Assembly: GCA_001898625.1 (NCBI GenBank)
Contig: MKUP01000006.1
Span: forward strand, 62,001 to 126,000
Source: Burkholderiales bacterium 67-32
GTDB taxonomy: Bacteria > Pseudomonadota > Gammaproteobacteria > Burkholderiales > Burkholderiaceae_B
DNA length: 64,000 bases
Reading direction: 5' to 3'
The notes under the pieces were generated by a model that saw only the letters and a program-made list of their open reading frames with translations, did no database searches and was not told the DNA's origin. Numbering within the stretch: position 1 is the first letter of the stretch; each line of letters starts with the position of its first letter. This document shows positions 1-64,000 of the stretch, one piece after another. Made by a program: the position numbers and the translations under genes.

Positions 1-1344
1 GGCGGCCGCCGGGTGATCGTGCACATGTACAACGCCATCGCGCCGGCCTTCCGCCGCATCGTGTTCGGCATGACGCGCGAAGAGGTCAAGCAGGTCGCGC
101 TGGAAGGGACCCGCCTCATCAAGGAATTGACCGACGCGCGTCCCGATACCGAGTGGGTCTACCAGTACTCGCCCGAGGTATTCAGTTCGTCCGAACTCGA
201 TTTCGCCAAGGAAGTGTGCGATGCGGTGGTCGAGGCCTGGGGCGCGACGCCCAACCGCAAGATCATCCTGAATCTCCCCGCCACGGTCGAATGCGCGATG
301 CCCAACATCTACGCCGACCAGATCGAGTGGATGCACCGCAACCTGGCCAACCGCGACAGCATCATCCTCAGCGTCCACCCGCACAACGACCGCGGTACCG
401 CGGTGGCGGCGGCCGAGATGGCCGTGCTGGCCGGCGCCGAGCGCATCGAAGGCTGCCTGTTCGGCCACGGCGAACGCACCGGCAACGTCGACCTGGTCAC
501 GTTGGCCTTGAACTGCTACAGCCAGGGCGTTTCGCCGGGGCTCGATTTTTCCGACATCGACGAGGTGCGCCGCTGCGTCGAATACTGCACCCAGTTGCCG
601 GTGCATCCGCGCCATCCCTACGTGGGCGACCTCGTCTTCACCGCATTCTCGGGCTCGCACCAGGACGCGATCAAGAAGGGCTTCGCGCAGCGCCAGCCGG
701 ATGCCGTCTGGGACGTTCCCTACCTGCCCATCGACCCGGCCGACCTGGGGCGCAGCTATGACGCCGTCATCCGCGTGAACAGCCAGTCCGGCAAGGGCGG
801 GGTGTCCTACCTGCTGCAACAGGAATACGGCTTCGACTTGCCGCGCCGCCTCCAGATCGAGTTCAGCCGCGCCATCCAGCGCGTGACCGACGAGACCGGC
901 AAGGAGGTCGTGGCGGCCGACGTCTACTCCATCTTCAGCCACGAGTACCTGGAGCAGCACGAGCCCTATCGCTTCGTCCGCCATCGCATGGCTAGCGTCG
1001 AAGGCGGCGTGCGGGTCGAGGTCGACGTGCAGGCCGATGGCCAGGTGAGCACCCTGGTGGGTACCGGCAACGGCCCGATCGACGCCTTCGTGCAGGCGCT
1101 GAACATGCCGATGCGGATGATGGACTACCACGAGCATTCGATAGGCGTGGGCGCCGACGCGACCGCCGCCTGCTACGTGGAGGTGCGCGTGGGCGATGCC
1201 CCCACGGGCTTCGGCGTGGGCGTGGACAGCGACATCGTCACGGCTTCGTTCAAGGCCGTGCTGAGCGCGATCAACCGCCACATCCGCGACAGCGGGCAGC
1301 CTGCCGCGACGGCTGGGACGAAGCTTGCGGAAGTGAGTGTGTGA
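1..1344 (+). CDS. leuA: 2-isopropylmalate synthase, 5' end outside window
   Basis: First committed step of leucine synthesis: condensation of 2-oxoisovalerate with acetyl-CoA. The reading frame is open from base 1, so the N-terminal roughly 110-130 residues of this approximately 560-residue type lie upstream; the GTG at 13 is not the real start. Visible are the HPHND metal-binding motif (bases about 379-393), the [10 protein letters not shown] segment and a C-terminal regulatory region. The coding sequence ends in TGA at 1344 with a structured repeat starting at the very next base. The family call is firm. Leucine feedback is expected from the family but cannot be read from the sequence. Confidence 0.93.
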
Positions 1345-1430
1345 CCCCCCCCTACGCGCTTACGCGCGCCCCCCAGGGGGCGATGCGGGCGGACCGGCAA
1401 AGCCGGATCCACCGCATCCCTGGGGGGCGT
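1345..1430 (+). repeat. Structured GC-rich intergenic repeat, copy 1
   Basis: Begins with a run of C directly after the leuA stop codon. It then has a short hairpin (GCGC-TTA-GCGC type), a second C5/G5 hairpin, and a longer imperfect stem GATGCGG...CCGCATC closed over CCGGC-AAA-GCCGG. The same layout recurs at 6560, 17831, 43421 (reverse) and 61917 (reverse). It may serve as the leuA transcript end or 3' stabiliser. No coding potential is claimed. Confidence 0.85.
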
Positions 1431-1444
1431 GTGTTCTTGGGGGG

Positions 1445-2029
1445 CTAGAAGCCTGATCCCGGCTGTTTCAGGAACTCCAGTTCCTGCCCCGTGCTGGCCC
1501 GCCCCAGGGTGGCGTTGCGGTGGGGAAAGCGGCCGAAGCGTTCCACGATGTCGCGGTGGCGGATGGCGAAATCCAGTGAGTTCTGGGAGGCGGGGTGTTC
1601 CTGCGCCAGCGTGGTGTACAGGGCCACGCATCGTTCCTGGATGCCGGGGTTTTCGCTGTGCATCAACGGCAGGTAGACGAATTCCCTTTGCACCGGCGGC
1701 AGTTGCAGGTAGCGGCCCGAGTCGATCAGTTCCAGCGCGTCGGCCAGCGCCTGCGGGTCGCCGGCGAAGGAGCGCGGCGTGCCGCGCCAGACGTTGCGGG
1801 GGAACTGGTCCAGCAGCACGATGCGCGCCAGCGCACCGCCCAGTTCGCGCTTCCATTCGCGCAGGCCGCCGGCCACCGCCTGCTCGACACGCGGCAGGAA
1901 GCGCCGTTCGATCTCGGCGTCGAAGTCGGGGTTTTTCTGGAACCAGACGTGGCGCGGCTTCAGGTAGCCGGGATCGTCGGGGGGCAGGAACCAGAAGTCC
2001 AGGACGTCCTGCCAGGGGGGGCGGATCAT
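1445..2029 (-). CDS. DUF924 family protein
   Basis: A 194-residue protein with the usual DUF924 start (VLDFWF at about residue 9, then a WF..NP segment) and the LLDQFPRN-W-RGTPR-AF/FA-D core near residues 70-90. It is of normal length for this all-helical, TPR-like family, whose biochemical role is unknown. The start is ATG at 2029. It lies 11 bases downstream of the DUF1840 gene on the same strand, so the two are probably cotranscribed. Function is not assigned. Confidence 0.85.
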   Translation of the reverse strand: MIRPPWQDVLDFWFLPPDDPGYLKPRHVWFQKNPDFDAEIERRFLPRVEQAVAGGLREWKRELGGALARIVLLDQFPRNVWRGTPRSFAGDPQALADALELIDSGRYLQLPPVQREFVYLPLMHSENPGIQERCVALYTTLAQEHPASQNSLDFAIRHRDIVERFGRFPHRNATLGRASTGQELEFLKQPGSGF

Positions 2030-2040
2030 GCGGCGGCTCC

Positions 2041-2364
2041 TCAGCTTTCCCAGGTCACGTTGACGTCCTGCGCCTGCGCCTTGCGTAGCATGTCCAGCAG
2101 CGGAAAGGCGCGTTGCTTCAGGCCTACATGGCTGGCGGCCTTTTCCTTTTCCTCGGGGTTGTCCTCGTCGTAGCGAGGCTCCTTCTCGACGCCTATCGCG
2201 GCCTCGATGCGGCGGATGGCCTCGGGCAGTTGTTCGGGAGTGAAGACGCCGCGCGTGCCCGCGGCGATCTCGGGCATCTTGCCGGCCAGTTCCAGCAACG
2301 GCCTAGCGTGCTCGCCCAGCATGATGACTTCGCCGGCGGCCTTGGATCTGAAGGTGACGATCAT
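2041..2364 (-). CDS. DUF1840 domain-containing protein
   Basis: A 107-residue protein beginning MIVTFRSKAAGEVIMLG, characteristic of DUF1840, a small betaproteobacterial family without a known activity. The open frame extends 12 codons further upstream, but the ATG at 2364 gives the conserved N-terminus and is preferred. It contains a charged stretch (about residues 60-75) rich in Asp, Glu and Lys. It precedes the DUF924 gene by 11 bases, consistent with a two-gene operon. Confidence 0.82.
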   Translation of the reverse strand: MIVTFRSKAAGEVIMLGEHARPLLELAGKMPEIAAGTRGVFTPEQLPEAIRRIEAAIGVEKEPRYDEDNPEEKEKAASHVGLKQRAFPLLDMLRKAQAQDVNVTWES

Positions 2365-2575
2365 GGTGTTGCGTTTCCCGTGTCGTGGACCGGTATCCAT
2401 TATGGCGGAAGTCGGCGCGCGGGCCCGATGGTCGGCATCCGCGGCGCTCGCCCGGAGCTATCCGGTATCCATAAGCATCATGTGTTACCTTCGATGACAG
2501 AACGGCGTCAGGGGAGACCGCCGCAGAGGTGGGGGCGCCGTTTCGTCAATCAAGCATACGAATAAAGGAAATGGC

Positions 2576-3319
2576 ATGAACAAGACGAGGACCGCGGCGG
2601 CCGCCGCATTGCTGGGATTGCTGGCGGCTGGTGGCGGGGGTGGGGACGGGGGCGGCGGAACGCCGGTCGTCAATGCCAATGCGGAAGGCTTCTGGGAGGG
2701 GGTGACCGGCGCGGGAGACCCGCTGGCGCTTCTCGTGACGGACGACGGCAAGCTCTGGGGATTCCATCTTGCGAGCAGCAGCGGTCTTGCCATGATCCTG
2801 GGTACAGGCTCCACCCAGGCCCAGAACTATAGCGCCAGCGGCAAGGTCTTCGTGTCGACCTCGTCGGGTAATGCCTTTTCCCTGAACGCCGCAGTCCAGG
2901 AAAAGAAGACCTTGCAGGGCAACATGACCGGCGGCGCGGCCTTCAGCTTCAAGCTCGACTACGATTCCAGCTATGAACAGAAGGCCAGCCTGGCCGACAT
3001 CAAGGGGACCTGGATCGCCGACACGAGTTCCACGATCTCGACGACCATCTCCGAGACGGGCGTCCTGACCGGCTATGTGGTCGCCAACGGCGGGCGATGC
3101 GATTTTTCGGGCTCGGTAGCGCCGCACGCCAGCAAGAATTATTTCCGCACCACGGTCACTTTCGCGAATACCTGCGCCCGTCCCTACGCGGGCGCGACGA
3201 CCTCGGGCTTCGCCCTGGTCGAACGGGAGGGCGACGAAGTCTTGATGCTGTCGGCGTCCGCGCCCGCCGACAGTTCGTTCCTTTTCCCCCTCGTGGGCAT
3301 TCGGGCCAGCGGCGGCTGA
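2576..3319 (+). CDS. Exported glycine-rich protein with degenerate lipobox
   Basis: A 247-residue protein with an N-terminal hydrophobic signal (residues 1-18) followed by LLAAGGGGGDGGGG. Related lipoproteins, including the one at 44380-45702 here, have LAxC-GGGG at this place; here the expected lipidated Cys is Gly (codon GGT, one base from TGT). The rest is a beta-rich, Ser/Thr/Gly-rich domain with a Cys at about residue 173 (CDFSG) and another in NTCARPY, a possible disulfide pair. Start: ATG 2576 behind AAAGGAAA. No function recognised. It may be a periplasmic protein released by another signal peptidase, or a non-lipidated decaying paralogue. Confidence 0.75.
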   Translation: MNKTRTAAAAALLGLLAAGGGGGDGGGGTPVVNANAEGFWEGVTGAGDPLALLVTDDGKLWGFHLASSSGLAMILGTGSTQAQNYSASGKVFVSTSSGNAFSLNAAVQEKKTLQGNMTGGAAFSFKLDYDSSYEQKASLADIKGTWIADTSSTISTTISETGVLTGYVVANGGRCDFSGSVAPHASKNYFRTTVTFANTCARPYAGATTSGFALVEREGDEVLMLSASAPADSSFLFPLVGIRASGG

Positions 3320-3426
3320 GCGGATTTTTTCCCGATGGGCTGGGAAGGGCCATGAACGCCTTTCCCGGCTCTCGCTCGCGGCTGTTAACATTCCGCTCTT
3401 GGTTTTTCATTTAGCGCGATCCAGCC

Positions 3427-5112
3427 ATGCTCCCCGAGCAACAGGAACAACTTCTCGGCCTCCTGGGCGCCGCCGTCAAGGCCGTTGCCCCCGAAGCCAC
3501 GCCCACCTTGCTGCTCGAGCGGCCCAAGGTGGCTTCCCACGGCGATGCCGCCACCAACGTGGCGATGCAGATCGCCAAGCCCCTCAAGCGCAATCCCCGC
3601 GAGCTGGCCCAGGCCATCGTCGATGCGCTGCTGGCGCTGCCGGGCGCGGCCGCTCTCGTCCAGAGCGCCGAGATCGCCGGTCCGGGCTTCATCAACCTGC
3701 GTATCGCGCCCGCCGCCAAGCAGGCGGTGGTCGACGCCATCCGCGTGCGCGGCGCCGAGTTCGGCCGCGCGCCGGCCAACGGCCGCAAGGTGATGGTCGA
3801 ATTCGTGTCGGCCAACCCGACCGGTCCGCTGCACGTCGGCCATGCCCGCCAAGCCGCGCTGGGCGACGCGATCTGCCGCCTGTTCGACGCCAGCGGCTGG
3901 AACGTCACGCGCGAGTTCTACTACAACGACGCCGGCAACCAGATCCAGAACCTGGCGATCAGCGTCCAGGCGCGCGCGCGCGGCTTCGGTCCCGAGCATC
4001 CGGATTTCCCGGCCGACGGCTATCGCGGCGAATACATCTCGGAAATCGCGACGGACTTCCTGGCCGGCAAGACGGTGCAGGCGGCCGATGCCGAGCCGGT
4101 CACGGCCTCGGGCGATCCCGAGAATCTCGACGACATCCGCAAGTTCGCCGTGGCCTATCTGCGCCGCGAGCAGGATCTGGACCTGCAGGCTTTCGACCTG
4201 AAGTTCGACAACTATTACCTGGAAAGCTCGCTGTACACGTCGGGCCGGGTCGAGCAGACCGTGCAGCGCCTGATCGCCAGCGGCCACACCTACGAACTGG
4301 ACGGCGCGCTGTGGCTGCGCACGACCGGGCTGGGCGAGGGCGACGACAAGGACCGCGTCATGCGCAAGTCCGAGGGCGGCTACACCTATTTCGTGCCGGA
4401 CGTGGCCTACCACGTGACCAAGTGGGAGCGCGGCTACACCAAGGCCATCAACATCCAGGGCTCGGACCACCACGGCACCGTGGCGCGGGTGCGCTCGGGC
4501 CTGCAGGCGCTGGACGTGGGCATCCCCAAGGGCTACCCCGACTACGTGCTGCACAAGATGGTCAAGGTCATGCGCGGCGGCGAAGAGGTCAAGATCTCCA
4601 AGCGCGCCGGCAGCTACGTGACCATGCGCGACCTGATCGACTGGGTGGGCCGCGACGCGGTGCGCTACTTCCTGATCCAGCGCCGCGCCGACACCGAATT
4701 CGTGTTCGACGTCGACCTTGCCCTCAAGCAGACCGACGAGAACCCCGTCTATTACATCCAGTACGCCCATGCGCGCATTTGCTCGGTGCTGGCGCAGTGG
4801 GGCGGCGACGAAGCCGGCCTGGCGCGCGCGGATGCCTCGCTGCTGACGGCCGAACGGGAGTTCCTGCTGCTGCAGCGGCTGGCCGAGTTCCCGTCCATGG
4901 TGGGGCTGGCGGCCAACGATCTGTCGCCGCACCACGTCGCTTTCTGGCTCAAGGATTGCGCCGCCGACTTCCATGCCTACTACAATGCCGAGCGCGTGCT
5001 GGTGGACGACGAGGCGCTGAAGCTGGCGCGCCTGGCGCTGCTGGCCGCGACCCGGCAGGTGCTGGCCAACGGGCTGGCGTTGCTGGGCGTTTCCGCTCCG
5101 CAACGGATGTAA
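3427..5112 (+). CDS. argS: Arginyl-tRNA synthetase
   Basis: Charges tRNA-Arg with arginine in the cytoplasm. 561 residues, normal length. Class I motifs are visible: the HIGH signature appears as HVGHARQ after SANPTGPL (about residues 125-145), and the KMSKS-type loop region as VKISKRAG (about residue 389). An N-terminal Arg-tRNA-synthetase additional domain and the C-terminal DALR anticodon-binding domain (ending SAPQRM) are complete. The next gene starts 6 bases after its stop, so translation of the two is probably linked. Confidence 0.96.
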
Positions 5113-5118
5113 CGATTC

Positions 5119-5826
5119 ATGGCCTCCACAGCGAAGACGAAGCCTGCCCGCGGCGGCAAGCAGAGCAGCGCCAACCATCGCCAGGCCGCGCCCAAGCGCG
5201 CGGTGGGCGGGACCATGTTCGGCCTGATGGCGGGATTGCTGGTCGGCCTGCTGGTGGCCGTGCTGGTGGCGTTCTACATCACCAAGGCGCCAGTGCCCTT
5301 CGTCAGCAAGGGAACGCGGCCGCCGGCGGCGCCCGCGCAGCCGCCCGATCCGGCCAACGCGCCGGATCCGAACCGCAGCCTCTACGGCAAGGACGGTCCC
5401 GCCGGCGCACCCTCGGCCTCGGGTCCTTCGGCCACGCAGCCGGCGCCCGCGCCGGTGCCGCAGGCCACCCGCGATCCGCTGGGAGACTTCCTGGCCAGCC
5501 AGAACGTCGACAAGACCAAGAAAGGCGCGCAAGCCTCCGCGCCGCCAGCAGCCGCTCCATCCCAGGCCCCGGCGCCGGGCGCGGCGGCGGGGGCTTCGGG
5601 CACCTATTTCCTGCAGGTCGGCGCCTATCGCGTGATCGAGGATGCCGAGGCGCTGAAGGCCAAGCTGGCCTTCATGGGGTTCGAGGCGCGCCTGGAGACG
5701 GCCGACGTGGCCGCCGGCACGGTGCACCGTGTACGCGTGGGGCCGTTCACCCGGCTCGACGACATGAACCGCACGCGCGCGCGCCTGGCCGAGAACGGCA
5801 TCGAGGCCGCCGTCGTGAAGAAATGA
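5119..5826 (+). CDS. SPOR domain protein, FtsN-like
   Basis: A 235-residue bitopic inner-membrane protein. It has a short basic cytoplasmic N-terminus rich in Lys/Arg (1-30), one membrane span (about 33-55, GLLVGLLVAVLVAF), a long Pro/Ala-rich periplasmic linker, and a C-terminal SPOR domain from about residue 162 (YFLQVGAYR). SPOR domains bind denuded septal peptidoglycan, which suggests a role at the division site. It lies 6 bases after argS. It could be the group's FtsN equivalent, but the essential FtsN helices cannot be identified by eye. Confidence 0.85.
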   Translation: MASTAKTKPARGGKQSSANHRQAAPKRAVGGTMFGLMAGLLVGLLVAVLVAFYITKAPVPFVSKGTRPPAAPAQPPDPANAPDPNRSLYGKDGPAGAPSASGPSATQPAPAPVPQATRDPLGDFLASQNVDKTKKGAQASAPPAAAPSQAPAPGAAAGASGTYFLQVGAYRVIEDAEALKAKLAFMGFEARLETADVAAGTVHRVRVGPFTRLDDMNRTRARLAENGIEAAVVKK

Positions 5827-5917
5827 TCCGGGTGGAACTTCGCGCCGCCCGCCGCGGTCCGAGTTTCCATCGCGCCCGGCCGGTCTGCCGTCCGGGCCAC
5901 GTTATCAGAGGAATCCT

Positions 5918-6577
5918 ATGATCGGTCGCTACGCTTTCCGCCACATGTTCGCCAGCCTGGCCCTGGCCGCCGGTTTCGTCGCCGCCCTGCCGGGCACCGC
6001 CCAGGCGCAGCAGCCGCGCGAAGGCACCGAGTACATCCGCCTGCAGCAGCCCCAGGCCACCGATTCGCCGGGCAAGGTCGAGGTCACCGAGTTCTTCTGG
6101 TATAGCTGCCCGCACTGCAATGCGCTGGAGCCGAGCCTGGAGTCCTGGATCAAGAAGCTGCCGGCCGACGTCGTGGTGCGCCGCGTGCCGGTGCGCTTCA
6201 ATGCCGGCATGGAGCCGCAGCAGCGTCTGTACTACACCCTGGAAGCCCTGGGCAAGGTCGACCAGTTGCACCGCATGGTCTTCACCGCCATTCATGAACA
6301 GCGCCAGCCGCTGAACACGGCCAACCGCATCTTCGACTGGGCCGAGAAGCAGGGCCTGGATCGTGCCCAGTTCACGGCCGCCTACAACTCCTTTGGCGTC
6401 CAGAGCAAGGTGCAGCGCGCCACCAAGCTGGCCGAAGCCTACAAGATCGACGGTGTGCCCACCCTGGCCATCAACGGCCGCTACCTGACCTCGCCGTCGC
6501 TGACCGGCAGCAATCTCGGCGCCCTTCAGGTCGCGGACTTCCTGATCGGTAGAGAAAGGACCCCCCCTACGCGCTGA
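5918..6577 (+). CDS. dsbA: Periplasmic thiol:disulfide interchange protein DsbA
   Basis: Introduces disulfides into exported proteins. The 219-residue product has a signal peptide (residues 1-29, ending AQAQ), the redox-active CPHC motif (in YSCPHCNALEP, about residues 64-67) and the cis-proline loop GVPTLAING (about residues 179-187). Start: ATG 5918 after AGAGGAATCC. The last five codons (TPPTR) and the TGA stop lie inside a copy of the dispersed repeat, so the natural C-terminus seems to have been replaced by repeat sequence. The fold should not be affected because the change is beyond the last helix. Confidence 0.93.
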   Translation: MIGRYAFRHMFASLALAAGFVAALPGTAQAQQPREGTEYIRLQQPQATDSPGKVEVTEFFWYSCPHCNALEPSLESWIKKLPADVVVRRVPVRFNAGMEPQQRLYYTLEALGKVDQLHRMVFTAIHEQRQPLNTANRIFDWAEKQGLDRAQFTAAYNSFGVQSKVQRATKLAEAYKIDGVPTLAINGRYLTSPSLTGSNLGALQVADFLIGRERTPPTR

Positions 6578-6640
6578 CGCGCGCCCCCCAGGGGGCGATG
6601 CGGGTGGACCGGCAAAGCCGGATCCACCGCATCCTGGGGT
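6560..6640 (+). repeat. Structured GC-rich repeat, copy 2 (overlaps dsbA end)
   Basis: Same layout and polarity as the copy after leuA: C-run, CGCG-CTGA-CGCG hairpin, CCCCCC-A-GGGGG hairpin, then GATGCGG...CCGCATC with an AAA loop. Its first 18 bases are read as the last dsbA codons and stop. Confidence 0.85.
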
Positions 6641-6680
6641 AACAACAGGCTGGTGAGGAACGGCGTTCTGCCGGGCACAC

Positions 6681-6731
6681 CAGAAACGAAAACGGCCTTG
6701 CATCGTGAATGCAAGGCCGTTTTCGTTTCTG
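6681..6731. terminator. Perfect 23-bp inverted repeat, bidirectional terminator
   Basis: Left arm 6681-6703 and right arm 6709-6731 are exact reverse complements around a CGTGA loop. The arms carry GAAAACG/CGTTTTC, so each strand has a U-rich 3' side. It sits between the converging ends of dsbA and the FAD-linked oxidase gene, where a shared terminator is expected. Confidence 0.8.
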
Positions 6732-6738
6732 GAGAAAG

Positions 6739-8178
6739 TCAGGGTTTGAGCGATGGGCCGAAATAGACTTGGCCCAGCGCATGCCCGGGGTCTATGGCTT
6801 GCTGGATCTTGCCCGACAGCGCCTGCGCTTCGGGCGAGGCGTAGCGGTGGTAGAAGCGTTCGTTGTAGGGGCCGACGCCGTGTTCGGCGCTGAAGCTGCC
6901 GCCGAACTGGCGGACCACCAGGTCGTAGATCGCCAGCCGCAGTTTCTCGACGGTGTCCGGATCGTAGGCGGGCGTGGCGTCGTGGGGCCAGACGATGTTG
7001 AAGTGGGTGCCGCCGTCCGCCCAGTGGCCGAAGTCGAACAGGCGTAGCCAAGGGAAGTCGGATTCCAGCATCCGCCGCGCGGTGGTCTGGAAGTCCGCCA
7101 TCGAGGAGCGCGGTACGGCGATGTCGAAGGCGATCAGCTTGCCCTGGTGGCGGATGGATTCGCTGATGGAGTGGCGGATCTTCCAGAGGTCGGGGCCGCC
7201 GTCCAGCACGGCGTTGGCCACGAGCACGTCGAACTGCCGTTCCAGGAAGTCGTTCAGCGCCGATTGCAGGTCCACGCCCAGCACTTCGCGCGACGAGGTG
7301 GCGGCCAGTTCCACCAGCAGGCAGTAATCCGGGATGGGCTCGGGTGCGAAGGGGTTGGCGACGCCGGGCACGTGATCGATGACCGACTGGACGGTGGAGC
7401 TGGACATGCCTTCGTAGGCAGTCAGGAAATCACCGAACTCGCCCTCCAGCGCGATCAGCAGTTCCAGCACCGCTTCCTGGCTGGTGGGCACGATCAGCGC
7501 GGTGGCCGTCTGGCGGGGCAGGGGATGGACCTGCACCACGGCACGGGTGATGATGCCGCCCGCGCCGCTCACGCCGACGAAGAACTGCTTGAGGTCGTAG
7601 CCGGTATTGTTCTTGCGCAGGCCGCTCATCAGGTCGAGCACCTGCCCGGGCGGATCGGCCAGCACGACTTCGATGCCCAGCAGGTTGTGGCGAACGTCGC
7701 CGTAGCGGATCAGCCGCGAGCCGCCGGTGTTGGTGGCGATCATGCCGCCGAGCGAAGGGTTGGCGCCCAGGTCGATGGGAAAGCACAGGCCATGTCCGGC
7801 CAGCTTGTCGTTCAGTTCCTGTAGCGTGACGCCGGCGCCGACGGTGGCGGTGCGGTTGGCGCGGTCGATCACGATTTCGCCGCGCAGCCGCTCCAGGCTC
7901 AGCACGACCTGGGTGCCGCTGGCGTCCGGTGTGCTGGCGGCCACCAGGCCGGTGTTGGCGCCCTGGGCGATCAGCGGCGTGCCGGTGTCGACACAGTAGC
8001 GCACCACCGCGGCCACTTCGGCGGCCGAGCCGGGCCGCACCACCAGGGCGGCCTTGCCGTCGCCATAGCGGGCGCCGGTCTCGTAGCGGGCCTTGTCCGC
8101 GGGGTCGGCATACACATTCGCCTGGCCGACCAGTCCGGCCAGCGCGGCTTGCACATCGGAAATGGGAAGGGACGTCAT
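6739..8178 (-). CDS. FAD-binding oxidase of the D-lactate/D-2-hydroxyglutarate dehydrogenase type
   Basis: A 479-residue flavoprotein. An N-terminal FAD_binding_4 (PCMH) domain with the pyrophosphate loop (LIAQGANTGLV, about residues 65-75) and GGMIATNTGG (about residues 130-140) is followed by an FAD-oxidase C-terminal domain ending in the motif SFSAEHGVGPYN. It probably oxidises a D-2-hydroxy acid; the substrate is not readable. The open frame extends 29 codons upstream, but ATG 8178 (MTSLPIS) fits the family. It is separated from dsbA by the strong hairpin at 6681 and is divergent from the SDR gene. Confidence 0.88.
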   Translation of the reverse strand: MTSLPISDVQAALAGLVGQANVYADPADKARYETGARYGDGKAALVVRPGSAAEVAAVVRYCVDTGTPLIAQGANTGLVAASTPDASGTQVVLSLERLRGEIVIDRANRTATVGAGVTLQELNDKLAGHGLCFPIDLGANPSLGGMIATNTGGSRLIRYGDVRHNLLGIEVVLADPPGQVLDLMSGLRKNNTGYDLKQFFVGVSGAGGIITRAVVQVHPLPRQTATALIVPTSQEAVLELLIALEGEFGDFLTAYEGMSSSTVQSVIDHVPGVANPFAPEPIPDYCLLVELAATSSREVLGVDLQSALNDFLERQFDVLVANAVLDGGPDLWKIRHSISESIRHQGKLIAFDIAVPRSSMADFQTTARRMLESDFPWLRLFDFGHWADGGTHFNIVWPHDATPAYDPDTVEKLRLAIYDLVVRQFGGSFSAEHGVGPYNERFYHRYASPEAQALSGKIQQAIDPGHALGQVYFGPSLKP

Positions 8179-8353
8179 CTTGCTCTCTGTGGTGCCGCGG
8201 ACGCGGTTCTTTGCGCAGTATCGCAGATTCACCCATGGCCGGCCGGCTTGGCTTCCTGGCGACAATGGAGGGGTGTGCAGGCCGGTTTCTTAATGATTTC
8301 TGGTAAGAAACAAATGATTAAAGGTGATAATGATGGACTTACGAGAGGGGAGC

Positions 8354-9106
8354 ATGAACGTCTTCATCACCGGTGCGAGCAGCGGCATCGGCCAGGCGCT
8401 GGCGCGCCGCTATGCGGCGCTTGGCGCCACCCTGGGGCTGGTGGGCCGGCGGCGGGAAGCCTTGCAGGCGCTGGCCGCGTCGCTGCCGGGCAAGCACCGC
8501 TGCTATGCGCTGGACGTACGCGACCGCGAAGCCCTGCATGCGGCGGCCCGGGATTTCCTGGCCTTGGGCGGTACCGATCTGGTGATCGCCAATGCCGGCA
8601 TCAGCACCGGTACGCTGACCGAGGAAATGGAGGATTTCGACGCTTTCCGCGCCGTGGTCGACACCAACCTGATCGCCATGGTGGCGACCTTCGAATCGTT
8701 CATCCCGGCCATGAAGCAGGCCGGCCGGGGCCACCTGGCGGGTATCGCCAGCGTGGCCGGCATACGCGGCCTGCCCGGCGCGGGGGCGTACAGTGCTTCG
8801 AAGGCGGCGGTCATCGCCTATTGCGAAAGCCTGCGCAACGAGTTGTCGCCCCAGGGCATACGCGTCTCGACCATCGCGCCCGGCTACATCCGCACGCCCA
8901 TGACCGCGCGCAATCCGTATCCGATGCCGTTCCTGATGGACGCCGACGTATTCGCCGCCAAAGTTTCCCGCGCCCTGGACCGCGGCGTCCGCTACACCGT
9001 CATTCCCTGGCAGATGGGCATCGTCGCCAGGCTGATGCGCCTCCTGCCCGATGCCGTCTACGACCACTTCGCCGTGCGCGCGCCGCGCAAGCCGCGCCAC
9101 CTCTGA
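8354..9106 (+). CDS. SDR family oxidoreductase
   Basis: A 250-residue classical short-chain dehydrogenase. It shows the TGASSGIG cofactor loop near the N-terminus, NAGIS (about residue 80), the catalytic Ser in ASVAG and the YSASK active-site motif (about residues 144-148), then APGYIRTPMT. ATG 8354 follows GAGAGGGGAGC and is preferred over upstream in-frame ATGs at 8324-8333. Basic-residue placement favours NADP(H). Substrate unknown. The SulP transporter gene starts 29 bases downstream on the same strand. Confidence 0.87.
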   Translation: MNVFITGASSGIGQALARRYAALGATLGLVGRRREALQALAASLPGKHRCYALDVRDREALHAAARDFLALGGTDLVIANAGISTGTLTEEMEDFDAFRAVVDTNLIAMVATFESFIPAMKQAGRGHLAGIASVAGIRGLPGAGAYSASKAAVIAYCESLRNELSPQGIRVSTIAPGYIRTPMTARNPYPMPFLMDADVFAAKVSRALDRGVRYTVIPWQMGIVARLMRLLPDAVYDHFAVRAPRKPRHL

Positions 9107-9135
9107 CCCCGCCGATCCCGATCCGCCGCATTTCC

Positions 9136-10824
9136 ATGTCCGCTCTGCTCGCCCGCTATCTTCCCTTCCTGAACTGGCCCCGGCCCAACGCCGCCGATCT
9201 GGCCGCCGATGCCCGGGCCGGCTTCACGCTCGGCCTGATCCTGGTGCCGCAGGCCGTGGCCTACGCCATGCTGGCCGGCATGCCGCCCATCACTGGGCTG
9301 TACGCGGCGCTGATCCCGCCGGTGATCAGCGTGCTGTGGGGGTCGTGCCAACTCCTGGGCGCCGGGCCCGTCGCGCTGACCAGCATGCTGGTGGCGGGGT
9401 CGCTGTCGGGCATGGCGGCCGCCGAGTCGGCGCGCTGGGTCGAACTGGCGATCTGGCTGGCGCTGATGGCGGGGGCGATACAGATGCTGATCGGCGCGAC
9501 CCGGCTGGGCATGGTGGTGAACTTTCTGCCGGGATCCGTCGTGGGCGCGTTCACCCAGGCCGCCGCGCTGCTGATCATGCTGTCGCAACTGCCGGCCATG
9601 CTGGGGCTGGACTGGAGCGGCGCGCGGGGCGCGCTGGCCGCGGCCGACCCGCGCGGCTTGCTGGGCAGCGTGGACTGGACCGCGTTCGCCTTCGGCCTCG
9701 GGACGCTGGTATTCCTGTCCGCGCTGAAGAAGCACAGCAAGCGCCTGCCCATCGTGCTGGCGGCCGCGCTGGTGACGGGCCTGGTCAGCTGGGCCATCGG
9801 CTATGGCGAGCGGGGCGGCGCGGTGGTCGGGACGCTGCCGGCCGGCCTGCCGCAGTTCACCGTGCCGACGTTGCTGGATTGGGAAGACTACCGCAGCCTG
9901 CTGCCCGCGGCGGCGGTGATCGCGCTGGTCAGCTTCGTCGAGGCGCTGTCCAGCGCCAAGACCATCTCGCGCAGTACGCGCCGGCGCTGGAACGAGGACC
10001 AGGAATTCATCGGCCAGGGGCTGGCCAAGATCGCCAGCGGCCTGAGCGGCGCCTTTCCGGTCAGTGCCTCGTTCTCGCGTTCGGCGCTGAACCTGTTCGT
10101 GGGCGCGCGCTCGGGCTGGTCCGCGCTGTTCGCCTTCGTCTGCGTGCTGGCGAGCCTGCTGTTCCTGACCCCGGCCATCGCCCACTTGCCACGGGCCTTC
10201 CTGGCGGCCGTCATCATCGTGCCGGTCTCCAACCTGGTCTCGCCGCGCTTCTTCGTCCGGCTGTGGGCCACGTCGCGCGCCGAGGCCATCATCGCCGCGT
10301 CCACGGCCGTGGCCACCCTGATCGCCGCGCCCCAGTTGCAGTGGGGCATCCTGGCGGGCTTCATCCTGTCCCTGGGCTATTTCCTGTTCCAGCGCTCGCA
10401 CCCTCGCATCGTCGAGGTCGCCGTCCACGCCGACGGCACGCTGCGGGACCGCCAACGCTTCGGCCTGCCGCCGCTGGCGCCGGACCTGCTGGCGGTGCGC
10501 ATGGACGCGGAGCTGAGCTTCGTCACCGCCAACCCGCTGGAGCACTTCGTGATCGAACGCTGCCGGGCCGATCCGGGCATCAAGCGGGTGCTGATCTACG
10601 CGGGACCGATCAACGCCATCGACGTGACCGGGGTCGACACGCTCATCTACCTGATCGGGACGCTGCGTGACCAGGGCGTGGACCTGTACCTGGCGGGTGT
10701 GAAGAAACAGGTGGAGGACGTGTTCGACACCGCCGGCGTCACGGCCATGCTGCCGCCCCACCACGTGTTCCGCACCGAGCGCGAGGCCATTGCCGAACTG
10801 ACGGCGGGCGCGGTCAGGCCTTGA
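9136..10824 (+). CDS. SulP/SLC26 family anion transporter with STAS domain
   Basis: A 562-residue inner-membrane transporter. The first two-thirds are hydrophobic spans with the SulP signature near the start (GLILVPQAVAYAMLAG, then GLYAALIPP) and a conserved SFSRSALN segment around residue 315. The C-terminal roughly 120 residues form a cytoplasmic STAS domain (ending VTGVDTLIYLI...). Family members carry sulfate, bicarbonate or dicarboxylates; the substrate cannot be told here. The upstream open frame is long, but ATG 9136 gives the usual N-terminus. The gene ends 11 bases inside the convergent LysR gene. Confidence 0.88.
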   Translation: MSALLARYLPFLNWPRPNAADLAADARAGFTLGLILVPQAVAYAMLAGMPPITGLYAALIPPVISVLWGSCQLLGAGPVALTSMLVAGSLSGMAAAESARWVELAIWLALMAGAIQMLIGATRLGMVVNFLPGSVVGAFTQAAALLIMLSQLPAMLGLDWSGARGALAAADPRGLLGSVDWTAFAFGLGTLVFLSALKKHSKRLPIVLAAALVTGLVSWAIGYGERGGAVVGTLPAGLPQFTVPTLLDWEDYRSLLPAAAVIALVSFVEALSSAKTISRSTRRRWNEDQEFIGQGLAKIASGLSGAFPVSASFSRSALNLFVGARSGWSALFAFVCVLASLLFLTPAIAHLPRAFLAAVIIVPVSNLVSPRFFVRLWATSRAEAIIAASTAVATLIAAPQLQWGILAGFILSLGYFLFQRSHPRIVEVAVHADGTLRDRQRFGLPPLAPDLLAVRMDAELSFVTANPLEHFVIERCRADPGIKRVLIYAGPINAIDVTGVDTLIYLIGTLRDQGVDLYLAGVKKQVEDVFDTAGVTAMLPPHHVFRTEREAIAELTAGAVRP

Positions 10825-11674
10825 GCAGTTCCTCCAGCATCCAGGCCCCAACGGGGCCCAGGGGATGCTGGTTGGACCACACCACGTCCACCGGCAGCAG
10901 GCGCTCCTGGCCGGGCACCTGCAACTCCACCAGCCTGCCGGCGGCGAAGTTGGCCACCAGCCAGCGCGGCATCCTGGCCCAGCCGAAGTTCATGACCGCC
11001 ATCTCCAGCAGCATCAGGTAGTAGGGCGCCGACCAGGTGCGGCCCCGCGCGATGCGGCGGCCGTCGTCTTCGTAGGGGGCGATGCGCAATTCGCGCGCCT
11101 CGCGCAGGTCGGCCTCGGTGACCGCGCCGAGCTTCGCCAGCGGATGGTCCTTGCCCGTGACCACCACCATTTCCGACAGGTCCGGCAGCGTGCGGTGCTC
11201 CACGTCGGGCGGGTACTGCTCCTGCGCGCGCACCAGTCCCAGGTTGGCGCGGCCGCGCTGCACGGTGGCGACCGTGTCCCAGTCCTCGGACATCATGCAT
11301 TCGAACTCGATGTCGGGATACTTGCGGTCGAGCGAGGCCAGGATGGCCTCGAAGCGCTCGGACTGGTAGGTGTCGGACAGCGCCAGCGTGAGCCGCGCCT
11401 CGTGCCCCTGGGCATAGCGGCCGGCGGCGCGGCCCAGTTGCTCGGCGCTGGCCAGGACCTGGGCCGCCTCCACCAGCAGCGCCCGGCCCGCCGGGGTCAG
11501 CGTGGGCTGGCGGGTGGCCCGGTCGAACAACTGTACGCCCAGGTCGATTTCCAGGTTGGCGATGCTTTCGCTGATGCTGGACTGCCGCTTGCCCAGCTTG
11601 CGCGCGGCGGCCGAAAACGAACCCAGCGCGGCCGCCTGGGTGAAGGCCGCAAGCGCTTCCAGGGAATAAGCCAT
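10814..11674 (-). CDS. LysR-type regulator next to PACE efflux gene
   Basis: A 286-residue LysR regulator. The N-terminal winged HTH is AFTQAAALGSFSAAARKLGKRQSSISESIANLE (residues about 9-41, shown here only as landmark), followed by a periplasmic-binding-like effector domain. It is divergent from the PACE efflux gene with 98 bases between the start codons, containing two LysR-box-like inverted repeats. In Acinetobacter the analogous pair is AceR-AceI, where the LysR activates efflux on exposure to chlorhexidine or its natural substrates; the same logic is inferred here. It overlaps the convergent SulP gene by 11 bases. Confidence 0.88.
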   Translation of the reverse strand: MAYSLEALAAFTQAAALGSFSAAARKLGKRQSSISESIANLEIDLGVQLFDRATRQPTLTPAGRALLVEAAQVLASAEQLGRAAGRYAQGHEARLTLALSDTYQSERFEAILASLDRKYPDIEFECMMSEDWDTVATVQRGRANLGLVRAQEQYPPDVEHRTLPDLSEMVVVTGKDHPLAKLGAVTEADLREARELRIAPYEDDGRRIARGRTWSAPYYLMLLEMAVMNFGWARMPRWLVANFAAGRLVELQVPGQERLLPVDVVWSNQHPLGPVGAWMLEELLKA

Positions 11675-11686
11675 GCTCGGTTTCCT

Positions 11687-11748
11687 ATCGGAAAATCCGA
11701 TGATAACTACGTTTTATTTAACGGAAGTATCGCAGAAAATACCGATAC
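11687..11748. promoter_or_regulatory. Two LysR-box-like inverted repeats in the divergent efflux promoter
   Basis: ATCGG-AAAAT-CCGAT at 11687-11701, and GTATCG (11727-11732) mirrored by CGATAC (11743-11748). The pair lies between the LysR gene and the PACE gene, the usual site for autorepression and inducer-dependent activation. Confidence 0.5.
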
Positions 11749-11772
11749 GACATCAACGGAACGAGGTTGAAC

Positions 11773-12213
11773 GTGTTGCAGAACAAGAAATCGCTGCGTG
11801 AGCGCCTGGCGCACGCCCTGTGCTTCGAGATCATCGCGGTGGCGCTGTGCGCGCCCGCGCTGGCCTGGATCATGGGCAAGCCGCTGCTGCACATGGGTGC
11901 GCTGACGGCGGTGATCTCGCTCATCGCCATGCTGTGGAACATGGTCTACAACGCCGGGTTCGAGCGTGTGGAGCGTCGCCTGGGCTGGGTGCGCGACACC
12001 CGGGTGCGGATGGTCCACGCGCTGGGCTTCGAGTTCGGTTTGATCCTGATCGTGGTTCCGCTGGCGGCGTGGTGGCTGAGCATTTCGCTGTGGGAAGCGC
12101 TGGTGCTGGATATCGGCCTGCTGCTGTTCTTCCTGCCCTATACCTACGTGTATAACCTGGCGTATGACCGGCTGCGCGTGCACTGGATGCGGGAGGCGTG
12201 CCCTGGCGCTTAA
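11773..12213 (+). CDS. PACE family multidrug efflux transporter (AceI-like)
   Basis: A 146-residue inner-membrane protein with four spans arranged as two tandem bacterial-transmembrane-pair repeats. The first repeat starts RLAHALCFEIIAVAL and the second RMVHALGFEFGLILI, each with the conserved (H)A..FE motif whose Glu couples to protons in AceI. Homologues export chlorhexidine, acriflavine and short diamines. The GTG at 11773 sits 6 bases after GGAACGAGG and is preferred over TTG 11767, which abuts that sequence. It is probably controlled by the divergent LysR. Confidence 0.88.
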   Translation: MLQNKKSLRERLAHALCFEIIAVALCAPALAWIMGKPLLHMGALTAVISLIAMLWNMVYNAGFERVERRLGWVRDTRVRMVHALGFEFGLILIVVPLAAWWLSISLWEALVLDIGLLLFFLPYTYVYNLAYDRLRVHWMREACPGA

Positions 12214-12288
12214 GCCAGGGTTAAGCCCCGGCTGCCATCCTCCGCAGCACCGCGCCTGCCTTCGGCCGGCATACCGGGAGAACCGCTC

Positions 12289-13002
12289 ATGACTCCGCAA
12301 GAACGCGCCCTGCTCGACAATTTCCTGGACCGCCTGGCCGGTGTCCAGGGCATGGACAAGGACCCCGAGGCCGATGCCCTGATCCGGCAGCGTGCCGCCG
12401 GCCAGCCGGATGCGCTCTACCTCAGCATCCAGCGTGCGCTGCTGCTGGAACATGCGCTGGAAGGCGCGCAGGCACGTATCGCCGCGCTGGAGCAGCAGGT
12501 GAGCGAACTCCAGGCCGCCTCGCGGCAACAGCAGGAAGCCCGGCCCGCGCGCAGTTTCCTGGGCGGGCTGCTGGGCGGCGATGCGTGGGGCAAGGCGCCC
12601 GCACGAGCGGCACCCGCTGGCGGATCGATGATTGGCAGCGAGATCGGCCAGCGCCCGGAGTACCGGCCCGCTGCGTCGGCAGCGCCCTATGCCGGCGCAC
12701 CAACCGCCGGCGGCGCCATGGGCAGCTTCCTGGGCAATGCCGCGGCTACGGCGGCGGGAGTGGCGGGCGGGATGTTCCTGTTCAACGGCATCGAGCACCT
12801 GATGGGCGGCGGCGTGGGCCAGGCCGCGCATCTGGCGGGCAGCGCGCCGGCTTCGGAAACGATCACGCAGAACGTCACCAACAACTACTACGGCAGTGGG
12901 AACGACGGCCGCCCGGATGCGGACGGCGATGCGCAGGCCTATGACACGTCGGCCGACGATTCCTTCACCGACGATACGTTCCCGGACGACGACTTCGTCT
13001 GA
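12289..13002 (+). CDS. DUF2076 family protein
   Basis: A 237-residue protein beginning MTPQERALLDNFLDRL, the DUF2076 signature. A helical region with a short coiled coil (about 50-75, LEQQVSELQ) is followed by a Gly/Ala-rich low-complexity middle including a possible hydrophobic segment (SFLGNAAATAAGVAGGMFL, about 145-163). It ends in VTNNYYG and an acidic Asp-rich tail. The function of the family is unknown; the layout resembles a membrane-associated or periplasmic ligand-sensing protein. Start: ATG 12289. It is convergent with ampG. Confidence 0.8.
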   Translation: MTPQERALLDNFLDRLAGVQGMDKDPEADALIRQRAAGQPDALYLSIQRALLLEHALEGAQARIAALEQQVSELQAASRQQQEARPARSFLGGLLGGDAWGKAPARAAPAGGSMIGSEIGQRPEYRPAASAAPYAGAPTAGGAMGSFLGNAAATAAGVAGGMFLFNGIEHLMGGGVGQAAHLAGSAPASETITQNVTNNYYGSGNDGRPDADGDAQAYDTSADDSFTDDTFPDDDFV

Positions 13003-13020
13003 CGGCCGCCCCAGGCCCCG

Positions 13021-14280
13021 TCAGGCCTGGTCCAGCGCCCGCACGTCGGCCCGCCGCCACCACAGCAGGACCATGCCGGGCAGGGCGATCACTACGGTGA
13101 CCAGGAAGAAGGTGGGCCAGCCGTAGTTTTCCACCATGGGCGGGGCCAGCGGCCCGGCCAGGTAGGTGCGCCCCACGGCCGACAGGGCGGACAGCAGCGC
13201 GAACTGGGTGGCCGAGAAGCGGTGGTCGCACAGGCCCATGAGCAGGGCCACGAAGGCCGCCGTGCCCATGCCGCCGCACAGGTTCTCGATGCCGACGGCG
13301 GCGGCCATCAGCAGGATGCTCTTGGGGCTGATGGCGAGCAGCCAGAATCCCAGGTTGGAGACGGCCTGCAGCAGGCCGAACAGCATCAGCGACCGGAACA
13401 GCCCCAGCTTTGCCAGCAGCGAACCGCCCGCCAGCGCGCCGATGATGGTGGCGCCCAGGCCCAGCACCTTGTTGATGGTGCCGACCTCGGTGGCGGAGAA
13501 GCCCGCGCCGCGGATCAGGAAGGCGGTGGACAGGCTGCCGGCGAAGGCGTCGCCCAGCTTGTAGAGCACGATCAGCACCAGCAGCACGATGGCGCCGGGG
13601 CGGCGGAAGAATTCGACCAGAGGTCCGGTCACGGCCTCGGCCAGCGTGCGGGGCGCGGCGGCGGGCATTTCGGGTTCGGGGGCCCACAGCGTGGCCAGGA
13701 CGGCCAGGCCCATCAGGCCGCCCATCAGCACGTACATGTTGCCCCAGCCCAGCCAGCTGTCGGCGATGACCAGGGCCAGGCCGCCCGACACCAGCATGGC
13801 CAGCCGGTAGCCCAGCACGGATACCGCGGCGCCGGCGCCGCGTTCTTCCTTGCGCAGCACGTCGGTCCGGTAGGCGTCGAAGGCGATGTCCTGCGAGGAC
13901 GAGCAGAAGGCGACGAACACGGCGATCAGCGCCAGCGGCAGCAGGGCACTGCTGGGCGAGAGCAGGCCCATGGCCATGATGGCGAACGCCAGCAGTAATT
14001 GCGTGACCACCATCCAGCCGCGCCGGCGGCCCAGCAGCGGCGGCGTGTAGCGGTCCATCAGCGGGGCCCAGAGGAACTTCAACGTGTAGGCTGAGCCGAC
14101 CAGGGTCAGGAAGCCGATGGCCTGCAGCGACACGCCATCCACGGTGGCCCAGGCCTGCAGCGTGCCGCTGGTCAGCGCCAGGGGCAGGCCGCTGGCGAAG
14201 CCCAGGGCCAGCAGCGGCGCGACGCGCCGGTTCGTGTACAGCGACGAGGCGGCCGCGGGCGCCTCCGGGCGGGCGTTCAA
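13021..14280 (-). CDS. ampG: AmpG family muropeptide MFS permease
   Basis: A 419-residue, 12-span MFS protein with typical AmpG segments: LGFASGLPLALTSGTLQAW near the N-terminus, SSQDIAFDAYRTD (about residues 135-147), and GALAGG in the second half. AmpG imports anhydro-muropeptides for cell wall recycling and influences AmpC induction. Its start overlaps the stop of the upstream 109-residue gene (ATGA), and that gene follows the orotate phosphoribosyltransferase-like gene by 22 bases, so it is probably transcribed from the XRE-side promoter. Why a recycling permease shares this operon is unclear. Confidence 0.85.
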   Translation of the reverse strand: MNARPEAPAAASSLYTNRRVAPLLALGFASGLPLALTSGTLQAWATVDGVSLQAIGFLTLVGSAYTLKFLWAPLMDRYTPPLLGRRRGWMVVTQLLLAFAIMAMGLLSPSSALLPLALIAVFVAFCSSSQDIAFDAYRTDVLRKEERGAGAAVSVLGYRLAMLVSGGLALVIADSWLGWGNMYVLMGGLMGLAVLATLWAPEPEMPAAAPRTLAEAVTGPLVEFFRRPGAIVLLVLIVLYKLGDAFAGSLSTAFLIRGAGFSATEVGTINKVLGLGATIIGALAGGSLLAKLGLFRSLMLFGLLQAVSNLGFWLLAISPKSILLMAAAVGIENLCGGMGTAAFVALLMGLCDHRFSATQFALLSALSAVGRTYLAGPLAPPMVENYGWPTFFLVTVVIALPGMVLLWWRRADVRALDQA

Positions 14281-14606
14281 AATATCTTTCCGCTGCGGCC
14301 GTAGTCCAGCACGATCCAGTTCAGGGCGGCGACGAGATCCTGCGCCGTGCCGGTCCTGAATGCTTCGTCGAGCCGGTTCATGTAGGAAAGGAGCTGGGTC
14401 TTCGCGGTTTCGGCGAAGGCGGGCGCGATGCCCTGGTCTTCATACAGCAGCACGTACGAGCGGGCGAAACCGTAGACCAGGAAGTAGGCGGCGGCATGTT
14501 CGGAGTCGCTGGAGACCAGCGCCAGCGAGCCTTCCTTGACCTTGAGGAAACTGTCGGTACCGGGGGCCTGGGCGGCGAAACGTTGGATCAGATCGGTGAA
14601 GTTCAT
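14277..14606 (-). CDS. Hypothetical 109-residue protein
   Basis: Unrecognised small soluble protein, predicted mostly helical, starting MNFTDLIQRFAAQAPGTDSF. It has an aromatic central stretch (AAYFLVYGFARSYVLLYED) and ends DYGRSGKIF. It has neither a signal peptide nor cysteines. It lies 22 bases after the phosphoribosyltransferase-like gene and overlaps ampG by four bases, so coupled translation is likely. Codon use is like its neighbours, supporting a real gene. Confidence 0.7.
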   Translation of the reverse strand: MNFTDLIQRFAAQAPGTDSFLKVKEGSLALVSSDSEHAAAYFLVYGFARSYVLLYEDQGIAPAFAETAKTQLLSYMNRLDEAFRTGTAQDLVAALNWIVLDYGRSGKIF

Positions 14607-14628
14607 AACACGTGGGTAGCGATAAAAG

Positions 14629-15303
14629 TCACGGAAGGCGGGAGATGCCGCCGTGGGCCTTGGACCATTCGGAAGTATGGAGCAGGAATCCTTCTACTTT
14701 TTCGATGTCGGCGGCGGTCAGGACCGTGCCCGTCCTGGCCTGCGCGATGATGTCCTGCCAAGTGGCCAGCGCGTGCATCGTGACACCGATTTCTTCCATG
14801 GTACGCCGGCTTTCGGCAAACGTATCGTAATAGAAGATGCTCAGGACGTGGGCCAGCTCCAGGCCCGAATCGCGTACCGCCTTGCAGAAGTTGCGCTTGC
14901 TCTGGCCGTCGGTGGTCAGGTCGTCCACCAGCAGCACTCGCGCGCCGGCCTGCGCCATGCCTTCGATCTGCGCGTTGCGGCCGAAGCCCAGCGGCTTCTT
15001 GCGCACGATCAGCAGCGGCAGCGACAGCCGGTCGGCCAGCCAGGCGGCGTAGGGCACGCCGGCCGTCTCGGCCCCGGCGATGGCGTCGATGTTCTGCACG
15101 CCGATGCGATGCCGCACCACCGCCTGCGCCGCGTCCACCAGCACCTTGCGCCCCGCCACCGACGAGATCAGCCGCCGTACGTCCACATACACCGGACTGG
15201 CCCAGCCCGAGCGCAGGATGAACGGTTTGGCCGAGCTGACGTGCACCGCCCCCGATTCCAGCAGCAGTTGCGCCACCGTCGATCCGATAGAGGTTTCTTC
15301 CAT
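14629..15303 (-). CDS. Orotate phosphoribosyltransferase-like protein (second copy)
   Basis: A 224-residue type I phosphoribosyltransferase. The PRPP-binding loop is VLLVDDLTTDGQSK (residues 123-136), the catalytic flexible loop is VRKKPLGFG..AQIEG (100-115), and the N-terminal region FILRSGWASPVYVD matches the orotate-binding part. It would convert orotate plus PRPP to OMP. It differs clearly from the canonical PyrE at 35944 (which has [11 protein letters not shown] and DDVISAGTS), so it is a paralogue rather than a duplicate. It follows the XRE gene by 36 bases and lies opposite the MFS-PyrK-PyrD genes, suggesting salvage of imported orotate. Substrate preference is inferred. Confidence 0.78.
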   Translation of the reverse strand: MEETSIGSTVAQLLLESGAVHVSSAKPFILRSGWASPVYVDVRRLISSVAGRKVLVDAAQAVVRHRIGVQNIDAIAGAETAGVPYAAWLADRLSLPLLIVRKKPLGFGRNAQIEGMAQAGARVLLVDDLTTDGQSKRNFCKAVRDSGLELAHVLSIFYYDTFAESRRTMEEIGVTMHALATWQDIIAQARTGTVLTAADIEKVEGFLLHTSEWSKAHGGISRLP

Positions 15304-15339
15304 TTCACTATTCCATGTGTGGGGGCGAACGACCCGCGG

Positions 15340-16221
15340 TCAGACCACCTTCAGCATGCTACTGAGAAGTTCCGCCGCTTGTTGCCCTTTGTAGGCGCGT
15401 TCCCATAGGTTTTCCACCATTTTCGTATAAAGCTCGACTGCCTCGGGCGCCGAGGTGACCTGGGCGATGCCGGTCGCGACGTTGGGCAGTTCGCCGAAGC
15501 GGAACGGGCTGACCGCCACGAACGAGGCGCTGGGCCGCTCGAATACCTGGAAGGTGGCGTTGGGCATGCTGTCGTCGACGATGCCGATCTGCATGTCCAT
15601 CGGGTGTTCGCGCAATAGATCGATGATCCGCTCGACCTCGCGCCGCGCCGCCAGCGACCGCTCCATGCGCACCGAGGGCGGCAGGTCGATGCGGCCCACC
15701 AGTCCGAAGTGGACGAAGCGTTCGATCTCGCGCAGTCCGATCAGGCTGATGATGGGCGGGCGGCGCCGGGCGTAGGCCCGCTTGCGCTCGCCCAGGATCT
15801 TCATCAAGGCCTGCATGCGCTCGGGTTCGATGCTGGGATGGGCCTCGTGCAGCATCTGTTCCAGGTAGCCAGCGTATTCGTCCGAGGTCAGCAGGAAGGA
15901 GATGGGCTCGAAATGGGCCATGATGCGCGTGGCGTCGGTCTCGAGCTGGCGCATGCGTTCGATGTAGGCCACCGGCGAGGTGTAGTACTCGGCCCCCACG
16001 CCCAGCAGCGAGGCCAGCGAGGTATCCAGGATGTGGGCCAGCCGCTCCAGCGTCTCGATCTTGACGATTTCGCCCTTCTCCATGCGGTACACCGCCGCCC
16101 GCGACACCCCCAGCTGAGCCGCGATGTCCTCGGCCCGCAGCGAGGCGCCTATCCGGTAGGCGCGCAGCCTTTCGCCGATGGCATGGAAGTCGACGACGCG
16201 CGATCTGGAAGAAGTGTTCAT
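15340..16221 (-). CDS. XRE-type transcriptional regulator of the orotate locus
   Basis: A 293-residue regulator. The N-terminal HTH_3 domain covers about residues 12-65 (GERLRAYRIGASLRAEDIA, then GVSRAAVYRMEKGE). It is followed by a roughly 200-residue C-terminal domain with no motif I recognise, presumably for ligand sensing. ATG 16221 gives a sensible N-terminus; the open frame runs 25 codons further. It heads the minus-strand genes and is divergent from the MFS transporter across a 356-base region with inverted repeats, so it probably controls both arms. Orotate, dihydroorotate or a pyrimidine nucleotide is the natural guess for the effector. Confidence 0.8.
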   Translation of the reverse strand: MNTSSRSRVVDFHAIGERLRAYRIGASLRAEDIAAQLGVSRAAVYRMEKGEIVKIETLERLAHILDTSLASLLGVGAEYYTSPVAYIERMRQLETDATRIMAHFEPISFLLTSDEYAGYLEQMLHEAHPSIEPERMQALMKILGERKRAYARRRPPIISLIGLREIERFVHFGLVGRIDLPPSVRMERSLAARREVERIIDLLREHPMDMQIGIVDDSMPNATFQVFERPSASFVAVSPFRFGELPNVATGIAQVTSAPEAVELYTKMVENLWERAYKGQQAAELLSSMLKVV

Positions 16222-16577
16222 CGAAGCAAGTCTAAAAATTGAGAATACTGGGTTTCGAGCAGCTCGCACACGACGCCCCGAAACCGAGCGGAACATCCCT
16301 TATTTGCCCAGTATTAGTGCGGGTTTGCACTAATATCGTGCGCGCCTGACAACATCGGGATTTACCTTATCAGCTTAGTGAAATTTCGCTTGAAAGGTAA
16401 GAAAAAGTGTCTTAGTCTAAAAAAAAAGACTTTCGGCGTAAACAGTTTTTGCCTGCTCCATGCCACAAGCATGTCCGGCACGGGCCGTCTCCTCCAGGGG
16501 GCGGCGCCGGCGGGAGGCAGCCGCCGCCTGGCAGCACCTTTTGATTGATGGATACCTCTTCCTTTCGGAGATAGGAA
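16222..16577. promoter_or_regulatory. Divergent regulatory region between XRE and MFS genes
   Basis: A 356-base non-coding stretch, AT-richer than its surroundings. It holds AATACTGGG (16244-16252) mirrored by CCCAGTATT (16308-16316), and TATTAGTGC (16312-16320) mirrored by GCACTAATA (16327-16335) around GGGTTT. It also has GGTTTCG/CGAAACC and a poly-A tract (around 16421-16429) flanked by AGTCT/AGACT. The MFS gene starts behind GGAGATAGGAA. The nested repeats are candidate operators for the XRE protein. Confidence 0.55.
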
Positions 16578-17828
16578 ATGGCAGACAAATACGCCGCGAG
16601 TCCCGGGGACATCCCCGCAGGCAAGGCGAACGAGGGCGAAGACTACGCCCGCAAGGCCGTCATCGCGTCGACGGTGGGCTACGCCCTCGACGGTTTCGAC
16701 CTTCTCATCCTGGGCTTCATCCTGGCCGCGATCTCGGCGGACCTGGGGCTGTCCAGCACCCAGGCCGGATCGCTGGTGACCTGGACGCTGGTCGGCGCCG
16801 TGGTCGGCGGCATCGTGTTCGGCTGGTTGAGCGACAAGCATGGCCGCGTGCGCGTGCTGAACTGGACCATCCTGCTGTTCGCGGTCTTCACCGGCTTGTG
16901 CGCGCTGGCCCAGGGCTATTGGGACCTGTTGGCGTACCGCACCATCGCCGGCCTGGGGCTGGGCGGCGAATTCGGCATCGGCATGGCGCTGGCCGCCGAG
17001 GCCTGCCGTCCCGAACAGCGCGCCCGCATGAGTTCGTACGTCGGCCTCGGCTGGCAGGCCGGCGTGCTGGCCGCGGCGCTGGTCACCCCCATCCTGCTGC
17101 CCATCGTGGGCTGGCGCGGCATGTTCGCCATCGGCGTACTGCCGGCGGTCGTGGCCTTCGTCATCCGCCATTTCATCGGCGAACCCAAGATCTTCGTCGA
17201 GAGCCAGAAGTCCACGGCGCCGAAGGAGAACGCGTTCAAGCTGCTCGTGGCGGATGCCAAGACCACGCGGACCAGCCTGGGCGTGGTCATCCTGACCTCG
17301 GTGCAGAACTTCGGCTACTACGGCGTGATGATCTGGATGCCGTCGTACCTGAGCAAGCAGTTCGGCTATTCGCTGACCAAGTCGGCGGGCTGGACCGCCG
17401 TCACCATCCTCGGCATGGCCTTCGGCATCTGGCTGTTCGGCCAGTTGGCGGACCGCGTCGGCCGGCGTCCCATCTTCCTGCTCTACCAGGTGGGCGCGGT
17501 GCTGTCGGTGCTGGCCTATTCGCAGCTCGAAGCGCAATACGCCCTGCTGATCGGCGGCGCCATCATGGGCATGTTCGTCAACGGCATGCTGGGCGGCTAC
17601 GGCGCGCTGATCTCCGAGTTGTATCCCACCCGGGCGCGGGCCACGGCACAGAACGTGCTGTTCAACATCGGCCGCGCCGTGGGCGGGTTCGGGCCGCTGG
17701 CCGTGGGCGCGGTGGCCGCGAAGTATTCGTTCAGCCACGCGATCGCGCTGCTGGCGTCGATCTACGTGCTGGACATCATCGCCACGCTGTTCCTGATCCC
17801 GGAACGCAAGGGTGCAAAGCTAGAGTAA
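16578..17828 (+). CDS. MFS transporter, aromatic/organic acid symporter type
   Basis: A 416-residue, 12-span permease. It shows the MFS signature loop GWLSDKHGRVRV (about residues 78-89) and its second-half counterpart ADRVGRRP (about residues 293-300), plus DGFDLLILGF in the first span as in aromatic-acid:H+ symporters. SD AGGAA precedes ATG 16578. It is the first gene of a line with pyrK, pyrD and a carbamoylase, which suggests that it imports orotate or a related cyclic ureide acid. A dispersed repeat lies between its stop and pyrK. Confidence 0.85.
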   Translation: MADKYAASPGDIPAGKANEGEDYARKAVIASTVGYALDGFDLLILGFILAAISADLGLSSTQAGSLVTWTLVGAVVGGIVFGWLSDKHGRVRVLNWTILLFAVFTGLCALAQGYWDLLAYRTIAGLGLGGEFGIGMALAAEACRPEQRARMSSYVGLGWQAGVLAAALVTPILLPIVGWRGMFAIGVLPAVVAFVIRHFIGEPKIFVESQKSTAPKENAFKLLVADAKTTRTSLGVVILTSVQNFGYYGVMIWMPSYLSKQFGYSLTKSAGWTAVTILGMAFGIWLFGQLADRVGRRPIFLLYQVGAVLSVLAYSQLEAQYALLIGGAIMGMFVNGMLGGYGALISELYPTRARATAQNVLFNIGRAVGGFGPLAVGAVAAKYSFSHAIALLASIYVLDIIATLFLIPERKGAKLE

Positions 17829-17830
17829 GG

Positions 17831-17906
17831 CCCCCCCTTACGCCCTTCGGGCGCCCCCCGGGGGGGCGGCACTGGCGGACCGGCGGAGCCGGATCCGCGG
17901 TGCCCA
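17831..17906 (+). repeat. Structured GC-rich repeat, copy 3 (between MFS and pyrK)
   Basis: The C-run begins two bases after the MFS stop. The first hairpin is CGCCC-TTC-GGGCG instead of the CGCG-type stem of copies 1, 2 and 5. The last stem closes with GGCAC/GTGCC and has a GGA loop. Both stems remain paired despite the base changes. Confidence 0.85.
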
Positions 17907-17960
17907 AGGTAGGTAGTAGTTATCGAGCGCTGGGGAGTTTTCCAGCGCAGAGGAATCAGA

Positions 17961-18797
17961 ATGGAAGTTGTATCGTCCGAATCGCATGTCGGGTGTTGCG
18001 CCGGACCTGCCGCGCCGGATACGCAGGGCGTGGTGATCAGCAATGCATGGGTCAACCGGGACTACAAGCACCTGGTGCTGGATGCCGGGCTGCCGGCCGC
18101 CGGGGCGAAGGCGGGGCAGTTCTTTCATCTGCTGTGCCCGTCGACCGAGCAGGATGCGCCGTTCTTTCGCCGGCCCATGAGTACCTACCGGGCCGATCCG
18201 GCCACGGGGCGGGTGGAGTTCCTGTACAAGGTGACCGGCGCCGGCACGCGCGGGCTGGCCACGCTCGAGGCGGGCGACAAGCTGCCGATGCTGGGGCCGC
18301 TGGGCGTGGGGTTCACGCTGCCCGCGGGCGCGCGCCATATCGTCGTGCTGGGGCGTGGCGTGGGGCTCGCGACGCTGGCGCCGCTGGCCGAGATGGCGGC
18401 GCAGGCGAAGGTGGGCGTGACGGCCATCCTGAGCGCGCGCGATGCCGCCAACCTGATGTCGCAGGAGCGGTTCGCGGCCATTGGCGCCACCATCATCGAG
18501 GTCACCGACGAGGCCGGCACCAGCGCGGTCGAGAACGTCGAGCGCCTGCTGCGTGAGCTGCATGCCGCGGGCCGCGCCGATGCGTTCTATACCTGTGGTT
18601 CGTCGCGCCTGACGCTGTTGATGCAGCGCCTGGGCGCCGAGTTGTCCGTGCCGGGCGAAGTGGCGATGGAGCAGCAGATGGCCTGCGGCATCGGCATGTG
18701 CTATTGCTGCGTGCGCGCGTTCCGCGAAGGCGACAAGCTGGTCAGCAAGCGCGTCTGCTGGGACGGGCCCGTGTTTCCCCTGGCGGAGGTGGCGTGA
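17961..18797 (+). CDS. pyrK: Dihydroorotate dehydrogenase electron transfer subunit (PyrK)
   Basis: A 278-residue FAD and [2Fe-2S] protein that links class 1B dihydroorotate dehydrogenase to NAD(H). The FAD motif RRPMSTY is at about residues 71-77. A Rossmann-like NAD domain contains GRGVGLATLAPL (about 131-142; Arg replaces the more usual Gly). The cluster ligands are Cys242, Cys247, Cys250 and Cys266 in CGIGMCYCC...C, complete. Start: ATG 17961 behind GAGGAATCAG. Its stop overlaps the pyrD start (TGATG), so subunits are made together. Betaproteobacteria normally use the quinone-linked class 2 enzyme for synthesis, so this NAD-linked pair may run in the reductive direction. Confidence 0.85.
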   Translation: MEVVSSESHVGCCAGPAAPDTQGVVISNAWVNRDYKHLVLDAGLPAAGAKAGQFFHLLCPSTEQDAPFFRRPMSTYRADPATGRVEFLYKVTGAGTRGLATLEAGDKLPMLGPLGVGFTLPAGARHIVVLGRGVGLATLAPLAEMAAQAKVGVTAILSARDAANLMSQERFAAIGATIIEVTDEAGTSAVENVERLLRELHAAGRADAFYTCGSSRLTLLMQRLGAELSVPGEVAMEQQMACGIGMCYCCVRAFREGDKLVSKRVCWDGPVFPLAEVA

Positions 18798-19732
18798 TGA
18801 TCGATTTGTCCGTAGAGGTAGGCGGGCTGCGCCTCTCCAATCCCGTGATGCCGGCCTCGGGCACGTTCGCCGACGGGCTGGCCAATACCATCGATTTCAA
18901 CCGCCTGGGCGCGTTCGTCACCAAGACCATCACGCACGAGAAGCGCACCGGCAATCCGGTCCCGCGCGTGGCGGAGGTGCACAGCGGCATGCTCAATGCG
19001 ATCGGCATCCCCAGCAAGGGGTCCGACTATTTCATCCGCGAGAGCATTCCGTTCTACCGGAAGTTCTCGCCGCCGCTGGTGGTCAGCATCTCGGCGCCGT
19101 CGAACGACGGTTTCGCGCGGCTGGCGGCCGAGCTGTCGCAGGTCGAGGGCGTGGCCGCCATCGAGGCCAACATCTCGTGTCCCAACATCGAGGAGGACGG
19201 CAAGGCCTTCGCGATGCATGCCCGCTCCACCGCCGCGGTGGTGAAGGCACTGCGCGCCTCGACTTCGCTGCCGCTGTGGGTCAAGCTCACGCCCAATACC
19301 GGCGAGATCGCCAACGTGGCCCGCGCGGCGCAGGAAGAGGGCGCCGACGCCATCGTGGCCGCCAACACCATCCTGGGCATGGCGATCGACATCGACACGC
19401 GCCGGCCCAAGCTGGGCAACGTCATGGGCGGCATGTCGGGGCCGGCGATCAAGCCCATCGTCGTGCGCATGGTGTACCAGTGCCACCGCGCGGTCTCGAT
19501 TCCCATCATCGGCTGCGGCGGCATCGCCACCGCCGAGGACGCGATCGAATACATGCTGGCCGGCGCGAAGGCCGTGCAGGTCGGGACGGCCACCTTCATC
19601 CATCCCACGGCCATGATCGACGTGATCGACGGCCTGGTGCAGTACTGCGGGCGCAAGGGCCTGTCCGGCCTGCAGGGGCTGGTCGGAGCGGTGGAAGACA
19701 CCGGCTTCGTGCCTTTCGAGGCGATGGCTTGA
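18797..19732 (+). CDS. pyrD: Dihydroorotate dehydrogenase, class 1B catalytic subunit
   Basis: A 311-residue TIM-barrel FMN enzyme interconverting dihydroorotate and orotate. It has a substrate and FMN Lys in VTKTITHEKR (Lys43), the class 1 catalytic Cys in ANISCPN (Cys128; class 2 enzymes have Ser here), Lys163 in LWVKLTPN, and FMN phosphate loops GMSGPAIKP and IGCGGI. Start ATG 18797 shares a base with the pyrK stop; the open frame upstream is not the real N-terminus. The carbamoylase gene begins 7 bases after its stop. It could also act on another dihydropyrimidine, but it lacks the Fe-S domains of PreA. Confidence 0.85.
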   Translation: MIDLSVEVGGLRLSNPVMPASGTFADGLANTIDFNRLGAFVTKTITHEKRTGNPVPRVAEVHSGMLNAIGIPSKGSDYFIRESIPFYRKFSPPLVVSISAPSNDGFARLAAELSQVEGVAAIEANISCPNIEEDGKAFAMHARSTAAVVKALRASTSLPLWVKLTPNTGEIANVARAAQEEGADAIVAANTILGMAIDIDTRRPKLGNVMGGMSGPAIKPIVVRMVYQCHRAVSIPIIGCGGIATAEDAIEYMLAGAKAVQVGTATFIHPTAMIDVIDGLVQYCGRKGLSGLQGLVGAVEDTGFVPFEAMA

Positions 19733-19739
19733 GGGCGAC

Positions 19740-21020
19740 ATGACAGCAGCAACCACGATGCCCGGTACCCAGGCCGTTCCCGGACGGCAGGAAGCGATCG
19801 ATCTGTTCGAGCGGATCCGCCAGCTCAGCTTCGATGGCGTCGGCGTCTCGCGCGAGAGCTACGGTCCCACCGAGACGGCCGCGCTGGACGCGCTGGTCGA
19901 ATGGGCAGGCGGACATGGTATCGCCGCGCAGACCGATCCCGCGGCCAACGTGGTGTTCTCGCTGGCGCAGGCGGGCGGGCAGGCGCCCATCGTGTGCGGA
20001 TCGCACATGGATTCGGTGCCCCAGGGCGGCAACTACGACGGCCTGGCCGGCGTCATCGCCGGCCTGCTGTGCCTGAAGCGGCTTAAGGACGAAGGCGTGC
20101 GGCTGGCGCATCCCTTGTGGGTCGCCGGCATGCGGGGCGAGGAAAGCGCGTGGTTCGGCAAGGCCTACATGGGGTCCAGCGCCATCCTGGGCAAGCTCAA
20201 GGCGGACGACCTGGCGCTGCGCAACAAGCGCAGCGGCCGCACGCTGGCCGAGGCCATGGCCAGCGTGGGCGCCGACGTGGGCAGCATCGCCGCCGGCAAG
20301 CCGGTGCCCTGGGTGTCGGGCGTGCGCGCCTACCTGGAGCTGCACATCGAGCAGGGGCCGCTGATGGTGGCCCGCAAATGGCCCACGGCCATCGTCTCGG
20401 GCATACGCGGCAACATCCGCCACAACCTCGTTCGGTGCGTGGGCGAACCCGGGCACTCCGGCGCCGTGCCGCGCTGGCTGCGCAACGATGCGGTGTTCGC
20501 GGTATCCGACCTGCTGATGCGGCTGGACGAGCACTGGCGCGTGCTGCTGGAACGCGGCAACGACCTGGTCGTGACCTCGGGCGTGATGGGCACCGACCCC
20601 GCCGAGCACGCCGTGTCGCGCATTCCCGGCCGGGTCGATTTCAGTTTCGAGGTACGCAGCGAAAGCACCGAGACGCTGGAGGAGTTCTACCGCGTGATGC
20701 GTGCCGAATGCGACGAAGTGGCGCGTCAGCGCGGGGTGCGCTTCGAGTTCGACCGGCGCATCGAATCGGCCCCGGCCACCATGGATGCGCAACTGGTGCA
20801 ACTGCTGCTGGATACCTCGGCGGAACTGGCTTTGCCAGCCGAGAAGATTCCCAGCGGCGCCGGACATGACGCGGCCCTGTTCGCCAACGCCGGCATCCCC
20901 TCGGGCATGATCTTCATCCGCAACGAGAACGGCTCGCACAATCCGGCCGAGGCCATGGAGATCGACGACTTCATGGCGGGCGTGGACGTGCTGTACCGGT
21001 CGCTGCCCAAGGTGGCGTAG
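19740..21020 (+). CDS. M20-family Zn-dependent carbamoylase (candidate N-carbamoyl-aspartate hydrolase)
   Basis: A 426-residue amidohydrolase of the allantoate amidohydrolase / N-carbamoyl-L-amino acid hydrolase group. Metal and active-site motifs are visible: GSHMDSVPQGGNYDG (about residues 86-100), EES (GEESAWF), LHIEQGP, GAGHDA and NGSHNP. Members cleave ureido acids to an amino acid, CO2 and ammonia. Placed 7 bases after pyrD, the best-fitting substrate is N-carbamoyl-L-aspartate, made from dihydroorotate by a dihydroorotase not present here; this is inference. It is convergent with a LysR gene 4 bases away. Confidence 0.82.
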   Translation: MTAATTMPGTQAVPGRQEAIDLFERIRQLSFDGVGVSRESYGPTETAALDALVEWAGGHGIAAQTDPAANVVFSLAQAGGQAPIVCGSHMDSVPQGGNYDGLAGVIAGLLCLKRLKDEGVRLAHPLWVAGMRGEESAWFGKAYMGSSAILGKLKADDLALRNKRSGRTLAEAMASVGADVGSIAAGKPVPWVSGVRAYLELHIEQGPLMVARKWPTAIVSGIRGNIRHNLVRCVGEPGHSGAVPRWLRNDAVFAVSDLLMRLDEHWRVLLERGNDLVVTSGVMGTDPAEHAVSRIPGRVDFSFEVRSESTETLEEFYRVMRAECDEVARQRGVRFEFDRRIESAPATMDAQLVQLLLDTSAELALPAEKIPSGAGHDAALFANAGIPSGMIFIRNENGSHNPAEAMEIDDFMAGVDVLYRSLPKVA

Positions 21021-21023
21021 GCG

Positions 21024-21929
21024 CTAGCGGGAGCCCAGCGCCTCGATGACGGCCTCCCGCAGGGCCTCCGAGGCCGCCGTCGGCGCCGCCGCGGCGCGCA
21101 TCATCCAGTGCACCTCCCAGCGCGTGTCGCCGTGTTCGATGCCGCGCACGTCGTAGTGCGCCGCATCCAGGTGGCGGGCGGCGAACGCGGGCAGCAGCGT
21201 CATGCCCAGGCCGCACCGGACCATTTCCAGCGCCGTCGAATACAGCCTGACCTCCTGCACCGCGTTCAGCGCCACGCCGGCCCGCGACAGCTGCAGGAAG
21301 ACCTCGCGCCATTGGCCGCTGACGCGGTCCGTGAGGATCACCTCGGCGTGCTGCAACGCCTGCCATTTCATCCTGCGTCCGCCAGCCGGGGCCGGCGGCG
21401 CCTTGCCGCGGGCATACACCGCGTGCATGCGGTCGCGCACCAGCGGTTCGGTGCGCAGCACGGTGGCCAGGGCCGGGCTGGTGCCGGGAGAGCCGATGGC
21501 GACATCCACTTCGTCCGCCGCCAGCCGCTGCGAGGCCTGTTCCACCGGCACGTCCAGTACGTCGACCGCCACCAGTGGATGCCGCGCGCGGAATAGCGCG
21601 AGCGCGCGCGGGAAGAAGGTGGCGGCGGTCAACGGCCCCACGGCCACGCGGATGCGGCCGCCTTGCAGTTCCCCGACGCTGCGCAGTCCGGCCACGGTGC
21701 GATGGATGTCGGCCAGCACGCGGTTGGCCGTCTCGCACAGGGTCTTGCCCGCGGCCGTCAGGCGCACCGTCCGGCCCCGCTCCACCAGCACCACGCCCAC
21801 CTGCTGTTCGAGTTCCTTGATCATGACGCTGACCGCGGACTGGGTCAGCGCCAACGCATCGGCCGTCGCGGTAAAGCTGCCGGTGTTGGCCAGGGTCGCG
21901 AGCGCATGGAGCTGACGGAGGGTAACCAT
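21024..21929 (-). CDS. LysR-type regulator of the phosphoesterase/sulfatase locus
   Basis: A 301-residue LysR. HTH residues lie in about 5-60 (LHALATLANTGSFTATADALALTQSAVS region), then a LysR_substrate domain with RIRVAVGPLTAATF (about 93-106). It is divergent from the metallophosphoesterase gene with 93 bases between starts and an inverted repeat ATGAAT-N7-ATTCAT, so it probably controls that gene and the following Bug receptor and sulfatase. Ligand unknown. Confidence 0.88.
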   Translation of the reverse strand: MVTLRQLHALATLANTGSFTATADALALTQSAVSVMIKELEQQVGVVLVERGRTVRLTAAGKTLCETANRVLADIHRTVAGLRSVGELQGGRIRVAVGPLTAATFFPRALALFRARHPLVAVDVLDVPVEQASQRLAADEVDVAIGSPGTSPALATVLRTEPLVRDRMHAVYARGKAPPAPAGGRRMKWQALQHAEVILTDRVSGQWREVFLQLSRAGVALNAVQEVRLYSTALEMVRCGLGMTLLPAFAARHLDAAHYDVRGIEHGDTRWEVHWMMRAAAAPTAASEALREAVIEALGSR

Positions 21930-21957
21930 GATTTTTATGAATCCATGGATGAGAAAA

Positions 21958-21976
21958 ATGAATTTTATTAATTCAT
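21958..21976. promoter_or_regulatory. LysR-box-like inverted repeat
   Basis: ATGAAT (21958-21963), 7-base AT spacer, ATTCAT (21971-21976). It matches the T-N11-A pattern of LysR sites and lies in the 93-base divergent gap before the metallophosphoesterase gene. Confidence 0.5.
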
Positions 21977-22022
21977 GGGCTTGCTGGATACTGGCCTTTC
22001 GCTTTCATGGCCGACCCGCAAC

Positions 22023-24044
22023 ATGGCTTCTTCCCCTCTCTTCCGCTTCGCCGTCATCGCCGACAGCCACGTCAATCCTTCGGAGCAGGACAACATCTCG
22101 CCGTTCGAGTCGCACCGACTGACCAACGAGCGGCTGCGGCATACCGTGGCGATGTTGAACGCGCTGGAGCCGGCCTTCGTCGTGCACGTGGGGGACATGA
22201 TCCATCCCGTACCCGAGGCCGTCTCCTATCCGCAGGCCGTCCGGCAATTCCGCGACACCATGGCGGAACTGGCCTGTCCGGTCCATCTGGTGCCGGGCAA
22301 TCACGACGTGGGCGACAAGCAGGCCGACTACGTCCCGGCGGGCGCCATCCGTCCCGAGTATGTGGAGCTGTACAGCCGGCACTTCGGGGAACACTTCTAC
22401 GGGTTCGACCGGCAGGGCTGCCACTTCGCCGTCATCAACACCTCGCTCATCAATTCGGGGCTGCCGCAGGAGCGCGAGCAGGCGGCGTGGCTGGAGACGG
22501 ACCTGGCGGCGCACGCCGGACAGCGCATCTTTCTGTTCATGCACTATCCGCCCTTCGTCGCCACCCGGGACGAGCATGGGCACTACGACAACATCGACGA
22601 GCCGGGAAGAAGCTGGCTGCTGGACGTCGTCGCCCGCCACAAGGTGGCGGCGGCGTTCACCGGCCACGTGCACAACTTCTTCCTGAACCGCCACGCGGAC
22701 ACGAATTTCTACCTGATGCCGTCCACCGCCTTCGTGCGCGCCGACTATGCGGAAACGCTGCACGTGGGCCAGCCGCCCGAGCACGAGAACGGCCGCAACG
22801 ACGTCGCCAAGCTGGGCGTCATGGTGGTCGACGTCCATGAGGCGACGTTCGTGACACAGTTCCTCCGCAGCTTCGGCGGCGGGCAGGGGCCGGCGGCCGC
22901 GCAGCGCGACTGGCCGCGCCTGCCGCCTTCGGCCGGCGAGCTGCCCGCGCCGGGCGTGGAGCTGCGCCATGGCTGGACCGTGCTGTACGACATCCCCTAC
23001 AGCAGCATGCTGGACGAGTTCCGGCGCAAGCGGGCGCGCAACGACTACCCCATCCTGGCGCTATGGGAGATGGGGGTGCGGCGGCTGCGCGTACCCCTGG
23101 ACGACTTGCTCGACGCGGCTTCGCGCGCGCGTATGGAAGCCGTGGCCGAGCAGGGCTGCCGCTTCGCGGTGTTCCACTTCGGTTGGCCGGACGAGGCCGC
23201 GCTCGAGGTCGTGCACCGGCACCGCCACCTGCTGGACGGGCTGGAGCTGATCCTGAGATGGCCGCCCGCGCCCGGCCTGGAGGCGCGGCTGGCGGCGGCC
23301 AGGGAACGCGCGGGCGTGCCGCTCGTCCTGTCGCGCTTCTGGAACGCCTCGGGCGAGTCGCGCGACGGCAAGCAGATCAAGCTGCTGGTGGACCATGGCT
23401 TCACGGTCGACGACGAACTGCCCGCCGCATCGGCGGTGGACGGCCTGGTCTTCCGCATTGCCCGCGGCACCGCCGCGCGCGAAGGAATCGCGCGGGCAGC
23501 CGCGGCGGCTGAGGGCAGGGGGCTGCGCGCCCAGGTCCACGTGCGCCTGGCGGACGACAGTCCCGCCCAGGCGCGGCGCGACGAGTGGCGCAATACCTGC
23601 CGCGTGCTGGAGACGGCGCTGTGCAGCCATTTCCATCGCGGCCATCGCATCTTCCTGGATACCCTGGGCGACGTGGACCGCGGCTATTTTCCCAGGACCG
23701 GACTGATCGACCGCCGGGGCAATCCACGGCTGGCCGGCCGGGCGCTGCGAAACCTGAACGGCGCGTTGTCGGAGCTGCCGCCCGTACAGGAGCTGGACTG
23801 GCAGGAGACCGTCGATGGCGTGCTGGGCATCGCCCGCGCGGGCGACGCGGTGCTGCTGCTGCCGCTGCCGGAGGCGCCTGGCCGGGCCTGGCAAGGGACG
23901 ATGCCGGGCCGGCCGGACCGCTACCAGGGCTATCGCGTGGATCTCGGCACCGGCGCGCAGACCGAGGTGGAAGGGGGCGCCGATCGTCCCATCCATTGCG
24001 AGGCTGGCGAGCCGGCCATGTGGGTCCTGCGCCCGGTGCCCTGA
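22023..24044 (+). CDS. Two-domain metallophosphoesterase
   Basis: A 673-residue protein. The N-terminal calcineurin-like domain (about 5-285) has all metal motifs: ADSH, GDM, GNHD, an MHYPP helix and GHVH. It therefore hydrolyses a phosphate mono- or diester; GNHD/GHVH spacing resembles cyclic-nucleotide or glycerophosphodiester enzymes. From about 310 to the end is a second alpha/beta region (segments such as RLRVPLDDLL, FLDTLGDVDRG.FPRTGL) that looks like a sugar-enzyme TIM barrel but is not assignable by eye. No signal peptide. ATG 22023 is preferred to the upstream ATG 21975, which lies within the operator. It is followed after 44 bases by a Bug receptor. Confidence 0.75.
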   Translation: MASSPLFRFAVIADSHVNPSEQDNISPFESHRLTNERLRHTVAMLNALEPAFVVHVGDMIHPVPEAVSYPQAVRQFRDTMAELACPVHLVPGNHDVGDKQADYVPAGAIRPEYVELYSRHFGEHFYGFDRQGCHFAVINTSLINSGLPQEREQAAWLETDLAAHAGQRIFLFMHYPPFVATRDEHGHYDNIDEPGRSWLLDVVARHKVAAAFTGHVHNFFLNRHADTNFYLMPSTAFVRADYAETLHVGQPPEHENGRNDVAKLGVMVVDVHEATFVTQFLRSFGGGQGPAAAQRDWPRLPPSAGELPAPGVELRHGWTVLYDIPYSSMLDEFRRKRARNDYPILALWEMGVRRLRVPLDDLLDAASRARMEAVAEQGCRFAVFHFGWPDEAALEVVHRHRHLLDGLELILRWPPAPGLEARLAAARERAGVPLVLSRFWNASGESRDGKQIKLLVDHGFTVDDELPAASAVDGLVFRIARGTAAREGIARAAAAAEGRGLRAQVHVRLADDSPAQARRDEWRNTCRVLETALCSHFHRGHRIFLDTLGDVDRGYFPRTGLIDRRGNPRLAGRALRNLNGALSELPPVQELDWQETVDGVLGIARAGDAVLLLPLPEAPGRAWQGTMPGRPDRYQGYRVDLGTGAQTEVEGGADRPIHCEAGEPAMWVLRPVP

Positions 24045-24088
24045 ACACATCGCCACCCAGAATGTCTCGACTCACGAGGGAGAATGCC

Positions 24089-25057
24089 ATGATGTTCCGA
24101 TTGTCCTGTCTGACTGCGATCGTCCTGCTGTCGGCCCTTCAGCCGGCGGCGGCTCAGTCCTATCCCGCGCGGCCGCTGAAGGCCGTCGTTCCCTTTCCCG
24201 CGGGCGGTGCCATCGACGTGGCGGCGCGGCTCGTCCTGGAAGGAATGGCCGCGTCGCTGGGCCAGCCCATCGTGGTCGAGAACAAGCCCGGCGCCTCGGG
24301 CAACATCGGCACGCAGCAGGTCGCGCGCGCGCCGGCCGATGGCTATACCCTGCTGCTGGGCGCGGCGGTGAACACCGCCGTCAGCCCCGTCATGTACACG
24401 AAGCTCGACTACAGCGTCGACAAGGACCTGGCCCCGCTGGCCCAGTTCGGCAATGCCGCCAACCTGATCTATGTCCATCCGTCCTTCCCGGCCAGGACCC
24501 TGCCCGGCGTGCTGGAGGAACTCAAGCGCCATCCCGGCAAGTACGCCTACGCGTCGCCCGGCAGCGGCACGACCGTCCATCTCACGATGGAACTGCTGCG
24601 GGCGCGCGAGAACCTGGACGTGCAGCACGTGCCGTTCAAAGGCAGCCCGGCGGCGATATCCGCGGTGGCGGGCGATCAGTTGAAACTGGGTATCGACGCC
24701 GCCGGCCCCGCGCTGGCCTTCGTGCAGGGGCAGAGAATCGTGCCCGTGGCGGTGACCGCGTCGAAGCGGCTGCCGGCCCTGCCGGATGTGCCCACCTTCG
24801 CGGAGGCGGGCGTGAAGGTCGCGCTGCCATCGTCCTACCTGGGCTTCTACCTGCCCGCCGGTGTCGAGGCAGGCATTGTCGAACGGCTTGCCGCCGAGGT
24901 CGGCCGAGCCCTGGCGCGCCCCGACGTTGCCGACAAGCTGCGGCAACTGGGTGTCGAGCCCGAGTATCTCGGACCCCGGGAGTTCGGGGAGCGGGCAAGA
25001 AAGGAGCGCGCCATGTGGTCCGAGGCGGTCAAGCTGTCGGGGGCGACCATAGATTGA
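24089..25057 (+). CDS. Bug/TctC periplasmic solute receptor (phosphoesterase locus)
   Basis: A 322-residue periplasmic binding protein. The signal peptide is residues 1-23 (cleavage after AAAQ), then the family start SYPARPLKAVVPFPAGGAIDVAARL, the PGASGNIGTQQVARAPADGYTLL loop and YASPGSGTTVH. Such receptors bind small carboxylates; the pocket ligand cannot be read. ATG 24089 and 24092 are adjacent; the first follows GAGGGAGAATGCC. It is downstream of the metallophosphoesterase and upstream of the sulfatase. No TctA or TctB gene is nearby. Confidence 0.88.
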   Translation: MMFRLSCLTAIVLLSALQPAAAQSYPARPLKAVVPFPAGGAIDVAARLVLEGMAASLGQPIVVENKPGASGNIGTQQVARAPADGYTLLLGAAVNTAVSPVMYTKLDYSVDKDLAPLAQFGNAANLIYVHPSFPARTLPGVLEELKRHPGKYAYASPGSGTTVHLTMELLRARENLDVQHVPFKGSPAAISAVAGDQLKLGIDAAGPALAFVQGQRIVPVAVTASKRLPALPDVPTFAEAGVKVALPSSYLGFYLPAGVEAGIVERLAAEVGRALARPDVADKLRQLGVEPEYLGPREFGERARKERAMWSEAVKLSGATID

Positions 25058-25070
25058 GGGGGCAGGCTGG

Positions 25071-25111
25071 GGCGTGGCCCGCCTGGCGCCACGCCGCCAT
25101 TGCGTTTTCTT
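25071..25111 (+). terminator. Possible terminator after Bug receptor
   Basis: GGCGTGGC (25071-25078) pairs with GCCACGCC (25088-25095), followed by a T-rich stretch GCGTTTTCTT. The stem is only 8 bp, so it may be a partial terminator before the sulfatase gene. Confidence 0.4.
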
Positions 25112-25194
25112 ATATCCCTCTAGCGAGACGGTAGTACCCTCGTCCGGCTCTCACGCTCTACAGTGCCCGCAGGCTCACGCATGCCGCAGGCACC

Positions 25195-26766
25195 ATGAAA
25201 CCCAATTTCCTCGTCTTCATCGTCGACCAGCTGTGCGCATCCCATCTGGGATGCTACGGCAATGACCGTATCGACACGTCCAACATCGATGCCCTGGCCC
25301 GCGCGGGCTGGCGCGCCGAGGACTGCAACGTCGCCACGCCCATTTGCATGCCGAACCGCGCCAGCCTGCTGACGGGCCGGATGCCGTCGGTCCATGGCGT
25401 GCGCCACAATGGCATTCCGCTTTCGCTGGGCGCGCGCACATTCGTCGACGCGTTGCGCGAAGCAGGCTACATGACTTCCTTGACCGGGAAGTCGCACTTG
25501 CAGAACATGACGGCCAAGCCGCCTTTGCCCGTGCCGGGCGCGCCGCGCTGGCCGCTGGATGCCGAGCTTGGCTTTCCGGGCGACTACCGGCAGGAGTGCG
25601 TGGCCACGTGGCACGGGAACGAAGGTGCCGCCGTGACGACGCCGTTCTACGGCTTCGACCGTGTGGAATTGGCGATCGAGCACGGTGATCAGGCCGAGGG
25701 CGACTACCGCCGCTGGCTGCGCGCGAACCATCCCGAGCTGGCGGACCGCGTCGGGCCCGGCCATGCCATCCCCGCGCCCGAGTACGTGTTGACCTCGGTC
25801 GGACAGGCCTGGCGGTCCAGGCTGCCCGAAGCCTGCCATCCCACGGCCTGGATCGCCGACCGGACCATCGAACGCCTGCGCGAGGCCAAGGAAGCGGGAC
25901 GGCCGTTCTTTGCCTATTGTTCCTTTCCCGATCCGCATCACCCCTACACGCCGCCGGGACGATACTGGGACATGTACAAGCCGGAAGAGGTGGAGCTGCC
26001 GGCGTCCTTCCATTCCCAGGATCCTCCGCCCCACCTGCGCTGGCTGCGTGAGCAGCGCGACCGCGGCCAGGCGGTCAAGCACACCATGGCGTGCTTCGCC
26101 GCGACTGAACGCGAGGCCCGGGAAGCCATCGCGCTGGGCCAGGGGTCGCTCAGCTTCATCGATGCCCAGATCGGCCGCGTGCTGGCGCAACTGCGCGCGC
26201 TGGGGCTGGAGGACGATACCGTGGTGGTGTTCACCAGCGACCATGGCGAGTTCGCGGGCGACCACCAACTGTTGTTCAAGGGGTCGCTGCATTACCGCAG
26301 CCTGATCCGTACGCCGCTGGTGTGGCGGGATCCCGCCGGGCAGGCGGGCGGGGTGCACCGTGGATTGCTGTCCACCATCGACATCGCGCCCACGATATTG
26401 GAGCGTGCCGGCGTCCCGGCCTACAACGGCATACAGGGCCGGTCGTTTCTGGCCGGCGCGCAGGGGCGCGAGACCGATGGCGCGGGCCGCGATGCCGTCG
26501 TGATCGAAGAGGACGGCCAGCGGATCTACTTCGGTTTCGATGCCCCGGTGCGCATGCGCACGCTGCTGACGCCCGGACATCGGCTCAGCGTCTATCGGGG
26601 TGTCGAATGGGGAGAACTGTACGACCGTGCGGCCGATCCGCACGAGGCCCGGAACTTGTGGCATGACCCGGCTGCGTCCGCGTTGAAGGCCGGATTGATG
26701 GAAAGGCTGGCGCGGGAAATGCTGGACCTCATGGAGACGAATCCCGCGCCGACCGCCGTGGCATGA
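25195..26766 (+). CDS. Type I sulfatase (Cys-type) / phosphonate monoester hydrolase family
   Basis: A 523-residue alkaline-phosphatase-superfamily enzyme. Cys51 in CMPNRASLLTGR is the formylglycine precursor (CxPxR). VDQL (Asp11-Gln12) and SDHGEFAGDH supply metal ligands, and a SLTGKSHL element (about residues 97-104) is present. It has no signal peptide, so it acts in the cytoplasm like choline sulfatases and phosphonate monoester hydrolases. It would hydrolyse a sulfate or phosphonate ester brought in by the neighbouring receptors. A formylglycine-generating enzyme is needed elsewhere in the genome. Its stop overlaps the longest open frame of the next receptor gene. Confidence 0.85.
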   Translation: MKPNFLVFIVDQLCASHLGCYGNDRIDTSNIDALARAGWRAEDCNVATPICMPNRASLLTGRMPSVHGVRHNGIPLSLGARTFVDALREAGYMTSLTGKSHLQNMTAKPPLPVPGAPRWPLDAELGFPGDYRQECVATWHGNEGAAVTTPFYGFDRVELAIEHGDQAEGDYRRWLRANHPELADRVGPGHAIPAPEYVLTSVGQAWRSRLPEACHPTAWIADRTIERLREAKEAGRPFFAYCSFPDPHHPYTPPGRYWDMYKPEEVELPASFHSQDPPPHLRWLREQRDRGQAVKHTMACFAATEREAREAIALGQGSLSFIDAQIGRVLAQLRALGLEDDTVVVFTSDHGEFAGDHQLLFKGSLHYRSLIRTPLVWRDPAGQAGGVHRGLLSTIDIAPTILERAGVPAYNGIQGRSFLAGAQGRETDGAGRDAVVIEEDGQRIYFGFDAPVRMRTLLTPGHRLSVYRGVEWGELYDRAADPHEARNLWHDPAASALKAGLMERLAREMLDLMETNPAPTAVA

Positions 26767-26801
26767 CGCCCGCGCGACTCACGACAAACATGGAAGAGAC
26801 G

Positions 26802-27779
26802 ATGCAGAACAAATCGATATCCCTCGCGGCGCGAGCCATCGCGCTGGCGCTTGCGGCCTGCGCGGTGGGCGCGCAGGCCGAGAGCTGGCCGACCAAGCCG
26901 ATACGCCTGATCGTTCCGGGCGCGCCGGGTACTCCCGCGGACACGGCCGCGCGTGCACTGGCCGATGCCGTGGCCGAAAAGCTGGGCCAGCCGGTGGTGG
27001 TCGAGAACCGCGCCGGCGCGCAGGGCACCCTGGGCCTGGGCGCGTTGATCAAGGCGGCTCCCGACGGCTACACCATAGGCATGATCACCATGCAACTGAG
27101 CGCGATACCGGCGCTGCGCAAGCAGGCGCCGTTCGACCTCGGGCGCGATCTTGCCCCCATCGTGCAGATGACCACGGAAAGCCCGGTCTTCGTCGTGCGG
27201 CGAGACCTGCCGGTAAGTAGCATGAAAGAGTTCGTGGCGTATGCCAAGGCAAGGCCGGGAGACATCACCTACGGTACGCCCGGTCCGGGCTCGCCCGCGC
27301 ATCTGGGCGTGGAACTGGTGAGCCGCTCGTTCGGATTGCAGCTTCGGCACGTGCCGTACAAGAGCATCTCCATGGCGCTGACCGACGTGGCCGGCGGCCA
27401 GATCGACGCGGCGCTGGCCGGTTCGGCCGCGGCGTTGACCGGCCTGGCCTCGGGCCGCATCAAGGCGCTGGCGGTTTCCTCTCCGGCCCGGTTGAAGGCG
27501 CTGCCCGACGTGCCCACGCTGGCCGAAGCGGGCCTGGCCGACGTGGACATCCGGGGATGGGTGGGCATGGCCGCGCCCGCGGGAACGCCGCCTGCCATCG
27601 TCGGCAGGCTGAACATGGCCTTTAATCAGGCGTTGGCGCGGCCCGACATGCGCGAGCGGCTGCAATCGGTGGGAGCGGAAGCGGCGGGCGGCACGTCGGC
27701 CGCGTTCGGCGCGTTCATCGCCGCCGAGGCCGCCCGCTGGCGGGCCGTGATCGAATCGGCGCACATCTCGGCCGACTGA
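26802..27779 (+). CDS. Bug/TctC periplasmic solute receptor (after sulfatase)
   Basis: A 325-residue receptor with signal peptide 1-26 (ending GAQA), ESWPTKPIRLIVPGAPGTPADTAAR, ENRAGAQGTLGLGALIKAAPDGYT and TYGTPGPGSPAHLGVELV. ATG 26802 follows GGAAGAGACG and is preferred over in-frame ATG 26763 and 26790. The start lies 35 bases after the sulfatase stop, so it probably belongs to the same transcript and serves the same substrate class. It is convergent with a LysR gene. Confidence 0.87.
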   Translation: MQNKSISLAARAIALALAACAVGAQAESWPTKPIRLIVPGAPGTPADTAARALADAVAEKLGQPVVVENRAGAQGTLGLGALIKAAPDGYTIGMITMQLSAIPALRKQAPFDLGRDLAPIVQMTTESPVFVVRRDLPVSSMKEFVAYAKARPGDITYGTPGPGSPAHLGVELVSRSFGLQLRHVPYKSISMALTDVAGGQIDAALAGSAAALTGLASGRIKALAVSSPARLKALPDVPTLAEAGLADVDIRGWVGMAAPAGTPPAIVGRLNMAFNQALARPDMRERLQSVGAEAAGGTSAAFGAFIAAEAARWRAVIESAHISAD

Positions 27780-27792
27780 TCCGTCCCGCGCC

Positions 27793-28698
27793 TCAGGGCA
27801 GCGTCGCGGCCAGGCGCTCCCGCAGCAGGCGCGCCAGGATGGCCTCGGCGGCGATGATCGCGCCCGTTTTCATGACGTTGTCGTTCAGTGCCACGACGAC
27901 CTGGCGCATCAGACGGGATTCGTCCAGCGGCGCGTGCGCGAGCCCGGCATTTCCCGCGCGCCGCGCGGCCACCGACTCGGCCAGCAGGGTGGCGGCCGCG
28001 CCGGTGGCGCAGATCTCCAGCAATGCCTTCGAGTCCTCGATGCCGCCGACGATGTCCAGCGCTACGTTTCGCCGGGCCGCCTCTTCGCGCAGCATGCGAT
28101 GGCTGGGCTGCATCGACGACAGAATCAGTGGAATGCCGGCGAGCTGTTCCAGCTTGATCGGGGCAGGGTGGCGGGCGACGAGCGGCAGCGGGCCGACCAG
28201 GCAAAGGCGTTCGCGGTAGAGCGCCGTGGCGGGAGCGCATTTCTCGTGGACGGCGTGGACCTGCATGGCGATGTCCAACTGCGAGGCGCGCAGCCGCTGC
28301 CGCAGTTCATCGGCGTACCCGACGACGATTTCCGGCGTGACCGCCGGCAGCTCCTGCTTGATGGCCAGGTACAGCGGCACCGCGACGATGGGCGCCACGG
28401 ATTTCAGGATGCCGATGGACACGCAGCCCTGGGCATGCCCCGCTTTTTCGCGCACCGCGTCGCGGGCCGATTCCAGTTGCTTCACGATGGCTGTGGCCCG
28501 GGCGTACAGTTCCGTGCCGGCCTCGGTGACCGCGATGCCGCTGGGGCCGCGCACGAACAATTGCACGCCCAGTTCCTGTTCCAGGTCCGCCAGCCGCTGG
28601 CTCAGCGCGGGCTGGGCCACGTGCAGCCGGCGCGAGGCCTCGGACAGGCTGCCGCCCTCGACCATGGCCATGAAATAACGCAGGTGGCGGATGTCCAC
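27793..28698 (-). CDS. LysR-type regulator
   Basis: A 301-residue LysR. It starts MDIRHLRYFMAMVEGGSLSEA with a complete winged HTH (residues 1-60) and an effector domain with SIGILKSVAPIVAVPLY. It is convergent with the Bug receptor of the sulfatase locus and 22 bases downstream of xthA, on the same strand. Its HTH resembles CbL/Nac/GalR-type family members that sense catabolic intermediates. The target is not clear; the sulfatase locus is the nearest candidate. Confidence 0.87.
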   Translation of the reverse strand: MDIRHLRYFMAMVEGGSLSEASRRLHVAQPALSQRLADLEQELGVQLFVRGPSGIAVTEAGTELYARATAIVKQLESARDAVREKAGHAQGCVSIGILKSVAPIVAVPLYLAIKQELPAVTPEIVVGYADELRQRLRASQLDIAMQVHAVHEKCAPATALYRERLCLVGPLPLVARHPAPIKLEQLAGIPLILSSMQPSHRMLREEAARRNVALDIVGGIEDSKALLEICATGAAATLLAESVAARRAGNAGLAHAPLDESRLMRQVVVALNDNVMKTGAIIAAEAILARLLRERLAATLP

Positions 28699-28720
28699 GG
28701 CGGCGCCCGGCGTCGCCGGC

Positions 28721-29518
28721 TCAGGCCAGCTTCCAGTCGTAGTCGACCGTCAGCGGCGCATGGTCGGAGAATCGTTCTTCCTTGTAGATGGCCGCGGCCT
28801 TCGCCGTGCCGGCGATGCCCGGCGTGGCGATCTGGTAGTCGAGGCGCCACCCCACGTTCTTGGCCCAGGCCTGGCCCCGGTTGCTCCACCAGGTATAGGC
28901 CTCGCCGGTGGTTTCCGGATGCAGCCGGCGGTACACGTCCACCCAGCCGATCTCGTCCAGCACCTTGGTCAGCCAGGCCCGTTCCTCGGGCAGGAAGCCG
29001 CTGTTCTTCTGATTGCTCTTCCAGTTCTTCAGGTCGATTTCCTGGTGTGCGATGTTCCAGTCGCCGCAGATGACGAACTCGCGCCCGGTGTCGCAGTGCT
29101 CGGCCATCAGGCCCGTGAGCCAGGGCGCGAAGTGGTCCAGGAAGCGATACTTGGCCTGCTGGCGCTCGTCGCCGCTGCTGCCGGAGGGCAGGTAGGCACT
29201 GACCACGGAAAGGCCGGGCCAGTCGATGCGCAGGATGCGGCCCTCGGCGTCGAATTCTTCCTTGTCGAAGCCGCTGATGACCGATTCGCAGGCGCGCTTC
29301 ACGTAGGCGCCCACGCCGCTGTAGCCCTTTTTCTGCGCCGGGAAGAAATGGCCTTCGTAGCCCGGCGGATGGCGCATGTCGTCGGTCAGGTCGGAGTCCT
29401 GGGCCTTCAGTTCCTGCAGGCAGACGACGTCGGCGCCGGTCGCGCCGAGCCAGGGAAAGAAGCCCTTACGGGAGGCCGAACGGATACCGTTGAGGTTGAT
29501 GGAAACGATGCGCAGCAA
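28721..29518 (-). CDS. xthA: Exodeoxyribonuclease III
   Basis: AP endonuclease and 3'-5' exonuclease in base excision repair. 265 residues with the metal and catalytic motifs VSINLNGIR (Asn7), LQELKAQ (Glu), GDWNIAHQEIDLKNW (Asp/Asn pair), GWRLDYQ and the terminal SDHAPL (His). The open frame continues 35 codons upstream, but conserved sequence starts at LRIVSINL. A TTG at 29518 lies 6 bases after AGGAG, so it is taken as the start; no ATG is available. Confidence 0.92.
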   Translation of the reverse strand: MLRIVSINLNGIRSASRKGFFPWLGATGADVVCLQELKAQDSDLTDDMRHPPGYEGHFFPAQKKGYSGVGAYVKRACESVISGFDKEEFDAEGRILRIDWPGLSVVSAYLPSGSSGDERQQAKYRFLDHFAPWLTGLMAEHCDTGREFVICGDWNIAHQEIDLKNWKSNQKNSGFLPEERAWLTKVLDEIGWVDVYRRLHPETTGEAYTWWSNRGQAWAKNVGWRLDYQIATPGIAGTAKAAAIYKEERFSDHAPLTVDYDWKLA

Positions 29519-29582
29519 GACCGGCTCCTGGAAAACGGATGACTGGCCGAATTCTACGCGGTGTGCCGGGGCGGCGCCGGGG

Positions 29583-30119
29583 TCAGCCCTCGTCGGGCGG
29601 TCCCTCTTCGTCGTGGCAGGCACGCCGCAGCTTGTGCAGCGTCCGGTACAGCACCTGCCGCTCTTCGTTGCTCAAGACGCGGATCATGGCGGCCTGGGCG
29701 CGCTGGGCGACCGGCATGGCGCGGTCGTACAGCGCCTGCCCGTCGGCCGAGAGCCGGCAGGTCAGTCCCCTGCGTGGCGAGCTGGCCACCGGTTCGAGGA
29801 CGACCAGGCCGCGCGTTTCCAGCAGGCGCATGGCGCGGCTGACCAGCGACTTGTCGGTTTCGGAACGCGTGACCAGTTCGGAGAAGGGCAGGCATTGGGC
29901 CTCGGCCACCACCGACAGCATGCGCCATTCGGCCATGGTCAATCCGAACAGGTCGGAGTACGGCAGTGTCACGACCCGGCGCAACGAGTTCCCGGTGCGC
30001 ACGACCAGCGTGGTGATGAAGTCGTCCACGGAGAGGCCGGTCCCCTGTTCGTCGATGTCCGTCCAGGGGTTGCCGCCGGTGGACGGGGAGCGGAGTGGGG
30101 CCTTCTTTTTCGGGGGCAT
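29583..30119 (-). CDS. MarR family regulator
   Basis: A 178-residue winged-helix protein. The core covers about residues 35-160: LTMAEWRMLSVVAE, then TDKSLVSRAMRLLETRGLVV as recognition helix and wing, then RRGLTCRLSADG. It is divergent from the Bug receptor heading the molybdenum hydroxylase genes. A 16-bp palindrome next to the likely -10 of that promoter makes it the probable repressor, relieved by an aromatic or heterocyclic substrate. Confidence 0.87.
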   Translation of the reverse strand: MPPKKKAPLRSPSTGGNPWTDIDEQGTGLSVDDFITTLVVRTGNSLRRVVTLPYSDLFGLTMAEWRMLSVVAEAQCLPFSELVTRSETDKSLVSRAMRLLETRGLVVLEPVASSPRRGLTCRLSADGQALYDRAMPVAQRAQAAMIRVLSNEERQVLYRTLHKLRRACHDEEGPPDEG

Positions 30120-30236
30120 GGCTGGCGGCTAGATGATTCCGGCGTGGGACGAAGGATTATTCCACAGCGCCCAGATCGCTATGTTCCAAGGAATATTTCG
30201 AAATCCAGGGAAATTTTGTTCTGGCTTGTCAATCGG

Positions 30237-30263
30237 TACAATCTTAGTGTTGATGCATCAACA
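30237..30263 (+). promoter_or_regulatory. Candidate promoter -10 and MarR operator
   Basis: TACAAT at 30237-30242 resembles a -10. Six bases on is the perfect palindrome TGTTGATGCATCAACA (30248-30263), placed to cover the transcription start, as in MarR-repressed promoters. The -35 is weak. Confidence 0.55.
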
Positions 30264-30362
30264 GGAAAAGTGGATGATCGTGTTTCCTGAGTGAACAAGC
30301 GTTTCACCAGTGAATTGATGCTTATGCCTATCCGTACCCGATCGTCCCCTTCGGAGTCAGTG

Positions 30363-31349
30363 ATGAATCTCTATCGCCGCCAGATGCTTGCCGCCGCCAT
30401 GGCGATCACCGCCTGCTGTGCCGGCCTGGGTGTTGCCCAGGCGGCCGGCTATCCCGCCAAGCCGATCACCGTCATCGTGTCCTACCCGCCGGGCGGCGAC
30501 ACCGACGCCATCGCGCGCCTGTTCGCCGAGAAGCTGGGCGAGCGCCTGAAACAGTCGGTCATCGTCGAGAACAAGGGCGGTGCCGGCGGCACGGTGGGCA
30601 ACGCCTATGTCGGACGCGCCGCGCCCGACGGCTATACGCTGCTGTTCACGCCGAATCCGTTCACCACCGCGCCCATGGTGCTGGGCCTGTCGCCCGCCCA
30701 GAGCTACGACGTGCTGAACGGTTTTGAATCGATCAACCAGACCGCCGTGCAGCCGCTGGTGCTGGTGGCCAATCCCAAGACTGGCTTCAAGACGGTGAAG
30801 GACATGATCGACGCCACCAAGGCCGGCAAGACCGTGTCCTACGCGACCCCGGGCGCGGGCTCGCCCATGCACGTGATCGCCGAATGGCTCAACCGCGAGG
30901 CCAAGGTATCCATCCAGCACGTGCCCTATCGCGGCGTGGGTCCTTCGGTGACCGACGTCGTCGCCGGCCACGTCGATACCGCCTGGGTCACGCTGGGGCC
31001 GGTCTCGCAGTATTTCGCCACCGGCCGCCTGGTTCCGCTGGCCATCGGCGATGCCAAGCGGTCGCCGCTCGCGCCCAACATCCCGACGCTGGTCGAGTCC
31101 GGCTACAAGGACATCGTGGTGGGCGCCTGGAACGGCTTCTTCGCGCCCAAGGGCACGCCGGCCGACATCGTCAAGCTGCTGAACGGCCACCTGAACGAGA
31201 TTCTCAAGCAGCCCGATGTGGTCCAGAAGCTGGCCACCTACGGTGCGTTCCCGCACGGCGGCGAGCCGGCCGAACTCAGCCGCACCAACGCACGCGAATA
31301 CGAAGTGGTCGGCGGCATCATCAAGTCCCTGGGCATCAAGGCGCAGTAA
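30363..31349 (+). CDS. Bug/TctC periplasmic solute receptor (molybdenum hydroxylase locus)
   Basis: A 328-residue receptor. Signal peptide 1-29 (ITACCAGLGVAQAAG), then GYPAKPITVIVSYPPGGDTDAIARL, KGGAGGTVGNAYVGRAAPDGYTLL and YATPGAGSPMHVIAEWL. Start ATG 30363; the open frame reaches 24 codons further up. The molybdenum hydroxylase large subunit begins 38 bases downstream, so it likely captures that enzyme's substrate. No membrane TctAB partner is present. Confidence 0.88.
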   Translation: MNLYRRQMLAAAMAITACCAGLGVAQAAGYPAKPITVIVSYPPGGDTDAIARLFAEKLGERLKQSVIVENKGGAGGTVGNAYVGRAAPDGYTLLFTPNPFTTAPMVLGLSPAQSYDVLNGFESINQTAVQPLVLVANPKTGFKTVKDMIDATKAGKTVSYATPGAGSPMHVIAEWLNREAKVSIQHVPYRGVGPSVTDVVAGHVDTAWVTLGPVSQYFATGRLVPLAIGDAKRSPLAPNIPTLVESGYKDIVVGAWNGFFAPKGTPADIVKLLNGHLNEILKQPDVVQKLATYGAFPHGGEPAELSRTNAREYEVVGGIIKSLGIKAQ

Positions 31350-31387
31350 GCCGGGATATGCAGGGAGTGGAGCAACAGGAGGTCAGG

Positions 31388-33697
31388 ATGAACGCATCCA
31401 CGCTGGGCAAGGACACGCCCCAGGTCAACGCGCGCGCCAAGGTGCTGGGCCGCGCGCAGTACGCGGGCGATGTCAAGGTCGCGGGCATGCTGCACGGCAA
31501 GGTGCTGCGTAGTCCCTACCCGCATGCGCGCATCGTCCGTATCGACGTGTCGGCGGCGCTGGCGCTGCCGGGGGTCAAGGCGGTGCTTACCGGCGCCGAC
31601 GCCCCGCGCGCGATGTGGGGCGTGCATCACAAGGAGCGCCGCATCCTGGCCGAAGGCGTGGTGCGTTTCGCCGGCGAGGAGGTCGCCGCGGTGGCGGCGA
31701 CTACCGAAGAGATCGCGCGCGATGCGCTCGACCTGATCGAGATCGAGTACGAAGAACTACCCGCCATCCTGACGACCGAGGAAGCGCTGGACGAGGAAGC
31801 CCCGGGCGTGCATCCGGGGCGCAACAACGTCTCGCACGAGATCCAGTTCCACCTGGGCGACGTGGACGCCGGCTTTGCCCAGGCGGACCTCGTCTACGAA
31901 GCCACCTACGATTGCCATTCGCAGTATCCGGGCTATCTCGAACCCATGGCCACCGTGGCGACCCTCGACCCCGAGGGCCGCCTGCAGGTCTGGACCTCCA
32001 CCCAGTCCGTGTACCAGGCGCGGATGCGCCTGGCGGCCGCGCTGGAGATGCCGGTGTCGCGCATACGCGTGATGCAGGCGACCACCGGCGGCGGCTTCGG
32101 CGGCAAGATCGTGGAAGACGCGAACAGCCTGATCGCCGGCCTGCTGACGGTCCGGACCGGCAAGCCGGTGCGGCTGGTCAACAACCGCCTGGAGGATTTC
32201 CTGGCCTGCTGTTCCAGCGTGCCCGAACGGGTCACGCTGAAGCTGGGCATGACCAAGGACGGCGTCATCGTCGCCAAGGACGTCCGCATCATCGCCGAAT
32301 GCGGCGCCTACAGCGGGCTGTCGGCCGAGGTCATGCACGTGACCGCCATGCGCAGCGACAACATGCATCGCCTGAAGAACGTGCGCTCGCACGCGACGCT
32401 GGTCTACACCAACAACCCGCCGCACGGCGCCTTCCGCGGTTTTGGCGGATCGCAGATGCAGTTCGCGCTCAACAGCCACCTCCACATGATGGCCGAGAAG
32501 CTGGGGCTGGATCCGATCGAGGTCCACAAGCGCAACGCGCACGAGGCGGGCGACACGTCCATCCACGGCTGGAAGATCGGCAGTACGGGCCTGCGCGAAT
32601 GCATGGACCAGTGCGCCGAGGCCATCCAGTGGCAGGCCAAGCGCGCCAACCGGGACCGGGGAACGGGCGCGAAGCGCCGCGGTGTCGGCATGGCGGCCGC
32701 CATGCACGTCAGCGGCAACCGTACCATCGGCAACTGGGACGGCTCGACCGTCGTCGTCAAGGTCAACGAAGACGGCCGCGTGGTGATCCACAGCGGCGAG
32801 TGCGACATGGGGCAGGGCGCCATGACCATGCTGGCGCAGGTCGTCGCCCACGAACTGAACATCCCGCTGGACCATGTGTACGTGGCGCCGCCCGACACGG
32901 ACGTGTCGCCGTACGCCATCGGCACGCTGGCCTCGCGCGTGACCATTGCCGCCGGCAATGCCGCCATCCTGGCCGGCCGCAAGGCCCGCCAGGCACTGTT
33001 CGACGTGGCCGCGACGAAGCTGGAGGTTCCGGCCGACGACCTGGAGATCGTGGACGGCTTCATCCGCTCCCGGAACGCGCCCGACAAGCGCGCCACCATC
33101 GCCGAGATCGCCAAGCTGCACATCTGGCGCCACGACGGCGAAGGCCTGCAGGTCAGCGCCACCTGGGACGCCAAGACCGTCATGCACGGCGACGTCCACG
33201 GCAACATCGCGCCGGCGCATTCGTACGCGGCGCAGGCCGTCGAGGTCGAGGTCGACACCGAGACCGGCCGGGTCACGGTGCTGGATTCCTACGTGTCGGA
33301 CGATTGCGGCAAGGCCTTCAACCCGCTGGCCGTGCATGGCCAGAGCAACGGCGCGGCGGCGCAGGCCATGGGCTGGGCGCTGTACGAGCAATTGCAGTTG
33401 GAGAACGGCCGGCTGGCCAACGGCAATTTCGCCGACTACAACATGCCCACCGCCGACTCCATTCCGCTGCTGCGCTCGGGCATCGTCGAGTCGAACGATC
33501 CCAACGGACCCTACGGCGCCAAGGGCGCGAGCGAGACGGCCATCCTGCCGGGCGCGCCGGCCATCGCCAACGCGGTCTACGACGCCGTCGGCGTACGGAT
33601 CACGGACCTGCCGATCACGCCCGAGAAGGTGCTGGCGGGCCTGCGCGCCCTGCGCCAGTCCCGCGAACAGGAACAAGGAGGCTCCCCCCATGCGTGA
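31388..33697 (+). CDS. Molybdenum hydroxylase large subunit (xanthine dehydrogenase family)
   Basis: A 769-residue molybdopterin-cytosine-dinucleotide-binding subunit. It has the N-terminal Ald_Xan_dh_C-like domain, GGGFGGK (about residues 235-241), GAFRGFGG (about 345-352) and, near the C-terminus, GAKGASE with the catalytic Glu (about 717). The AYRCSFR loop that marks true form I CO dehydrogenase is absent, so it should hydroxylate an organic, probably N-heteroaromatic, substrate. ATG 31388 follows GAGGTCAGG. It overlaps the FAD subunit gene by 8 bases. No XdhC-type maturation chaperone is in the window. Confidence 0.88.
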   Translation: MNASTLGKDTPQVNARAKVLGRAQYAGDVKVAGMLHGKVLRSPYPHARIVRIDVSAALALPGVKAVLTGADAPRAMWGVHHKERRILAEGVVRFAGEEVAAVAATTEEIARDALDLIEIEYEELPAILTTEEALDEEAPGVHPGRNNVSHEIQFHLGDVDAGFAQADLVYEATYDCHSQYPGYLEPMATVATLDPEGRLQVWTSTQSVYQARMRLAAALEMPVSRIRVMQATTGGGFGGKIVEDANSLIAGLLTVRTGKPVRLVNNRLEDFLACCSSVPERVTLKLGMTKDGVIVAKDVRIIAECGAYSGLSAEVMHVTAMRSDNMHRLKNVRSHATLVYTNNPPHGAFRGFGGSQMQFALNSHLHMMAEKLGLDPIEVHKRNAHEAGDTSIHGWKIGSTGLRECMDQCAEAIQWQAKRANRDRGTGAKRRGVGMAAAMHVSGNRTIGNWDGSTVVVKVNEDGRVVIHSGECDMGQGAMTMLAQVVAHELNIPLDHVYVAPPDTDVSPYAIGTLASRVTIAAGNAAILAGRKARQALFDVAATKLEVPADDLEIVDGFIRSRNAPDKRATIAEIAKLHIWRHDGEGLQVSATWDAKTVMHGDVHGNIAPAHSYAAQAVEVEVDTETGRVTVLDSYVSDDCGKAFNPLAVHGQSNGAAAQAMGWALYEQLQLENGRLANGNFADYNMPTADSIPLLRSGIVESNDPNGPYGAKGASETAILPGAPAIANAVYDAVGVRITDLPITPEKVLAGLRALRQSREQEQGGSPHA

Positions 33698-34556
33698 TTT
33701 CGATTTCCTCGAGCCGGCATCGGTGGCCGAGGCCAGCCGCATGCTGGCGGACCTGGGCGAGGACTGCCGGGTCATGGCCGGCGGCACGGCGTTGATGCTG
33801 GCCATGCGCCAGCGCATGCTGGTGCCCTCGCACATCATCTCGGTCGCGCGCATCGAGGCCTTGCGCGGGATCCGCTTCGATCCCGTGGAAGGCCTGCGCA
33901 TAGGCGCGCTGGCGCGCCACACGGACGTGGCCGATTCGGCGGTGGTGAAACAGCACTACCCCATGCTGGCGGCCATGGCGGCCCAGGTCGCCAATCCCCA
34001 GGTGCGCAACCAGGGCACGCTGGGCGGCAACCTCTGCTATGCCGATCCGTCCACCGACCCGCCCACCTGCCTGATGTCGCTGGACGCGCGGGTGGTGCTG
34101 GGCAGCGCGCGCGGCGAGCGGGTGCTGTCCATCGAGGAGTTCCTGGTGGACTACTACGTGACCGCCATCGAGCCCGACGAGATCGTGGTCGAGATCCGCG
34201 TGCCGGCGCCGCCGGCGGATTTCTCCGGCCTGTACACCCGCTTCCTGCGCACCGCCGCCGAACACCGGCCGTTGATCGGCCTGTCGCTGGCCACGCGCCG
34301 CAGCGGTAGCACCTGCCGCGAGGCCGTCCTGGCGGTGGGCGCGTCCACGCCCATTCCCTGCCGCGTGCCCCGGGCGGAGCAGTTCCTGGCCGGCAAGACC
34401 ATCACGCCCGAGGTGGCCGCCGAGGCCGCTTCGATCGTCGCGGCCGACATCCAGCCCGTTTCCGACGCGCGGGGCTCGGCCGAATTCCGCCGCGACATGG
34501 TGCGGGTGGTTGCCAGGCGCACCATCGCCGGCCTGTACGGGCTGGCCACGGATTGA
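33690..34556 (+). CDS. Molybdenum hydroxylase FAD subunit (CoxM/XdhB type)
   Basis: A 288-residue flavin subunit. The FAD loop AGGTALMLAMRQRM is at about residues 31-44, and the second FAD motif QVRNQGTLGGNLCYADP (about 106-122) matches TxGGN. A CO_deh_flav_C domain ends the protein. It passes electrons from the Fe-S subunit to an acceptor. It starts inside the 3' end of the large subunit gene (ATG 33690 after AAGGAGGC) and is followed after 9 bases by the Fe-S subunit. Confidence 0.9.
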   Translation: MRDFDFLEPASVAEASRMLADLGEDCRVMAGGTALMLAMRQRMLVPSHIISVARIEALRGIRFDPVEGLRIGALARHTDVADSAVVKQHYPMLAAMAAQVANPQVRNQGTLGGNLCYADPSTDPPTCLMSLDARVVLGSARGERVLSIEEFLVDYYVTAIEPDEIVVEIRVPAPPADFSGLYTRFLRTAAEHRPLIGLSLATRRSGSTCREAVLAVGASTPIPCRVPRAEQFLAGKTITPEVAAEAASIVAADIQPVSDARGSAEFRRDMVRVVARRTIAGLYGLATD

Positions 34557-34565
34557 GGAAGCATC

Positions 34566-35042
34566 ATGAGCAAGCACCTGATCGAAGTCACCGTCAACGG
34601 TGAAAAACATAGCGCCGAGGTCCCCGCGCGCCGCATGCTGTCGGATTTCCTGCGGGACGACCTGAACCTGACCGGCACCAAGCGCGGCTGCGAGACCGGC
34701 ATCTGCGGCGCCTGCTCGGTGCTGGTGGACGGCGAGGTGGTCAAGTCCTGCCTGTCGCTGGCGGTGCAGGCCAACGGTCGCAATATCACGACGGTGGAGG
34801 GCCTGGCCAGGGGCGACGAGCTCCATCCCCTGCAGCAGAGCTTCATGGAATGCGGCGGCCTGCAGTGCGGCTACTGCACGCCGGGCATGCTGATGACCGC
34901 CTGCCACCTGCTCGAGCGCAACCCCCGGCCCACGGCCGACGAGGTTCGCGAAGGACTGAACGGCAACCTGTGCCGCTGCACGGGCTATGCCCAGATCGTC
35001 GAGTCCATTCTCGACGCTTCGGAGAAAATGCGTGGAAATTGA
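34566..35042 (+). CDS. Molybdenum hydroxylase [2Fe-2S] subunit (CoxS type)
   Basis: A 158-residue subunit with two clusters. The N-terminal plant-ferredoxin type is CETGICGAC...C (about residues 40-62). The C-terminal pair is CGGLQCGYC and CRCTGY (about residues 97-140). It transfers electrons between the molybdenum and FAD subunits. Start ATG 34566. The CoxG-like gene begins 11 bases before its stop, so the two are translationally coupled. Confidence 0.92.
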   Translation: MSKHLIEVTVNGEKHSAEVPARRMLSDFLRDDLNLTGTKRGCETGICGACSVLVDGEVVKSCLSLAVQANGRNITTVEGLARGDELHPLQQSFMECGGLQCGYCTPGMLMTACHLLERNPRPTADEVREGLNGNLCRCTGYAQIVESILDASEKMRGN

Positions 35043-35850
35043 AAAGGTCTTAACGGTGGCGGCCCCGGCCGCCAAGGTCTGGGACATGCTGCTGGATCCC
35101 ACGGTGATGGCCAGCTGCGTGCCCGGGATGAAGTCCATCGAGGTGGTCAGCGACGTCGAGTACAACGCGGTCATCCACGTCAAGATCAGCTTCATCAGCG
35201 CCAAGTTCAAGCTCAGGACGCGCATCGTCGAGCAGCGCGCCCCCGAATACCTGCGCGCCGAGGGCACCGGCGAGGATTCCTCGGTGGCCAGCTCGCTCAA
35301 GCAGCAGAGCGAGATCTTCCTGACGGCGCTGCCCGACGGCCAGACCGAGCTGCGCACCAAGGTCACGGTCGACGTGCTGGGCCGGCTGGGCACCTTCGGC
35401 CTGAGCATCATGAAGACCAAGGCCGACCGGATGTGGGAAGAATTCAGCCAGAACCTGGCGACCCGCCTGGCCGGGGGCGAGATCCCCGGCGCGGCCCAGG
35501 TGACCGTGACGCGCAGGGAACCGGCGGAAGGCGCCTCGGCTCCGGCGGCCGCCTCGGCTGCCGCGCCCGTCCGTCCGGCCGCGGTGGCCCGTCCGGCCGC
35601 GCCCGTGGCGCCTGCGGTGCCGCCCGCCACGCCGCAGGCTGCTCCGGCCGCCCAGGTCAATGGCCAGCCGGCCAGCCACGCTTCGGTCTCCGACGGCGGC
35701 TGGTGGTCGCGCCTGCTGGGGGGCCGCGGCGGCGCCACCGGCCGCAGCATCCACATCGAGCTGCGCCGCGGCGATACCGCGCTGACCGTGGATTGGCCGG
35801 TGGAGGGGGCGGGCGAGTGCGCCGCCTGGCTGCGGGACGTTTTGAAGTAG
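35032..35850 (+). CDS. CoxG-like SRPBCC family protein
   Basis: A 272-residue protein. Residues 1-150 form a SRPBCC/CoxG (START-like) domain: VWDMLLDPTVMASCVPGMKSIEVV and a GxGEDSSVASS segment. Then follow an Ala/Pro-rich linker (about 165-225) and a short C-terminal module. CoxG in CO oxidisers anchors the enzyme to the membrane or shuttles quinone to it; a comparable role for this hydroxylase is inferred. GTG 35032 lies 7 bases after GGAG and inside the Fe-S subunit gene. The linker and C-terminal module are longer than in simple CoxG. Confidence 0.82.
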   Translation: MEIEKVLTVAAPAAKVWDMLLDPTVMASCVPGMKSIEVVSDVEYNAVIHVKISFISAKFKLRTRIVEQRAPEYLRAEGTGEDSSVASSLKQQSEIFLTALPDGQTELRTKVTVDVLGRLGTFGLSIMKTKADRMWEEFSQNLATRLAGGEIPGAAQVTVTRREPAEGASAPAAASAAAPVRPAAVARPAAPVAPAVPPATPQAAPAAQVNGQPASHASVSDGGWWSRLLGGRGGATGRSIHIELRRGDTALTVDWPVEGAGECAAWLRDVLK

Positions 35851-35943
35851 ATTCGCCCGGGGGGCCCGAGCCGTTTTACAATCACGCTGGCCCATCGCGC
35901 CGCCGGGGGAAGGCCTTCCCCCGTGCCGTTGTGACTTCGTACC

Positions 35944-36672
35944 GTGACCGCCGTGCCCCAGACCGCTACCGCCCCCCGTCCCGCCGACACCGAGCCCTCG
36001 ATCGACGAGAGCCGTTTCCGTACCGATTTCGTCCGCTTCGCCACCGAGCTGGGCGTGCTGCGATTCGGCGCGTTCACGACCAAGGCGGGCCGGCTCAGTC
36101 CCTACTTCTTCAACGCCGGGCTGTTCAACAGCGGCGCGGCCGTGGGACGGCTGGCCGAATTCTACGCCCAGGCCCTGCTGGCCTCGGACGTCGAATTCGA
36201 CATGCTGTATGGCCCGGCCTACAAGGGTATTCCGCTGGTAACCGCCACGGCGGTCGCACTGGCCGCCCGCGGCCGCGACGTGCCCTTCGCGTTCAACCGC
36301 AAGGAAGCCAAGGACCACGGCGAAGGCGGTTCGCTCGTCGGCGCGCCGCTGGAAGGCCGCGTGGTCATCATCGACGACGTGATCTCGGCCGGCACCTCGG
36401 TGCGCGAGTCGGTGCGCCTGATCCAGGCCGCCAAGGCCAAGCCGGCCGCGGTGCTGATCGCGCTGGACCGCATGGAGCGCGTCGGCCCCGACGACGCCTT
36501 GTCCGAGCACTCGGCGGTGCAGGACGTGGTGCACACCAACGGTTGCCCGGTGGTCAGCATCGCCTCGCTGGACGACATCCTCGACATGATCCAGCAGGGC
36601 GGCGGAGGCGGCGAATTCGAACAGCACCGCGAGGCGGTGCTGGCGTACCGGGCGCGCTACGGGGTGATCTGA
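35944..36672 (+). CDS. pyrE: Orotate phosphoribosyltransferase (canonical)
   Basis: UMP synthesis: orotate plus PRPP to OMP. 242 residues, slightly extended at the N-terminus (Pro/Thr-rich first 20). The canonical motifs are [13 protein letters not shown] (flexible loop, about residues 118-130) and [13 protein letters not shown] (PRPP loop, about 140-152). The start is GTG 35944; GTG 35953 is an alternative and neither has a strong ribosome binding site. It overlaps the convergent hydrolase gene by 16 bases. It is distinct from the divergent homologue at 14629. Confidence 0.93.
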
Positions 36673-37289
36673 ACCCGATCCACCGCTGGCGCGGTCATCA
36701 GCTCGGCCAGAGACATGACTTCGGCGTATTTCTGCCGCAGGTCGAACAGGCTTGCCTGATGAGGCCCCCAGGCGCGGTCTCCGACACAATCCGAAACGAC
36801 AACCGGGACGAAACCCGCGCACATGGCGTCGAGGGCGCTGGCGCGGACGCAGCCGCTTGTCGTCGCTCCGGTCACGAGCAACGTCCGGACGCCACGCTGC
36901 GCCAGCCAGGGCGCCAGGTTCGTGGAGTGGAAAGCGGATGGCGTCGTCTTGCGCAGCACCAGTTCTCCCGCGATGGGGGCCAGTGCGTCGACCACGGCGC
37001 TTTCGGGCGCGTGTTCGGTCAGCCGCAGCAGCCCCGGAACCTTCTGGCTGAACAGGTTGGCATCCGCGCCGTCGTTCGCGTACACGACGCGGCTGTAGGC
37101 GACCGGCCACCGCCTGATTCGGGCTTCGCGTAGCAGCAGGACAGCGCGTGCTATCGCCTGTTGGATAGCGAGGCTGCCGAACAGGGCTGGATCGGCGAAG
37201 GCGTTGACGAAGTCGACCACCAGCAGCCCGATGGGGGGCTGGACGTCGAGGGTCGCGCCGAAACCCTGCCGGGTGTAGATGTCGTCCAT
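36657..37289 (-). CDS. Isochorismatase-family cysteine amidohydrolase
   Basis: A 210-residue hydrolase with the complete triad Asp26 (VVDFVNAF), Lys114 (LRKTTPSAF) and Cys147 (TTSGCVRAS), and a cis-peptide GATT before the Cys. This pattern is closest to N-carbamoylsarcosine amidase and maleamate amidohydrolase (NicF). It is the last gene of a tight minus-strand operon with an FAD monooxygenase, an AMDase-like protein and a Bug receptor (6 bases upstream), which fits deamidation of a ring-cleavage product such as maleamate. The exact substrate is inferred. Confidence 0.85.
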
Positions 37290-37295
37290 GCCGGC

Positions 37296-38276
37296 CTACT
37301 GACTGTTCGCCGCGCCGGCGAACTCGATCAATTGTTTCGCGATTCGCGTTTCCCGTTCGAGGCGGTCCGCCAATTGCTGGCGGCTGCCCCCCAGCGGCTC
37401 GGCGCCTGCCTGACGGATGGACGAGGATACCGCCGCGTCGTCGAGCGCCTTTTGCGCGGCATCGTGCAGACGTTCAACGATGGCTTCCGGCGTACCCGTC
37501 GGAGCGAACAGCCCGAACCACCCGAGCGATTCGTAGTCCGGCAGTTGCAATGCCTCGGCCACGGTGGGAACGTCCGGCAGCATCTTCGACCGTTTCGACG
37601 ATGTCACCGCCAGCGCGCGTATGCGCTGGTCCTTGATGAAAGGCAGGGCCACGGGAAGATTGACGAATCCGACTTGCAGGATGCCCGCGATATGGTCGGT
37701 CGCCGCCTGGGCATTGCCGCGATAGGTGACATGGGTGAGGCGGATGCCGGTTTTCTGTCCAAGCAGTTCGGCGGCAAGATGCCCCGAACTGCCCAGCCCG
37801 GTCGTGCCGTAGTTGAAGTCGCCCGGCCGCGATCTGACCAGTTCGATGAGTTCGGGCAGCGATTTCGCCGGCACCTGCGGGTGGACGGTGATCACGTTCG
37901 CGATTTCTCCGACTTCGATGACGGGAGCCAGATCCGATGTCGGCTTGAACGGGAATTTCTTGAACAGCCAGGGATTGGCCGCCAGCGGCGCCCCGTTGAT
38001 CAGCAGCGTATAGCCATCCGGCGGAGCCTTGGCGACATGATCGCTGCCGATGTTGGTGGCGGCCCCGGGGCGATTCTCGACGATGACGGGGCGCCCCAGC
38101 GTCTGAGGCAGGTGCTTGCCCAGAGCACGTGCCAGCATATCTATGCTGCCGGCGGCGGCGGTCGGAACGATGATGTGTATCGGCCTGGAGGGATAGTCGT
38201 CGCTGGATTGCGCGAAGGCGGGGGTGGCCAGCAAGGTGAGTCCGGCGACAAGCCGGCGGAACTTGTGTGGGGTCAT
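37296..38276 (-). CDS. Bug/TctC periplasmic solute receptor (monooxygenase operon)
   Basis: A 326-residue receptor. Signal peptide 1-22 (LLATPAFAQ), then DDYPSRPIHIIVPTAAAGSIDMLAR, ENRPGAATNIGSDHVAKAPPDGYTLL and NYGTTGLGSSGHLAAELL. ATG 38276 is selected because the upstream frame lacks a signal peptide. It sits between the AMDase-like gene (23 bases) and the amidohydrolase gene (6 bases), so it probably captures the ring compound degraded by this operon. Confidence 0.88.
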   Translation of the reverse strand: MTPHKFRRLVAGLTLLATPAFAQSSDDYPSRPIHIIVPTAAAGSIDMLARALGKHLPQTLGRPVIVENRPGAATNIGSDHVAKAPPDGYTLLINGAPLAANPWLFKKFPFKPTSDLAPVIEVGEIANVITVHPQVPAKSLPELIELVRSRPGDFNYGTTGLGSSGHLAAELLGQKTGIRLTHVTYRGNAQAATDHIAGILQVGFVNLPVALPFIKDQRIRALAVTSSKRSKMLPDVPTVAEALQLPDYESLGWFGLFAPTGTPEAIVERLHDAAQKALDDAAVSSSIRQAGAEPLGGSRQQLADRLERETRIAKQLIEFAGAANSQ

Positions 38277-38299
38277 GACATTTCCTTGAGTGTCGGAAC

Positions 38300-39040
38300 T
38301 CAGTGCTCCATCAACAAACTGCCGAAGCCGGCGACCTTGTCCTGGATACCGGCCGCTCGAAGCGCATGCCAGTAGGTCGCGGTATTGATGGCGATGACGG
38401 GTTTGCCGAGAAAGATCTCGGCGGCGCCGGCCAGTTTCACCATGGACAGGTTCGTGCCGACCTGGACGATTGCATCGACGTCGTCTCCGTCGAGTTCCTG
38501 GATGGCTTGGCGGCATTGCGCATCGGTGGTGTGGGCGATCCGTACCGGACCGGGGCAGCGCAGGCAGATGTCGCGCACGACCTCGAAGCCGCAGTCATGG
38601 TAGAAACGACGCACGTGCTCATTGGCAACGGGGAAGTACGGTGACAGGAACGCGATTCTCCTGGCGCCGTATCGGTTGAGCGCGGCTTCGGTGGCGAAGG
38701 AGCCGCAGGAGACTCCCACGCCGGCATGCGCCGCCATCCGGGAAAGATAGTCGGCGGCGGCCGATCGGCCGCCCCAGAATGTGGCGACCGACATCCCCAT
38801 GGCGAGGTATTGCATGTCGCAGCTCTTCAGGGCGTCGATGGCGTCCAGCGTTCCTTGTTCGATGTTGCGGACCATGGCGACGAAATCGTCGTCGCTGGCG
38901 ACGGGGTCGTTGGGAATACGTATCCTGCTGTAATGGTTGGTGACGCCAGCGGGGCGCATGCCGTCGAAGTCGGGCTGCACGATGGTGTTGGTCGACGGCC
39001 CTATCGAGCCCATCTTCAGGCGATAGCCGAGGTGGTCCAT
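38300..39040 (-). CDS. Arylmalonate decarboxylase / maleate isomerase-like protein without active-site cysteines
   Basis: A 246-residue Asp/Glu racemase-superfamily protein. MGMSVATFWGG (residues 81-91) aligns with the first active-site strand and IVQVGTNLSM (191-200) with the second. Maleate isomerases carry Cys at both places and Bordetella arylmalonate decarboxylase has Gly74/Cys188; here Gly82 and Gly195 occupy them, so no catalytic Cys is visible at either. Dioxyanion-type Ser/Thr residues remain (Ser84, Thr196). ATG 39040 is the start; a long upstream frame overlapping the monooxygenase gene is spurious. Role probably isomerisation or decarboxylation of a dicarboxylate, unproven. Confidence 0.75.
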   Translation of the reverse strand: MDHLGYRLKMGSIGPSTNTIVQPDFDGMRPAGVTNHYSRIRIPNDPVASDDDFVAMVRNIEQGTLDAIDALKSCDMQYLAMGMSVATFWGGRSAAADYLSRMAAHAGVGVSCGSFATEAALNRYGARRIAFLSPYFPVANEHVRRFYHDCGFEVVRDICLRCPGPVRIAHTTDAQCRQAIQELDGDDVDAIVQVGTNLSMVKLAGAAEIFLGKPVIAINTATYWHALRAAGIQDKVAGFGSLLMEH

Positions 39041-39057
39041 GTCTCCCCTCCTTGTAT

Positions 39058-40251
39058 TCAGTGGATTTCGGCCGCCTGCCGCAAAGCGTCGAGCATGGAG
39101 CTCTGCCGCAGATAGGTCCGGGCCAGGCCGGGATCCGCGGCGGTCCTGCGCAATTGGTCCAGATGCTGCCGGCGTGCGGCGGGGTCGCGCTCTTCCAGGT
39201 GTTTCTTGTTCTGCGCCGTGCCGGCATTGATGTATTCGATAGCAATGGAGCGGCGCTGGCGCTCGTAGCGGTCGAGCAGGGCCGGATCGCCGCCGCGCAG
39301 AACCTCGATGAGCTTGTCGCTCAGGTTGAACGCGTCGTGCACGCCACCGTTCATCCCCATTCCGCCGAGCGGATTGTTGATGTGCGCGGCATCTCCCGCC
39401 AGCAGTATCCGGCCGTGCCGGAACCGTGCGGCCACCCGTTGATGGACGCGATAGATGGTCCGGTGGATCTTCCGGTAGGGCGCGGGCCTTGTCGCCAGCC
39501 GCTGCAGATGGCTTTCTATCGAGTCGTCGGCCAGCAGCGCCTTGTCGTCGATGTCGGTCGCGACGGGGAACAGTACCCGCCACATGCTGGGAACACGCAG
39601 CAGGACGCACCATTCGTCGGGGTCGGAAAAGTAATTGACATACGAGATGCCCGTGAAACGCTCCGCATATTCGAAGTCGGTGGAGATGAACAGAAACCGT
39701 TCGGGATAGGTGTATCCCTCGAAGGCGATACCGGCGCTTTGACGCACGGTGCTCCATGCGCCGTCGGCGCCCACGACATAGCTGCCGCGGTGGGAAACGG
39801 TTTCGCCGCCGCAGCGGCCGCGCAGCGTGACGCCGTCCTCGTCCTGGTCGACATCGGTGACTTCCGTCCCGAGGCTGATCGTGGCAAGAGGATGTCCCGA
39901 CAGTCTCTGCGCCAGCATGTCGGTCAGTTTCCACTGCTCGCACTGAAGGCGAAAGGGGTGGCGCGTTTCGCCGGCGAGCAGCGAGAGATCGAAGTCGGCG
40001 ATCAAACCCTCTTGCCTGTCCCACTGCTGAGTGTGGGCCGCCACCAGGCCGGCGCCGACCAACTCCTCGGTCACGCCCAGGCGGGTCAGCATGTCGAGCG
40101 TCGGCGGATGAAAGGTTGACGCTCTCATGTCCCTGGGTTGTTCCGGACTGCGTTCCAGAACATGGACCGGGATGCCTGCGTCGGCGAGCAGCAGGGCGCT
40201 GGCAAGTCCGACCGGGCCTGCTCCGACAATGAATACCGTGGACGCGGCCAT
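39058..40251 (-). CDS. FAD-dependent aromatic/heterocyclic monooxygenase (PHBH fold)
   Basis: A 397-residue class A flavoprotein hydroxylase. Dinucleotide loop GAGPVG at residues 10-15, the DG motif in VVGADGAWSTVR (about 159-170) and the GD motif RILLAGDAAHINNPLGGMGMNGG (about 283-305). It uses NAD(P)H and O2 to hydroxylate a phenolic or hydroxypyridine-type substrate. It is first in an operon with the AMDase-like gene (17 bases), a Bug receptor and an amidohydrolase, resembling the NicC-NicE-NicF part of nicotinate breakdown. It is divergent from a LysR gene. Confidence 0.86.
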   Translation of the reverse strand: MAASTVFIVGAGPVGLASALLLADAGIPVHVLERSPEQPRDMRASTFHPPTLDMLTRLGVTEELVGAGLVAAHTQQWDRQEGLIADFDLSLLAGETRHPFRLQCEQWKLTDMLAQRLSGHPLATISLGTEVTDVDQDEDGVTLRGRCGGETVSHRGSYVVGADGAWSTVRQSAGIAFEGYTYPERFLFISTDFEYAERFTGISYVNYFSDPDEWCVLLRVPSMWRVLFPVATDIDDKALLADDSIESHLQRLATRPAPYRKIHRTIYRVHQRVAARFRHGRILLAGDAAHINNPLGGMGMNGGVHDAFNLSDKLIEVLRGGDPALLDRYERQRRSIAIEYINAGTAQNKKHLEERDPAARRQHLDQLRRTAADPGLARTYLRQSSMLDALRQAAEIH

Positions 40252-40331
40252 GATTCTCCTTCTCGATGATGCGGCGGGTATTGATGGGGCGAGTATGTTG
40301 TCCGCGTGATATGCCGGTCAAATGAGAAAAA

Positions 40332-40360
40332 ATGCGATTTCGCATAACATCGATGTTATG
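40332..40360. promoter_or_regulatory. Two abutting palindromes in divergent LysR/monooxygenase promoter
   Basis: ATGCGA-TT-TCGCAT at 40332-40345 directly joined to the perfect 18-bp palindrome CATAACATCGATGTTATG at 40343-40360. The second includes the proposed LysR start codon. Likely binding sites for the adjacent LysR protein, with autoregulation. Confidence 0.6.
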
Positions 40361-41284
40361 AAAAACACCAAGATCAGCCTTCAGTCGCTACGGGTCTTCT
40401 CGGAAGTGGCGGAATGCCTGAGCTTCACGCAGGCCGCCAATCGGCTGTTCAGGACCCAGCCCGCGGTATCGCGGCAGGTCGCCGACATGGAGCTGGAGCT
40501 TGGGGTGGCCCTGTTTTTCCGCAAGGGCCGCAGCCTTGCGTTGACACCGGCAGGGCACGATCTGTTCGCCCGGGCGCGTGCCATCCTCGGCGACGTCGAG
40601 GCGTTCAGCGAGCGGGCGCGCGACATGGCCCACGGCGCGGTGGGGCTGCTGAGGGTGGGCGCCACGCCTATGTTGTTCGACACGATGATGCCCAATCTGT
40701 TGCGCGAATACGCGCAACGCTGGCCGCAGGTTCGGCTGAAGATCTTCGAGGTCGATTCGGCAAGCGTGATCGCGCAGGTGGAGACGCGCGAACTGGACGT
40801 GGGCTTGACCCGCTATGCCACCACCGACAGCGTGCAGGGAGAGCGGCTGTTTCCCATGCACCTGATCGCCATCGTCGATCGCCGCCATCCTTTGGCGCGC
40901 CGCCGTTCGCTGGAGCTGGCCGAGCTGCAGGACAAACCTCTGTTGCTGATGATCAGAGGAATCGGAAGCCGGGTGTTGATCGATCAGGCATGCCGCCGGG
41001 GGGGCTACCGCCTGACCGATGTCCGGTTCGAAAGCGGCTCGTACAGCAGTCTGGTGGAGATGGCCATCGCGGGGCACGGAATCGCCCTGGTGTCGTCCGT
41101 GGTGACCCTGCGCCGGAGCGATGCCAGGATCATCCCCGTCCACTACAAGAGGGAGCGCCTTCAGTCCTGGGCCGCGGTCCACTGGCATGGCGAGGCCGAA
41201 CAGACCGAATACATGCGGGCGTTCGTGGACCTCGCCCGCGATATGGGACAGAAGGACTATCCGGGCAAGCAATACGGCCTGTGA
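40358..41284 (+). CDS. LysR-type regulator of the monooxygenase operon
   Basis: A 308-residue LysR from ATG 40358 (MKNTKISLQSLRVFSEVAEC); ATG 40322 would add 12 residues but places the palindromes inside the coding region. The HTH is in residues about 8-65, followed by the effector domain (LLRVGATPMLFDTMMP). It is divergent from the FAD monooxygenase gene, so it probably activates that operon in response to the substrate or an intermediate. It has neither strong ribosome binding site, so the start is not certain. Confidence 0.86.
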   Translation: MKNTKISLQSLRVFSEVAECLSFTQAANRLFRTQPAVSRQVADMELELGVALFFRKGRSLALTPAGHDLFARARAILGDVEAFSERARDMAHGAVGLLRVGATPMLFDTMMPNLLREYAQRWPQVRLKIFEVDSASVIAQVETRELDVGLTRYATTDSVQGERLFPMHLIAIVDRRHPLARRRSLELAELQDKPLLLMIRGIGSRVLIDQACRRGGYRLTDVRFESGSYSSLVEMAIAGHGIALVSSVVTLRRSDARIIPVHYKRERLQSWAAVHWHGEAEQTEYMRAFVDLARDMGQKDYPGKQYGL

Positions 41285-41296
41285 TAGTCCGGAGGG

Positions 41297-41971
41297 TCAG
41301 CGCCGCGTCCCCGGCAGGATCAGCCGCCGCTCCAACTGGCGCGCGGCCAGCACGATCACCGACACCAGCGCCAGGTAGACCAGCCCGGCCAGCACATAGG
41401 CCTTGAAGAACTGGAAGTTGCGGATCGCCATGTCCTGGATCTGGGCGAAGAACTCGGTGTACTGGATCAGGAAGGCCACCGAGCTGTCCTTCAGGTTCAG
41501 GATCACCTGGTTCGACAGCGCGGGAATCGACAGCCGCAGCACCTGCGGCAGTGTGATCAGCCGGAAGATCTGCGGCGCCGAGAACCCCTGTGCCCGCGCC
41601 GCTTCCAGCTCGTCCCGGTCTAGCCCGCGATAGGCCGTGGCCAGGTAGCGCGCGTTGTAGGCCGCCACGTTCATCGTGAAGCCGATGATCGCCACCGTCA
41701 GCGGCGACAGGCGCAGCCCCCATTGCGGCAGGCCGTAGTACATCAGGAAGAGCAGGGCGATCAGCGGCGTGCCGATGAAGAACGAGATGTAGCCTTCCGT
41801 CAGGCGGCGGCACAGGCGGCTGGGGCTCAGCGTCAGGTAGAACACCAGGATGCCGCCCAGCAGGCCGGTTACCGTGATGACGGCCGCCAGCAGCAGCGTG
41901 TGTTCCAGGCCGAGCAGGATCTGCGGCCCGAACTCCGCGACTTGCCCGAGGAAGGTGAGCAGGCCGTCCAT
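41297..41971 (-). CDS. Polar amino acid ABC transporter permease (second)
   Basis: A 224-residue HisMQ-type inner-membrane permease with about five spans and the EAA loop GLDRDELEAARAQGFSAPQIF (about residues 124-144). It pairs with the permease at 42701. It is last in the order receptor, permease, ATPase, permease; its start abuts the ATPase stop (no gap). Substrate class is polar amino acids by family. Confidence 0.9.
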   Translation of the reverse strand: MDGLLTFLGQVAEFGPQILLGLEHTLLLAAVITVTGLLGGILVFYLTLSPSRLCRRLTEGYISFFIGTPLIALLFLMYYGLPQWGLRLSPLTVAIIGFTMNVAAYNARYLATAYRGLDRDELEAARAQGFSAPQIFRLITLPQVLRLSIPALSNQVILNLKDSSVAFLIQYTEFFAQIQDMAIRNFQFFKAYVLAGLVYLALVSVIVLAARQLERRLILPGTRR

Positions 41972-42691
41972 TCAGCTGAAGAACGCGCGGATGCGGGGAT
42001 CGGCGTGGTCGCCGAACAATTCCGACGCCTCGCCCTCGGCCAGGATCTCGCCCTGGTCCAGGAACAGCACGCGGCCCTGGACCGTGCGCGCCAGCGTCAG
42101 GTCGTGGGTTACGCACAGCATCGACACTTTGTCCCGGCGCAACTGGTTGATGACGTTGATGATCTCGCGCGACATGACCGGATCCAGCGCCGAGGTGGGC
42201 TCGTCGAAGAACAGCACCGCCGGATCCATCGCCAGCGCCCGCGCGATGGCCACCCGCTGCTTCTGCCCGCCCGAGAGTTGCGACGGATATTTCTGCGCGT
42301 GTTCGGCCAGGTTCATGCGGCCCAGTTCATGCAGGGCCCGTTCGTTGGCGGCGGCGGTCGACATGCCGCGCAGCTTGCGCAGGCCCAGCGTCACGTTCTC
42401 GAGTGCCGTCAGGTGGCGGTACAGGGCGAAGTTCTGGAACACGAAGCCGATGCGCTGGCGCAGGGCCCGCACGTCGGTATCCGGCCGCATGACGTCCTCG
42501 CCCCGGAAGATGATCTGCCCGGAAGTGGGCGTGACCAGTCGGTTCAGGCAGCGCAGCAGGGTCGACTTGCCGCAGCCCGAGGGGCCCATCACCACCTTGA
42601 GTTCGCCTTCCTCCAGGTCCAGGTCGATGCCGTTGAGCACCGTCCGGCCGTCGTAGGCCATCTTCAGATCGCGGACTGTCAGTAGCGCCAT
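41972..42691 (-). CDS. Polar amino acid ABC transporter ATP-binding protein
   Basis: A 239-residue GlnQ/HisP-type ATPase. Walker A GPSGCGKST (about residues 36-44), signature LSGGQKQR (about 138-145), Walker B VLFFDEPTSALDP and the switch His in CVTHD are all intact. It drives import through the two adjacent permeases. The upstream permease gene ends 9 bases before it. Confidence 0.93.
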   Translation of the reverse strand: MALLTVRDLKMAYDGRTVLNGIDLDLEEGELKVVMGPSGCGKSTLLRCLNRLVTPTSGQIIFRGEDVMRPDTDVRALRQRIGFVFQNFALYRHLTALENVTLGLRKLRGMSTAAANERALHELGRMNLAEHAQKYPSQLSGGQKQRVAIARALAMDPAVLFFDEPTSALDPVMSREIINVINQLRRDKVSMLCVTHDLTLARTVQGRVLFLDQGEILAEGEASELFGDHADPRIRAFFS

Positions 42692-42700
42692 GGCCGTTTC

Positions 42701-43354
42701 TCAATGCTCCGTCAGGCCCGGCACGCGGCAGCGCTTCTCCAGCGCCCAGATCGCCGTCACCAGTATCTTGTAGATCGCGAAGTACACCAGGCCCACGGCG
42801 AAATAGATCTCCACGCCGCGCAGCGTGGCGGCGGACAGCGCCATGGCCTGTTTCATGACTTCGGGGATGCCTACCGTGTAGCCGAAGGGCGAGTACTTCA
42901 GCACGGTGGTGAATTCGTTGACCATGCCCGGCACCGAGAATCGCAGCATCTGCGGCAACTCGATGTAGGCGAATATCTGCACCCGGCTCATGCCCATCGC
43001 CTCGGCCGCCAGCACCTCGCTGGCTTCCACCGAATCGAGCGCGCCGCGGAACACCTCGCCCAGATAGGCGCCGGTGATCAGCCCCAGGCTCAGCATCATC
43101 GACACCAGCGGCGGCACGCTGACACCGATGGTGGGCAGCCCGAAGAACACGATGAACAGCAGCACCAGCACCGGAATGCCGCGGAAAACGTAGGTGAATA
43201 CCCCAAGCACCCCATCCACCGCCCGCCACCCCAGCCGCCCCAGGATCGCGATCGCCAGCCCGACGACCACCCCCGTGGCGCTGCAAGCCAGCGTCACCAG
43301 GACCGTATATCCAACCCCCGTCCCCAGCAGCCCGAAGATTCGCGCCAGATCCAT
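42701..43354 (-). CDS. Polar amino acid ABC transporter permease (first)
   Basis: A 217-residue HisMQ-type permease with about five spans and EAA loop SVEASEVLAAEAMGMSRVQIF (about residues 111-131). The first span is GVGYTVLVTLACSATGVVVG. It lies downstream of the receptor gene, separated by 141 bases that include a dispersed structured repeat; the receptor is usually needed in excess over the membrane parts. Confidence 0.9.
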   Translation of the reverse strand: MDLARIFGLLGTGVGYTVLVTLACSATGVVVGLAIAILGRLGWRAVDGVLGVFTYVFRGIPVLVLLFIVFFGLPTIGVSVPPLVSMMLSLGLITGAYLGEVFRGALDSVEASEVLAAEAMGMSRVQIFAYIELPQMLRFSVPGMVNEFTTVLKYSPFGYTVGIPEVMKQAMALSAATLRGVEIYFAVGLVYFAIYKILVTAIWALEKRCRVPGLTEH

Positions 43355-43420
43355 TGGGCTAGGCCATGCCTATGGCGGGAAGCACCACTGCCACAACCCC
43401 AGACAGCGGCACCAGACCCA

Positions 43421-43494
43421 GGATGCGGTGGATCCGGCTCCGCCGGTCCACCCGCATCGCCCCCTGGGGGGCGCCCGAAGGGCGTACGGGGGGG
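43421..43494 (-). repeat. Structured GC-rich repeat, copy 4 (between ABC receptor and permease)
   Basis: Reverse orientation on the + strand. Read along the minus-strand operon it begins with the C-run one or two bases after the receptor stop. First hairpin CGCCC-TTC-GGGCG, last stem GATGCGG/CCGCATC with GGA loop. Placement resembles intra-operon hairpins that keep receptor mRNA more abundant than permease mRNA. Confidence 0.85.
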
Positions 43495-43495
43495 A

Positions 43496-44236
43496 CTATT
43501 GCATCCATTTGTTGATGATGGCCTGCACGCCTTCGGGCTTGAGCTCGTTCGCCATGTAGTTGTCGAAGTCCTCGCGCAGCTTGGAGCCCTTGGGGAAGGC
43601 GAAGCCGAAGCGGTCGAAGCCGGTAAAGACGTAGCTGTCCTGGATGGGCAGCGTCTTGCGGTAGACCGAGGCCACGGTGCCGTCCAGGAAGGCGAGGTCC
43701 AGGTTGCCGTTCTGCAGGTCGGACAGCACCTCGTTATAGGACGGGTACATCTTGACCTTGTCGAGCGTGTAGACGCCCTTGGGGGTCAGGTCGTTCTTGA
43801 TGAAGTCGCTGTAGGCCATGCCGCGCGGATAGCCGACGCTGTACTTCTTCATCTCGGCCAGGTCGTCGAACTTGATGTTGCGGCTCTTCAGGCTGACCAG
43901 GTTCCAGGTGTTCTCCATGTAGGGCTTGGAGAAATCCATGACCTCTTCGCGCTGCTTGGTGATGGAGATGCCGGAGAACGCCACGTCAGCCTGCTTGCTG
44001 ACCACCGCGCCCAGCATGCCCTGCCAGTCGTAGGCCGTGATCTTCAGCTTGCAGCCCCGGGCCTTGCAGTAGCTCTCGAAGATATCGAGGTCCAGGCCCT
44101 TGGTGGTGCCGTTTTCCTCGAACAGGTTGGGAGGAGAAGCCGGCGATACCGCCACCTTGATTTCCTTGTCGGCGCTCTTTTCGGAACACGCAGCCAATAG
44201 CAGGACGAGGCTCAACAGGCCGATGAGCTTACGCAT
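43496..44236 (-). CDS. Amino acid ABC transporter substrate-binding lipoprotein
   Basis: A 246-residue SBP_bac_3 family receptor. The lipoprotein signal is residues 1-20 with lipobox LLAAC (Cys at residue 19). Conserved parts include KEIKVAVSPASPPNLFEENG, GLDLDIFESYCKARGCKL and the ligand-binding DVAFSGISITKQR (about residues 84-96). ATG 44236; the open frame extends 25 codons further without a signal. First gene of the ABC importer operon. The specific amino acid is not readable. Confidence 0.9.
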   Translation of the reverse strand: MRKLIGLLSLVLLLAACSEKSADKEIKVAVSPASPPNLFEENGTTKGLDLDIFESYCKARGCKLKITAYDWQGMLGAVVSKQADVAFSGISITKQREEVMDFSKPYMENTWNLVSLKSRNIKFDDLAEMKKYSVGYPRGMAYSDFIKNDLTPKGVYTLDKVKMYPSYNEVLSDLQNGNLDLAFLDGTVASVYRKTLPIQDSYVFTGFDRFGFAFPKGSKLREDFDNYMANELKPEGVQAIINKWMQ

Positions 44237-44323
44237 GGGGGACTCTCCAGAGGGTGGGGGGTGGTGGAGACGGCGAGCAATGCTGCGCGAAATATTAGCA
44301 GAGGGGCGCACGCTTTCGCGACG

Positions 44324-44354
44324 AAAAAAAACCGCCGTCCCTAGGGATGGCGGT
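44324..44354 (-). terminator. Rho-independent terminator of the HmuY-like gene
   Basis: Stem ACCGCC..CCC/GGG..GGCGGT centred on CCCTAGGG (44331-44354), followed in minus-strand reading by a run of seven T (44324-44330). It lies 26 bases beyond the stop of the HmuY-like gene. Confidence 0.85.
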
Positions 44355-44379
44355 GAAAGTACAACCGCTCCAAAACGAA

Positions 44380-45702
44380 TCAGTCAGCCGCTGGCTGGAG
44401 ATCGTAGGCGAAGGTCCACGTCTGGGCGCTGTTGGCGTCCTGGGGATCCGCGTAAGTGATGCCGGTCAGGTGCAGGCGCGTGTAGCTGCTGCCTTCGCCG
44501 TTGCGGATCAAGGTGCCGTTGGCCGGGTTGGCGCTGATGATGTGGGCGACTTCGGGCAGTCCCGCGTTCTTGGCCGCGGCCGCGGTGGGGTAGTAGGTGT
44601 ACCAGCCGTAGCTCAGCGGGTTGGGGTAGGCACCCTGCACGGCGGGGTTGAGCGCCGAGGAGTTGCTGTCCTTGACCCATGCGGAGGTCCGGGCCGGGGT
44701 GGCCAGGTCGGTGGCGGTCAGTTCGGCTTCGGTGTCCGACGTGCTGGTCGTGCTGGTGAATTTGGCGGCAATGGGCTTGCCCGTGGTGTCGTAGAAACCG
44801 GCCGGGGTCTTGCCGAGGAAGCCGGCGATGGTGCCGGTGCCCGAGGATCCCCCGTTCAGCTTGACGTTGTAGCGGTTGAAGGCGATGTGCCACGTACCGC
44901 TCTGGTCCACGGTGCGCTTGTTGACCAGGTCGTAGTAGACCCAGCCGCTGGTGGCGTCGACCGTGGCGGTCTGGATGACGGGGGCGGTGGTGCGGGTGAC
45001 CCAGCGGAACGAGATGTGGCCGGAAGTCGTGCCGCCCGGGCCGCCGTAGTAGCCGGTGACCTGCAGGGCGAACACGCCGTCGCCGGTGGTGACCGGGGTG
45101 GTGGTCGATCCGACTACCGCGGCACTGTTGGCGGTGATCAGGAAGACGCGGAAGTTGGGGTACAGGCTATGGTCGGTGGAGCTGCCCGTCACCCCGTACT
45201 CGAATGCCGCGGCACGGATGTCGTTGGTACCGGTGAATACGCTGGCTGCGGCATCGGCCGCGTAGACGGTAGCGGGCAATGCCGCGCCGCTGGTCGGGTC
45301 CGTCGTGGCGTTCTGGTAGGTCTTCAGTTCGTCCCAGGTGTGTTCGAACGGTCCGCCGAACGCGCCGCCCGATCCCGTGCCGCTGGTGCCGCTGTTGGTC
45401 CACAGGGTGCCGGTCAGGCCGCTGCTGGTCAGTTTCAGGTCCCAGGTGTTGCCGGAGCAACTGGCCACGGCGGTCTTGGTGTCGAAGTCGTAGCAGACCG
45501 AGGCGCCGGCCGCGGGCAGCGTGAATTTCCATTCGCCGCTTTGCGTGAACTTGTTGGTGGGCGTGGGCGTCGTGCCGCCGCCGTCCCCGCCGCCATTGTT
45601 GCCGCCGCCCCCGGTGCTGCCGCCATCGCCACCGCCGCCGCAGCCCGCGAGCGCCAGGGCGGCGCACAGGGCGCCGAGCGTGAACAAGGATCTGGATTGC
45701 AT
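44380..45702 (-). CDS. HmuY-like haem-binding lipoprotein
   Basis: A 440-residue outer-membrane or surface lipoprotein. Signal 1-20 with lipobox LAGC (Cys21), a Gly-rich tether GGGGDGGSTGGGG, then a beta-rich body. The stretch GWVYYDLVNKRTVDQSGTW, then HIAFNRYNVKLNGGSSGTG (about residues 243-280), matches the HmuY signature. HmuY captures haem from host proteins and hands it to the TonB receptor HmuR. The gene begins 24 bases after the receptor gene, supporting one transcript. Start ATG 45702 behind AGGGGGG. Haem specificity is by family only; axial His residues are not clear. Confidence 0.75.
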   Translation of the reverse strand: MQSRSLFTLGALCAALALAGCGGGGDGGSTGGGGNNGGGDGGGTTPTPTNKFTQSGEWKFTLPAAGASVCYDFDTKTAVASCSGNTWDLKLTSSGLTGTLWTNSGTSGTGSGGAFGGPFEHTWDELKTYQNATTDPTSGAALPATVYAADAAASVFTGTNDIRAAAFEYGVTGSSTDHSLYPNFRVFLITANSAAVVGSTTTPVTTGDGVFALQVTGYYGGPGGTTSGHISFRWVTRTTAPVIQTATVDATSGWVYYDLVNKRTVDQSGTWHIAFNRYNVKLNGGSSGTGTIAGFLGKTPAGFYDTTGKPIAAKFTSTTSTSDTEAELTATDLATPARTSAWVKDSNSSALNPAVQGAYPNPLSYGWYTYYPTAAAAKNAGLPEVAHIISANPANGTLIRNGEGSSYTRLHLTGITYADPQDANSAQTWTFAYDLQPAAD

Positions 45703-45726
45703 GGTGGGTTCCCCCCTAGGAAAAGG

Positions 45727-47778
45727 TTATTGGGTCGAGCCGAAGGCGTAGCGCGCCCCGACGTAGACGAAGCGGCCTCGAAGCGGGCCGAAATCGGTTG
45801 GGTTGGAGAAGTCGCGCTGGCGGTCGAACAGGTTGTTGATGCCGGCGAACACCGTGAGCTGGCGGCCGATCTTCTGGTTCACCATCAGGTCCAGCGTGGT
45901 CCAGCCCGGCGAGCGGCCGCCGCCGCCCGAGCCGCCGTTGGACTGCGCGACGTCGTCGGACGAGATCAGCTCGCTGCTCTGGATGCGGGTGCGCACGGAT
46001 ACCGTGGTGTCGGGCAGGGCGCGCCAGTCGGCGCCGACGCGGCCGATGTGGCGCGGCCGCCGGGTCAGTTCGCCGTCGGTGTCCAGGTTCTTGGCGTCGG
46101 TGAAGGTGTAGCCGACGTTCAGCGCGAGGGCGGGAGTGGCCTGCCAGCGCAGGCCGGTCTCGATGCCCTGGGTGCGGGCGCGCGCGATGTTGCGGTAGGT
46201 GTAGGCCGTGACGCCATTGATGATGGCGGTGTTGCTCATGTCCGTCTGGATCAGGTCCTTCACCCGGTTCATGAAGGCATTGACCTCGAACGTGACGTCC
46301 TGGCGGAAGGTGAAGGTGCCGCCCAGCTGGAAGCTGTTGGACGCCTCGGGCTTCAGGTCGGGGTTGCCCAGCACCATGTAGCCCAGGGCGCTGTGGTCGA
46401 ACAGGTAGTAGCGTTCCTTCAGGTTGGGCACGCGGTAGCCCTGGCCGAAGCTTGCCCGCAGCACGCCGCTCCAGTCCTGGGTGTTGAGCAGCTTGCCGCG
46501 CAGGCTGGCCTTGGGCGCGAAGTGGCCGCCGAAGTCGGAGTCGTCCTGGTAGCGGGCGCCCAGCAGCAGTTCCCAGGTGTCGTTGAAGATGATGTCGTTC
46601 TGGGCGAAGACTTCCTTGCTGGAACGGTCGACCGAGCCGCTGCGCACGAATTCCGAGACGCCGTTGTTGTCCTGCCTGAGGTCTTCGTAGTGGTAGTCGG
46701 CGCCGAACTGCCACAGTTGGTTGCGCCAGGCCGGCAGGTCCACCTGGGCCGTCAGGTGCCCCATTTCCTGCCTGGCGTTGCGGCGCGTGGTCGCGAATTC
46801 GTTGGAGTAGGCCTGGGAGGTGCTGTCGTAGCGCTCGCCCACGCCTTTCAATTGCAGTTTGGTGCCGTTGCCGAGTTCCCACTGGCCGCCGCCGGTGATG
46901 CGCTTGCGCTCGATGGTTTCGGTCTTGCGCTGCGGCAGCAGGTTGGGCGGCACGAAGGTGGTGTAGCGCTGGGTGTCGTCCTCGCGGTAGACGCTGCCGT
47001 CCACGAAGTAGCGCTGGCGGGCGTCGGGCAGCCAGTCCGCGCGCGCCGAATACTGCTGGCGGCGGATCTTGTCGCCCTGGCGGCTCCAGGCGTCGGGGTT
47101 GATGCCGAAGCCGTCGTCGTCCAGCACGTCGGCGGCGATGCGGCCGCGCAGTTGTTCGTTGCCGCCCTGGATGGAGAACTGGCCGTGCCGGTTGGCCGGC
47201 CGCCACGAACCACCCTTGCTGTTCTGACTGCCGTAGCTGCCGGCGTCCAGGGTGGCCGTGCCCGACAGGCCGGGCTGCGCGGGGCGGGTGATGACGTTGA
47301 TGACGCCGCCCATGGCCGAGCTGCCGTATTGCGCCGAGGTGGCGCCCTTGACCACTTCGATGTGGTCGACGTCGGTCAGCAGGTACTGGCTCAGGTCCAC
47401 CGTGGAGCCGGTGCTGGCCGAGATCGGCAGGCCGTCGATCAGCACCAGCACCTGGTCGCTGCTCAGGCCTTGCAGGGACAGCTCGTAGCCCGATTTGCCG
47501 TGGATCTCCCGCAACTGCAGGCCGGGGATGTTCTCCAGCGCCTGGGTCAGGGTGCGGGCGTGGGTGCGCTCGATCTCCTCGCGGGTGACGACTTCGGTGC
47601 GGATGGGGGTGTCGTCCAGCGTCTTTTCGGTACGGGTGCCGGTGACGACGACGGGGGCCAGGGTGTGGGCCTCCTGCGCCACGGCGACGGCGGCCGTGGC
47701 CAGGGGGGCGCTCAGCGCGACTTGGATCGCCCGGCGCAGGCGGGACCGAGTGGGACGGGAGGGGGACGGACGAGACAT
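45727..47778 (-). CDS. TonB-dependent outer-membrane receptor (HmuR-like)
   Basis: A 683-residue receptor. Signal peptide about 1-34 (SAPLATAAVAVAQEA), TonB box region APVVVTGTRTEK, plug domain with QALENIPGLQLREIHG and VEVVKGATSAQYGSSAMGGVINVIT, then a 22-stranded barrel ending in the aromatic-terminal-type segment GARYAFGSTQ. ATG 47778 is preferred over upstream 47832. It is followed by the HmuY-like lipoprotein gene and preceded by a Fur-box-like site, so it probably imports haem under iron limitation. No local TonB-ExbBD. Confidence 0.88.
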   Translation of the reverse strand: MSRPSPSRPTRSRLRRAIQVALSAPLATAAVAVAQEAHTLAPVVVTGTRTEKTLDDTPIRTEVVTREEIERTHARTLTQALENIPGLQLREIHGKSGYELSLQGLSSDQVLVLIDGLPISASTGSTVDLSQYLLTDVDHIEVVKGATSAQYGSSAMGGVINVITRPAQPGLSGTATLDAGSYGSQNSKGGSWRPANRHGQFSIQGGNEQLRGRIAADVLDDDGFGINPDAWSRQGDKIRRQQYSARADWLPDARQRYFVDGSVYREDDTQRYTTFVPPNLLPQRKTETIERKRITGGGQWELGNGTKLQLKGVGERYDSTSQAYSNEFATTRRNARQEMGHLTAQVDLPAWRNQLWQFGADYHYEDLRQDNNGVSEFVRSGSVDRSSKEVFAQNDIIFNDTWELLLGARYQDDSDFGGHFAPKASLRGKLLNTQDWSGVLRASFGQGYRVPNLKERYYLFDHSALGYMVLGNPDLKPEASNSFQLGGTFTFRQDVTFEVNAFMNRVKDLIQTDMSNTAIINGVTAYTYRNIARARTQGIETGLRWQATPALALNVGYTFTDAKNLDTDGELTRRPRHIGRVGADWRALPDTTVSVRTRIQSSELISSDDVAQSNGGSGGGGRSPGWTTLDLMVNQKIGRQLTVFAGINNLFDRQRDFSNPTDFGPLRGRFVYVGARYAFGSTQ

Positions 47779-47842
47779 GGAACCAACCGGGCCGCGGGGG
47801 CGTAGACGAACGAAGCCGAGATTCTTGAGCAAATATGGATTT

Positions 47843-47869
47843 TAATCAAGATTAATTCTCACTATCATT
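47843..47869 (-). promoter_or_regulatory. Fur-box-like site upstream of the TonB receptor
   Basis: On the minus strand TGATAGTGAGAATTAATC followed by TTGATTA, an AT-rich island in GC-rich DNA with the GATAxTGAxAAT pattern of Fur sites. It lies about 65-90 bases before the receptor start codon. Confidence 0.6.
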
Positions 47870-47893
47870 TATATTTTGATTATTGAAATAGCA

Positions 47894-47931
47894 CAAAAAA
47901 ACGCCCGCGACCGAGCGGGGCGGTCGCGGGC
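47894..47931 (-). terminator. Rho-independent terminator of the Bug receptor at 47955
   Basis: Perfect 11-bp stem CGCCCGCGACC (47901-47911) / GGTCGCGGGCG (47921-47931) with a 9-base loop. In minus-strand reading it is followed by seven T (47894-47900). It separates the receptor gene from the TonB operon promoter. Confidence 0.88.
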
Positions 47932-47954
47932 GTCGCGGGTACGAAGGAAGAGGT

Positions 47955-48923
47955 TCAGTCGATCTTCAGGTTCTCTTCCTTGATCAGCCGTCCCCATTTT
48001 TCGGTGTCCTGCTTCGTGCGGGCGTCCAGTTCGGCAGGGGTGCTGGCGATCAGGTCCACGCTCTGTTCGCGCATGCGGGCGACCAGCGCGGGATCGGTCA
48101 GCGTCTTGCGCAGCTCGGCGTTGAGCTTGTCGATGACGGGCTGCGGCGTGCCCGTGGGCGCGTACAGGCCGTACCAGGTGGTGTATTCCATGCCGGGCAG
48201 CGTGGCCGAGATCAGCGGCAGGCTGGCGGTGTCCGACGCCTTGCTGGGGGCCGTCAGCCCCAGCGCCCGGATCGAGCCCTTGTCGATCAACGCCTTCAGC
48301 GAGGGCATGCTGCTGAACAAGGCCTGGACCTCGCCCGAGGCCAGATCCACCATGACCTGCGAGGTGCCCTTGTAGGGGATGTGCTCGATCTGGGTGCGGC
48401 TCAGGGCTTTGAACAGCTCCATGCCCAGGTGCGCCACGCCCCCGGTGCCGGCCGAACCGAAGTTCACCTTGCCCGGATGCTGGCGGGCGTAGTCGATCAG
48501 TTCCTGTACGTTGGCGACGGGAATCTTCGTCGTCGCCACCAGCACGTGGGGGCTGCTGGACACCATGCCGACCGGCACCAGGCGCTTCATCGCCTCGGCG
48601 CTGCTGCGCATGGTCAGCGGCTGGATGGTGACGTTGCCCGACGCCGCCATCAGCAGCGTGTAGCCGTCGGGGGCCGCGCGGCCGACGGCGTTCATGGCCG
48701 GGACACCGTGGCCGCCGCCCATGTTTTCCACCACGATGGTCTGGCCCAGTTGCTGGCCCAGCTTGGTGGCGACCTCGCGTGCCACCACGTCGGCCGGGCC
48801 GCCCGCGGCGAACGGTACGACGAAGCGCAGGGATTTGGCGGGATAGGATTGTGCGCCGGCGGTGGGCGCGGCGCACAGGGCCAGGCCGGCCAGGGCGCCG
48901 GCCAGGAGGGTGCGTTGATGCAT
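47955..48923 (-). CDS. Bug/TctC periplasmic solute receptor (RraA locus)
   Basis: A 322-residue receptor. Signal peptide 1-24 (LCAAPTAGAQ), then SYPAKSLRFVVPFAAGGPADVVAR, GGGHGVPAMNAVGRAAPDGYTLL and NFGSAGTGGVAHLGMELF. ATG 48923; 32 upstream open codons are ignored. It follows the RraA-family gene by 44 bases on the same strand and has its own terminator. Probably captures the acid whose breakdown involves the RraA protein. Confidence 0.88.
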   Translation of the reverse strand: MHQRTLLAGALAGLALCAAPTAGAQSYPAKSLRFVVPFAAGGPADVVAREVATKLGQQLGQTIVVENMGGGHGVPAMNAVGRAAPDGYTLLMAASGNVTIQPLTMRSSAEAMKRLVPVGMVSSSPHVLVATTKIPVANVQELIDYARQHPGKVNFGSAGTGGVAHLGMELFKALSRTQIEHIPYKGTSQVMVDLASGEVQALFSSMPSLKALIDKGSIRALGLTAPSKASDTASLPLISATLPGMEYTTWYGLYAPTGTPQPVIDKLNAELRKTLTDPALVARMREQSVDLIASTPAELDARTKQDTEKWGRLIKEENLKID

Positions 48924-48967
48924 GAGTCGTCTCCGGTTCGTTGTCGGGTAGGGGCGCGGCATGCGCG

Positions 48968-49600
48968 CTAGCGGGGGCCCACGGCAATGGCGGCCCGTGC
49001 CAGGTCCGCGTCCAGCCATGCGGGTTTGAGTTCGCCGCGGGCGATGGCGGCCATGCGCTCCTGCTCGCGCAGGTACTTCGCGTGCGCGGCGGCCAGCAGT
49101 TCGTCCTTGCGTTCCATCGGCACGACCACGACGCCGTCGCAGTCGCCGTGGATCCAGTCGCCCGCGCGCACGGGGGCGCCCGCGCAGACGATCGGATGCA
49201 GCACGCTGCCGTCGCCCTTCTTCGAGGGGCCGGCCGGGTGCGTTCCCGCCGCGAAGACCGGCAGGCCCAGCTCGACCAGCTCCAGGCTGTCGCGGATGGC
49301 GCCGTCGATGACCACGCCGGCCAGGCCCGCGGCCTTGGACTGGGTGGTCATGATGCCGCCCATGACGGCGCGTTCCAGGTAGGCCTGGGCATCGACTACC
49401 AGCACCTCGCCGGCCTGGGCGAGAGTCAGCGCGTGGTGGATGGCGAGGTTGTCGCCCGGGGGGACGGACACCGGCAGCGCCGGTCCCCAGAGCCGCCAGG
49501 CGGGGTCCAGCGGCTTGATGCGCACGGACAGCGCGTAGGCGCCGACGTCGGCCAGCAGGGAGGAGGCCAGCCAGTCGGGATGATCGGGGGCGGATGTCAT
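48968..49600 (-). CDS. RraA/HMG-aldolase family protein
   Basis: A 210-residue protein of the RraA-like fold. It has PPGDNLAIHHALTLAQAGEVLVVD, GGIMTTQSKAAGLAGVVIDGAIRD (the metal-binding Arg-Asp pair at its end) and a DCDGVVVVP strand. Members include 4-hydroxy-4-methyl-2-oxoglutarate/4-carboxy-4-hydroxy-2-oxoadipate aldolase of aromatic catabolism, and the older label dimethylmenaquinone methyltransferase is misleading. Context with Bug receptors and FAH-family genes favours the catabolic aldolase. ATG 49600. Divergent from the IclR gene. Confidence 0.83.
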   Translation of the reverse strand: MTSAPDHPDWLASSLLADVGAYALSVRIKPLDPAWRLWGPALPVSVPPGDNLAIHHALTLAQAGEVLVVDAQAYLERAVMGGIMTTQSKAAGLAGVVIDGAIRDSLELVELGLPVFAAGTHPAGPSKKGDGSVLHPIVCAGAPVRAGDWIHGDCDGVVVVPMERKDELLAAAHAKYLREQERMAAIARGELKPAWLDADLARAAIAVGPR

Positions 49601-49658
49601 GCGAGCTCCTGGGAGGGACGGCGGCACGGATTGGACCGCTCGATGGGACTTTAATGCA

Positions 49659-49684
49659 TACAATTTCGTTGTACTCTATACAAC
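49659..49684. promoter_or_regulatory. Overlapping inverted repeats, candidate IclR operator
   Basis: TACAA-N5-TTGTA (49659-49673) overlaps GTTGTA-N5-TACAAC (49668-49684) in the gap between the RraA and IclR genes. AT-rich and symmetric, typical in size for IclR binding. Confidence 0.5.
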
Positions 49685-49729
49685 GATCCTGCAGATAGCG
49701 ATGCCTGCCCCGTACGCAAGGAAAGCCGC

Positions 49730-50440
49730 ATGAGCAACGAAGGCGTGACCGCCGTGGAGCGGGCCATGGCCGTCCTGGACTGTTTCCGGCTGGACGCCGA
49801 CCGTCTCAGCCTGGCCGATTTCGCCGCGCGCCTGCCGCTGCACAAGACCACCATCTACCGCCTGCTGAATTCACTGGTGCGCACGCGCTACGTGGTGCGC
49901 CATGCAGACGGCCGTTATTCGCTGGGCCCGCGGGTACTGTACCTGGGCCGGGTATGCGAGCGCAGTTTCCGCCTGGCCGACGTCGTCGTGCCGCAACTGC
50001 GCGAACTGTCGCGGCTGAGCGGGGAAACCGCGTCCTATTACGTGGCCAGCGAAGGCCAGCGCCTGTGCCTGTTCCGCATCCAGCCCAACGAGGGCATGCA
50101 CGATCAGCTTACGGCCGGCAGCCTGCTGCCCTTCGACGGCAGCGCCACGGGGCAGATCTTCCATGTCTGGGTCGTGGGCGACCGGCGGATCGCGCTGCCC
50201 GAGGACCTGCCCACGCATTCGAGCGGCCTCTATCACCAGTTCGTCACGTCCTGGTCGGTGCCGGTGTTCGGCGACCAGGATGCCTTCGCGGGGGCGCTGA
50301 CACTGTCCGGCCTGGCGCAGCGGGTGGAACCGAACGCGGCACGCCACCGGGACCTCCTCATGGCCCATGGCCGGATCCTGTCGGCGGCATTGGGTGCGTC
50401 GGTGTCATGGTGCGACACCGTGTATGGGGAAGAAGCATGA
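49730..50440 (+). CDS. IclR family regulator
   Basis: A 236-residue regulator. Winged HTH at residues about 5-65 (LADFAARLPLHKTTIYRLLNSL), then the IclR effector domain (PQLRELSRLSGETASYYVASEG). ATG 49730. Divergent from the RraA-family gene with overlapping inverted repeats between, so it probably controls that gene and the Bug receptor. Its stop is overlapped by a possible start of the following LysR gene (ATGA at 50437). Confidence 0.88.
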   Translation: MSNEGVTAVERAMAVLDCFRLDADRLSLADFAARLPLHKTTIYRLLNSLVRTRYVVRHADGRYSLGPRVLYLGRVCERSFRLADVVVPQLRELSRLSGETASYYVASEGQRLCLFRIQPNEGMHDQLTAGSLLPFDGSATGQIFHVWVVGDRRIALPEDLPTHSSGLYHQFVTSWSVPVFGDQDAFAGALTLSGLAQRVEPNAARHRDLLMAHGRILSAALGASVSWCDTVYGEEA

Positions 50441-50481
50441 ATGCGCCCGCCGCGCCGCGGACGGACGACAAGGGGAGCAAC

Positions 50482-51510
50482 ATGGACATCCGGCTGGACA
50501 ACCGCGTGCGGGGCCGGCTGCGGCTGCGGCACCTGGAACTGCTCGACGTGCTGGACAACACCGGCAGCATCCACAAGGCCGCGGCGCGGCTCAGCATGAC
50601 GCAGCCCGCCGCCAGCAAGCTGCTGCGCGACGCCGAGGACATCTACGGCACGCAGTTGTTCACGCGCTCGTCCAGCGGCCTGCGGCCCACGCCGGGCGGC
50701 GACGCGGCCATACGGTGGGCCCGCAGCATCCTGCGCAGCGTGGGAGATTCCCTGACCGAGGTCCAACTGATACGCGAGGGCGCGCACGGCCGCGTGCGGG
50801 TGGGCGTGTTCCCGGCGGCGGTGTCGGTGTTGCTGGGCACGGCGCTGGACCGGTTGCATGCCCGCTGGCCGGACGTGGTGGTGTTGGCCACCGAGGGCAG
50901 CAACGAGGTGCTGCTGCCGGCGCTGGCGCGCCATGAGCTGGACGTGGTCCTGGGCCGCCTGACGGCGGCCACCCAGGACCCGGCGTTCGAGAGCGAATTG
51001 CTGTATGACGAGCCTGTCTGCGTGGTCGTGCGCAGCGGCCATCCCTGGGCGCGCAGGCGCAGGCTGGAGCTGTCCGAACTGGCCGCGTCGCAATGGATAC
51101 TGCCGACCGAGTTCGCGCCCATGCGGCCCCAGTTCGAGCAGATGTTCGTGAAGGCCGGCGTGGCGGTGCCCCGGCCGCGCGTCGAGACCGCGTCGTTGCT
51201 GCTCAGCCAGGCGGTGATCCAGAAGTCCGACATGCTGGCCGTCGTGCCGGGACGCGTGGCCGCCTACTACCGCGACCAGGGGCTGTTCGCCATTCTGCCC
51301 TTCGCCCTGCCGCTGACCATTCCGCCCGTGGGCGTCATCACCCATGCCCATCGCCCGGTCTCGCCGGCGGTCGGCCATTTCCTGGACGTGGTGCATGAGA
51401 TCGCGGGACTGGAGGCGCGGGCGCGGGAAGCCGGCGCCCCGCCTGCCATCAGGCCAGCGGCGGCTGGATCTCCACCCGCAGGGCGCCAAGGGACTCGATC
51501 CGGGCGCTGA
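50482..51510 (+). CDS. LysR-type regulator, GbpR/CbL-like
   Basis: A 342-residue LysR. HTH residues about 8-65 (LRHLELLDVLDNTGSIHKAAARLSMTQPAASK region), then an effector domain typical of the galactose-binding-protein regulator group. ATG 50482 lies 5 bases after AGGGGAG; ATG 50437, overlapping the IclR stop, would add 15 residues and is a real alternative. Its Pro/Ala-rich tail overlaps the convergent FAH-family gene by 62 bases, so mutual transcriptional interference is possible. Confidence 0.85.
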   Translation: MDIRLDNRVRGRLRLRHLELLDVLDNTGSIHKAAARLSMTQPAASKLLRDAEDIYGTQLFTRSSSGLRPTPGGDAAIRWARSILRSVGDSLTEVQLIREGAHGRVRVGVFPAAVSVLLGTALDRLHARWPDVVVLATEGSNEVLLPALARHELDVVLGRLTAATQDPAFESELLYDEPVCVVVRSGHPWARRRRLELSELAASQWILPTEFAPMRPQFEQMFVKAGVAVPRPRVETASLLLSQAVIQKSDMLAVVPGRVAAYYRDQGLFAILPFALPLTIPPVGVITHAHRPVSPAVGHFLDVVHEIAGLEARAREAGAPPAIRPAAAGSPPAGRQGTRSGR

Positions 51511-52360
51511 CCACGTCGCCCGCGGCAAGAAAGCTGCGGCGCGCGGCGCCCACGCCCGCGGGGGTGCCGGTCAGCACCACGTCGCCGGGCTCCAGCGTCA
51601 TGATGCGGGACAGCGTCGCCAGTTGTTCGCCGATGTCGAAGATCATGCCCGAGGTGCGGGCGTCCTGCCGGACGTCGCCATTGACGTCCAGGCGCATGGC
51701 CAGGTCATGCGGGTCGGGAACGAAGGCGGCCGGCACCAGCGGGCCGAGTGGGCAACTGGTGTCGTGCGCCTTGCCCGCGACCCAGTCGAATTTGTAGAAG
51801 GTCTCGGGTGCGCGGTTCAGGTCGCGGGCGGAAAAATCGATCGCCACGCAATAGGCCGCGACGTGCTCGCGCCAGTCTTCGGGCGCGATCGCGCGGGCCT
51901 CGCGGCCGATCACCAGCGCCAGTTCGATCTCCCAATCGAAGGACTGGCAGCCACGCGGAATGCCCACGGTCGCGCCAGGACCCACCACCGCCTGCCGCGC
52001 GGGCTTGAAGAAGAAGAACAACCGCTGCGCGGACTTGTCGTGCGCGTCGGGTACCTTCATCTCGGCCAGATGATCGTAGTAGTTGGCGCCGGCGCACAAG
52101 ACCTTGCCGGGATATTGCAACGGCGCCAGCTCAGGGGCGTCGGCCGGCACGGCCAGCGCGCGCAGCTCGCTTTCGGCGGCGGCGATACGCGCCAGCCTCG
52201 GCTGGTGGGCGTCCCAGTCGCGGAACAGGTCGACCAGGGCATCCGGCATCGTGTCCAGCCCAAGCGCCCGGGCCGATGCCGCGATCGGATAGCAGCCCTG
52301 GGCGGTCTGCAAACAGCCGGTCGGTGTGCCCTGCACCGAGCGGGTGGTCAAAGAGAACAT
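51449..52360 (-). CDS. Fumarylacetoacetate hydrolase family protein
   Basis: A 303-residue FAH-fold enzyme. It has VLCAGANYYDHLAEM (about residues 95-109), the metal-binding DWEIELALVIGR with Asp/Glu ligands, and the C-terminal TLEPGDVVLTGTPAGVG. Members are 2-keto-pentenoate hydratases, oxaloacetate decarboxylases or acylpyruvases; the specific reaction is unknown. ATG 52360. It is 28 bases downstream of a Bug receptor gene on the same strand and part of a catabolic region with RraA and RidA family genes. Confidence 0.86.
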   Translation of the reverse strand: MFSLTTRSVQGTPTGCLQTAQGCYPIAASARALGLDTMPDALVDLFRDWDAHQPRLARIAAAESELRALAVPADAPELAPLQYPGKVLCAGANYYDHLAEMKVPDAHDKSAQRLFFFFKPARQAVVGPGATVGIPRGCQSFDWEIELALVIGREARAIAPEDWREHVAAYCVAIDFSARDLNRAPETFYKFDWVAGKAHDTSCPLGPLVPAAFVPDPHDLAMRLDVNGDVRQDARTSGMIFDIGEQLATLSRIMTLEPGDVVLTGTPAGVGAARRSFLAAGDVVSARIESLGALRVEIQPPLA

Positions 52361-52388
52361 CGTTGCTTCCTTATATCTTGGTAGGCCA

Positions 52389-53351
52389 CTAATCAGCACT
52401 GAAGCCGGAGGCCTGCACCGCCTGGCGCCATTGTTCGAGTTCGCGGCGGCCTTGCTCGTCCAGTTGCCGGGGCGTGCTGTCGACCGGGGTCATGCCCATC
52501 TGGGCCAGCTTCGCGCGCACGTCGGGTTCCTTCAAGGCGCGGACGATGGCCGCGTTGAGCTGGGCGATGCGGGCATCCGGCGTGCGCGCCGGCGCGTAGA
52601 TGCCGCCCCAGCCCTGGGCCGGACCCATGCGCAGGCCCAGTTCCGCCGCCGTCGGCACGTCCGGCAGTTCCGCCGCCCGCTGCGAGCCGAAGGTGGCCAG
52701 GATGCGGACCTTGCCGGCCTGCTGCAGGTTCAGCATCTCGCCTATGTTCAGGATCGCGGCCGGGATCTGCGCGCCGACCAGCGCGGTGATGACTTCGGCG
52801 GCGCCCTTGTAGCCGATGTGTTCCATTCGCACGCCGGTGGTCTGCGACAGCGAGACGCCCAGGAAATGCTGGATGCTGCCGGCTGATGGCGTGCCGTAGA
52901 AGGCCGCCGCGGGATGGGCCTTGGCCCAGGCCAGGAAATCCTGCAGACTGCGCGCCGGGGACGAGGCCGGCACGGCCAGCCCCAGTTCCCAGGTCGGCAG
53001 CTTGGCCACCGGCGCGAGATCGGTGAACGGGTCGTAGCCCAGCTGCTTGAACACGTGCGGATACAGATAGATGGTCGCGCCCGGCGCCACCACCAGCGTG
53101 TTGCCGTCGGGCGCGGCCGCCTTGACGTGCTGGATGGCCAGCCGCGCCTGCGCGCCCGGCCGGTTCTCGACGATGGCCGGCTGGTTGAGCGAGACGCGCA
53201 GCTTGTCCGCCAGCAGGCGCGCGATGATGTCGAAGTTGCCGCCGGCGGGCAGGCCCACCACCAGCTTCAGGGGCTCCTGGGCCTGGGCCGCCGGAGCGGC
53301 CACCGCGAACAGCAGGGCGAGCGACGCTCGCCGGATAAGGGTCGGGATCAT
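52389..53351 (-). CDS. Bug/TctC periplasmic solute receptor (FAH locus)
   Basis: A 320-residue receptor. Signal peptide 1-24 (LLFAVAAPAAQAQ), then EPLKLVVGLPAGGNFDIIARLL, ENRPGAQARLAIQHVKAAAPDGNTLV and FYGTPSAGSIQHFLGVSL. ATG 53351. It lies between the RidA gene (32 bases upstream) and the FAH-family gene (28 bases downstream), all on the minus strand, so a three-gene operon is likely. Confidence 0.87.
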   Translation of the reverse strand: MIPTLIRRASLALLFAVAAPAAQAQEPLKLVVGLPAGGNFDIIARLLADKLRVSLNQPAIVENRPGAQARLAIQHVKAAAPDGNTLVVAPGATIYLYPHVFKQLGYDPFTDLAPVAKLPTWELGLAVPASSPARSLQDFLAWAKAHPAAAFYGTPSAGSIQHFLGVSLSQTTGVRMEHIGYKGAAEVITALVGAQIPAAILNIGEMLNLQQAGKVRILATFGSQRAAELPDVPTAAELGLRMGPAQGWGGIYAPARTPDARIAQLNAAIVRALKEPDVRAKLAQMGMTPVDSTPRQLDEQGRRELEQWRQAVQASGFSAD

Positions 53352-53383
53352 GATGCGCCTCGTGTGCCCGGAGGGGCGTTGGC

Positions 53384-53737
53384 CTACAGCTTGCGCGCCG
53401 CGGTCACGGCGATCTCGACCTCGTACTCGGGAAAGGCCAGCTTGGCCTCCACGCAGGAGCGTACCGGCTTGTGGCCGGCGATCACCCATTGGTCCCAGAT
53501 CTCGTTCAGTTTCGGCCACTTCTTGTAGTCGTCGATCCAGACCATGGCGCTCAGGATGTGCTTGCGGTCCAGGCCTATGCCCTCGAGCTGGGCGTCGAGC
53601 TTGGCCAGGATCTGGCGCAACTGGCCGTCGAAGTCCTGCGTCGGATCGTCCGCGACCTGCCCCGACATGTAGACGAGGTTGTCGTGGATCACGATCTTGC
53701 TCATGTGGGCGTTTTCGTTCAGGCGTTCGATGGTCAT
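53384..53737 (-). CDS. RidA family protein
   Basis: A 117-residue member of the RidA/YjgF family. VYMSGQVADDP (about residues 22-32), ILSAMVWIDDYKKW and RSCVEAKLAFPEYEVEIAV with the conserved Arg (about residue 92). RidA hydrolyses reactive enamine/imine intermediates; several subfamily members act in catabolic ring or amino-ketone pathways. ATG 53737 is preferred; 48 open codons upstream lack conservation. Probably cotranscribed with the Bug receptor and FAH gene. Confidence 0.86.
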   Translation of the reverse strand: MTIERLNENAHMSKIVIHDNLVYMSGQVADDPTQDFDGQLRQILAKLDAQLEGIGLDRKHILSAMVWIDDYKKWPKLNEIWDQWVIAGHKPVRSCVEAKLAFPEYEVEIAVTAARKL

Positions 53738-53841
53738 GCGCGGCTCCTTGTTGTGTGCCGGCACATTGTGGGCGCGATGCGCGCCGCCGCCATAATGAAA
53801 GAAACTTATCTCCCGAGAACCGGGAAGAATCGCCCGTATGT

Positions 53842-54750
53842 TCAGGCGCCCAGGTGCGGCCGCATCAGTGCCTCGAACCATTCCACGAACACGCCCAGCC
53901 GGCGCGAGCGCTGCCGGCGATGAGGATAGAGCAGGGAGACGGGCATGGGCGCGGGGCGCAAGCCGGGCATGACTTCGACCAGTTCGCCGGCATCGAGCAG
54001 ATGCCGTACGTCGAAGCGCGGGATCTGGATCAGCCCCAGGCCCATCCGGCAGCAGGCGATGTAGTTCTCGGCATTGTTCACCACCACCTGGCTGGGCACG
54101 TTCCGGGTGCGCGGTTCACCGTCGGTGTCCAGGTATTCCCACGCCGTTTCGCGTCCCGTACTGGCCGATGCGTAGCCCACGGCCCAGTGGCCGCCGGCCA
54201 GTTCGTCGGGGTGCCGGGGCTCGCCGCGCTGGTGCAGGTAGGCGGGACTGGCGCAATTGATCAGCGCGATGTCGCCGAGCGGACGCACGACCAGGCTGCT
54301 GTCGTGCAGGACGCCGATGCGCACCGCGCAGTCCACGCCTTCGCGCACGAGGTCGATGGCGCGGTCGCCCGAACGCAGCAGCAGTTGCAGGCGGGGATGG
54401 CGCTGCAGCAGGCCGGGCAGCGCGGGCACGACCAGGCGCCGCGCGATGCGGCTGGGAACGTCCACCGTCAGCCGTCCGGCCGCCTGTTTCCCGCGCGCGT
54501 GGAACAACTGGTCGATGTCCTCGACCTCGGCCAGCAGCGGCCGTATCCGTTCGATCAACTGCTGGCCGTCGGCGGTCAGGGCGACGCGCCGTGTCGTGCG
54601 GTGAAGGAGGCGGGCGCCGACCTGTTCCTCCAACTGCTGGACGGCCGCCGACACCGAGGCGCGCGGCAGCTCCAGCGCGTGAGCCGCCTTGATGAAACTG
54701 CCCATCTCCGCCACCTGGACGAAGACGCGATACTGGTCGACGCGATCCAT
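53842..54750 (-). CDS. LysR-type regulator
   Basis: A 302-residue LysR. HTH in residues about 4-60 (VFVQVAEMGSFIKAAHALELPRASVS region), effector domain GRLTVDVPSRIARRLVVPAL. Start ATG 54750. It is 25 bases downstream of an SDR gene on the same strand rather than divergent from it, so the two may form one transcript, or it may serve the RidA operon. Ligand unknown. Confidence 0.87.
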   Translation of the reverse strand: MDRVDQYRVFVQVAEMGSFIKAAHALELPRASVSAAVQQLEEQVGARLLHRTTRRVALTADGQQLIERIRPLLAEVEDIDQLFHARGKQAAGRLTVDVPSRIARRLVVPALPGLLQRHPRLQLLLRSGDRAIDLVREGVDCAVRIGVLHDSSLVVRPLGDIALINCASPAYLHQRGEPRHPDELAGGHWAVGYASASTGRETAWEYLDTDGEPRTRNVPSQVVVNNAENYIACCRMGLGLIQIPRFDVRHLLDAGELVEVMPGLRPAPMPVSLLYPHRRQRSRRLGVFVEWFEALMRPHLGA

Positions 54751-54775
54751 GTCCCAAGCATAGAGCAGGATGGCG

Positions 54776-55549
54776 CTACTTGGTGGTGTAGCCGCCGTTG
54801 ATGAGAATGGTCTGGCCCGTGATCCACCAGCCGTCGCTGACCAGATGCCGGATGAACGGGACGACGTCCTGGATGTCGGTCAGCCCGGTCTTCGAGAACG
54901 GCGACAGGGCCGCCGCGGTCTTGTGATAGGCCACCGCCTCGGCCTGCTCGGCGGGATAGAAGAAGGGCGTGTCCATCGGACCCGGGCCGACCGCGGTTAC
55001 CGAGATGCCGCGCTGGCCGAACTCCTTGGCCGCCGCGCGGGTGAAGTGCTCCACCGGCGCCTTGGTGCCCTCGTAGGCGGCGTAGAACGGCGTGAACGCG
55101 CCAAGCAGCGAGGTCACCAGCGTCACGACCTTGCCGTTGTCGTTCACGTGGCGGCCGGCTTCCTTCAGGAAGAAGAACGCCGACTTGGCGTTGACCGCCG
55201 ACATCTCGTCGTACTCGGCTTCGCTGATGTCGACGATGGGTTTCTTGAGCACCTTGCCCACGGTGTTGATCGCGATGTCGGGTCGTCCGGCCACGGCGAC
55301 GGCGTCGGTGAACAGCTTCGCCACCGCGCCGGCAGTCGTCAGGTCCGCCTGCAGCGCGGCCGACTCGGCGCCCGCCGCGCGGACCGCGGCCACGGTGGCG
55401 TCCGCGTCCGCCTTGGACGCCGGGCTGTTGTAGTGGACGATGACGGCCTTGGCGCCCTGGGCGGCCAGGTCGCGTGCGATCAGTCCGCCAAGATTCTTCG
55501 CGCCGCCGGCGATCAGTGCGACCTTGCCGCGTATCGAATGGTCTGCCAT
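54776..55549 (-). CDS. SDR family oxidoreductase
   Basis: A 257-residue classical SDR. Cofactor motif GGAKNLGG (residues 15-22), an N-T-V-G variant in place of NNAG (about residues 94-97), catalytic Ser in VTSLLG and active-site YEGTK (about residues 158-162); C-terminal GQTILINGGYTTK. HYN after the second strand suggests NADP(H) preference. Substrate unknown. ATG 55549 behind GGAGTTTCCC. Upstream lies a 119-base gap with no clear signal. Confidence 0.87.
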   Translation of the reverse strand: MADHSIRGKVALIAGGAKNLGGLIARDLAAQGAKAVIVHYNSPASKADADATVAAVRAAGAESAALQADLTTAGAVAKLFTDAVAVAGRPDIAINTVGKVLKKPIVDISEAEYDEMSAVNAKSAFFFLKEAGRHVNDNGKVVTLVTSLLGAFTPFYAAYEGTKAPVEHFTRAAAKEFGQRGISVTAVGPGPMDTPFFYPAEQAEAVAYHKTAAALSPFSKTGLTDIQDVVPFIRHLVSDGWWITGQTILINGGYTTK

Positions 55550-55668
55550 GGGAAACTCCTGTGCGATGGAAACGAGGGTTCCAGCTTAGGAGCGTGGGCC
55601 GATCCGATCAGCCCCCGGGGGCTGGATGGACTATCCAGGAAATCCGGCCAATCGCCGGAGGCGCTGCA

Positions 55669-56271
55669 TCAACGAAGGGCGCGCGCCGTGGGATCCACCC
55701 GCACGACCTGCCCATTCTCGATGGGCGAGGCCAGGTCGGTTTCGCGGAAGCGCCGCATCCACGGCGACGTGGTTTCCAGCCCCAGCGCGAGCGCGAGCTG
55801 GTAGGCGTGGAAGAACTGGCCGTGGCCGACCGCGACGACGAAGCCGGGCAGCGTGCGCACGCGTTCGTCGAAGGCGCGCAGCCGGTCCGCGAACTCGGAG
55901 AACGATTCGGCGTCGTCGCCGTCGCGGTAGTCGGGGTCGGCGCGCCGCCAATAGGCATCGGCCAGCGGCCGGCGCTCGTGCACGTTCAGGCCCGCGCACT
56001 TGATGGCCGACAGGTAGGTGAATTCCTGGATGGGCCAGACCTGCATCGGGACGCCGGGCCACCGCTCGAGGATGGGGGCGGCGGTTTCCTGCGCGCGCAG
56101 GAAGGGCGAGACGATCAACTGGTCGGGGCGACGGTCGACCTGGCCGGCCGCGAGGAGCGCCTGTTCGCGCCCCAGCGCCGTCAGCGGGCTGGCGCCCACC
56201 TCGGAGGTGGCCGCCCCGGCATTGGCCGTGCTTTGTCCGTGGCGGATCAGCCAGAGTTCGCCCTGTGCCAT
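55669..56271 (-). CDS. Histidine phosphatase family protein
   Basis: A 200-residue phosphoglycerate-mutase-like phosphatase. The catalytic RHGQS (residues 9-13), a conserved Arg in SPFLRAQET (about 55-63), a Glu and the second catalytic His in VAVGHGQF (about 147-154) are all present. A broad class acting on small phosphorylated metabolites; the target is not readable. It ends 119 bases after the SDR start and begins 6 bases downstream of gatB, so it may be in the gat transcript. Confidence 0.86.
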   Translation of the reverse strand: MAQGELWLIRHGQSTANAGAATSEVGASPLTALGREQALLAAGQVDRRPDQLIVSPFLRAQETAAPILERWPGVPMQVWPIQEFTYLSAIKCAGLNVHERRPLADAYWRRADPDYRDGDDAESFSEFADRLRAFDERVRTLPGFVVAVGHGQFFHAYQLALALGLETTSPWMRRFRETDLASPIENGQVVRVDPTARALR

Positions 56272-56277
56272 GAGGCC

Positions 56278-57732
56278 CTAGGCCAGCTTCTGCTTGAGCA
56301 GTTCGTTGACCTGCTGCGGGTTGGCCTTGCCCTTGGCGGCCTTCATCACCTGGCCGACCAGCGAGTTGAAGGCTTTTTCCTTGCCGGCCCGGTACTCGGC
56401 CACGATGGCGGGGTTGGCGGCCAGCACGTCGTCGATCATCTGGCCGATGGCGCCGGTGTCGCTGATCTGCTTGAGCCCGCGGGCCTCGATGATGGCATCG
56501 GCGTCGCCGCCGTTCTCGCCCTGCCAGATGGCGGCGAAGACGTCGCGGGCGATCTTGTTCGAGATCGTGCCGTCGGCGATGCGTGCCAGCAGTTTGCTCA
56601 GTTGGGCGCTGGCGACGGGGCTTTGGGCGATGTCCTTTTCCTCGCGGTTCAGCGCGGCGGCCAGCTCGCCCATGACCCAGTTGGCGGCCAGCTTGGCCTG
56701 GCCGGCGGGCAGGGCCTTGGCGGTGGCCTCGAAGAAGTCGGCGGTGTCGCGGCTGCCGGTGAGTTGGGCGGCGTCGTAGGCGGGCAGGCCGTAGTCGGCC
56801 TCGAAGCGCGCGCGCTTGGCGCCGGGCAGCTCGGGCATGTCGGCGCGCACGCGCTCGATCCAGTCCGGAGCGATGACCAGCGGCGGCAGGTCGGGATCCG
56901 GGAAGTAGCGGTAGTCGTGCGCGTCTTCCTTGGATCGCATGCTGCGGGTCTCGTCGCGGTCGGGATCGTACAGGCGGGTTTCCTGTACGACCTTGCCGCC
57001 GTCCTCGATCAGTTCGATCTGGCGCCGGATCTCGTACTGGATGGCGCGTTCGAGAAAGCGGAACGAGTTGACGTTCTTGGTCTCGGTGCGGGTGCCGAAT
57101 TCCTTCTGGCCGACCGGGCGCACGGATACGTTGGCGTCGATGCGGAACGAGCCTTCCTGCATGTTGCCGTCGCAGATGCCCAGCCAGACCACCAGCGCGT
57201 GCAGCGCCTTGGCGTAGGCCACGGCTTCCTCGGCCGAACGCATCTCGGGCTCGGACACGACTTCCAGCAGCGGGGTGCCGGCGCGGTTCAGGTCGATGCC
57301 GGTGGACTTTTCACCGTGGGGGCCGGCGAAGTCGTCGTGCAGCGACTTGCCCGCGTCCTCTTCCAGGTGGGCCCGGGTCAGGTTGATGGTCATTTCCCGT
57401 TCGCCCACGAAGAAGGTGAGCGAGCCGCCCTGCACCACCGGGATCTCGTACTGGCTGATCTGGTAGTTCTTGGGCAGGTCGGGATAGAAGTAGTTCTTGC
57501 GGGCGAAGATGGAGCGCGGGGCGACGTGCGAGCCCAGCGCCAGGCCCAGCTTGATGGCGCGTTCGACCGCGCCCCGGTTCATGACCGGCAGCGTGCCCGG
57601 CAGCGCGAGGTCGACGGCGTTGGCCTGCATGTTGGCCGGGGCCCCGAAGCGGGTGCTGCTGCCCGAGAAGATCTTGGACGCCGTGGACAGTTGCACGTGC
57701 GTTTCCAGACCGATGACGACTTCCCAGTTCAT
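56278..57732 (-). CDS. gatB: Aspartyl/glutamyl-tRNA amidotransferase subunit B
   Basis: A 484-residue subunit that activates and transamidates misacylated Glu-tRNA-Gln or Asp-tRNA-Asn. It starts [15 protein letters not shown] with the expected GSSTRFG and the metal site region, and ends in the YqeY-like tail domain ([18 protein letters not shown]). Complete. It follows gatA by 21 bases on the minus strand. Confidence 0.95.
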
Positions 57733-57753
57733 ACGTTCATTCCGCTGCGGAGG

Positions 57754-59283
57754 TCACAGGCTGCCGGGGCGGCGAGTGTGCCAATCCGTGGTTCGTTGGA
57801 AAACATCGGCGATGGCCAGCAACCGGCCTTCGTCGAAATAATTGCCGATGATCTGCAGGCCGACGGGGCGCTGGCCGTGCACCGGACCCAGGCCGAAGCC
57901 GCAGGGGATGGACACCCCGGGCAGGCCCGCCAGGTTCAGGCTGAGCGTGTAGATGTCGGCCAGGTACATGGCCACCGGGTCGTCCGTCTTCTCGCCCAGG
58001 TTCCAGGCCACGGTGGGGGACACGGGGCCGACGATCACGTCGCACTGGTCCCGCAGCGCCTTCTGGAAATCGTCCGCCACCAGCCGGCGCACCTTCTGCG
58101 CCTGCAGGTAGTAGGCGTCGTAGTAGCCGTGCGATAGCACGTAGGCGCCGGTCAGGATGCGGCGCTGCACTTCCAGGCCGAAGCCTTCGGCGCGCGAGCG
58201 GCTGGTCATGTCGGCCAGGTCGCGGTACTCGTCCGCGCGGTGGCCGTAGCGCACGCCGTCGTAGCGCGACAGGTTGCTCGAGGCCTCGGCGGGGGCGATG
58301 ACGTAGTAGGCCGGGATGGACAGTTCCGTGCGTGGCAGGGAGATGTCGACCCGCTGGGCGCCCAGCGCCTCGAACTGCTGCAGCGCGGTCTCGATGGCCA
58401 TGCGTACGTCGTCGGCCAGGCCGGCGCCGAAAAATTCGCGCGGGATGCCGATGCGCAGGCCGGCCAGCGGCTGGTCGCCCTGGGCCCGCGCCGCGAATGC
58501 GCCGAACGCCGCGCGCACGCGGCCGGGAGCGTTGGGCTCGGCGCCGCAGCGTTCCAGGCTGGTGGAATCGCGTTGGTCGAAGCCGGTGATGGGGTCCAGC
58601 AGTTCGAGCAGGTCGCGCGCGTGGCGGGCGATGGGGCCGCCCTGGTCCAGGCTGGAGCCGTAGGCGATCATGCCGTAGCGGGACACGGTGCCGTAGGTGG
58701 GCTTGATGCCGCTGACGCCGCACAGCGAGGCCGGCTGCCGGATCGAGCCGCCGGTGTCGGTGGCGGTGGCGCCCACGGCCAGGCCCGCGGCGACCGCGGC
58801 GGCGGAGCCGCCGGACGAGCCGCCGGGCACTGCCGCGGTGTCCCAGGGGTTGAGGACCGGGCCGTAGGCCGAGTTCTCGTTGGACGAGCCCATCGCGAAC
58901 TCGTCGCAGTTGAGTTTGCCCAGGGTGACCGCGCCCGCCGCGCCCAGCCGCTCGACCACGGTGGCGTCGAACGGGCTGACGTAGTTCTTCAGCATGGCGC
59001 TGGCCGCGGTGGTGCGCCAGCCGCGGGTGACGAAGACGTCCTTGTGGGCGATGGGGATGCCGGCCAGCGGGCCGGCCTGGCCGCCCGCCAGCGCGGTGTC
59101 GGCGGCGCGGGCCTGGGCCAGCGTCAGTTCGGGGTCCACGTGCAGGAAGGCGTTGAGCTCGTGGCGGGCGGCGATGGCGTCGAGCGCGCTCTGCGCCAGT
59201 TCGACGGCCGAGATCCGGCGTTCGTCCAGGGCCTTGCGCAGCTCGGCGATGCCGGCGAATTCGGTGTGCAGGGGTTGTGGCAT
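57754..59283 (-). CDS. gatA: Aspartyl/glutamyl-tRNA amidotransferase subunit A
   Basis: A 509-residue amidase-signature enzyme releasing ammonia from glutamine for tRNA amidation. The Ser-cisSer-Lys triad is present: Lys in IPIAHKDVF (about residue 79), Ser in the [14 protein letters not shown] loop (about 152-166) and Ser in [10 protein letters not shown] (about 172-181). Complete. It starts 4 bases after the gatC stop. Confidence 0.95.
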
Positions 59284-59287
59284 GGGC

Positions 59288-59596
59288 TTACTCGATGACC
59301 TTGGGCACCAGGAACAGGCCGTCCTGGACGGCCGGGGCGTTGGCCAGCAGGGCGTCGCGCGATTCGGCGGTGGCCGGTTCGGTGGCGGCGTCCTCGCGCA
59401 GGCGCAGGACCACGTCCTCGATGGCCGAGATGGGGTGGGTGAGCGGTTCCACGCCCTGGGTGTCGACCGCCTGCAATTGCTCGATCAGGCCGAAGATGCC
59501 GTTCAGGTCCTTCAGGACGCGGGCCTGGGTGTCGCCCGCAAGTTCGAGACGGGCCAGCCGCGCGATGCGCGTGACGTCGGTTTCGGTAAGCGCCAT
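59288..59596 (-). CDS. gatC: Aspartyl/glutamyl-tRNA amidotransferase subunit C
   Basis: A 102-residue small subunit that stabilises GatA. Typical parts are [19 protein letters not shown] and the C-terminal [15 protein letters not shown]. First gene of gatCAB, divergent from mreB across 213 bases. Presence of gatCAB implies an indirect route to Gln-tRNA or Asn-tRNA. Confidence 0.94.
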
Positions 59597-59734
59597 GGCA
59601 GTGTGATGGAAAGGCGGCGAAACGGCGTCGGACGGGGCTGGTGCGCGCTTCGGGGCCGGGTGGGTCGTAGCACTGCTTCGAAGACCGCAGAATCGAGAAT
59701 AATGCAGAACTTTGATGCAGTTTCAGGGTATTGA

Positions 59735-60853
<1,119 letters not shown>

Positions 60854-60877
60854 TCTTTCTCGTGGTTGCCATCGCGA

Positions 60878-60919
60878 CGGGGCGAAGCGGCTGACAAGCG
60901 GTTCGCCCCGGTCTTTTTT
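60878..60919 (+). terminator. Terminator/attenuator between mreB and mreC
   Basis: CGGGGCGAA (60878-60886) pairs with TTCGCCCCG (60902-60910), followed by GTCTTTTTT. A good Rho-independent terminator that would let only part of transcription reach mreC, giving an excess of MreB over MreCD. Confidence 0.75.
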
Positions 60920-60963
60920 CCTCGGGACCTGTCCCGGCATCGCCGGACGCTGGACCAACCTCC

Positions 60964-61896
60964 ATGCAATACAGTCCACCGTCGTTTTTCAAGCAGGGGC
61001 CGCCGGCCTTGGTCCGGCTGGCGTTCTTCGTTTTCCTGTCCCTGGTCATGCTGGTGGTCGACACTCGCATGCGGGCGCTCGACGCCTTGCGCGAAGCGGT
61101 CAGCGTGGTCCTGTACCCGTTCCAGCGCGTCATGCTGCTGCCCCGGGACGGCGTGCGCTACGTGGCCGATTTCTTCGAGGTCAACAGCAGCGTCCAGCAG
61201 GAAATCGAGCTGATGCGCCGCCAGCGCATCGAGATGGCCCAATCGACCGCCCAGGCCGCGCAACTGGCTTCCGAGAACGCCCAGTTGCGCCGGCTGCTGG
61301 GCGCCAGCGAACGCGTCCCGGCCCCCGCCGTCCTGGTGCAGGTGCTGTACGAGTCGCGCGACGCGTTCTCGCGCCGGCTCATCATCGACAAGGGCAGCCA
61401 CTACGGCATCATCGCCGGCATGCCGGTCATCGACGACGGCGGCGTGGTGGGGCAGGTGGTGCGCACTTCGCCCATGACCTCCGAGGTCGCACTGCTGACC
61501 GACCGCGTGCAGTCCATTCCCATCCAGGTGCTGCGCAACGGCTTGCGCGGCATCACGTCCGGCGGCGAGATCCCGGGCCGGCTGGGCTTGCGGTTCATGG
61601 CGTCCGACGCCGACATCCAGGTGGGCGACACCCTGGTCACCAGCGGCCTGGACGGCATCTATCCCGAGGGCCTGCCGGTGGCCACGGTCGAATCGGTCGA
61701 GCGCGACGCCAGTTCCGGCTTCGCCCGCATCCTGTGCAAGCCGGTGGCGGGCGTGGAGCGCTACCGGCATTTCCTGGTGCTGCAGACCATCAAGCCGGAA
61801 CTTGCCGGCGTGTCGGGAGACGAATCCTCCAAGAGCGAATCGTCCAAGCTGTCGCCCCAGTCATCCATAACGCCACGCGCTACTCCCAGCCGATGA
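60964..61896 (+). CDS. mreC: Rod shape-determining protein MreC
   Basis: A 310-residue bitopic protein. One membrane span (about residues 17-36, LAFFVFLSLVMLVV), a periplasmic coiled coil (about 65-110) and two beta domains including VIDDGGVVGQVV and GEIPGRLGLRFM. The C-terminal tail is Ser/Lys-rich. Links MreB to PBP2 and regulates its activity. Start ATG 60964 after the mreB terminator. A dispersed repeat follows 20 bases after its stop. Confidence 0.95.
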   Translation: MQYSPPSFFKQGPPALVRLAFFVFLSLVMLVVDTRMRALDALREAVSVVLYPFQRVMLLPRDGVRYVADFFEVNSSVQQEIELMRRQRIEMAQSTAQAAQLASENAQLRRLLGASERVPAPAVLVQVLYESRDAFSRRLIIDKGSHYGIIAGMPVIDDGGVVGQVVRTSPMTSEVALLTDRVQSIPIQVLRNGLRGITSGGEIPGRLGLRFMASDADIQVGDTLVTSGLDGIYPEGLPVATVESVERDASSGFARILCKPVAGVERYRHFLVLQTIKPELAGVSGDESSKSESSKLSPQSSITPRATPSR

Positions 61897-61916
61897 AAGC
61901 AGATCTCCTCATCCAG

Positions 61917-61990
61917 GGCACAGTGGATCCGGCTTTGCCGGTCCACCCGTGCCGCCCCCTGGGGGGCGCGCGTCAGCGCGTAGGGGGGGG
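61917..61990 (-). repeat. Structured GC-rich repeat, copy 5 (between mreC and mreD)
   Basis: Opposite polarity relative to the genes, unlike the other four: the G-run end (TAGGGGGGGG) lies just before mreD, 6 bases from its TTG start. Closing stem GGCAC/GTGCC, AAA loop, CGCG-type first hairpin. Confidence 0.85.
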
Positions 61991-61996
61991 CTTCCG

Positions 61997-62539
61997 TTGA
62001 AAGCCCCTTCGACACTGCCGCGTTCCCGGGTCCCGACTGAACACCTGCTGCTGCCGGTCGAACCCCGGTTCATCTGGCTCACGCTGTTCCTGGCCTGGCT
62101 GCTCAACCTGCTGCCCTGGGGCCAGGTGGGCGGCATTCCCGATGCGCTGGCGATCTGCCTGGTATTCTGGAGCGTCCACGAGCCCCGGCGCGTGGGCATG
62201 CTGACCGCTTTCATCTTCGGCATCCTGATGGACGTGCACGGATCGGCCCGCCTGGGTGAACATGCGCTGTCCTACACCCTGATGGTCTACCTGGCGCTGC
62301 TGATGCACCGGCGGCTGTCGTGGTTCTCGCCCTGGCTGCAGGCCTTGCACGTGCTGCCGGTTTTTTTCGTCTCCGAACTCACGGTATTCTCTATCCGCGG
62401 CTGGCTCGACGGCACCTGGCCCGGCTGGTGGTGGGGGCTGAACAGCGTGATCTCGGCCCTGCTGTGGCCGCTGGCGGGCTGGATCCTGCAAGCTCCCCAG
62501 CGTAGGGCGGTGGATCCCGACGACACGCGGCCCATCTAG
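61997..62539 (+). CDS. mreD: Rod shape-determining protein MreD
   Basis: A 180-residue inner-membrane protein with about five spans (for example FIWLTLFLAWLLNLLPWG and GMLTAFIFGILMDVHGSARLGEHALSYTL). TTG 61997 gives MKAPSTLPRS and has the repeat-derived AGGGGGGGG 6 bases upstream; a GTG at 61949 is in frame but lies inside the repeat and would add 16 unconserved residues. No ATG fits. Complete to the stop; mrdA follows after 76 bases. Confidence 0.88.
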   Translation: MKAPSTLPRSRVPTEHLLLPVEPRFIWLTLFLAWLLNLLPWGQVGGIPDALAICLVFWSVHEPRRVGMLTAFIFGILMDVHGSARLGEHALSYTLMVYLALLMHRRLSWFSPWLQALHVLPVFFVSELTVFSIRGWLDGTWPGWWWGLNSVISALLWPLAGWILQAPQRRAVDPDDTRPI

Positions 62540-62615
62540 GTTCCGTCCACGCCAGGCCAGCCACCGGCTCCTCGTAACACCGTCCGGCCCCACAGGGGCC
62601 GGGTTTCCGCAGCAC

Positions 62616-64000
62616 ATGACCGAACTCAAGAATACCGAGCGCGAACTCCAGCATTTCCGCCTGCGCCTGCTGGTGGCGGTGGGGCTCGTTCTCGTCTGCT
62701 TCGGTCTGCTCGGGTCCCGGTTCTGGTACCTGCAGGTCGCCAACCACGACGCCTATGCCGCGCGGGCCGAACAGAACCGCATCTCGGTCGTGCCCATCAC
62801 GCCCCACCGGGGCATCGTCGTGGACCGCAACGGCGCGATGCTGGCCCGCAATTACTCGGCCTACACGCTGGAAATCACGCCCTCCAAGGCGGGCAAGCTG
62901 GACGAGACCATCGAGCAGCTGAGTGGGGTGGTGAACATCGATGCCCGCGACCGCCGCCGTTTCCGCCAACTGCTGGGCGAGTCGCGGCGGTTCGAGAGTC
63001 TGCCCATCCGCAGCCGCCTGACCGACGAGGAAGTCGCCCGTTTCGCCGCCCAGGCCTACCGCTTTCCCGGAGTGGAGATCCGCGCGCGGCTGCTGCGCAA
63101 CTACCCGCAAGGCGAGGCCGCGGCGCACGTGATCGGCTACATAGGGCGGATTTCGCAGCGTGATATAGGAAGGTTGGAGGAAGATGGCACTATTTCCAAC
63201 TACCGGGGCACGGACTACATAGGCAAGGAAGGCCTGGAAAAGTCCTACGAGGCCGTCCTGCACGGCAAGACCGGGGTCGAGGAAGTCGAGGTGACCGCCT
63301 CGGGCCGCGCGGTGCGCACTCTGTCGCGCACGCCGCCCGTTTCGGGCAAGAACCTGATCCTTTCCATCGACGTCGAGCTGCAGAAGATCGCCGAGACGGC
63401 GTTCGGCAACCGGCGGGGCGCGCTGGTGGCGATCGAGCCGTCCACGGGCGACATCCTGGCCTTCGTCTCCCGCCCGTCGTTCGATCCCAACCTGTTCGTC
63501 GACGGCATCGACGTGGACAACTGGAAGGCGCTGAACGAATCGCCCGATCGCCCGCTGATCAACCGGCCGCTGTACGGCACCTATCCCATCGGCTCCACCT
63601 ACAAGCCCTTCATGGCGCTGGCCGGGCTGGAACTGGGCAAGCGGACCTTCACCGGCACCATGTACGACCCCGGCTATTTCGAGTTCGGCGACCGGCGCTA
63701 CCGCAACTCCGGCGAACGGGCCTACGGCACGATAGACATGCGCCGCGCGCTGGAAGTCTCGTCCGACACCTACTTCTATTCGCTGGCCGCCGACCTGGGC
63801 GTGGATGCCATCCACGATTTCATGAAGCCCTTCGGCTTCGGCCAGATCACCGGCATCGACCTGGGTGGCGAGAAGACCGGGATCCTGCCGTCCACCGCCT
63901 GGAAGCGGCGGGCCTATTCCAAGCCCGAGCAGCAGCGCTGGTACGCGGGCGAGACCATCTCCATCGGCGTGGGCCAGGGCTACAACGCCTTCACGCTGCT
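62616..64000 (+). CDS. mrdA: Penicillin-binding protein 2, 3' end outside window
   Basis: Elongation-specific transpeptidase. 461 codons are present of about 630-690. N-terminal span (about residues 17-38, LLVAVGLVLVCFGLLG), dimerisation domain starting ITPHRGIVVDRNG (about residues 64-76) and GxEKxYE (YIGKEGLEKSYE), then the transpeptidase domain with the catalytic SxxK as GSTYKP (Ser327-Lys330) and SSDTYFY. The frame is open to the last base. It completes the mreBCD-mrdA elongasome operon. Confidence 0.95.
   Translation, partial: MTELKNTERELQHFRLRLLVAVGLVLVCFGLLGSRFWYLQVANHDAYAARAEQNRISVVPITPHRGIVVDRNGAMLARNYSAYTLEITPSKAGKLDETIEQLSGVVNIDARDRRRFRQLLGESRRFESLPIRSRLTDEEVARFAAQAYRFPGVEIRARLLRNYPQGEAAAHVIGYIGRISQRDIGRLEEDGTISNYRGTDYIGKEGLEKSYEAVLHGKTGVEEVEVTASGRAVRTLSRTPPVSGKNLILSIDVELQKIAETAFGNRRGALVAIEPSTGDILAFVSRPSFDPNLFVDGIDVDNWKALNESPDRPLINRPLYGTYPIGSTYKPFMALAGLELGKRTFTGTMYDPGYFEFGDRRYRNSGERAYGTIDMRRALEVSSDTYFYSLAADLGVDAIHDFMKPFGFGQITGIDLGGEKTGILPSTAWKRRAYSKPEQQRWYAGETISIGVGQGYNAFTL

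Follow-up and report, generated by a model that had tools for sequence, protein, structure and literature searches.

The chemistry of orotate breakdown has been known since work on Clostridium, and the anaerobe Clostridium (Zymobacterium) oroticum is said to ferment orotate with a class 1B orotate reductase, a dihydroorotase and a ureidosuccinase. Its enzyme is listed as class 1B, as is that of Bacillus subtilis (PMC10395836). The same logic of steps, with related enzyme folds, is found in reductive uracil catabolism (dihydropyrimidine dehydrogenase, dihydropyrimidinase and beta-ureidopropionase), where the ring is reduced and opened and the carbamoyl group is removed (PMC2713857). A further likeness is offered by ErtE (NF058540), the N-carbamyl-L-glutamate amidohydrolase of ergothioneine utilisation, an M20 carbamoylase for a dicarboxylic carbamoyl amino acid. 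In the open-access literature searched, no description was found of a gene cluster for orotate breakdown in Proteobacteria. Comparative genomics of a Pigmentiphaga locus and its relatives makes it likely that such a cluster exists, as an inducible system for external orotate, used mainly as a nitrogen source, in which PyrDK, PyrC and an M20 amidohydrolase would act under the control of an XRE regulator. The proposed system shares with C. oroticum its three chemical steps and its class of orotate reductase; unlike that anaerobe, its hosts are Proteobacteria, nearly all of which have a further PyrD, and its genes are clustered with those for a permease, an XRE regulator, an OPRT-like protein and a 109-aa protein, also on plasmids.

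The locus lies in a window of 64,000 nt, the whole stretch of DNA analysed, and every gene named in its initial annotation is present there as an open frame at its given place. Collinear on the forward strand are genes for a 416-aa MFS permease that is a candidate orotate importer (16578..17828), for PyrK, the 278-aa FAD/2Fe-2S electron-transfer subunit of a class 1B dihydroorotate dehydrogenase (17961..18797), for the 312-aa class 1B catalytic subunit PyrD, the proposed orotate reductase (18794..19732), and for a 426-aa M20 amidohydrolase, the proposed N-carbamoyl-L-aspartate amidohydrolase (19740..21020). As had been described, pyrK and pyrD overlap (by 4 bases) and 7 bases separate pyrD from the M20 gene. 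The reverse strand encodes an XRE-family regulator with a large C-terminal domain (15340..16296; 294 aa from its likely start at 16224), a 224-aa OPRT-like protein that is probably a pseudoenzyme, with Leu105 in place of the catalytic-loop lysine (14629..15303), and a helical orphan of 109 aa, called DUF109 here, from an unnamed PyrKD-linked family (14277..14606). The orphan and a candidate operator, both absent from the initial annotation, are added here. The orphan is counted as part of the system; the adjacent AmpG gene (13021..14280) is not, since its product passes the muropeptide transporter model (717 bits, cut-off 656) and it is near M20 in just 3 of 80 related loci.

In the proposed pathway, the MFS permease would import orotate, PyrD-PyrK would work in the reductive direction with NADH to yield dihydroorotate, a dihydroorotase would open the ring to give N-carbamoyl-L-aspartate, and M20 would split this irreversibly into aspartate, NH3 and CO2, so that the reversible steps would be pulled in the degradative direction. 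The class 1B assignment of PyrD follows from its position next to PyrK and from a NISCPN motif (Ser128-Cys129) whose cysteine we take to be the catalytic residue of class 1 PyrD; the protein passes NF005574 (367 bits, cut-off 269) and TIGR01037 in profile searches, and its best PDB relatives are 5ue9 and 1ep1, the latter named DIHYDROOROTATE DEHYDROGENASE B PYRD SUBUNIT. Unlike an enzyme of uracil catabolism, it scores 146 bits against a PreA cut-off of 335. M20 is a hydantoinase/carbamoylase-family amidohydrolase (TIGR01879, 272 bits, cut-off 204) whose best PDB relative is the N-carbamoyl-L-amino acid hydrolase 3n5f, and H89, D100, E135, H202 and H400, presumably its metal ligands, are invariant in 9 of 9 aligned sequences; it is not a member of the ErtE family (275 bits, cut-off 520), and its partners differ from those of ErtE. 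PyrK carries the Fe-S binding domain PF10418 above cut-off and a Cys-rich motif, and PyrK equivalog models match it at 96-125 bits against cut-offs of 219-314 (the best, 125 against 314). Likewise, the nearest model to the MFS permease, TIGR00895 for aromatic acid/H+ symport, scores 327 bits against a cut-off of 419, so both proteins leave room for other substrates.

Among the 80 related M20 loci compared, PyrK and class 1B PyrD adjoin M20 in 46 and are missing beside it in 34, a neighbourhood that exceeds chance; XRE is near M20 in 33 of the 46 PyrKD loci. The initial annotation had remarked that the dihydroorotase needed for degradation is not in the window, and none was found within these 64 kb; it nevertheless appears to be part of the system, being present in 18 of the 46 PyrKD loci (class II PyrC in 16, a class I-like enzyme in 2 more; calls confirmed by model in the three loci L094, L141 and L154), with none shown in the other 28. 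In Pigmentiphaga the step would most likely fall to the housekeeping class II PyrC on contig C27, and in many relatives to the cluster PyrC. A class I dihydroorotase-like gene on contig C25 (L016), whose neighbours look unrelated by eye, was set aside as the catabolic enzyme, as the broad TIGR00857 is the only one that it passes among the 25 models shown. Linkage to PyrC also appears in a sample chosen independently of M20, in which 18 of 399 genomes of the order contain this PyrK, with PyrC adjacent in 11, M20 in 4 and neither in 3. At one locus, L104 of Cupriavidus basilensis, the matches for PyrK, PyrD and PyrC are split.

These neighbourhoods bear on whether the compound imported and degraded is another N-heterocycle or carbamoyl acid (such as a hydantoin acid, a substituted pyrimidine carboxylate or dihydroorotate itself), with orotate merely an intermediate or analogue. 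Besides the divergence of PyrK, this reading draws on some relatives in which PyrKD or M20 has UbiD decarboxylases, a molybdenum hydroxylase or amidases as neighbours, and on an importer that varies in type, an MFS protein being near M20 in 20 of the 46 PyrKD loci and a TRAP permease (DctM) in 12. Against it, PyrDK repeatedly co-occurs with class II PyrC (TIGR00856, cut-off 293; the two examples checked score 429-436 bits), and this recurrence indicates dihydroorotate and carbamoyl-aspartate as intermediates, so another substrate seems unlikely. The PyrKD-linked ring-opening enzyme of the relatives is a dihydroorotase, unlike that of uracil catabolism; models identified a dihydropyrimidinase at L081 alone, a locus whose M20 has no adjacent PyrKD. 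In the 34 loci without PyrKD, M20 is paired with an OPRT-like gene, and some PyrKD-less loci of this or the related sample hold amidases, dihydropyrimidinase or flavin monooxygenase, so the M20 clade may not act on carbamoyl-aspartate alone. That the 34 loci represent a different pathway was rejected on the evidence of one family, and for that family only: seven of its genomes have a two-locus arrangement, with XRE-PyrK-PyrD-PyrC at one place and OPRT-M20 at another.

Two fates had been proposed for imported orotate, degradation and salvage to OMP, and it is the first that comparative genomics supports well. The OPRT-like protein passes NF001729 (279 bits, cut-off 245), falls just below cut-off for TIGR00336 (103 against 106.8) and retains the Asp pair of the PRPP motif, and with a dN/dS of 0.039 it is under strong purifying selection, all of which would fit an active OPRT. 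Its loop, however, reads RKKPLGFG where 4ohc has RKKPKGFG, so that Leu105 replaces the lysine equivalent to E. coli K103. Acetylation of this lysine lowers the kcat of the E. coli enzyme 150-300-fold, and the authors term the residue essential with reference to its earlier replacement by Gln and Ala, although it is missing from the C. botulinum OPRT of the panel they studied (PMC10087573). The protein is not the sole PyrE of the genome, as its one NF001729 match above cut-off might have suggested, since translation and TIGR00336 identify a canonical PyrE in the same window (35944-36672). The loop lysine is kept in 28 of 67 M20-linked OPRT-like proteins, which disposes of the idea, based on the first 13, that all of them have lost it; the lysine-bearing alphaproteobacterial relatives are probably active. 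By hand count, a further OPRT scoring 95 bits or more occurs in 22 of the 24 genomes whose copy is lysine-less versus 4 of the 14 whose copy bears the lysine (Fisher p = 1e-4, with the 95-bit threshold set post hoc and relatedness not corrected for), whereas the metagenome-assembled genome of L163, which has a lysine-less copy, shows no other OPRT above 31 bits. The OPRT-like gene was also not found in the examined stretches of the Klebsiella, Pseudomonas and Pandoraea clusters or in 2 of 3 Cupriavidus clusters. Salvage to OMP by this protein is therefore rather improbable; it is probably a pseudoenzyme that is no longer an OPRT, and it may instead bind orotate, PRPP or a partner.

Gram-positive bacteria, B. 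subtilis among them, use class 1B PyrD for biosynthesis, and PyrC, PyrDK and PyrE could in principle form a second pyrimidine biosynthesis route for low-oxygen growth, with an unrelated role for M20. The initial annotation held that the lack of a separate class 2 PyrD would make the class 1B protein the biosynthetic enzyme; the Pigmentiphaga genome encodes one (NF003646, 530 bits, cut-off 457; TIGR01036, 390 bits, cut-off 200), so the class 1B PyrD is extra and that objection falls away. By hand count, a PyrD of at least 150 bits is present elsewhere in 35 of 36 PyrKD-cluster genomes (49 genomes searched), and in 4 of 4 searched betaproteobacteria with a cluster PyrC this is a second copy. In 9 of 10 alphaproteobacteria searched, however, no class II PyrC exists besides that of the cluster, and in 10 of the 14 genomes with a linked lysine-bearing OPRT no other OPRT reaches 95 bits (hand count), so the locus may there also serve biosynthesis. 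Betaproteobacteria either lack the OPRT-like gene or mostly have a lysine-less form of it (20 of 22 rows). Moreover, the operon's own carbamoylase would destroy the biosynthetic intermediate, the unit includes a permease and a regulator, and class 2 PyrD, PyrE and PyrC are all available elsewhere in the Pigmentiphaga genome; a purely biosynthetic role is accordingly very improbable. Deposited annotation labels the cluster genes after their biosynthetic relatives. The de novo enzymes PyrC, PyrD and PyrE are homologous to those of the system, which in the Pigmentiphaga genome are extra to the housekeeping copies, or altered, and are linked with a carbamoylase, a permease and a regulator.

Degradation of orotate would also involve the orphan protein. 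Its family, of about 109 aa and five helices, is represented in 32 of 46 PyrKD loci versus 1 of 34 other M20 loci, and is fused to M20 in two Rhizobiales, which is consistent with an accessory of PyrDK and/or M20. Pfam gave no convincing match for it, a fold search of the PDB gave none at E <= 0.001, and models of defence systems matched neither it nor the OPRT-like protein and matched the XRE regulator at the level of the HTH only.

The XRE regulator, modelled with a mean pLDDT of 90.7, would control both promoters via GTCTMA-N4-TKAGAC-like sites. A candidate operator, GTCTAAAAATTGAGAA, with 1 mismatch to GTCTMANNNNTKAGAC, lies at 16230..16245 (strand not assigned), 6 bases before the likely XRE start, and another, GTCTAAAAAAAAAGAC, with 2 mismatches, a level not above chance, lies upstream of the MFS gene at 16415..16430 (strand not assigned); single-strand foldback of the latter is no better than in shuffles. 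Allowing at most 1 mismatch, 43 operator-like sites occur in 36 XRE loci, 39 of them in upstream windows covering 7.8% of the sequence, compared with an average of 2.9 and a maximum of 24 over 40 shuffled palindromes, the consensus having been derived from the same loci used for counting. At 2 mismatches the 81 sites do not exceed chance, since 4 of 30 shuffled palindromes reach at least 81. At 1 mismatch, no site was found in the Klebsiella copy or on contig C27, which carries the housekeeping PyrC, and sites across the Pigmentiphaga genome are at control level (4 places against 3).

Sequence comparison indicates that the gene cluster is common to many Proteobacteria, including Cupriavidus, Variovorax, Pandoraea, Pseudomonas and Pigmentiphaga. 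The whole gene set is also present on 53 Klebsiella plasmids, with lac genes next to it on some Klebsiella plasmids, and annotated clusters that include dihydroorotase are found on Klebsiella and Pseudomonas plasmids. Orotate is a pyrimidine building block present in milk. More speculatively, and with doubt as to the whole, these observations could describe a mobile system for orotate catabolism, of which no account was found in the open-access literature searched; in it, the 109-aa family would be a working part of the PyrDK or carbamoylase machinery and a non-catalytic OPRT, arising repeatedly where a second PyrE is present, would be a sensor of orotate or PRPP or a regulatory partner; Klebsiella plasmids might have gained the complete cluster beside lac for the joint use of lactose and orotate as milk nutrients.

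The cluster supplies candidate genes for the import and reduction of orotate, for ureidosuccinase and for regulation, and marks out a small, undescribed protein family whose partner is clear. Its OPRTs form a natural series in which the catalytic lysine was either kept or lost, and its gene content suggests why some Klebsiella plasmids have pyrD and pyrC next to lac.

The locus is real, and its genes lie where the initial annotation had placed them, with the MFS permease, PyrK, PyrD and M20 on the plus strand and the XRE regulator and OPRT-like protein on the minus strand. The MFS permease (16578-17828) is nearest to aromatic-acid/H+ symporters (327 bits, cut-off 419), PyrK (17961-18797) is above the cut-off for PF10418 but reaches only 96-125 bits with PyrK models that require 219-314, and PyrD (18794-19732) scores above the cut-off of NF005574, a class 1B model (367 versus 269). 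M20 (19740-21020), a candidate N-carbamoyl-aspartate amidohydrolase, passes TIGR01879 (272 versus 204) but falls short of every narrower model that the family scans listed, such as ErtE (275 versus 520). There is a 4-base overlap between pyrK and pyrD, and 7 bases separate pyrD from the M20 gene. On the minus strand are the XRE gene (15340-16296, likely start 16224), the gene for the OPRT-like protein (14629-15303; NF001729 passed, 279 versus 245) and that for a 109-residue protein (14277-14606) that had no family in either of two model libraries scanned. The adjacent minus-strand gene (13021-14280) was rejected as a member of the system, as its product is the muropeptide permease AmpG (717 versus 656).

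This locus probably degrades orotate, a reading drawn from sequence comparison in which PyrDK would produce dihydroorotate, PyrC would convert it to N-carbamoyl-aspartate and M20 would release aspartate, NH3 and CO2. A prediction that accompanied this reading, a separate class 2 pyrD, was borne out in the 6.66 Mb genome that contains the window (G000:C6:62001-126000), and whose closest named relative among the matches listed is Pigmentiphaga sp. NML030171 (96-99% protein identity over the nine genes compared). This genome encodes three PF01180 proteins, namely the window's own PyrD (L002), a class 2 PyrD (L001; NF003646, 530 versus 457; TIGR01036, 390 versus 200) and L003. The last (G000:C11:149190-150101) is a distant PyrD-domain protein, with 45 bits to PF01180 and no NCBIfam match at 1e-40. 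By hand count among 49 genomes, a further PyrD scoring 150 bits or more was found elsewhere in 35 of 36 genomes with a PyrKD cluster, its class being assigned by model for the window's genome alone; the exception, L151, had only fragments. The statement that the window lacks the needed dihydroorotase is correct for the Amidohydro_1 family, since none of the 26 matches in the genome falls inside it; a class II PyrC is on contig C27 (470 versus 293), and a further dihydroorotase-family protein, by model NF005791, is on C23.

The degradation reading is well supported by gene neighbourhoods at related loci. When the M20 alignment A1 (9 sequences) was scanned against one genome per species and the 80 top-scoring relatives out of 582 confirmed were kept, PyrK and class 1B PyrD were within 6.5 kb of M20 in 46 of the 80 loci. 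Close relatives among the 80, such as four from Pandoraea and several SAR116 records, are not independent of one another. A dihydroorotase was present in 18 of these 46 loci, as class II PyrC in 16 and as a class I-like enzyme in two from Pseudomonas (L154 and L162), and neither type was seen in the other 28. All three dihydroorotases checked by model passed (L094, 436, and L141, 429, versus 293; L154, 699 versus 535). Typical gene orders are MFS-PyrK-PyrD-M20-PyrC (Cupriavidus L094 and L105, Variovorax L103, Hydrogenophaga L101) and TRAP-PyrK-PyrD-M20-PyrC-OPRT (Pseudovibrio L141 and L158). All four betaproteobacteria searched (L094, L101, L103, L105) have another PyrC besides that of the cluster, and among ten alphaproteobacteria a second copy over the cut-off was found only in L168.

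A sample of the same order that was not selected on M20 yielded PyrK relatives in 18 of 399 genomes (including L068, L074 and L083, found earlier), with PyrC beside PyrK in 11, M20 in four (the window included) and neither in three (L068, L202 and L205, the last at a contig end). Ten of the 11 PyrK-PyrC genomes belong to one family that carries XRE-PyrK-PyrD-PyrC and OPRT-M20 at two separate loci, and all seven of its genomes with an M20-adjacent OPRT over the cut-off (L075-L080, L082) also carry the PyrK locus; this split explains some M20 loci without PyrKD. Genes for UbiD-type decarboxylases, which perhaps supply the route with a pyrimidine carboxylate or draw one from it, are near PyrK-PyrD-PyrC at L199:2781-5860 (two genes, adjoining an operator-like site) and L193:7051-8628. 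At L202:10394-13230, a molybdenum hydroxylase large subunit and what looks by eye like a small Fe-S subunit lie beside PyrK-PyrD, resembling N-heterocycle catabolism. Other M20 loci contain a LysR/OPRT-like/M20 group without PyrKD (L129:6364-12108, with a similar start in L130, L132 and L134), followed in L129 by a flavin monooxygenase (PF01494) and, by eye, a TctC-like receptor; this group is possibly an oxidative route that uses the same M20 clade. At L081:6984-11763, a dihydropyrimidinase (PRK13404) and a carbon-nitrogen hydrolase immediately precede OPRT-like and M20 in gene order.

The proposal that the OPRT-like protein salvages orotate to OMP now appears unlikely, given that its loop lysine is replaced by Leu (RKKPLGFG, versus RKKPKGFG in the aligned PDB orotate phosphoribosyltransferase 4ohc) and that a canonical PyrE is encoded elsewhere in the window (35944-36672, L006; TIGR00336, 191 versus 107). 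In the excerpted text of PMC10087573, E. coli K103 is called essential with reference to earlier substitutions by Gln and Ala, its acetylation lowers kcat 150-300-fold, and the C. botulinum enzyme is one panel member without the loop lysine. Among 67 M20-adjacent OPRT-like rows, the lysine is missing in 39 and kept in 28 (20 versus 2 in betaproteobacteria). A tree built by a quick method with the loop columns removed (without seven distant rows and a truncated one; several forks unresolved) places at least four lysine changes, with long branches leading to lysine-less groups. By hand count, a further OPRT scoring 95 bits or more, a threshold chosen afterwards, was present in 22 of 24 genomes with a lysine-less copy (exceptions L161 and L163) versus 4 of 14 with a lysine-bearing one (49 genomes, of which 11 clusters lack an OPRT-like gene; Fisher p 1e-4, ignoring kinship). 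The dN/dS against locus L093 is 0.039 for the OPRT-like gene, below PyrD (0.057) and M20 (0.127), so the gene is not decaying and has some function, probably one other than OMP synthesis. PurR of Bacillus is a PRTase-fold regulator, and by analogy our guess is that the OPRT-like protein may be a sensor. It is dispensable for the core, since no such gene (E ≤ 1e-3) was found in the stretches from Klebsiella, Pseudomonas, Pandoraea and two members of Cupriavidus (L094, L105).

The 109-residue protein, which the initial annotation did not mention, tracks PyrKD. A model built on 10 members and then iterated matched 32 of the 46 PyrKD loci versus 1 of 34 other M20 loci in the best 80 of 582 (Fisher p 3e-10, ignoring kinship), as well as L083, the window, and the Klebsiella and Pseudomonas plasmids. 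In addition, it is fused in frame to the M20 C-terminus in Xaviernesmea oryzae (L166:7752-9629) and a Rhizobiales isolate (L169:7911-9605), which may be one event. This linkage and fusion suggest that the protein is an accessory of the pathway. Its predicted structure has five helices (mean pLDDT 96.2); Pfam searches with 33 family members gave a best E of 0.02, and none of 167 Foldseek matches in the PDB reached E 0.001.

The XRE regulator (alignment A3, with 32 relatives at 40-97% identity) matches PDB entries by sequence only in its N-terminal HTH, and its predicted structure (mean pLDDT 90.7) includes a structured C-terminal part of ~215 residues. The 64 kb window contains GTCTAAAA at two places, and both lie in the interval from the likely XRE start to MFS (expected 0.17; two occurrences reached in 1 of 100 shuffles). 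At up to one mismatch, GTCTMANNNNTKAGAC has 43 sites in 36 XRE loci, 39 of them upstream (within 350 bases 5' of XRE, MFS, DctP, PyrK, OPRT-like or PyrC), in 7.8% of the sequence, versus a mean of 2.9, a maximum of 24 and at most 4 upstream for 40 shuffled palindromes; 44 loci without XRE have five sites, three upstream. Because GTCTMANNNNTKAGAC was derived from these loci, site position, not count, is the evidence for an operator. No upstream site at this stringency was found in 16 of the 36 XRE loci, results in the two-locus family were mixed, and at one mismatch the P. putida plasmid has four sites and the Klebsiella copy none. The window's second candidate operator is of the two-mismatch kind, for which 4 of 30 shuffled palindromes gave at least as many sites. 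Across the window's genome, GTCTMANNNNTKAGAC occurs in four places versus three for the reversed pattern. A perfect 9-base inverted repeat (TATTAGTGC / GCACTAATA, 16312-16335) in the XRE-MFS interval is distinct from the candidate operator.

The chemistry is old, as the orotate pathway of Clostridium, including ureidosuccinase, illustrates. The C. oroticum enzyme of this pathway is class 1B, according to an excerpt of PMC10395836. In the open-access library searched, which leaves subscription journals mostly outside, no title or abstract opening among the papers listed described an orotate-degrading gene cluster in Proteobacteria, and the gene system, the small protein and the plasmid form were not found described.

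The window M20 matched 76 plasmid records (E ≤ 1e-80), including a Roseomonas plasmid with PyrK-PyrD-M20-OPRT and a Pseudomonas putida plasmid with a divergent XRE gene and MFS-PyrK-PyrD-M20-dihydroorotase-109-residue protein. Klebsiella pneumoniae plasmid NZ_CP050823, from milk, is annotated (NZ_CP050823.1:56954-74183) as MFS (pointing away), hypothetical, dihydroorotate dehydrogenase, Zn-dependent hydrolase, dihydroorotase, helix-turn-helix regulator and hypothetical, then lacY and lacZ; copper genes also adjoin the cluster. The hypotheticals are PyrK (43% identical to the window's) and the 109-residue protein (HMM E 4.5e-28), and identity to the window's genome is 68% for MFS, 56% for PyrD, and 54% for PyrC and XRE. 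This cluster matched 55 records, all Klebsiella, and no record of the E. coli collection. At least 80% of its 7.2 kb is present, with an identity of 99.9% or higher, in 53 of the 55 (nine from milk or mastitis milk, 29 from human samples), and a longer stretch ending in lacY is at least 80% covered in at least 51. Cow milk contains 32-36 mg/L orotic acid (from an excerpt of PMC8614319), and we infer that the plasmid cluster would aid growth in milk.
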